Virus record (IMG/VR): IMGVR_UViG_3300046509_000089
Location: 1-23,193 of that record
Length of the DNA stretch: 23,193 bases
Strand: one strand, 5' to 3'
Origin: a virus
A model generated the notes under the pieces. That model was not told the origin of the DNA and ran no database searches. It worked only from the letters and a program-made list of their open reading frames with translations. Below, in pieces: positions 1 through 23,193 of the stretch; within the stretch, counting starts at the first letter, position 1, and each line of letters starts with the position of its first letter. A program made the position numbers and the translations under genes.

Positions 1-636
1 TTATATTTTCTCTTTCTCGATGAGTTCTATCTTCTTCATATTTAGAAGCAATAATACTGTAGGGATTTTTTCCTTCACTTTCTGCCTGTGTTCCAGAGTC
101 ATCACATGCGTATTTTTGAAATTCACTCCAATAAACCCCTCTTCGCTGCCATTAGGATTCTCGATCAGAAAAAGATAAGCAGCCTTAAATCCATGGAATA
201 CCATGTCATGTTTGAAGTTTCTGTCAGTACAATCATCAACTGAATGCACAGCATATTCTCCCATTGTTCCGAGGTTCATAAATGCCTCAGGGTATCTGCT
301 ATTCAATACCCCATTACATTTATCCTGGAAGGGAATAGTTGACCCGCCTGGTGTTTCATGTGTGCAAGTAAACTTCCGCATCGGCTGACCATTGGCAAAG
401 TTTCCTCCATTATGAAACCTGTTTATAGTGATTTTGCACGATCCAACATCCTCACGAATCTGCCAAATGACCCTGGCGATATCTACATCATAACGACTTG
501 CTTCCCGCATCGATACCTTTCCGTATTGGCTGTTCTTTTTTTCACTTTTGTTAAAATGTTTGTAAAACACGATATTCATCCCAATTATCAGGATAATCAG
601 TAGAACAAAGGCTAGTAATGTAAGAATGTCAATCAT
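1..636 (-). CDS. membrane-anchored GAF-like phage protein
   Basis: Unknown role. One transmembrane helix lies at about residues 4-24, followed by a short charged linker and a soluble domain of about 170 residues. The middle of that domain (NRFHNGGNF, then a Cys-containing beta segment, then a late GFIGVNF strand) resembles a group of phage-encoded GAF-like domains that carry a similar HNGG motif; this rests on memory of the family, not a search. I chose the ATG at 636 because it overlaps the preceding gene's TGA by 8 bases (coupled translation); a TTG at 654 would add six residues. It is the last leftward gene seen, its TAA being the first three bases of the window. GAF domains often sense small ligands, but no ligand can be inferred here. 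It could be an accessory or superinfection-related protein rather than part of the virion. Confidence 0.6.
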   Translation of the reverse strand: MIDILTLLAFVLLIILIIGMNIVFYKHFNKSEKKNSQYGKVSMREASRYDVDIARVIWQIREDVGSCKITINRFHNGGNFANGQPMRKFTCTHETPGGSTIPFQDKCNGVLNSRYPEAFMNLGTMGEYAVHSVDDCTDRNFKHDMVFHGFKAAYLFLIENPNGSEEGFIGVNFKNTHVMTLEHRQKVKEKIPTVLLLLNMKKIELIEKEKI

Positions 637-1105
637 GTGTTTCCGTTTTATCAATTAGTTGATACTTAAATGTTGGCTTGAGTTGTTGTATTATTTTTTC
701 ATCACTTTTTTCTTTCTCATCCTTCTGAAGTTGATAAAACCGGTACATTTCATCAACTCTTTTGTCAATACGAAGATGCTCTCCATAACTAGTGCTTACC
801 GCATTTGTCGCCTTCGTATTTAACTTCACGGCATCATTCATGGATCTTACCATTGCTGACAGTTTGGCAAATGAATCAACCATTGTTTTATTAAAGTTCG
901 TAAAGGTTGCCTTCAGGTCTTTGAACTCCTTGTCCCGTCTTTTTTCGAGTTGTATTTCGGCTGCCTTCTTATCGTGACGGTTTATGAGCCATTTGTTATA
1001 GCCCGCGATCCCTCCGTAAACACTAACGGCAATTCCAATAATTGCTGTAACCACCTTTACGAATGTGCTCAACTTTGAGAACCATATTTTAATTTTAGGT
1101 ATCAT
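629..1105 (-). CDS. membrane protein with coiled coil, possible holin or lysis accessory
   Basis: 158 residues. A short amphipathic N-terminus leads into one clear transmembrane helix at about residues 16-36 (VVTAIIGIAVSVYGG core), then a highly charged stretch (HDKKAAEIQLEKRRDKEF) and a long predicted coiled coil to the end. It therefore probably sits in the inner membrane as an oligomer with the coiled coil on one side. Its place in the distal late operon, two genes past the endolysin, makes a lysis role (holin-like or inner-membrane accessory) reasonable, but no family signature proves it. The start is an ATG at 1105 with no strong Shine-Dalgarno. It overlaps the following gene by 8 bases. 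Confidence 0.6.
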   Translation of the reverse strand: MIPKIKIWFSKLSTFVKVVTAIIGIAVSVYGGIAGYNKWLINRHDKKAAEIQLEKRRDKEFKDLKATFTNFNKTMVDSFAKLSAMVRSMNDAVKLNTKATNAVSTSYGEHLRIDKRVDEMYRFYQLQKDEKEKSDEKIIQQLKPTFKYQLIDKTETHD

Positions 1106-1172
1106 TACTTCAGGTTTCTTGTTTTAATTTATTGAGTCTATTACCGTAGCACCTAAGTATCTACATTTATTA

Positions 1173-3587
1173 TTATGGCATTAAAATCTCTTTAATTGAG
1201 ATATTATCTAATGTATAGGAGGTACAACCATTTACAAGATTATATCCATTAATTTGAAGGAAATTAGTTGTAGAGTGTAGACAGGTGATATTAGCAGTAT
1301 AATGCCCATCTGTATTTCTGAAAACATCTCCAAATATTTGTAATCCGGCGTTACTATATACCAGCATAGTATTCTGAGTCCCCTCACTGCCTGTAACTTT
1401 ATTAACATCCCAACTAATTTTATATGTTTTCCCTTCCGTTAGATTAACACCAGCAGTGATTAGCGCAGAAATAACATCATTAGTATGAGTTGCAACACCA
1501 TTGGCAATACTCCAACCACCATCAGGAGCAGACCACCCAGCCCCGCTATCAAAAGTACCATTGGTAACATTTTCAGCTCCAAGCATTGCAATTGAAACCT
1601 CTGCTGTATATTCTGAAAACAATCCGTCTCTTTTAGCCCTAATCTTGTAATACCTTAAATCAACCGGAGTAACTGCTTCACTTTTAGTCACTGTTCCCGC
1701 TGCTATTGTATATAATAATGAATATGTCCCATTATCACTCTTACCATAAATTTCTGTTTCAGAAGTAGCTGCGTTTTTATCAGTCCAATCTATTTTAACA
1801 CCCCCAGAAATTAAAGTAAGTGCCAAGTTTGTTGGTAAAAGAGGAGCAATATCATCTATATCAAGTAATTCCAATGAAAGGTTACTAATATCGAATGGTA
1901 AACCTCCTAATGTATTGCCCGAAGCCTGTAATTCGAACCATGATGGATGTTCAGTGCCAGTACAAACTAAAGTTTCATCATAACTACCATTGCCTCTCAA
2001 TTGCGTACCATAATATCCATCATCAAAATAACCACACCCATTACCACTAAACCATATTGGAGTTTGACCTGAACAATTACTTATCGTATATTTTAATCTA
2101 TACCTCTTGCCAATGATAAGATCAACAGGAGTTATTTGCCTTATTACTCCTGTTCCAGTAGTCGGACAAATAGCATTAAAATGAGTTTTGCCATTAACCA
2201 CACTCCATCCCTCAGCCTCCCATCCTTCCCAAACAAAACTCCAAGGATATTGATATGCACTAGAAAACACGCCATTGATTAATAAATCACTATAATTTAA
2301 TCCATTACAATATGTCAATATTTTAGTGAGATCATTACCTGTTTTCTTGGTATTATAACTAAATAATTCCAATAATGGAGTACCATAATTTTGTAAAGAA
2401 GCTGTGTATTTAACAAAAAAACATCCCCTGTAATCTGTATTGGCCCATTCAAATAATCGAATCTGAATCAATTCCGAAGAATGCCAATCTTTCGGATTAC
2501 TGGCGTCATAATAACCAGCCCTTGCTAAACTATTCCATATTGTAGTATTAGACCTATCCCACATCGAACCTACCATTCGAATCATACAGTCATATCTGTT
2601 CAAATTATTCGTGTTTCCTGTATCGGAATATACTTTTGTATAGGTTGCAGGTACGTAAACGTCACTACCAGAATTGCTTTTAGGTATATCAAGATCAGGA
2701 ACATAAGATTTTGAATACCTGCTAAACCCTCCATTTATTCCACTTAATGACCCATAAACACCTTTCTCTAATCCACTATATTCAGTAGCAATGTGACGTA
2801 ACCCCTCTATATCTGCCATTACATTACTACCATTCGGCAAACTAATAGGAACCCAGTGAGCAAAACAATTACTCACAGATACATTATTATATAAATTAAG
2901 CGCCTCAACATCATTTAAACACCTATTATACCAATATATATCTCCAACACTAATAGGTGCTTTATGATCCGCTCCGTTTGCTTCTCTAGCAAGAGTTAAG
3001 TTTTTATTATCTCCAAACAGAGACCAATCACCTACATAATTAGCAATAAGATTTTGTAGAACTCCATCTACATTTAATGACATTGTTTTTGCAACATTGT
3101 CAATTCTTACCAATACAAAATGCCAATTCAAGTCCTGAATATCATCGTTAGATGCACACCATCCGCTTCCATTATAATCAACTCTATCTGTACCAAAAGA
3201 TACTTTACCAGTATTTCCAATACATAACAAAGTGTAGTTTCCATCCCAATAAAATTTACCAAATAAATGATATAGACCCCATCCAGTGTTCGCCCTTACA
3301 ACTGATTCAACTTTAAACCACATTCCAATTGTACAACCAGTATTTTTTACATCAAAAGAATGGTCTGTGTCATAATAAATTCCCATACCATTTGGGAATA
3401 ATCTCTTTGACCAATAATTATTTAATATCAAACTATCATTGTTTCCTATAGAATCAATCAAAGAAGAACCCACTCTCTCCTTACTCCAAAAATTTGGCAA
3501 CTCTCCTCCAATTGTTATTTGTGGAGTCCAGAAAGATTCTGCTCCGGAGTTGTATAAATTTACCAGGTTTAGCCTATTGAGTCTCAT
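1173..3587 (-). CDS. tail fibre/adhesin with LamG, Fn3 and jelly-roll domains
   Basis: 804 residues, probably the receptor- or glycan-binding tail fibre. The N-terminal 60 residues (NLVNLYNSGAESFW) may be the attachment part. Residues about 75-235 form a LamG/concanavalin-like domain: GMWFKVES, NWHFVLVRID, MSLNVDGVLQN, and the closing ISVGDIYWYNRCLNDVE strand typical of Laminin_G_3. A tryptophan-rich beta region follows. Residues about 450-580 look like a CBM4/9-type jelly roll, about 585-665 is a fibronectin type III domain (PTNLALT, IDWTD, YYKIRAKRDG), and about 667-804 is a second jelly roll resembling the first. The gene is visibly more AT-rich than the capsid and tail genes, as expected for an exchangeable adhesin module. 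No C-type-lectin variable region is recognisable at its 3' end. It starts with ATG at 3587, 16 bases after the preceding stop. Confidence 0.7.
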   Translation of the reverse strand: MRLNRLNLVNLYNSGAESFWTPQITIGGELPNFWSKERVGSSLIDSIGNNDSLILNNYWSKRLFPNGMGIYYDTDHSFDVKNTGCTIGMWFKVESVVRANTGWGLYHLFGKFYWDGNYTLLCIGNTGKVSFGTDRVDYNGSGWCASNDDIQDLNWHFVLVRIDNVAKTMSLNVDGVLQNLIANYVGDWSLFGDNKNLTLAREANGADHKAPISVGDIYWYNRCLNDVEALNLYNNVSVSNCFAHWVPISLPNGSNVMADIEGLRHIATEYSGLEKGVYGSLSGINGGFSRYSKSYVPDLDIPKSNSGSDVYVPATYTKVYSDTGNTNNLNRYDCMIRMVGSMWDRSNTTIWNSLARAGYYDASNPKDWHSSELIQIRLFEWANTDYRGCFFVKYTASLQNYGTPLLELFSYNTKKTGNDLTKILTYCNGLNYSDLLINGVFSSAYQYPWSFVWEGWEAEGWSVVNGKTHFNAICPTTGTGVIRQITPVDLIIGKRYRLKYTISNCSGQTPIWFSGNGCGYFDDGYYGTQLRGNGSYDETLVCTGTEHPSWFELQASGNTLGGLPFDISNLSLELLDIDDIAPLLPTNLALTLISGGVKIDWTDKNAATSETEIYGKSDNGTYSLLYTIAAGTVTKSEAVTPVDLRYYKIRAKRDGLFSEYTAEVSIAMLGAENVTNGTFDSGAGWSAPDGGWSIANGVATHTNDVISALITAGVNLTEGKTYKISWDVNKVTGSEGTQNTMLVYSNAGLQIFGDVFRNTDGHYTANITCLHSTTNFLQINGYNLVNGCTSYTLDNISIKEILMP

Positions 3588-3603
3588 TGATAATCAGTTT
3601 TAA

Positions 3604-3921
3604 TTATTTACCACAAGTAGAAATATTAGCCTGGCCACCTTTTACAGCAACATAATCTCCCGGATTACATGGAAGAAATAGCCCCTCCTTTTCTGATATC
3701 GCTATCCCGTCATCGGCAACTACAAGCGGAGTTTCCTCGGAACTCGGACCGACAGCAATTCGAAGGGTATTGTCAAGTGATTTAATTCTTACCATTTGCC
3801 CGTCAATTGGATTTTCGCAGACAGTTGATTCTGCAGTCCCATCCACATCCTGAGGGTCTGAAAGTGGGATAACCGAAATAGATCTGCCATTTGCATCGAA
3901 TAACAATTCAAGTATTCTCAT
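3604..3921 (-). CDS. small beta-rich tail-associated protein
   Basis: 105 residues, not assigned to a named family. It is beta-rich (MRILELLFDANGRSISVIPL, QMVRIKSLDNTLRIAVGPS) and ends in a short glycine- and cysteine-containing tail (GGQANISTCGK). It has no signal peptide or membrane segment. Its position between the endolysin and the large adhesin suggests a small virion protein linking or capping the fibre, but that is inference from order only. Unlike most genes here it has a perfect AGGAGG seven bases before its ATG, which fixes the start at 3921 and suggests strong translation. Confidence 0.6.
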   Translation of the reverse strand: MRILELLFDANGRSISVIPLSDPQDVDGTAESTVCENPIDGQMVRIKSLDNTLRIAVGPSSEETPLVVADDGIAISEKEGLFLPCNPGDYVAVKGGQANISTCGK

Positions 3922-3928
3922 TTTAATT

Positions 3929-3934
3929 CCTCCT
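3929..3934 (-). promoter_or_regulatory. strong Shine-Dalgarno AGGAGG
   Basis: A perfect AGGAGG on the minus strand lies seven bases before the ATG at 3921. Strong Shine-Dalgarno sites are uncommon in Bacteroidetes and the other genes of this window lack one, so it stands out and decides the start of the 105-residue gene. Confidence 0.6.
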
Positions 3935-3950
3935 ATTTTCTAGTTTAAAT

Positions 3951-4529
3951 TTATATGTCCATTAATGCTTTAAGTCTCTTGAGCCACCCTATCTGGAATC
4001 GGCTTTGGGTATTCTTATACTTCTCTTTGCCTGTCGCCTCTCTTCCAATCTTGGCCTCATAATTAGCAACGGAAAACTTTACAATCGCTTCAATAAAGTC
4101 TACCCTTTCATTATAAATCTGGTTAACCAGGAACCTTGGCTCCAGACTATTAATGGCTCTGAGAGTTTGCGGCCCCACAATGCCATCAGGAGTAAGTCCC
4201 AGCATACTCTGAGGAATCCTGATCCCATTACTACCAGATAACCATACCCAATCCACAAGAATGTTGGCCAGCTTCTGGTCATTAATCAGATCTGCCTGCC
4301 AGCGATCCCAATAGAAAGGCTTTAATACCTTATCCCTTACATCCTGCTCAGATAAAAGCTTCAGGTCCTCTACATCGATATCCCCATCACCATCCTTGTC
4401 ATATCCGCACGATTTCCATGTTCCGATCGTTACACCCTTGTTAGTTGCTCCTCCTTTATCTGCAGGATCCTGTGAAAAGCCCCCTTCCCATTTCAGGATA
4501 AAAGGCAGAAGAATATCAAGCTTTGCCAT
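3951..4529 (-). CDS. endolysin: N-acetylmuramidase (GH108 / ZliS type)
   Basis: 192 residues, the usual size for the family. The N-terminus has the GH108 signature: a catalytic Glu in [21 protein letters not shown] (Glu15 by count), followed by GVTIGTW. The C-terminal half has the peptidoglycan-binding part ([26 protein letters not shown] and the later YNERVDF). It would cleave the glycan strands of the host wall. A perfect 12-residue EF-hand-type loop, [12 protein letters not shown], sits at residues 44-55 within the catalytic domain, implying calcium binding. There is no signal peptide, so export should need a holin or other help. It lies between the tail tip and adhesin genes, with the two membrane-protein genes further downstream. 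Confidence 0.92.
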
Positions 4530-4589
4530 CTCTTTTAATTATTGATTAAACATCATTTAATTACTATTTCAGTCCAGTCTCATTTATAT

Positions 4590-7500
4590 TTACATTAAAT
4601 CAACAACTGTTAAAACTCTTTCACCATCATTAGCAGCCCTTTGTTGTATAGATGATGTACCTAACCATAGCACTGAAATTGGTATTTCGACCCTTGGAGT
4701 CACGGAGGCTAAATGGTGAAAGGATATTGTTTGCGTACCACCGATAATGTATTGAGTGACTACGCGAACATTGCTACCAGAATTTACATTTATATATAAA
4801 GTAAGTGTTTGATTATTAGCAGAAACATAAAATGGTGCGCTGAAAATAATAAGTAACTTACTGCCCTTTGGCGTCATGGTAATACTCATATCTGTCACTA
4901 ATGACAATGAGCCCGGACAGGTTATATTGTCTGTCCCAATCGCGATCTGATGATTATTTGCAGCTCTTAATGGGCTGTCGTTCAGATATAAATTAGCAGG
5001 GTGAGACTCAGTACCTATATAAAAATTCGGAATGGCAGCTCCCTGCAGCTGCAAAACCTTATTGCCTTTCCCATCGTAAACAACAAAATCCCGAAACCTG
5101 GTCGTACCTCCGTTATATCCCTTTCGGTTTATATGAACTGCGGAACCATCATTATCATAATTATTCTCCCATAAGTCGGGTCCCTTTACTGCAAGATTTT
5201 GAAGTATTGATCCTACCGTAGCTGCCAGGGTACCAAATTCAACAATCCCCTTCATAACTGCAGCTCCATTGTTTTTAACCCAAAATGGCGCATCTGCCCT
5301 GTTGGCATAACTGGCACCGGCGCCGAACCGGTAATCATTATCCGGATCAGCCGGGTTATGAGAACCATTGATCCATGCATTGCCTGCACCAAAACTACCT
5401 GGGCCAACTTCAATACGACCGGTTGTTATTAATCCGCCATCAATTACAGTCTGAGTACTGTCAAATCCCGATAAATCTGGCTTGTCTTCCAAATTGTCAT
5501 AGCCATAGGACCCTGCTCCAAAAACGATCTTCCCAGCTATTTCGCCAGTATCTAGATCAAAATAGGTCAATCCGTCCAGTGATGATATTCTCCCGGTGAC
5601 AATCTCACGTCCATTTATTACGGTATATCCATAAGTTAGTTTTATGCTTCGGGCATTATTCTGGACCGAACTCAGTATCCCAAGCAGAAAATGGTAATAA
5701 TTTGCATCGTCATTAACCATAATCTTATCCTGGGAGAAGAGTATTATACCTGCAGAGCCTACTTTAGCACATTTTGCATAGATATAATATGCCCCGGAAT
5801 CCGTCAAAGTAACCTCCTCTGCAGCTATTGCCCAATCCCTTGGCGTTTCTTCAATACCAAAATGCGACAAGGTACCAAGCGTTACATTCACAACATTTTC
5901 GTCGTTTTCATAATTGGCTTCAATGGTACACGCAAGAGATAAAGCCTGCGATCTTATGCCAATAATGGCCATCATGGTTTCAATGGTCTCCGGTTTTATC
6001 CTGGTGCCGTCAAAATAGCCATCAGTGTCAAAGATCATATCCTGAAGCTCACCGATCGACTTCCAGTTTCGCTTGGCCCTGGCAACGTCCCTGAGGCGGT
6101 TAATAGCGAGGATCTTCTCCGTCTCGATATTGGATGCCATTATTCTTTGAAGCGTTGTAGGCTCCTTTATATCCGATAAATCGAGGTTGTATCGATAGTA
6201 GTAAATGAGATCCCTCGAGAAGGACTTAATTCTGATCGCCTTATTTACATTTATGTCAGTATCCTGTACGGTGAGATAATCACCAATTCCATAAACATTT
6301 ACTATTGTCTCTCCGGGATAAAGAGCTTTAAGTACCGTTTCATCGAGCTGAAGGGAGTACTGTACCCTTGGTTGAGAGTTTTGTGACAGGTAGCTCTCTG
6401 CAGTTGCCTGAAGTTCCGATTCAGCTGCAGTAACATACGACTGAGGCATTAAAATATCAATAATCACATATTCATCTCCGGAGGCTACCTGGAAAGCAGA
6501 TGAATCCGGATCCGGGAAAACCTGTCCGCGATCATCGGCGAAACCTTTAATAGTGAATTTCCTGGTAGAATGAACATAATCCAGTACCTCAAATTCATAC
6601 CCGGCAAGATTGCCGGTATTAAAATGGATCTTTGCAGATGTCTGATTGAGCAGGTATATAGTATTGCCGTTGCCGTCAACTGTTTTAAGATCAAAATCCA
6701 TTGCGGTATCAATAAATTCATATACCGAAGATCCGAGGGAAGTAACAGTACCGGTACGGTGAGGGAAAATTTCATCAAAAACTTTGGATCCTGCAATTTT
6801 CCCATAATTCGCTATAGCTGTCGCATCCTCAATATACGATTTATCATTACCAGGCAATTTTAGTCTCTGGTTATAACCTCTGTAATCCGATGGCAGGTTT
6901 TTGTCTGAACCGAAAGCAAATAGTTTGGTTATAATGTTCTTATCAGATACAGTCTGGCGCGAGAGGTTATAAAGTCCTTTCCCACGTCCATACCTGTAAG
7001 TCTGAGAGAGATTCTGCCCGATAGCATCCTTGATGTTCAGGGTACATACTCCGTCCGCTTCTGTTATTTCAAATTCCTTATTAAAAATCTCCTCTTTGCA
7101 TAGATATTGAAGAGCTCCGAGACAATTTTCAACACTGAAAGTAAGAGTTTGAACTGCAGTTTCCGGACAAGTCCCTTTTTCCCATATTCCATATCCGAAA
7201 TGGTCGTTCAAATTGTTTATAAGAATATCAATAAATGTGCTCAGGTCTCCGGCAAGCGACCAATCCGGAGAGATGCTTATACCATCCTCGCCCATGGCGA
7301 AATAGGGAGCCTTTAATAAATCGTATTGCTTCCCCTCCCAGGTTAGATCATAATTGTGGTTGCGGTTACCCGATTTCACAGGCTTAGGCAGACTGTTGAG
7401 TGTGTAAGTAGCGCCAAATACTGTAATTCTGTCTCCTATGTTAAACTGCAAAGAGGTGGCGCTGGAGACTGCCATATCGATAATATCCTCACCAAGCAGC

Positions 7501-7598
7501 GCACGCTTTTGTACAGCTTTGGTAACAGCCGATACAGCCGACTTTGTTATAAGCGACCAGGTTGTATTATCTGCCTTTGTAATTACAATCTGCTCCAT
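4590..7598 (-). CDS. tail tip / host-specificity protein
   Basis: 1002 residues, the distal hub of the tail. The N-terminal 100 residues (IGDRITVFGATYTLNSLPKP, NHNYDLTWEGKQYDL) look like the hub-type beta domains found after Dit in siphophage tails, and the region to about residue 480 continues with beta-rich hub sequence. After a helical stretch (RDVARAKRNWKSIGELQDMIFD) comes a repetitive beta region with the glycine-rich motifs GRISSLDGLTYFDLDTGEIAGKI, GPGSFGAGNAW and FGAGASYANRADAPFWVKNNG, typical of host-specificity/J-like or DUF1983-like tip proteins. I see no NlpC/P60 or other peptidase motif. It overlaps the Dit-like gene by 16 bases. The ATG at 7598 fits this coupling. Assignment to a specific baseplate family is from pattern and position only. 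Confidence 0.75.
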   Translation of the reverse strand: MEQIVITKADNTTWSLITKSAVSAVTKAVQKRALLGEDIIDMAVSSATSLQFNIGDRITVFGATYTLNSLPKPVKSGNRNHNYDLTWEGKQYDLLKAPYFAMGEDGISISPDWSLAGDLSTFIDILINNLNDHFGYGIWEKGTCPETAVQTLTFSVENCLGALQYLCKEEIFNKEFEITEADGVCTLNIKDAIGQNLSQTYRYGRGKGLYNLSRQTVSDKNIITKLFAFGSDKNLPSDYRGYNQRLKLPGNDKSYIEDATAIANYGKIAGSKVFDEIFPHRTGTVTSLGSSVYEFIDTAMDFDLKTVDGNGNTIYLLNQTSAKIHFNTGNLAGYEFEVLDYVHSTRKFTIKGFADDRGQVFPDPDSSAFQVASGDEYVIIDILMPQSYVTAAESELQATAESYLSQNSQPRVQYSLQLDETVLKALYPGETIVNVYGIGDYLTVQDTDINVNKAIRIKSFSRDLIYYYRYNLDLSDIKEPTTLQRIMASNIETEKILAINRLRDVARAKRNWKSIGELQDMIFDTDGYFDGTRIKPETIETMMAIIGIRSQALSLACTIEANYENDENVVNVTLGTLSHFGIEETPRDWAIAAEEVTLTDSGAYYIYAKCAKVGSAGIILFSQDKIMVNDDANYYHFLLGILSSVQNNARSIKLTYGYTVINGREIVTGRISSLDGLTYFDLDTGEIAGKIVFGAGSYGYDNLEDKPDLSGFDSTQTVIDGGLITTGRIEVGPGSFGAGNAWINGSHNPADPDNDYRFGAGASYANRADAPFWVKNNGAAVMKGIVEFGTLAATVGSILQNLAVKGPDLWENNYDNDGSAVHINRKGYNGGTTRFRDFVVYDGKGNKVLQLQGAAIPNFYIGTESHPANLYLNDSPLRAANNHQIAIGTDNITCPGSLSLVTDMSITMTPKGSKLLIIFSAPFYVSANNQTLTLYINVNSGSNVRVVTQYIIGGTQTISFHHLASVTPRVEIPISVLWLGTSSIQQRAANDGERVLTVVDLM

Positions 7599-8248
7599 AT
7601 GAGTGTTGCCCCGGTTGTAACTCCGGAGATGTCTTCAATTACGCCTGTTATGATTATATAATATGTTCCTGCAGTAGAGTAGGTGTGCGAAACGGTTCCC
7701 GATCCGGTTACCACATCGAAAGCATGACTGCCATCACCATAATAGATATTAACCGGCTCTGCAGTGGTTATTGCAAAGCTTACAGTCATTGCGCCGGTTG
7801 CTGCCACAAACTTATATACCCTTTTAACCGGCTCCGGTTCTCTCAGCTTCATCGAGAAGGTCCCGATCATGAGAGATGCGTTCCATTTCTTTTTCACATC
7901 AAAATCATCATGCAGGTAAACTTCATAAACGAGAGGCTTCCTGGTAACCACGCCATCATCCACTTCAATCATAAGCCTCTGGAGTCCGCTTTTCTGAAAA
8001 GCAGCCAGGAAAGCCTGTACTGCAAGAATAAACGCTGTTGAACTTGCAGCCTTAATAAAACAATCGAGGGTAATTTCCCTGGTCTCATACCTGGGCGCTG
8101 CCAGATCAACAACCTCTCCATGGTGATCGGGCCATGTTACCTTTTGTGGATCTCTCATCTTCAGAGCGGCTAATAAACCTGTCGAACCTGATACCTTAAC
8201 ACCCAAAGTTTTGAAGTCAACACCGTTTATATAGTAATATACTTTCAT
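7583..8248 (-). CDS. distal tail protein (Dit-like) with PKD-like C-terminus
   Basis: 221 residues. The N-terminal 140 residues match the shape of Dit/tail-ring proteins: YYYINGVDFKTLGVKVSGS, a charged loop (TWPDHHGEVVDLAAPRYETREITL), a helix with AVQAFLAAF, then QRLMIEVDD and the strand ending FSMKLREPEPVKRVYKF. Residues about 150-205 add a PKD-like beta domain (NIYYGDGSHAFDVV, SHTYSTAGTYYIIITG), which could bind carbohydrate or decorate the tail tip. Its position between tape measure and tail tip protein is exactly where Dit is found in siphophages. It starts with an ATGA overlap with the tape measure stop and overlaps the next gene, so the three are translationally coupled. Confidence 0.75.
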   Translation of the reverse strand: MKVYYYINGVDFKTLGVKVSGSTGLLAALKMRDPQKVTWPDHHGEVVDLAAPRYETREITLDCFIKAASSTAFILAVQAFLAAFQKSGLQRLMIEVDDGVVTRKPLVYEVYLHDDFDVKKKWNASLMIGTFSMKLREPEPVKRVYKFVAATGAMTVSFAITTAEPVNIYYGDGSHAFDVVTGSGTVSHTYSTAGTYYIIITGVIEDISGVTTGATLIWSRL

Positions 8249-10623
8249 GCTATTCCCTGAGGTCTTAGTGAGTTATCTTTTAAGGCATCAAGTTTATTGT
8301 CAATGCTTTCAAGATGTTTATTGTAACGCGTATTTGCGGCAATTTCCGCCATATGTAAAAGCTGCTGTCGCATTATTGAACTAGTATCTGCAACATTGAT
8401 TCTTATGGCATTCATTTGCCCTGCAAGTACGCTGGCAGTCTCTTCGGTAATACCTTTAATGGATCCTTGTAAAGATGTGTTGTTAGCGACCGTTTGTTCG
8501 CCGGAATATAGTCCCTGATTCATCGCATCCCAATAGGGTTTCATGTCGGCTGCCATATCTGCACCCATCTGATCGATTTTAGCCTTTTCTTCCGGAGTTA
8601 ATACTTTATCAGATAACGCTTCTCTGATATAATCAATATAGGCTTCCATTGCCGGGCTACTGAGGATCTGTTGTTTGAAGATTTCCACAATCGCATTCTT
8701 CAAAACATCATTCATGTAACTGGCAAAGTCATCTACACTTGTCTTTCCATCCTGAAATCCTTGTGCAATGGCATCAGCAATGGAATTTTCGGTTATCCCG
8801 CCTGCTAAAGCGTCTTTTAATTCCTGCTCATATTTTGGAATTTCTAACGTTAAATCTCTAATTTGATCTAAAAGTTCTTTTTGTCTTTTTTTATCATTAA
8901 CATTTGTTTGTCCGTATAATTCCCATAACTCTGCTAGTCGCTTTTTTGCGTTCTCAAGTTGCAGTTCAAGATTTGGCACTAGTCCTCCATGCCTTTGTGA
9001 TTCGTCTACAAGCCTATTATAATCTTCAAGAGATTTATTTATAGCGTCAATTTGAGATTGAAATTTTTCAGCTTCATTTGGGATTAAAGAGATTAATCCT
9101 GAAAGAAGAGAGAATGCTGCACCAATGTAATTACCAGTAGCCAACTGGGTGAAAGTGTTTAACATAGATCCCATTATCTTCTGATCCTCTTCACTAAGAC
9201 CTACTTGTTGCGCAAGTTCGAGAGTAAGTTGCGTTGCCGCTTCTAGTATCTCTTTTTGATTTTTCTTCTTTTTTTCATCATATTCAAGATCATCTTTTTC
9301 CCCTTTTTCCCTGTTCTTTTTTTGCTTTGCCATTGCTTCATCTGTAAGCATTGCAGTACCGGGAATATATTTTGATATTTCTGATGTCACCGGAGCACCG
9401 GCTAAAGTAGAAGTAGGTCTAGTTGATAGCACTGGAACGCCTGGGAGATGAGTGATTATTGGAATAACGCCACCTGCATCTGCCAAAATTGCTGCCTTGG
9501 CTATATTAATCCTGATATCGAGTTCCTTTTGTAGTACATCAATTCTGTTTTTGATCCTTATAACTTCAGCAGTATTTCCATCCTCTGCAGCTTTCTGAAA
9601 TAATTTCTCCTGTTCCGCAATTGAGTTATTAATCTCTATTTGTTCATCGGCAAGTTTCTGAAGGTTCTTATGCAGATCCTCTCTCCATTTTATCTCTTCG
9701 TCAATTCCTTCCTTAATAAGTATGGATCTCTGCCTTACAAGCCTTTTTGTTGATTGGAATCTTTCAGCCTCTAAGTTTTCGAGTTCAACATAGAGTGCTG
9801 AAAGTTGCTTCAGATATTTTTCGCTTCCCGGCTGGTTCATCAGAGCCTCATCAGTTGCTTCAATCGACTTCCTGACGTGTTCCTGCTGTATATCAATAGA
9901 ATCGTTGTGAGCTTTAAGAGCCTTATCTATGGTCGCTATTTTATCTGCACGCGAAAGAGTCGCATCAAGCGATTCGGCGTAGAGCTGTTGATATTCATTA
10001 TTTAATTTGGCTGATTTTACTGAGTCAACATATTCCTCTGTTCTGAGTGCATTGAATTTCTTCTGGACTTCTATGGCTCCCATGATATTGTCAGAAAATG
10101 ACATTGCCCCGGATGCGATATTATAAAGCATCTGTTGGGTAATCGCACCCAAAACATTAAAGGCATTTAAGCCACCGGTTGTCTCCAGTAGAGCTTTTTT
10201 AAGAAGTCCAAGAAAATAAGCTGCCCCGCCAAGACTCAAAGCCCATTTACTAATATTAGCTGAGAGTGATTCCACGCTTTTCCCTTCAGCACTGTTTACT
10301 TCAATCTGTTCTCTCTGGAGCCTTATCAAATCGCTCTGCGCTTCAGCTAATCTTCTTTTTGCCTGCCCAAGCTCTGTTCCTATATTATTCTTTTTACTGC
10401 CTGCAGTTGCATTATCAAAAGCCTTTTGCATTTCTTTAATCTCTGCAGTCAGCCCTTTAATGAAGTCTTTCTGAGATTGAATTTCCTGCTTAAAATTTGT
10501 TGTATTCTTTCTTACCGATGCACCAACGTCATCCAGTGAACCCTTCAGCTTTTTAGCCTGTTCATCAGCCTGCTTATCGAGCAGAAATTCAATTTCTATG
10601 GGTCCTAGTTTATCGGCAGACAT
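8245..10623 (-). CDS. tail tape measure protein
   Basis: 792 residues. It sets tail length and is probably ejected into the host envelope. The sequence is mostly charged heptad-rich helix (residues about 15-110 and 195-375) interrupted by hydrophobic patches: about 127-175 (LSLGGAAYFLGLLKKALL) and about 485-515 (GNYIGAAFSLLSGLISLIP). A lysine-rich linker (KQKKNREKGEKDDLEYDEKKKK) lies around residue 440. At roughly 1.5 angstrom per residue, the usual rule for these proteins, it predicts a tail of about 120 nm. Position directly after the G/GT chaperone pair and before Dit confirms it. The ATG at 10623 is two bases after the GT stop, and its TGA overlaps the next ATG. Confidence 0.9.
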   Translation of the reverse strand: MSADKLGPIEIEFLLDKQADEQAKKLKGSLDDVGASVRKNTTNFKQEIQSQKDFIKGLTAEIKEMQKAFDNATAGSKKNNIGTELGQAKRRLAEAQSDLIRLQREQIEVNSAEGKSVESLSANISKWALSLGGAAYFLGLLKKALLETTGGLNAFNVLGAITQQMLYNIASGAMSFSDNIMGAIEVQKKFNALRTEEYVDSVKSAKLNNEYQQLYAESLDATLSRADKIATIDKALKAHNDSIDIQQEHVRKSIEATDEALMNQPGSEKYLKQLSALYVELENLEAERFQSTKRLVRQRSILIKEGIDEEIKWREDLHKNLQKLADEQIEINNSIAEQEKLFQKAAEDGNTAEVIRIKNRIDVLQKELDIRINIAKAAILADAGGVIPIITHLPGVPVLSTRPTSTLAGAPVTSEISKYIPGTAMLTDEAMAKQKKNREKGEKDDLEYDEKKKKNQKEILEAATQLTLELAQQVGLSEEDQKIMGSMLNTFTQLATGNYIGAAFSLLSGLISLIPNEAEKFQSQIDAINKSLEDYNRLVDESQRHGGLVPNLELQLENAKKRLAELWELYGQTNVNDKKRQKELLDQIRDLTLEIPKYEQELKDALAGGITENSIADAIAQGFQDGKTSVDDFASYMNDVLKNAIVEIFKQQILSSPAMEAYIDYIREALSDKVLTPEEKAKIDQMGADMAADMKPYWDAMNQGLYSGEQTVANNTSLQGSIKGITEETASVLAGQMNAIRINVADTSSIMRQQLLHMAEIAANTRYNKHLESIDNKLDALKDNSLRPQGIA

Positions 10624-10625
10624 TT

Positions 10626-11293
10626 TCAGATATGTTTATCAAGAAAATCTATTAGATCGCTTTCGGTTTCAATTGCTTTTTTACTCTTCCGCACTATCCT
10701 GGGAGTATCGGCAATTTTCATTTGCAGATTAGACCAGGACTCTTTCCATAAAATATATTCATGCGAACATCCGAGCTTTTCCTGCAGGCTCATTATCATT
10801 CCCCAGGGGCTATTCAGACCAACTATTTCTGTTGACTCCCCTGACTCTCCGGACTCAGATTCTTCGGAGCTGTCAGATTCAGATCTCCTATCAATCTGAT
10901 AGTATTTAAAAAAGCCGTTACTCCGCTGTAGGTAACAATGAATATCATTACTTCGAGGAGCATATTCGCGGTGAACCTTTTCAATATGAACCTTGCCAGT
11001 GGTTTTCTAAAGAATCTTATCCTGGTCTTTGAATTCATGACGCATATAGCAGCTATCAGGCAAACCGTCTTAAGGTTCTTCTGGATCAGCTCATGCTGGT
11101 TTTTAAAATCCACTTCTGTTATTCCCATCGCTGAGTACAGGCTCGAAAGCTCCAGAAGCGTTCCAAGCTTCAGGGCTTTAATAGATATCCTCACGGTTTT
11201 CTTTCCCACGATCCTCATGAACCAGGGAGCCTTGACCGGCCAGCTCACCCCCCGATCGAGCAGTACTTCAGCAGCGTGTTTTTCGGTTTCCAT
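10626..11293 (-). CDS. tail assembly chaperone GT (-1 frameshift product)
   Basis: Frame 0 from 11293 to 10907, then a -1 shift and continuation from 10907 to the TGA at 10626: 129 + 93 = 222 residues. I translated the -1 frame by hand. After the slippery site it reads KYYQIDRR, then an acidic Ser/Glu linker (SESDSSEESESGESGESTE), then a compact T domain with SPWGMIMSLQEKLGCSHEYI and LWKESWSNLQMKIADTPRI, ending DLIDFLDKHI. The W..I..L...LG.S...I layout is characteristic of the T domain of lambda-type GT proteins, which recruits tail tube subunits to the tape measure. The -1 frame has no start codon suited to independent expression and stops two bases before the tape measure ATG, so fusion by frameshift is the best explanation. 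Confidence 0.88.
10823..11293 (-). CDS. tail assembly chaperone G (unshifted product)
   Basis: 156 residues, the short frame-0 product of a frameshifted tail chaperone gene. Chaperones of this type bind the tape measure during tail assembly and are not in the virion. The sequence is helical with conserved-looking basic and hydrophobic patches (KTVRISIKALKLGTLLELSSL, NLKTVCLIAAICVMNSK, RFILKRFTANMLLEVMIFIVTY). The heptamer TTTTTTA occurs in frame at codons 127-129, so the last 27 residues are made only by ribosomes that do not shift. It lies between the tail tube and tape measure, the standard position. Start ATG at 11293, about 70 bases after the tail tube stop with a terminator-like hairpin between. 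Confidence 0.85.
   Translation of the reverse strand: METEKHAAEVLLDRGVSWPVKAPWFMRIVGKKTVRISIKALKLGTLLELSSLYSAMGITEVDFKNQHELIQKNLKTVCLIAAICVMNSKTRIRFFRKPLARFILKRFTANMLLEVMIFIVTYSGVTAFLNTIRLIGDLNLTAPKNLSPESQGSQQK
10907..10913 (-). promoter_or_regulatory. programmed -1 ribosomal frameshift site TTTTTTA
   Basis: Minus strand GC[T TTT TTA]AAT: a canonical X XXY YYZ heptamer in the correct phase, covering codons 127-129 of G (Phe128, Leu129). After slippage the next codons AAA TAC TAT CAG are open. Downstream sequence can form weak stems, for example CTCCG pairing with CGGAG, which may stimulate the shift. The heptamer and phase are seen directly; shift efficiency is unknown. Confidence 0.85.
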
Positions 11294-11305
11294 TTTAGTT
11301 GATTT

Positions 11306-11334
11306 AAAAAAAGCCTCATTTGGAAGAGGCTTTT
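11306..11334 (-). terminator. intrinsic terminator after the tail tube gene
   Basis: On the minus strand AAAAGCCTC, an 8-base loop and GAGGCTTTT form a 9-bp perfect stem (11326-11334 with 11309-11317), followed by three further T, making a run of seven T. It begins 30 bases after the tail tube stop and lies upstream of the G/GT start. As a leaky terminator it would reduce expression of the chaperones and tape measure relative to capsid and tube, which are needed in far higher copy number. Confidence 0.75.
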
Positions 11335-11363
11335 ATGAGTTAAAACTTGAAAGAACTGATTAT

Positions 11364-11870
11364 TTAGGCTGCTGCTCCTACAGTCCAACTGGCTGTAGCT
11401 GCTTTTGTCGGTGTCAGAATTGTAGCTACAATATCTACCATGAATATCCCGTTTTTTGCAAGTTTGTAGTTCACTTTAGCTACTAGTTTTGCTCTGACAA
11501 TGTTTATGATCTTACCAGCCTTGGGAGTTATCTTTATCGATTTCTCAATGCTAGTAGCAGTACCTCCATCGCTCCATATTTTATTAGGAGCCGTACCGGT
11601 CGATGTTCCACCAAGAGCTTTCACCAGCGTATCGGCATCTGTGTCGAAAATACTCCATTTGACTGTTACCTTTCCTTTGGTTTGTACAATCTCTTCAGGA
11701 TCATCGCTTTCTTCCGAATAATGTTCAAAAACAGCCGGGTCAGCTCCCTGCAGATCTGCAGTGTCTTTATAGGTTTTGCCAAGGGCGGCGAATGTGGTAC
11801 CAAGTCCGCCATCGCTCGCGATATCGCTTATTTCGATCTTAAGTAGACCAAGTGTTCTTACTTCTGCCAT
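11364..11870 (-). CDS. major tail tube protein
   Basis: 168 residues. Beta-rich with the usual tube-protein pattern: N-terminal EVRTLGLLKIEISDIASDGGLG, an acidic loop (FEHYSEESDDPEEIVQTKGKVTVKWSIF), the DADTLVKALGG turn, and C-terminal strands ending in ILTPTKAATASWTVGA. Monomers stack as rings around the tape measure. The size, the position just before the G/GT chaperones and tape measure, and the absence of any sheath gene all support a non-contractile tail tube. The ATG at 11870 is one base after the TGA of the preceding lipoprotein gene. A terminator hairpin follows. Confidence 0.82.
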   Translation of the reverse strand: MAEVRTLGLLKIEISDIASDGGLGTTFAALGKTYKDTADLQGADPAVFEHYSEESDDPEEIVQTKGKVTVKWSIFDTDADTLVKALGGTSTGTAPNKIWSDGGTATSIEKSIKITPKAGKIINIVRAKLVAKVNYKLAKNGIFMVDIVATILTPTKAATASWTVGAAA

Positions 11871-11871
11871 T

Positions 11872-12405
11872 TCATTGCTTTTTAAAAAGGTTTGTTATGA
11901 AGGATAATTTGTTCCCGGCGAACTTTACTATAATAAAAATGAGTAAACCGATCAGTACTATTCTGCCAACCCATATCTGGAAACTCTGCCACGATGTAAG
12001 TCGGTTGGTTATTGTTTCTACAGGGTATGGTACCGGCTTATCGACTGAAATAGTAATTATGCTGTCTTTCCTGGTAGTCTCTTTCTGGATCCTTACCTGG
12101 GATTTTGCAGCGATTAACAGTTCGTTATCTTTAAGCTGGAGAGATTGTTTCAGAATTACTCCCTGGAATTGAGTGACAGACTTAATATAAATGTTATCAA
12201 GACTATCACATTTGAGCAGGAGCGCAATATAGGAGCTGTCTGGAGTACCGGGTATATCTTGGATTGAATTGTTAGTACTTACGGATGTTGTTGTAGAGTC
12301 ATGAAGTACAACAGGCTTAACAACCGCCAGGTGACGGTTACAGGCACTCATTATCACCGAAGAGATAATGAGTGCTGCTGTTAATATCCTGAACGGTACT
12401 TTCAT
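11872..12405 (-). CDS. candidate unimolecular spanin (lipoprotein with C-terminal membrane helix)
   Basis: 177 residues. The N-terminus is a lipoprotein signal: basic start, hydrophobic ILTAALIISSVI, then M-S-A-C with Cys22 as the lipidated residue. The middle (about 45-140) is a polar, partly coiled-coil rod. The C-terminus has a strong transmembrane helix at about residues 144-162 (WVGRIVLIGLLIFIIVKF) followed by a basic tail. An outer-membrane lipid anchor plus an inner-membrane helix in one protein is the architecture of unimolecular spanins such as phage T1 gp11, which fuse the two membranes at the last step of lysis. It is placed between capsid and tail tube genes, 6 bases after the capsid stop, instead of next to the endolysin, which is odd. 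Topology is read from sequence; lysis function is inference. Confidence 0.65.
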   Translation of the reverse strand: MKVPFRILTAALIISSVIMSACNRHLAVVKPVVLHDSTTTSVSTNNSIQDIPGTPDSSYIALLLKCDSLDNIYIKSVTQFQGVILKQSLQLKDNELLIAAKSQVRIQKETTRKDSIITISVDKPVPYPVETITNRLTSWQSFQIWVGRIVLIGLLIFIIVKFAGNKLSFITNLFKKQ

Positions 12406-12411
12406 GGCTTC

Positions 12412-13482
12412 TTAATTAGCAACCTGTACCAGGGCAACAACCCCTTTTCCGTCATTTCTTTTTTTGCGGCCACCGGCTCTCACCAGAGCTGAATAGGTAT
12501 CGCCATACATGGTGGGAGATCCGATCTCCTCGAACAACTCATGGTTACCCATTGCACGGATAACTAGATTTTCCTGCCAGAACAAACCGGCGCCATTATC
12601 GGTGTTTGCTACTGCATCACCAGGATTATAAGGAATCGGGGTTCCTGTGGCATCGTATCTCAGTACTTCAGCCCTGGGATCAAGGAAAGTGAATCCGAAG
12701 ATCTTTCCAATAATACCGTTGGCAGCATCATATTGAGCAGAGAAATCCCTGTACTGGCTAATGCTCAGGAGAGATGTAAACTGATCGTACATATAAGCAT
12801 CCAGAGCAGCGAACCTACCTTCTTTTGGAATACTATTCGCGTTCATGAGTAAGTCAATCCCCTTTACATCGTCAATGGTAATTGCTTTCCTGGTGCTTGT
12901 ACCATAATGAGCGGTAACAGTCGTGGAACCCGTGGTCCGTTTGATTGCTGCTGCAATGGTCGGAGCCCAATATCTGAAGAACCAGTCGCCAACCAGTTCC
13001 GAAATGGCAGATTTCTGCTCACCGATCACCGAATTTCTCAGATCATAAGAGAGCTCATATTTATCTGCATTAGGGATCAGCATCGGATCGGAAGTAAACT
13101 CATCCAGAGGGAAGGTTATATCGATCTCGTTCCTTTTAACAACAGTTGCAGGTAACTTGAGGCGATTTCTTTCAACGTTAGGTTTGCCACCGGCATTCGG
13201 TATATGTACCACTTTACCGGCAAGTACAAACTCATCCGCGTTCATGGCATGATTAAGATGGGGATTCGCCTTAAACAGGTTGCCGACCACATCTCCGAGC
13301 CAGATCTCTTTTTGAACAGCCATAAAGAACACGCCATGTGGTGTCGGGAAGAATGAAATTGCTGTCATAACTCCGAAGACCGGTCCTACAGGAACATCAA
13401 GAGCAGGAGCTATTGCAAATGACGAAAGGATGCTCAGCAGGAGCACCGTACAGACCGACATGATAATTTTAAATGTTTTCAC
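12412..13482 (-). CDS. major capsid protein with hydrophobic N-terminal extension
   Basis: 356 residues from a GTG at 13482. Residues from about 54 on (MAVQKEIWLGDVVGNLF, HAMNADEFVLAGKVVHIPNAGG, TFPLDEFTSDPMLIP, YDLRNSVIGEQ) have the pattern of HK97-fold capsid proteins of Mu-like Bacteroidetes phages, and the C-terminal half (GNHELFEEIGSPTMYGDTYSALVRAGGRKKR) fits the P/A domains. The gene follows protease/scaffold and a small head protein, the expected order. The first 53 residues are unusual: a signal-peptide-like stretch (IIMSVCTVLLLSILSSFAIAPALDV) and a second apolar stretch (GPVFGVMTAISFF). Alternative starts are ATG codons at Met8 and Met54; only Met54 would remove the leader. The leader frame is open and continuous, so I keep the long form. 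Confidence 0.82.
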   Translation of the reverse strand: MKTFKIIMSVCTVLLLSILSSFAIAPALDVPVGPVFGVMTAISFFPTPHGVFFMAVQKEIWLGDVVGNLFKANPHLNHAMNADEFVLAGKVVHIPNAGGKPNVERNRLKLPATVVKRNEIDITFPLDEFTSDPMLIPNADKYELSYDLRNSVIGEQKSAISELVGDWFFRYWAPTIAAAIKRTTGSTTVTAHYGTSTRKAITIDDVKGIDLLMNANSIPKEGRFAALDAYMYDQFTSLLSISQYRDFSAQYDAANGIIGKIFGFTFLDPRAEVLRYDATGTPIPYNPGDAVANTDNGAGLFWQENLVIRAMGNHELFEEIGSPTMYGDTYSALVRAGGRKKRNDGKGVVALVQVAN

Positions 13483-13516
13483 GATATTTAGGTTTTAAGT
13501 GATTATTATATTACTT

Positions 13517-13918
13517 CTACTGGTATGTCGGTATAAAGGCAGTTCCGTCGAACGTGTATGTTCTGAAGAAAGTTGTGCTGGCAGAGACAGTTATGTCTGC
13601 AGCTGCAGCATCAAAGCCTGTTCCTAACGTCACAACCCTTCCGCCCACGTTTGCATCGGCAGTTAATACCAGGTGCAACTTTGCACCCTTTGATAGCTGG
13701 CTATCAAGTGTAAGGTTGATAGTCGGAGCTCCGGTAAGTACGCCGGGCTTCAGAAAGGTATTCATCTGTTTAACGGTTACTGCCAGAGTAGCTCCGTAAA
13801 CAGGCTCCTGGGTGTCATGAAAAGGAAACAACACCTCATTTTTTTCGGCTACAGCTCCAGCAGGGGCTTTAAAACCGAAGGATCTGTAGACCCCATTTGC
13901 ATCTTTATCCTGATACAT
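13517..13918 (-). CDS. small head protein, probable capsid decoration protein
   Basis: 133 residues, beta-rich, Ala/Thr/Gly-rich, no Cys and no membrane segment. Motifs include YRSFGFKAPAGAVAEKNEVLF, TINLTLDSQLSKGAKLHLVL and a C-terminal TFFRTYTFDGTAFIPTYQ. It lies between the protease/scaffold and the major capsid gene, the place of head decoration proteins such as lambda gpD, and its size is similar. No sequence family was recognised, so the role comes from position and composition. It could alternatively be a head fibre base protein. ATG at 13918, 34 bases before the capsid gene begins. Confidence 0.55.
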   Translation of the reverse strand: MYQDKDANGVYRSFGFKAPAGAVAEKNEVLFPFHDTQEPVYGATLAVTVKQMNTFLKPGVLTGAPTINLTLDSQLSKGAKLHLVLTADANVGGRVVTLGTGFDAAAADITVSASTTFFRTYTFDGTAFIPTYQ

Positions 13919-13956
13919 GATTTTATGAATTAAATTATTATTCGATTTTTGAATTA

Positions 13957-14970
13957 CTACTTGTTAGGCTTTTTGCCATACTTGGTTTCGAACTTCTCTT
14001 CATAGAGATCAGCAAACTTCTCCTTCACGGTCCTGAGCTTTCCTGTTTTGTCAAGTTCATCCCAGGAGAGTTTAGCGAAAGCTTCACGTTCCTTATCAGA
14101 ACCGGTGACATTATCAGTAAACTGATCCTTTACGCTTTTGCGCACCGGTATTGCAGCCAGAGAGAGTTTTGCAGACTCATGATCTTTTTCGAAGAGGGTT
14201 TCCCAGCTTTTGCGGCTGTCAGCATTCAGACGTCCGTCTTTAACAGCTGCATCCATCAGGGTAACGGCTTCAGCTTTTTTTGCTTCGCCCTCTTTCTTAA
14301 TATAGTCAGCCAGCTTGGTCTCTGCAGTACCTTTTGCAGTTTCAGCCAGAGTGAGCTTCTCGTTTAATTCCTGGATCTTGGCTAACACCTGGTCCTCTGT
14401 GGAATCTTCAGAGAGTTTAAAAAATGATAACAGTTTTTTCATATCGCTATTTATTTGTGTAACAGGTTTTGTGTCGGAGAGCTTTTTGAGAGGAAGACCT
14501 GATCCGTCTTCAGTAAGGTTGATCAACTCATCATTCTTATCGTAAAATACCAGCGAAAGGGCATTGTCATTGGCGCCGATATCGCATATTGAACCTTCCT
14601 TTAAAGTCCATTTAATTGGCGTTTCACAAGTCTGACCGGGTTTGAGCCATTTAGGATCCTGGCTTGTTTCAATTACCCGGATCCCGCAGGATGCCATACG
14701 TAAAAAGTTATTTTCAACCTTGTCACCAATGGCTGATGCGAATTCGTCATTATCATCAAAAATTGCATCGGCAAGGAGTTTCTTTCCTTCAATCCGGATG
14801 TTATCCCAATAACCAATAGGAAGAATTTCATCCTTGGTACCGCGCCATGCACGGTTGTGCATCCATAGCATTATGGGATTCTTCTTGAACTGATCCAGTA
14901 CTGCCCCTGATAGTGGCAGCCAGAATCCGAAATTATTCAGGCTTTCATCTGTGAGTACGAAGGTTTTCAT
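13957..14970 (-). CDS. prohead protease fused to scaffold
   Basis: 337 residues. The N-terminal about 150 residues look like a prohead serine protease: His38 in IMLWMHNRAW, Ser94 in LRMASCGIRV at the place of the catalytic serine, and SICDIGANDNALSL, equivalent to the conserved terminal strand of HK97/Mu-type proteases. Residues about 185-290 form a charged coiled coil (STEDQVLAKIQELNEKLTLA, AETKLADYIKKEGEAKKAEA) that serves as the internal scaffold, and the tail is basic (EEKFETKYGKKPNK). A Mu gpI/gpZ arrangement is likely: the protease digests the scaffold and itself as the head matures. Met177 (ATG at 14442), followed by KKLLSFFKLSEDS, could start a separate scaffold protein. It is the first gene of the leftward operon. 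Confidence 0.82.
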   Translation of the reverse strand: MKTFVLTDESLNNFGFWLPLSGAVLDQFKKNPIMLWMHNRAWRGTKDEILPIGYWDNIRIEGKKLLADAIFDDNDEFASAIGDKVENNFLRMASCGIRVIETSQDPKWLKPGQTCETPIKWTLKEGSICDIGANDNALSLVFYDKNDELINLTEDGSGLPLKKLSDTKPVTQINSDMKKLLSFFKLSEDSTEDQVLAKIQELNEKLTLAETAKGTAETKLADYIKKEGEAKKAEAVTLMDAAVKDGRLNADSRKSWETLFEKDHESAKLSLAAIPVRKSVKDQFTDNVTGSDKEREAFAKLSWDELDKTGKLRTVKEKFADLYEEKFETKYGKKPNK

Positions 14971-15173
14971 CTAGCGGCTCATGGATTCATGATTTAGTTC
15001 ACTTGTCTTATGTTTTTCAAGCATTCAGCAAGCACAAATAAAAACCAGATTGCAAGGCTTTGCAAATTCGATATTTATCATACCGTTATGATAAGCCCCT
15101 AAAGCCTTATCATAAATATTTAAATTCCTTTCTATATCATTCAGGTTTAGTTTTGTTCAAAATCGCAACTGCT
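14971..15173. promoter_or_regulatory. divergent promoter/operator region between the two late operons
   Basis: About 200 bases without a convincing gene, between the outward-facing protease and small terminase genes. It contains the repeat cluster at 15071-15119, a TTGCAA pair (15050-15055 and 15060-15065), and on the plus strand TAGTTTTG (15148-15155), which matches the Bacteroidetes -7 consensus TAnnTTTG 18 bases before the terminase ATG; I see no clear -33 TTG at the right distance. An open frame from 15060 runs through to the terminase, but its extra 38 residues look non-coding. Confidence 0.5.
15071..15119. repeat. TTATCATA inverted-repeat cluster, putative operator
   Basis: TTATCATACCGTTATGATAA (15075-15094) is a perfect 8-bp inverted repeat with a 4-base spacer. 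TTATGATAAG (15086-15095) and CTTATCATAA (15106-15115) form a second, 10-bp perfect inverted repeat with a 10-base loop. The outer ATATTTATCATA and its near-mirror at 15108-15119 are symmetrical about 15095. Three half-sites in a divergent promoter region suggest cooperative binding of a late-gene regulator. Confidence 0.55.
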
Positions 15174-15620
15174 ATGAAACCCAATCTCAAGAAAGAACAT
15201 GCCAGGCTCCTTTTTACCCAGGAGAAACTCTCACAAAAAGAAATAGCAGAAAGGGTCTGCGTTTCTGAGCAGACAATAACCAAATGGGTTAATGCAGATA
15301 AAGGCGAATGGAAGCGGTTACGGCAAAGTCTGGTTGTTACAAAATCCGAGCAGCTTTCACGGATATATGAACAGCTCGATGAACTTAACCTGGCAATACG
15401 TCAGCAACCCGAAGGTAAGCGTTATGCCAGTACCAAAGAAGCCGATACCCTGGTGAAGCTTACTGCAGCTGCTAAAAACCTCGAATCAGATGCCTCAATT
15501 GCCGATACTGTTGAAGTAAGTAAGCGGTTCCTAAACTGGTTAAGACCTCTTGCCCCGAATAAGGCAAAGGAGATTGCAGCAATGTTTGACGATTTTATCA
15601 GAGAACTCCTAAAGCGCTAA
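15174..15620 (+). CDS. terminase small subunit with helix-turn-helix
   Basis: 148 residues from the ATG at 15174 (MKPNLKKEHARLLF). A helix-turn-helix at residues about 17-41 (SQKEIAERVCVSEQTITKWVN) would bind the packaging site on phage DNA. The rest is helical, with a region rich in Lys, Leu and Ala (EADTLVKLTAAAKNLE) and a C-terminal helix ending in FIRELLKR. Size and position immediately before the large terminase fit a Mu/D3112-type small terminase. The frame is open upstream to 15060, but that part overlaps the operator repeats and looks unlike protein, so I chose the internal ATG. One base separates its TAA from the next ATG. Confidence 0.82.
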   Translation: MKPNLKKEHARLLFTQEKLSQKEIAERVCVSEQTITKWVNADKGEWKRLRQSLVVTKSEQLSRIYEQLDELNLAIRQQPEGKRYASTKEADTLVKLTAAAKNLESDASIADTVEVSKRFLNWLRPLAPNKAKEIAAMFDDFIRELLKR

Positions 15621-15621
15621 T

Positions 15622-17151
15622 ATGATCGCCGGAAAAAGTAACGAAAAGCAGGCTGTTCGTGATTGGGACAGCTACTATGAAAGCTTCATAGCTTCTGTAA
15701 ATGCAGAGAGTAACGAGACTGAGTCGGAGAAAAAAGAGCGAATCAGGAATCTTGAAGCCAATTTTGAAAAATGGAAGCTCTATTATTTCCCGAAATACTG
15801 TTCTTCGCCTGCAGCTGCGTTCCACAAAAAAGCTGCAAAAAGGGAACTTGCAAATCCGGAATGGTACGAAAGCAGGGTATGGGCTAGGGAACTTGCAAAG
15901 GACGTTGTAGAAATGATTGTTACATTATACCAGACATTAACCGGATTGAAGAGCAATATTCTTTTTATATCAAACAGCTGGGATAAAGCAGCTGAACTAC
16001 TGGAGCCATACAGAATCAATCTTGAAAGGAATGAAAGAATCATCAATGATTATGGTTTTCAAAAGATGGCCGGTTCCTGGACTTATGGCGATTTCGTTAC
16101 AACTCAGAAGGTATCTTTTCTTGCAGTAGGAGCTGATCAGTCTCCACGTGGATCCCGTAATGAAGAGGTAAGACCCGATAAGGTTATAATCTCCGATATC
16201 GATACCGATGAAGATGTCCGTAATCCGGAGATAGTTAAAAAGCGATTCTCCTGGTTCGAGAGGGCAGTGTTCCCTACAAGATCTGTTTCATTACCCTTCC
16301 AGGTTATCTGGCTGGGAAATCTCATGGCTAAGCATTGTTGTATTGCGCTTTCAATGGAGAAGGCAGATAAAGTGGACATGGTCAATCTCGAAGATGAAGA
16401 GGGAAACAGTACCTGGCCTGAGAAAAACTCACTCGAACATATAGCCAGGATAAAAGAAAAGATTTCCCTTGCTTCTTATATGACGGAGTACATGAATAAG
16501 CCCGGAACTGAAGGTACCACATTCAAAGAGATCAGATGGGATGCAGTTCCACCTTTATCACGCTTCAGGTTTTTAATCGCTTATGGTGATCCGGCTCCGA
16601 GCAATAAGGAAAATAAGAATAATTGTTTTAAAGCGGTTCCACTAATTGGCATTCTGGATGGCACATTCTATATAATTACATGTTTCCTGGAACAGGTTAA
16701 AAACAGCAAATTCATTACATGGTTCTACGATATAGAAGATTTTGTAATGGGCAAAACACAGATCTATAATTACATTGAGAACAATTCCCTTCAGGATCCT
16801 TTTTATGAGCAGGTTCTTTCACCCCTTATGTACGCTGAAGGAATTGCCAGGCAGCATTATATTCACCTTGCTCCCGATGAGCGCTCAAAACCCGATAAGT
16901 TTGCGCGTATCGAGGGCAATCTCGAACATTTGAACCGTACCGGAAAATTGATCTTCAACATCGCAGAAAAGAATAATCCTCACATGGTACGGCTCGAAGA
17001 ACAATTTAAAGCTGTGAATCCTCAATTATCTGCGCCTGCTGACGGACCCGACGCAGTTGAAGGTGGCGTTTGGATCATTAATAATAAGATGGCTGCTTTC
17101 GCGGGTGAAGTTAAATCAGGTAGGCATAAATCAAACTCTAAAAGATATTAA
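15622..17151 (+). CDS. terminase large subunit
   Basis: 509 residues, normal length. It pumps DNA into the prohead and cuts it. The ATPase has a divergent Walker A/arginine-finger region at residues 87-94 (WARELAKD, lacking the classical GKT/S), a coupling segment SPRGSRNEEVRPDKV typical of Mu-like terminases, and Walker B VIISDIDTDED at 188-198. The C-terminal RNase H-like nuclease begins near FLIAYGDPAPS with Asp323 as the likely first metal ligand, continues through LDGTFYIITCF, and carries later acidic residues. The Walker A divergence is common in this family. It is followed two bases later by the gp36-like gene. Confidence 0.92.
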   Translation: MIAGKSNEKQAVRDWDSYYESFIASVNAESNETESEKKERIRNLEANFEKWKLYYFPKYCSSPAAAFHKKAAKRELANPEWYESRVWARELAKDVVEMIVTLYQTLTGLKSNILFISNSWDKAAELLEPYRINLERNERIINDYGFQKMAGSWTYGDFVTTQKVSFLAVGADQSPRGSRNEEVRPDKVIISDIDTDEDVRNPEIVKKRFSWFERAVFPTRSVSLPFQVIWLGNLMAKHCCIALSMEKADKVDMVNLEDEEGNSTWPEKNSLEHIARIKEKISLASYMTEYMNKPGTEGTTFKEIRWDAVPPLSRFRFLIAYGDPAPSNKENKNNCFKAVPLIGILDGTFYIITCFLEQVKNSKFITWFYDIEDFVMGKTQIYNYIENNSLQDPFYEQVLSPLMYAEGIARQHYIHLAPDERSKPDKFARIEGNLEHLNRTGKLIFNIAEKNNPHMVRLEEQFKAVNPQLSAPADGPDAVEGGVWIINNKMAAFAGEVKSGRHKSNSKRY

Positions 17152-17153
17152 CC

Positions 17154-17558
17154 ATGTGGATAGCAAAAAACGAACTTAAAACTCATATGGATGTCGATAG
17201 CATCGATGTCATAACCAATAGTGACGATACGCTGGTAATTTCAGCTGTCGATGGTGCCGTTTCCGAAGCAAAGGGTTACCTGGGTGCGTATAATGTCGAT
17301 GCGATATTTTCCGCAACCGGTACCGCTCGTCATGCTTTGCTTCTCATATTCGTAAAGGACATAGCTGTATGGCATCTTATTAAGCTCAGCAACTACCAGG
17401 CAGACCTGGAGTATCGTGGCAAGTTATACGATCGGGCAGTATCCTGGTTGAAAGGTGTCCAGAAAGGCGATATCACTCCTGATCTTCCGGCAACAACCAA
17501 TGAATACAACGCTAAAGTCACCTGGGGAAGCAATCCGAAACGCGAACAACATTATTAA
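17154..17558 (+). CDS. Mu gp36-like protein (DUF1320)
   Basis: 134 residues. The sequence matches the layout of DUF1320/Mu gp36-like proteins: WIAKNELKTHM at the start, a helix with AVSEAKGYLGAYN, the central helix LLLIFVKDIAVWHLIKLS, the YDRAVSWLKGVQKGDITPDLP motif, and a tail containing WGSNPKREQHY. These proteins are adaptor-like head-completion (connector) proteins, resembling HK97 gp6 in fold by established comparison. The placement here, between large terminase and portal instead of after the capsid gene, is unlike Mu. It starts with ATG two bases after the terminase stop. Confidence 0.8.
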   Translation: MWIAKNELKTHMDVDSIDVITNSDDTLVISAVDGAVSEAKGYLGAYNVDAIFSATGTARHALLLIFVKDIAVWHLIKLSNYQADLEYRGKLYDRAVSWLKGVQKGDITPDLPATTNEYNAKVTWGSNPKREQHY

Positions 17559-17567
17559 TAAATAACT

Positions 17568-20108
17568 ATGGCAACCATCAAAACTAAGTCAAAAGATAAA
17601 AAGAGTCTTGTTGTCAATACTCTTGTCATCCGGAAACTGAACCGGAGTGTACTCGACGTCGGTCTGTGGAGGCTGGCCCTGAAAGCTGCTGATAACGATC
17701 GGAGGCAAAAGCTTTATGAGATGTATGAAGATATACTTCTCGACCCGGTTCTTTCAAATGCTATCGATAAAAGGATTAACGCCATCACAAATGCCGACCT
17801 GGTATTCATGAAAGATGAACAGATCGTTGAAGATATCGACGATCTTATCGATAGCCCGGTGATGGAAGAGATCCTTACCGAGATAATGAATTCTAAGTTC
17901 TGGGGAAAGACAGTACTGGAACTCGACTTTGTAGATGGCCTGCAGGCTTTTAATATACCACGCCAGCATATTCGTCCAGAGAAAGGTATAATTACAATTA
18001 ATCCTGGCGACGAACAGGGAACTAACTATCGCGGCGATGACTTTTTCCTCGAGGCCGGAAAGGATAAAGATTTCGGTCTGCTTCTTAAAGCTGCTCCATA
18101 TGCTATTTTTAAACGTGGAGGAATAAGCGATTGGGCTCAGTTCTGTGAACTCTTCGGGATCCCGTATAAGGTAGGTAAGTTCAGCGCCCAGGATGAAGAG
18201 AGCAAAAAAGCCTTAATGGAAGCTTTTGAGGATTCAGGATCCGCCAGCTGGATTGTTGCTCCAAAGGAAACCGAAATAGATCTGAAGGAAACATCGACAA
18301 GGGGTGATGGGAACCTGTTCAATAACTTCCGTAAATCCTGTAACGAGGAGATGCTCATCTCAATCCTGGGACAGACCATGACTACTACCGACGGCTCATC
18401 GAGGGCACAGAGCCAAGTTCATAAAGATGTCGAGGAGGATGTAAATAAGTCAGACAGAAGATTTGTCCAGAGGATCCTTAATACAGAGCTGCTCCCAAGA
18501 CTCGAAAAGAGAGGTTTCCCTGTAAGCGGTGGCTGGTTTAGTTTCCCTGATGCTGCAGAAACGATTTCACAAAAGGACAAGATAGAAATATTCGATATCT
18601 TCCAAAACAAACTTAGCCTCCCGATCGGCGAAGACTTCCTTTATGATTATTTCGGGATCCCGAAACCTAAACCAGGAGAGGTTACAAAACCGGCTCCAAA
18701 AAATGAACCCACGGTACCGGATCCTAAGAAGAAAAAAAAGGAAGAAAAGAAATCATTAACCGATAACCTGGCTGAAGCTGAAGCTACATTCTGGACTAAA
18801 CTCAAGGAAGGAATAGCAAGTTTTTTCGTATTAGCCCCCTTCAGGGGGGCAGCAAGGTCAGGTGGAGATCGCCTCACGGATCTTAACCTGGCAGATCTTC
18901 CGGCATTCGATTCAGAGGCACTGGCCCGGCGTGTAAGTGAAGGATCTGATTACTTCGATCCCGAACTTTTCTACTATACATCAAATGCTCTGCTAAAGGC
19001 TTTGCATACCGGGTTTGTTCAAAAGAACTTTGCTTCCCTTGGTATTGAATACGGTTTTACTCCCGATGCCTATAAGACAGCAATGGAGATTAATCTCTTT
19101 CACTTCAGTGCAGCAAAGAATCTGGCAGAAATTCAGAAACTCAATGAAGCATTCAGGGCATCAACCGGGTGGAGCGATTTTTTAAATAAAGCACGTCAGA
19201 TTTCAGGGGAGTTCAACGAGACTTGGCTCAGATCCGAATACGATACTGCTTATCTAACTGCGGAGAGTAGTGCTAATTATTTCAGCCTTTTATCTATAAA
19301 AGATGTTTATCCATTCTGGCAATATATAACTGTTAACGATGGCAAGGTAAGAGAAGAACACCTTAAGATTCATGGACTGGTTCTACTGGCAACCGACAGA
19401 TTATGGGATAAGATCTGGCCTCCAAACGGATGGAATTGCCGTTGCAGGGTTGTTCCTTTAATTAAATCCCAGGCTGCAGGAATTGACCTGGCTAAAGAAC
19501 ATGCCAGGGTAGAAGAATTTTTCAAGACTGCTGAATGGAAGAAATCGGCTGCCCAGGGTTTCGGTGTTAACAGGGCTCTCACTGGCAATGTCTTTGAAGC
19601 AAACCAGATGTATATCCGGAAGTTCCCCACCAAAGCAGCTTCGTACCTCGATAAGCTTACTGCAGAAAAATGGGGACTCGACAATATTGCAAAACTCATG
19701 TCTGCAGCTAAATCAGAGATCACTGCTTTTGCGCGTACCTCTTCAGATATCTGGAAGGAGCAAAGTAAAAACGGTCTCCTGGATCTCGACCTTTATAACG
19801 ATCGTAAAATTGCAATGTCTGAGAAAGACTTTAAAAAGCTGGTCGCAAAAACGGGCCGGTTGAAATTATGGAATGCCCTGAAAGAAACCCTTATTAATCC
19901 CGACGAAATATGGCTAAATGACGATGGATCGTCGCTATTCGACAATTTCAGCCTTATCAGGTATTACAAAGAAACTGCGGTTGTGACGAATTATAAAGTT
20001 GAAAAAGGGAAGATGGTACTGAAACTTTGGGAAGAAATGAAACCGGCTAAAGCAATCCGCGACACTAAGAGAAGGGGTCTTCTGATAATCAAAAATGGCA
20101 ACATTTAA
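17568..20108 (+). CDS. portal (DUF935) - Mu F minor head - nuclease-like (PBECR/toxin) fusion
   Basis: 846 residues, one continuous frame, combining three parts usually encoded by two genes. Residues about 1-375 are a Mu gp29-like DUF935 portal (YEMYEDILLDPVLSNAIDKR, SKFWGKTVLELDF, PYAIFKRGGISDWAQFCELFG, GQTMTTTDGSSRAQSQVH, FPDAAETIS). A Lys/Pro linker follows (about 365-400), containing a REP-like palindrome. Residues about 450-640 are a Mu F/SPP1 gp7-type minor head domain (YPFWQYITVNDGKVREEH, LKIHGLVL, WPPNGWNCRCRVVPL). Residues about 715-846 (NPDEIWLNDDG, SLIRYYKETAVVTNYKV, RRGLLIIKN) resemble the BECR-fold nucleases (PBECR) appended to MuF proteins. The last 14 bases overlap the next gene. 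If real, the C-terminal domain would ride in the head with the portal and enter the host with DNA. Confidence 0.82.
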   Translation: MATIKTKSKDKKSLVVNTLVIRKLNRSVLDVGLWRLALKAADNDRRQKLYEMYEDILLDPVLSNAIDKRINAITNADLVFMKDEQIVEDIDDLIDSPVMEEILTEIMNSKFWGKTVLELDFVDGLQAFNIPRQHIRPEKGIITINPGDEQGTNYRGDDFFLEAGKDKDFGLLLKAAPYAIFKRGGISDWAQFCELFGIPYKVGKFSAQDEESKKALMEAFEDSGSASWIVAPKETEIDLKETSTRGDGNLFNNFRKSCNEEMLISILGQTMTTTDGSSRAQSQVHKDVEEDVNKSDRRFVQRILNTELLPRLEKRGFPVSGGWFSFPDAAETISQKDKIEIFDIFQNKLSLPIGEDFLYDYFGIPKPKPGEVTKPAPKNEPTVPDPKKKKKEEKKSLTDNLAEAEATFWTKLKEGIASFFVLAPFRGAARSGGDRLTDLNLADLPAFDSEALARRVSEGSDYFDPELFYYTSNALLKALHTGFVQKNFASLGIEYGFTPDAYKTAMEINLFHFSAAKNLAEIQKLNEAFRASTGWSDFLNKARQISGEFNETWLRSEYDTAYLTAESSANYFSLLSIKDVYPFWQYITVNDGKVREEHLKIHGLVLLATDRLWDKIWPPNGWNCRCRVVPLIKSQAAGIDLAKEHARVEEFFKTAEWKKSAAQGFGVNRALTGNVFEANQMYIRKFPTKAASYLDKLTAEKWGLDNIAKLMSAAKSEITAFARTSSDIWKEQSKNGLLDLDLYNDRKIAMSEKDFKKLVAKTGRLKLWNALKETLINPDEIWLNDDGSSLFDNFSLIRYYKETAVVTNYKVEKGKMVLKLWEEMKPAKAIRDTKRRGLLIIKNGNI
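18834..18850. repeat. REP-like GC-rich palindrome inside the fusion gene linker
   Basis: GCCCCCTTCAGGGGGGC, a nearly perfect GC-rich inverted repeat (one extra G) in an otherwise moderately AT-rich gene. It encodes APFRG residues of the linker between portal and Mu F domains. The CCCCCTTCAGGGGG core resembles short interspersed palindromes I know from Bacteroidetes chromosomes; identity with a host repeat family cannot be tested here. Confidence 0.5.
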
Positions 20109-20622
20109 AGATATCGATGATTTTTTTGATAAGCTTACAAATGAGTTTATGGCCAAGGCTGTTCCTACTATTATATCCCGGGAAGCCATTAAGTTTTTTC
20201 AGGAGCGCTTTACAACCAAAGAATGGGACGGACAGCCCTGGCCCGAGACTAAAACACCTGTAAAACGCGGAACATTAATGGTACGTTCCGGAGCCCTGGT
20301 TAATTCAATAAAAGAAAAAGAAAAATCATCGGTGAAAGTCGTTATCTCAGCCGGATCCGAAAAGGTTAACTATGCAAAAGCTCATAACGAAGGTGAAACC
20401 ATTGTTATACCTGTGACACCTAAAATGCGAAAATTTGCCTGGGCAATGCATTATAAAGAAGCCGGATCTGACAAAAAGGCAAATACTCCCTGGAAGGGAT
20501 TGGCAATGACAAAAAAGGAAACTCTTACCATTAAACTACCGATGCGCCGGTTTATGGGACCTTCAGAGAAACTGAATGCTGTACTTTTCAGTGCGCTGCG
20601 CGATGAATTTAATAAGCTTTGA
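20095..20622 (+). CDS. Mu gpG-like virion morphogenesis / tail completion protein
   Basis: 175 residues. It has the family landmarks of Mu gpG/Phage_tail_S: an N-terminal helix (DDFFDKLTNEFMAKAVPTIIS), REAIKFFQERFTTKEWDGQPW with the conserved FxxxxxxxGxxW pattern, the RGTLMVRSGALVNSIK segment, a VNYAKAHNEGETI strand-turn, and the terminal MRRFMGPSEKL that is diagnostic for the family. It likely acts in head-tail joining. The ATG at 20095 lies inside the end of the fusion gene (14-base overlap), so translation is coupled. The stop overlaps the next open frame. Confidence 0.85.
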   Translation: MATFKDIDDFFDKLTNEFMAKAVPTIISREAIKFFQERFTTKEWDGQPWPETKTPVKRGTLMVRSGALVNSIKEKEKSSVKVVISAGSEKVNYAKAHNEGETIVIPVTPKMRKFAWAMHYKEAGSDKKANTPWKGLAMTKKETLTIKLPMRRFMGPSEKLNAVLFSALRDEFNKL

Positions 20623-20645
20623 AAAACCAATTAATTACCATAACA

Positions 20646-21095
20646 ATGAAAGAACTTTATGAAGCAATTGTAACCCGGTTAACCGATGAGGTACCGGAAA
20701 TCAAAATGATAGATTTGGAGATGGGGCAACTCGAAGTACTGGCGCTCGACCAGAAGCCTGCTCTGAAATTCCCTTGTGCGTTGATCGACATTTCATATAC
20801 TACGTGTGAGGATGAGAGCGAAGATACTCAACAGGTAACTGCAAGAGCCAATATAAGGCTGGCCTTCGAATGCCCCCTGCCAACCGATAACCTCGCATCT
20901 GAAGCAAGGAGAACTGCAGCCCTGGGTATATTTGCAAATGTCGATAAGGTTTATAAGAACCTGCAGGGATTTGACACAACTGAGTTTGGAGCCTTCAGCC
21001 GCAAATCGCAAACGCCAGATAACAGGTTTGCCGGGATAAAGATCATTAATATGCTTTTTGAAACAACCTTTGAGGATCGGACGGCTACCAGTTGA
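20646..21095 (+). CDS. probable tail terminator / Mu gp37-like protein
   Basis: 149 residues from the ATG at 20646 (MKELYEAIVTRL). The sequence has the general shape of tail terminator and gp37-like proteins: an N-terminal helix, a strand with PALKFPCALIDISYTTCED, another with VTARANIRLAFECPL, a helical segment NLASEARRTAALGIFANVDKVYKNLQGF, and a final strand FAGIKIINMLFETTFED. It would cap the tail at the neck. A TTG at 20619, coupled to the preceding gene, would add nine residues; the ATG is preferred. Its last 11 bases overlap the converging gene on the other strand. The family call rests on order and pattern. Confidence 0.65.
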   Translation: MKELYEAIVTRLTDEVPEIKMIDLEMGQLEVLALDQKPALKFPCALIDISYTTCEDESEDTQQVTARANIRLAFECPLPTDNLASEARRTAALGIFANVDKVYKNLQGFDTTEFGAFSRKSQTPDNRFAGIKIINMLFETTFEDRTATS

Positions 21096-21390
21096 AGTAA
21101 GAATACTTCCTCCTGAGGCAATGTACCGATGGCTTTTCAACATAAAGTTTATCGAGTATGTCCGTACGTTTTTTAATCCTGGCTCTTACTACATTCTCAT
21201 CGATATCAAATTCCTCCGATAACTTCGATAATATGTTGCTGTAATTGAGTTTCCCGATTTCAGCATAATAATAGAACCGTGTGATAAGCTTTTCGTCCCT
21301 GAGGGATATTCTTGATTCCGATCTGCCCTTACGCATTGGCCTGATTGGCTCATGGCAGTATTTACGTAAGTCAACTTTGTCATTCTCCAT
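21085..21390 (-). CDS. small basic protein, possible DNA-binding regulator
   Basis: 101 residues, strongly basic at the N-terminus (HEPIRPMRKGRSESRISLRDEK), followed by a helical segment (LITRFYYYAEIGKLNYSNILSKLSEEFDIDENVVRARIKKRTDIL) that could be a helix-turn-helix: ILSKLSEEFDIDENVVRARI has helix, turn, helix spacing. I recall similar small proteins in Bacteroidetes mobile elements, without a proven function. It converges on the packaging operon and its TAG overlaps the end of the tail terminator gene. A hairpin lies just upstream, separating it from the HNH gene. Start ATG at 21390. Confidence 0.55.
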   Translation of the reverse strand: MENDKVDLRKYCHEPIRPMRKGRSESRISLRDEKLITRFYYYAEIGKLNYSNILSKLSEEFDIDENVVRARIKKRTDILDKLYVEKPSVHCLRRKYSYFNW

Positions 21391-21406
21391 AGATCAAAAT
21401 TAAGAA

Positions 21407-21433
21407 AGCCACACGGTTTTTCTGCCGGTGGCT
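21407..21433 (-). terminator. hairpin between HNH and small basic gene
   Basis: AGCCAC(A)CGG at 21407-21416 pairs with CCGGTGGCT at 21425-21433 (9 bp with one bulge, 8-base loop). On the minus strand it is followed by TTCTTAATTTT, so it could be a weak terminator for the HNH transcript. On the plus strand the T-run is poor. Confidence 0.5.
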
Positions 21434-21457
21434 CTAAAAAGTTTTAGACAACGATTG

Positions 21458-21892
21458 TTAGTTTTTATTAATCCCCCTTTGCTTGATAACTATTGTGCCA
21501 ACCGGGCAGTAATTCGATTTTACACTATGCCTGACCCGGATCCAGAGAGTAAGGGAAGCTCTGATCATCCTGTCGAGCTTTGTTATCTCATATTTTGCCT
21601 GGTCCTCAAGGGATCTGACTTTATTCCTTTGCCACCGGCCACGCTTAAGCCTCAGATAATTGATCCACTCCAGGGGAGTTAAGTCAGCCTTTTCATTATT
21701 ACAAGCGTTGCAGGATCTTACCTTGAGTCGGCCTCCGAGCGACTTCGGATAAAAATGGTCACCGTTTGTATGGCCTTCAGCCCCGCAATACCAGCATTTA
21801 TATGGATTACCGAGGCTTCGCGCCTGAAAGACGTTTAATCTTCGTACAGGATCGACAAAATTGTCAATGCCTGGGCTATTTTCTTCTAACAT
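21458..21892 (-). CDS. HNH endonuclease
   Basis: 144 residues. The N-terminal half has the HNH zinc-finger core: CWYCG, then GDHFYPKSLGG with the catalytic Asp-His pair, then SCNACNNEKADLTPLEWINYL with the second Cys pair and the conserved Asn. This makes a metal-dependent nicking/cleaving enzyme. The C-terminal half is basic and helical (RLKRGRWQRNKV, LDRMIRASLTLWIRVRHS), likely DNA contact. HNH proteins near terminases often assist packaging, but here it is in the opposite-strand accessory block, so a homing or recombination role is also possible. It begins with ATG at 21892, three bases after the preceding gene's stop. Confidence 0.85.
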   Translation of the reverse strand: MLEENSPGIDNFVDPVRRLNVFQARSLGNPYKCWYCGAEGHTNGDHFYPKSLGGRLKVRSCNACNNEKADLTPLEWINYLRLKRGRWQRNKVRSLEDQAKYEITKLDRMIRASLTLWIRVRHSVKSNYCPVGTIVIKQRGINKN

Positions 21893-21895
21893 GAT

Positions 21896-22288
21896 TTATA
21901 ATTCAAAAATCGGAGCTCTGTCTTGAAGACCGGGGATTCCAATTCGTTGTAACCATTTTGGCCATACAAGATCCGGGTCCATAATTAATATTGGGATGTT
22001 TAGTTCCAAAGCCAGCTTTATTTCTGCTTCCATGCCATTTGAAATCCTGTGCCCAAAAACCCAAAGCTCATCAACCATTCTGCTTCCGAGAATAGCTATA
22101 TCATTATCTATACCTCTCTCACGTTCTTCCGGCTTATTGTCATCCATAGCAAGCAGATCTGCCAGGTAAGGCACAAACGGAACCACGTCGGGTTTGTTAA
22201 GGTTTATTTCCTTGACTATTTTCAATATTTTCTGAATGTTCCCGTAAACGTCTCCGGAAATAGGATGAACGATGTAGGCTATCCTCAT
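21896..22288 (-). CDS. nucleoside 2-deoxyribosyltransferase-like protein (DUF4406-type)
   Basis: 130 residues from the ATG at 22288. Rossmann-like: strand RIAYIVHPISGDVYGN, helix IQKILKIVKEI, then VVPFVPYLADLL, IDNDIAILGSRMVDELWVFG with the Asp pair, and SNGMEAEIKLALELNIPILI, where the Glu of MEAEI is in the place of the family's catalytic Glu. Such proteins probably hydrolyse or transfer nucleoside N-glycosidic bonds; in phages they may alter nucleotide pools or serve counter-defence (inference). An upstream ATG at 22327 would add 13 residues but overlap the preceding gene by 29 bases, so I prefer the ATG at the conserved first strand, preceded by an A-rich tract. Confidence 0.72.
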   Translation of the reverse strand: MRIAYIVHPISGDVYGNIQKILKIVKEINLNKPDVVPFVPYLADLLAMDDNKPEERERGIDNDIAILGSRMVDELWVFGHRISNGMEAEIKLALELNIPILIMDPDLVWPKWLQRIGIPGLQDRAPIFEL

Positions 22289-22298
22289 GTTTTTAATA

Positions 22299-22610
22299 TT
22301 AAGTGAATTTGTATCTTTTGTTGTCATTTATAATTATAGTATCGAATGGAAACTTATCTTTTGGCACTTTTTGAATAGCCTCCATTAGTGCTGAAGCTGC
22401 AGTAAAAACAACATATTTTTCCCCTTTTAAAGAGATCTGAAGATGCATAAATTTACCAGCTCCTCTTTCCTTAAATGCCTGTACCTTGGAATCTTCTATT
22501 TTAAAGTCATGAACTTGAATTTCCCGGTTAAAGATTCTTTCTATTCTGATCTTATCGCCATCAAAATATTTGGTGGTGGTTTCAATATTAAAATCACTGA
22601 ACTTGTTCAT
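22299..22610 (-). CDS. 103-residue partner gene of the reverse transcriptase, unknown function
   Basis: 103 residues, acidic/basic mixed and beta-rich, no membrane segment. Landmarks: FDGDKIRIERIFNREIQVHDFKIEDSKV, a MHLQISLKGEKYVVFTAAS strand, IQKVPKDKFPF and the terminal IINDNKRYKFT. I recall similar small proteins directly after reverse transcriptases of this type in Bacteroidetes elements. Its ATG lies 17 bases inside the RT gene, so the two are translationally coupled. It is not recognisable as Avd (which is a helical bundle) nor as an HRDC or MutS-like accessory. A nucleic-acid-binding role (OB-like) is possible but unproven. Confidence 0.6.
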   Translation of the reverse strand: MNKFSDFNIETTTKYFDGDKIRIERIFNREIQVHDFKIEDSKVQAFKERGAGKFMHLQISLKGEKYVVFTAASALMEAIQKVPKDKFPFDTIIINDNKRYKFT

Positions 22611-23193
22611 TTAATAACTTTTTAACTAGGTTTTTACTATTACAATGTTTTGCCCAACCCTTATAGGATGCGATGGACTGAGGATTTTTATTCCTGGCCA
22701 ACATCCTGGCAAAACTCTGTTTAATGCTTTTCCGCAGTAACACATGAGTGTGGAAGAATACATATCCGACAAAATCAATTCCACGGTCTTCAACCGGAAA
22801 GACCTGGTAATTATCTTTCACTTCAAGCTTAAGATTTTCCTGCAGGTATTCCCTGATTTCACAGAGAAGCTGATGCAGATAGGGTTTGTTGTCTGATAAA
22901 ATGACCATGTCATCAGCGTACCTGAAGTAATATTTCACCTTCTTTTCTTCCTTAATCCAGTGATCAAAGTATGTCAGATAGAAATTTGCAAAATACTGGC
23001 TGAGATAATTTCCGATCGGCAAACCTTCAGCACTATCGATAATGCCATCAAGCAGCCACAGGAGATCTGTATCTTTAATTTTCTTCCGGAGCAGCTGCTT
23101 CAAAACAGAGTGATCTACGCTTGGATAAAATTTTGTAATGTCGAGTTTAAGGCAGTACTGAGTCCCTGGAATATCTTTCAATGCTTTTAAAAC
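22594..23193 (-). CDS. reverse transcriptase, diversity-generating retroelement type (5' end outside window)
   Basis: The C-terminal 199 residues of a leftward RT; its start lies beyond the right edge, since the frame is open to the last base. Seen: motif A KLDITKFYPSVDHSVL with the first catalytic Asp, LPIGNYLSQ (22996-23022), which fits the [I/V/L]GxxxSQ form found in diversity-generating retroelement RTs instead of QGxxxSP, the catalytic YADD at 22909-22920 (YYFRYADDMVIL), then GIDFVGYVFFHTH, the basic LRKSIKQSFARML thumb segment and a SYKGWAKHCNSKNLVKKLL end. No intron-maturase X domain. RTs of this kind copy an RNA template repeat with adenine errors into a target gene. Neither template repeat nor variable repeat is in this window; they may lie to the right. 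Confidence 0.8.
   Translation of the reverse strand, partial: VLKALKDIPGTQYCLKLDITKFYPSVDHSVLKQLLRKKIKDTDLLWLLDGIIDSAEGLPIGNYLSQYFANFYLTYFDHWIKEEKKVKYYFRYADDMVILSDNKPYLHQLLCEIREYLQENLKLEVKDNYQVFPVEDRGIDFVGYVFFHTHVLLRKSIKQSFARMLARNKNPQSIASYKGWAKHCNSKNLVKKLLNEQVQ

Follow-up and report, generated by a model that had tools for sequence, protein, structure and literature searches.

A probable Bacteroidota-type diversity-generating retroelement at the end of a virus record, with a proposed phrog_19665 accessory in place of Avd

The 23,193 bases of DNA analysed here (the window) represent an entire virus record, and the right edge of the window is the end of that record. In our estimate, with a probability of about 85%, the window ends in a Bacteroidota-type phage diversity-generating retroelement (DGR), the template repeat (TR) and two target genes of which would lie past the edge, and which would use a protein of phrog_19665, a family of unknown function, instead of the protein Avd. 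What can be seen of this system is the C-terminal part of a reverse transcriptase (RT) and a small gene, the start of which overlaps the RT stop by 17 bases (Table 1). A previous sequence-only reading had recognized the RT correctly, together with its IGNYLSQ and YADD motifs, both of which are present, but had missed the 103-aa gene at the RT stop, from which most can be learned.

Table 1. Positions of the features considered in the window
Feature	Position	Strand	Basis or remark
DGR RT, C-terminal 199 residues	22594–23193	(-)	ORF open at right edge
IGNYLSQ, [I/V]GxxxSQ form of RT motif (residues 60–66)	22996–23016 (about)	(-)	sequence
Catalytic YADD of RT (residues 92–95)	22909–22920 (about)	(-)	sequence
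103-aa phrog_19665 protein, proposed DGR accessory in place of Avd	22299–22610	(-)	profile match, context
DUF7768 gene, after the accessory gene	21896–22327	(-)	PHROG match nucleoside 2-deoxyribosyltransferase
HNH gene, after the accessory gene	21458–21892	(-)	
846-aa ORF: Mu-type portal, MuF-like domain and PBECR2 nuclease-like domain	17568–20108	(+)	

Class of the reverse transcriptase

Residue 5 of the fragment aligns to residue 125 of the full-length RT of relative L082, with which the RT of the window is 87% identical; about 120 N-terminal codons are thus located beyond the edge. Matches were obtained to Pfam RVT_1 (1.3e-13) and to phrog_1423, annotated as "Reverse transcriptase" (2e-79), and the top sequence match in the PDB was 8ub7 (3.4e-26), which we take to be the DGR RT of Bordetella phage BPP-1. 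A maximum-likelihood tree was constructed from DGR, retron and group II RTs; in this tree, which has long branches at some deep joins, the DGR RTs formed a single clade (support 100/99) apart from retron and group II RTs, and the RT of the window grouped with that of L082 deep within this clade. The RT of the window is therefore a DGR-clade enzyme which carries both [I/V]GxxxSQ and YxDD.

That the RT might belong to a retron, a group II intron or a UG/DRT defence system appears exceedingly improbable. Weak matches of the RT domain to models of Drt3a, of retrons and of group II RTs do exist, but they amounted to 78 bits for Drt3a (curated cut-off 200) and 76 bits for group II (curated cut-off 300), and all matches to retron, group II and UG/DRT models were far below the curated cut-offs. 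Such an identity was rejected on these scores and on the tree of DGR, retron and group II RTs, where the latter two are set apart; Drt3a reference sequences for the tree were not found in the genomes searched. For the close relatives, a non-DGR RT is already refuted by their pairs of TR and variable repeat (VR), which are described below. The assignment to DGRs in the sequence-only reading, for which a position among retron or UG RTs had been named as the contrary outcome, is thus borne out by the clade, the match to 8ub7 and the adenine-only differences between TR and VR in relatives.

Repeats and target genes in relatives

Relatives of the RT were scanned at 80 virus loci (72–83% identity) and 80 genome loci (40–87%) with an adenine-directed repeat finder, of which T-, C- and G-directed versions served as controls. 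A TR/VR pair was detected in 147 of the 160 loci by the adenine-directed finder, and in 1, 0 and 21 loci by the T-, C- and G-directed versions, respectively; these counts, like those of the motif given below, are not independent, since the loci share ancestry. Loci with retron or group II RTs yielded no adenine-directed pair (0 of 16). A looser setting gave 287 pairs in 149 loci, in which 4203 of 4296 mismatches (97.8%) were at TR adenines, with adenine making up 27% of the TR.

The TR was found about 110 bases 5' of the RT start in relatives with enough upstream DNA, and usually two VRs were present about 190 and 600 bases further upstream of the TR; the DGR of L082 is complete. The VRs are usually near the C-termini of two adjacent small genes, encoding roughly 120–160 aa (phrog_11581). 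Genes of this target family occurred in all 39 virus records which were scanned whole, nearly always as two adjacent genes; relative L189 (G321:C21) has a single target-family ORF of 317 aa. As regards a C-type lectin fold of the targets, an AlphaFold model of one L082 target (mean pLDDT 80) is uncertain within the VR, some of which has values under 50, and no match in the PDB was obtained. Some loci contain a third target, which in a few of them (L004, L035, L114, L123) is kilobases away. In L002, the gene for an apparently secreted protein of 206 aa (7880–8500) immediately precedes both target genes on their upstream side; judged by eye only, the C-terminus of this protein is like a type IX secretion sorting tail. 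A second TR/VR pair, with 14 of 14 mismatches at A, is present in L053 (10611–12102) between the RT and the phrog_19665 gene; its target is a phrog_5302 tail protein, and one RT possibly serves two templates there.

The ends of the two repeats differ. Of 211 pairs of relatives, 196 have CGCCTTTGC as the VR nonamer, and the TR nonamer is never identical to it, at least 2 differences being found in all of the 211 pairs showing the motif. The codons for Arg and Leu at the VR end are nearly fixed (CGC in 121 of 125, CTT in 115 of 125), and the RT genes use all codons. When pairs were anchored on TR CACCTATGC, the middle adenines were free to vary and the terminal ones were fixed to one base; the synonymous change from CTA to CTT was present in 77 of 77 pairs. 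This difference looks like the IMH/IMH* asymmetry, which is known from BPP-1 (PMC3240598). A further peculiarity concerns columns -54 and -60/-61 of the TR (relatives L002–L081), where adenines in the 5' part of the TR nearly always correspond to G in the VR and where the A is nevertheless kept in the TR of many lineages; the near-constant G could be due to protein selection or to a homing boundary.

Within the 23,193 bases of the window, no adenine-biased repeat pair was found by the repeat finder. Searches with TR and VR profiles of relatives gave best E values of 0.76 and 12, respectively (a positive control worked), the target-protein profile gave a best E of 57, and CGCCTTTGC is absent from the window. 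A VR elsewhere in the window, also in the tail adhesin of 804 aa at 1173–3587, was rejected on these scans for repeats, TR/VR profiles and target profiles. Since the window is devoid of TR, VR and target, these are predicted, by analogy with the layout in relatives, to be situated within about 1.2 kb past the edge. The sequence-only reading had expected a target outside the window and had considered the adhesin unlikely, and neither a VR nor a target match was found in the latter; a TR beside the RT start, also expected, is the arrangement in relatives, and an absence of adenine-biased pairs near the RT, named as the contrary outcome, was not observed there. The reach of 3 kb to the right which had been suggested can be reduced to about 1.2 kb, and instead of FISUMP-type tail lectins, two small adjacent proteins with a VR near the C-terminus are usual in close relatives.

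The phrog_19665 protein and Avd

A phrog_19665-type family was found with 162 of the 183 DGR RTs examined. The gene overlapped the RT or followed it within 60 bases on the 3' side in 133 cases, was further 3' in 14 and upstream in 9; in 6 cases it was fused to the RT, including the 435-aa RT of hankyphage p00, where the domain comprises residues 328–423 (two profiles, 2.2e-10 and 4.5e-11). The family was not found with 21 of the 183 RTs, in 3 of which sequence is missing. Upstream copies are located between target and TR, which is the position of Avd in BPP-1. Direct profile comparison between the 3' family and the family at the Avd position is weak (E 0.0019); they are considered one family here, because both are contained in phrog_19665 and bridging proteins are matched by both profiles. 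The homologue in ANMV-1, AJP62065.1, was recognized with hhalign (99.2%, 6e-20) directly 3' of its RT. With the A1 profile, 44 matches were obtained in 49 whole genomes, which had been chosen for their DGRs; all adjoined a DGR RT, one being a broken remnant. An even draw of 295 Bacteroidia genomes yielded 5 matches, each of which was located next to a DGR RT or fused with one. No phrog_19665 gene was found with the close RT of L189 (67% identity), and neither phrog_19665 nor Avd with other, more distant RTs. Two candidate proteins were discarded: the cr55_1 (crAss) protein downstream of the RT was not supported as a homologue, and hankyphage ORF 40044–40529 is neither Avd nor phrog_19665, being DUF4376/phrog_19239.

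Classical DGR RTs work with Avd, which is described as essential for retrohoming. In the window, no bAvd (PF22296) was found; the usual position of Avd falls beyond the edge. Of 45 virus records, 42 had no bAvd; the other three are BPP-1, included as the positive control, and two phages in which bAvd belongs to a second, Avd-type DGR at another place in the genome. The RTs of BPP-1, L159, L181 and L182 have Avd and no phrog_19665, and the two proteins are mutually exclusive when each RT is considered by itself. The records of L037 and L041 (L201 and L202) contain two DGRs each, one of the phrog_19665 type with small targets and a separate one of the Avd type; the VR of the latter is at the end of an ORF of 755 aa in L201. 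The small targets and these two phages suggest that some phages diversify a protein other than the receptor-binding one. The record of hankyphage p00 (L199) showed no bAvd match, and its RT carries the phrog_19665-type domain instead; Avd is listed among the hankyphage DGR components in the figure legend of one paper.

The model of the 103-aa protein of the window (mean pLDDT 90.8) has its strands and helix in an OB-like order. Foldseek gave nothing significant against the PDB; in a viral structure library the top matches were RT-annotated proteins (8e-7 and 9e-5), with weaker matches to the RT of a crAss-like phage and to proteins predicted to bind single-stranded DNA. On this weak structural evidence, it is moderately likely that the protein is a nucleic-acid-binding OB-like domain.

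The following mechanism is proposed. The RT would copy an RNA which contains the TR, just 5' of the RT, and would insert random bases wherever this template has an adenine; the VRs near the C-termini of the two small adjacent target genes would then be replaced by the cDNA. Copying would proceed only from TR to VR, because CGCCTTTGC ends the VR and is missing from the TR. The phrog_19665 protein would act in the stead of Avd, probably by binding RT, template RNA or cDNA, and would join RT and template RNA in a cDNA-making complex, as Avd does for the BPP-1 RT. Genomic association, fusion and predicted fold indicate that it is probably an accessory which replaces Avd.

It is unlikely that the DGR is as proposed and the 103-aa gene is simply a phage gene linked to it, which plays no part in retrohoming. 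Overlapping genes are frequent in phages, some DGR RTs of the clade, such as that of L189, are without phrog_19665, and the accessory role is deduced from association, fusion and predicted fold; however, every match in the whole-genome scans adjoins a DGR RT, the family occurs in phages which are not related to each other as well as in bacteria and in an archaeal virus, it shifts among Avd position, 3' position and fusion with the RT, and it shares no RT with Avd. A degenerate or inactive DGR, with the RT kept and TR or targets lost in the virus, is more improbable still. The record shows no TR or VR, and at least one relative (L183) is degenerate, but the RT fragment is intact and closely similar to that of L082 with its complete DGR, the accessory ORF is also intact, and nearly all relatives with available sequence have TR and VR. 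The preferred reading is thus a presumably active DGR, which continues just past the edge and uses phrog_19665 instead of Avd.

More tentatively, and with slightly more doubt than confidence, phrog_19665 could be considered an unrecognised accessory class which replaces Avd across a large lineage of Bacteroidota and archaeal-virus DGRs, either as a separate OB-like protein or as a C-terminal domain of the RT. If this is true, the same step is solved by DGRs in at least two unrelated ways. Avd has been called essential for retrohoming, yet a large DGR lineage appears to be without it, and with a role in DGRs, the so far functionless phrog_19665 family would become a component which can be tested. 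The DGR activity of the hankyphage was measured in Bacteroides thetaiotaomicron (PMC12135933). One more DGR-associated protein, without Pfam or CDD entry, was suggested by reference 12 of PMC10053308, according to that article. DGRs, two-target DGRs and DGRs of Bacteroidetes phages are already known. The reference 12 just mentioned is presumably Wu et al. 2018, and its DGR-associated protein, reportedly called CH1, may belong to the same family as phrog_19665. The Avd-replacing accessory may therefore be new, or it may be a protein already noted in the 2018 survey by Wu et al.

Comparison with known systems

The DGR of BPP-1 (mtd-avd-TR-brt) shares with the relatives of the window RT a DGR-clade RT, adenine-only TR/VR differences, a TR just 5' of the RT, a VR near the C-terminus of the target and a VR end which differs from the TR end (IMH/IMH*). 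BPP-1 possesses Avd and one large tail target, whereas in the relatives phrog_19665 is present, Avd does not occur beside the RT, and the targets are small and usually two in number. Bacteroides hankyphage p00 is comparable as a Mu-like Bacteroidota phage with a DGR and a phrog_19665-type domain, fused to its RT; it differs by a VR in a very large tail-region gene (31489–38226) and by a longer TR (116 bases). Phages of the crAss-like kind (cr55_1 and others) contain the closest annotated phage RTs, which are 48–57% identical to that of relative L002, but their targets are larger. No phrog_19665 gene was found in the cr55_1 stretch by sequence search, and a domain similar to the phrog_19665 protein was detected in the RT of cr7_1 by fold search. 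The archaeal virus ANMV-1 resembles the window in its phrog_19665-type homologue directly 3' of the RT; it differs by its archaeal host and by a large target, adtA, which is located between tail-fibre genes and the RT.
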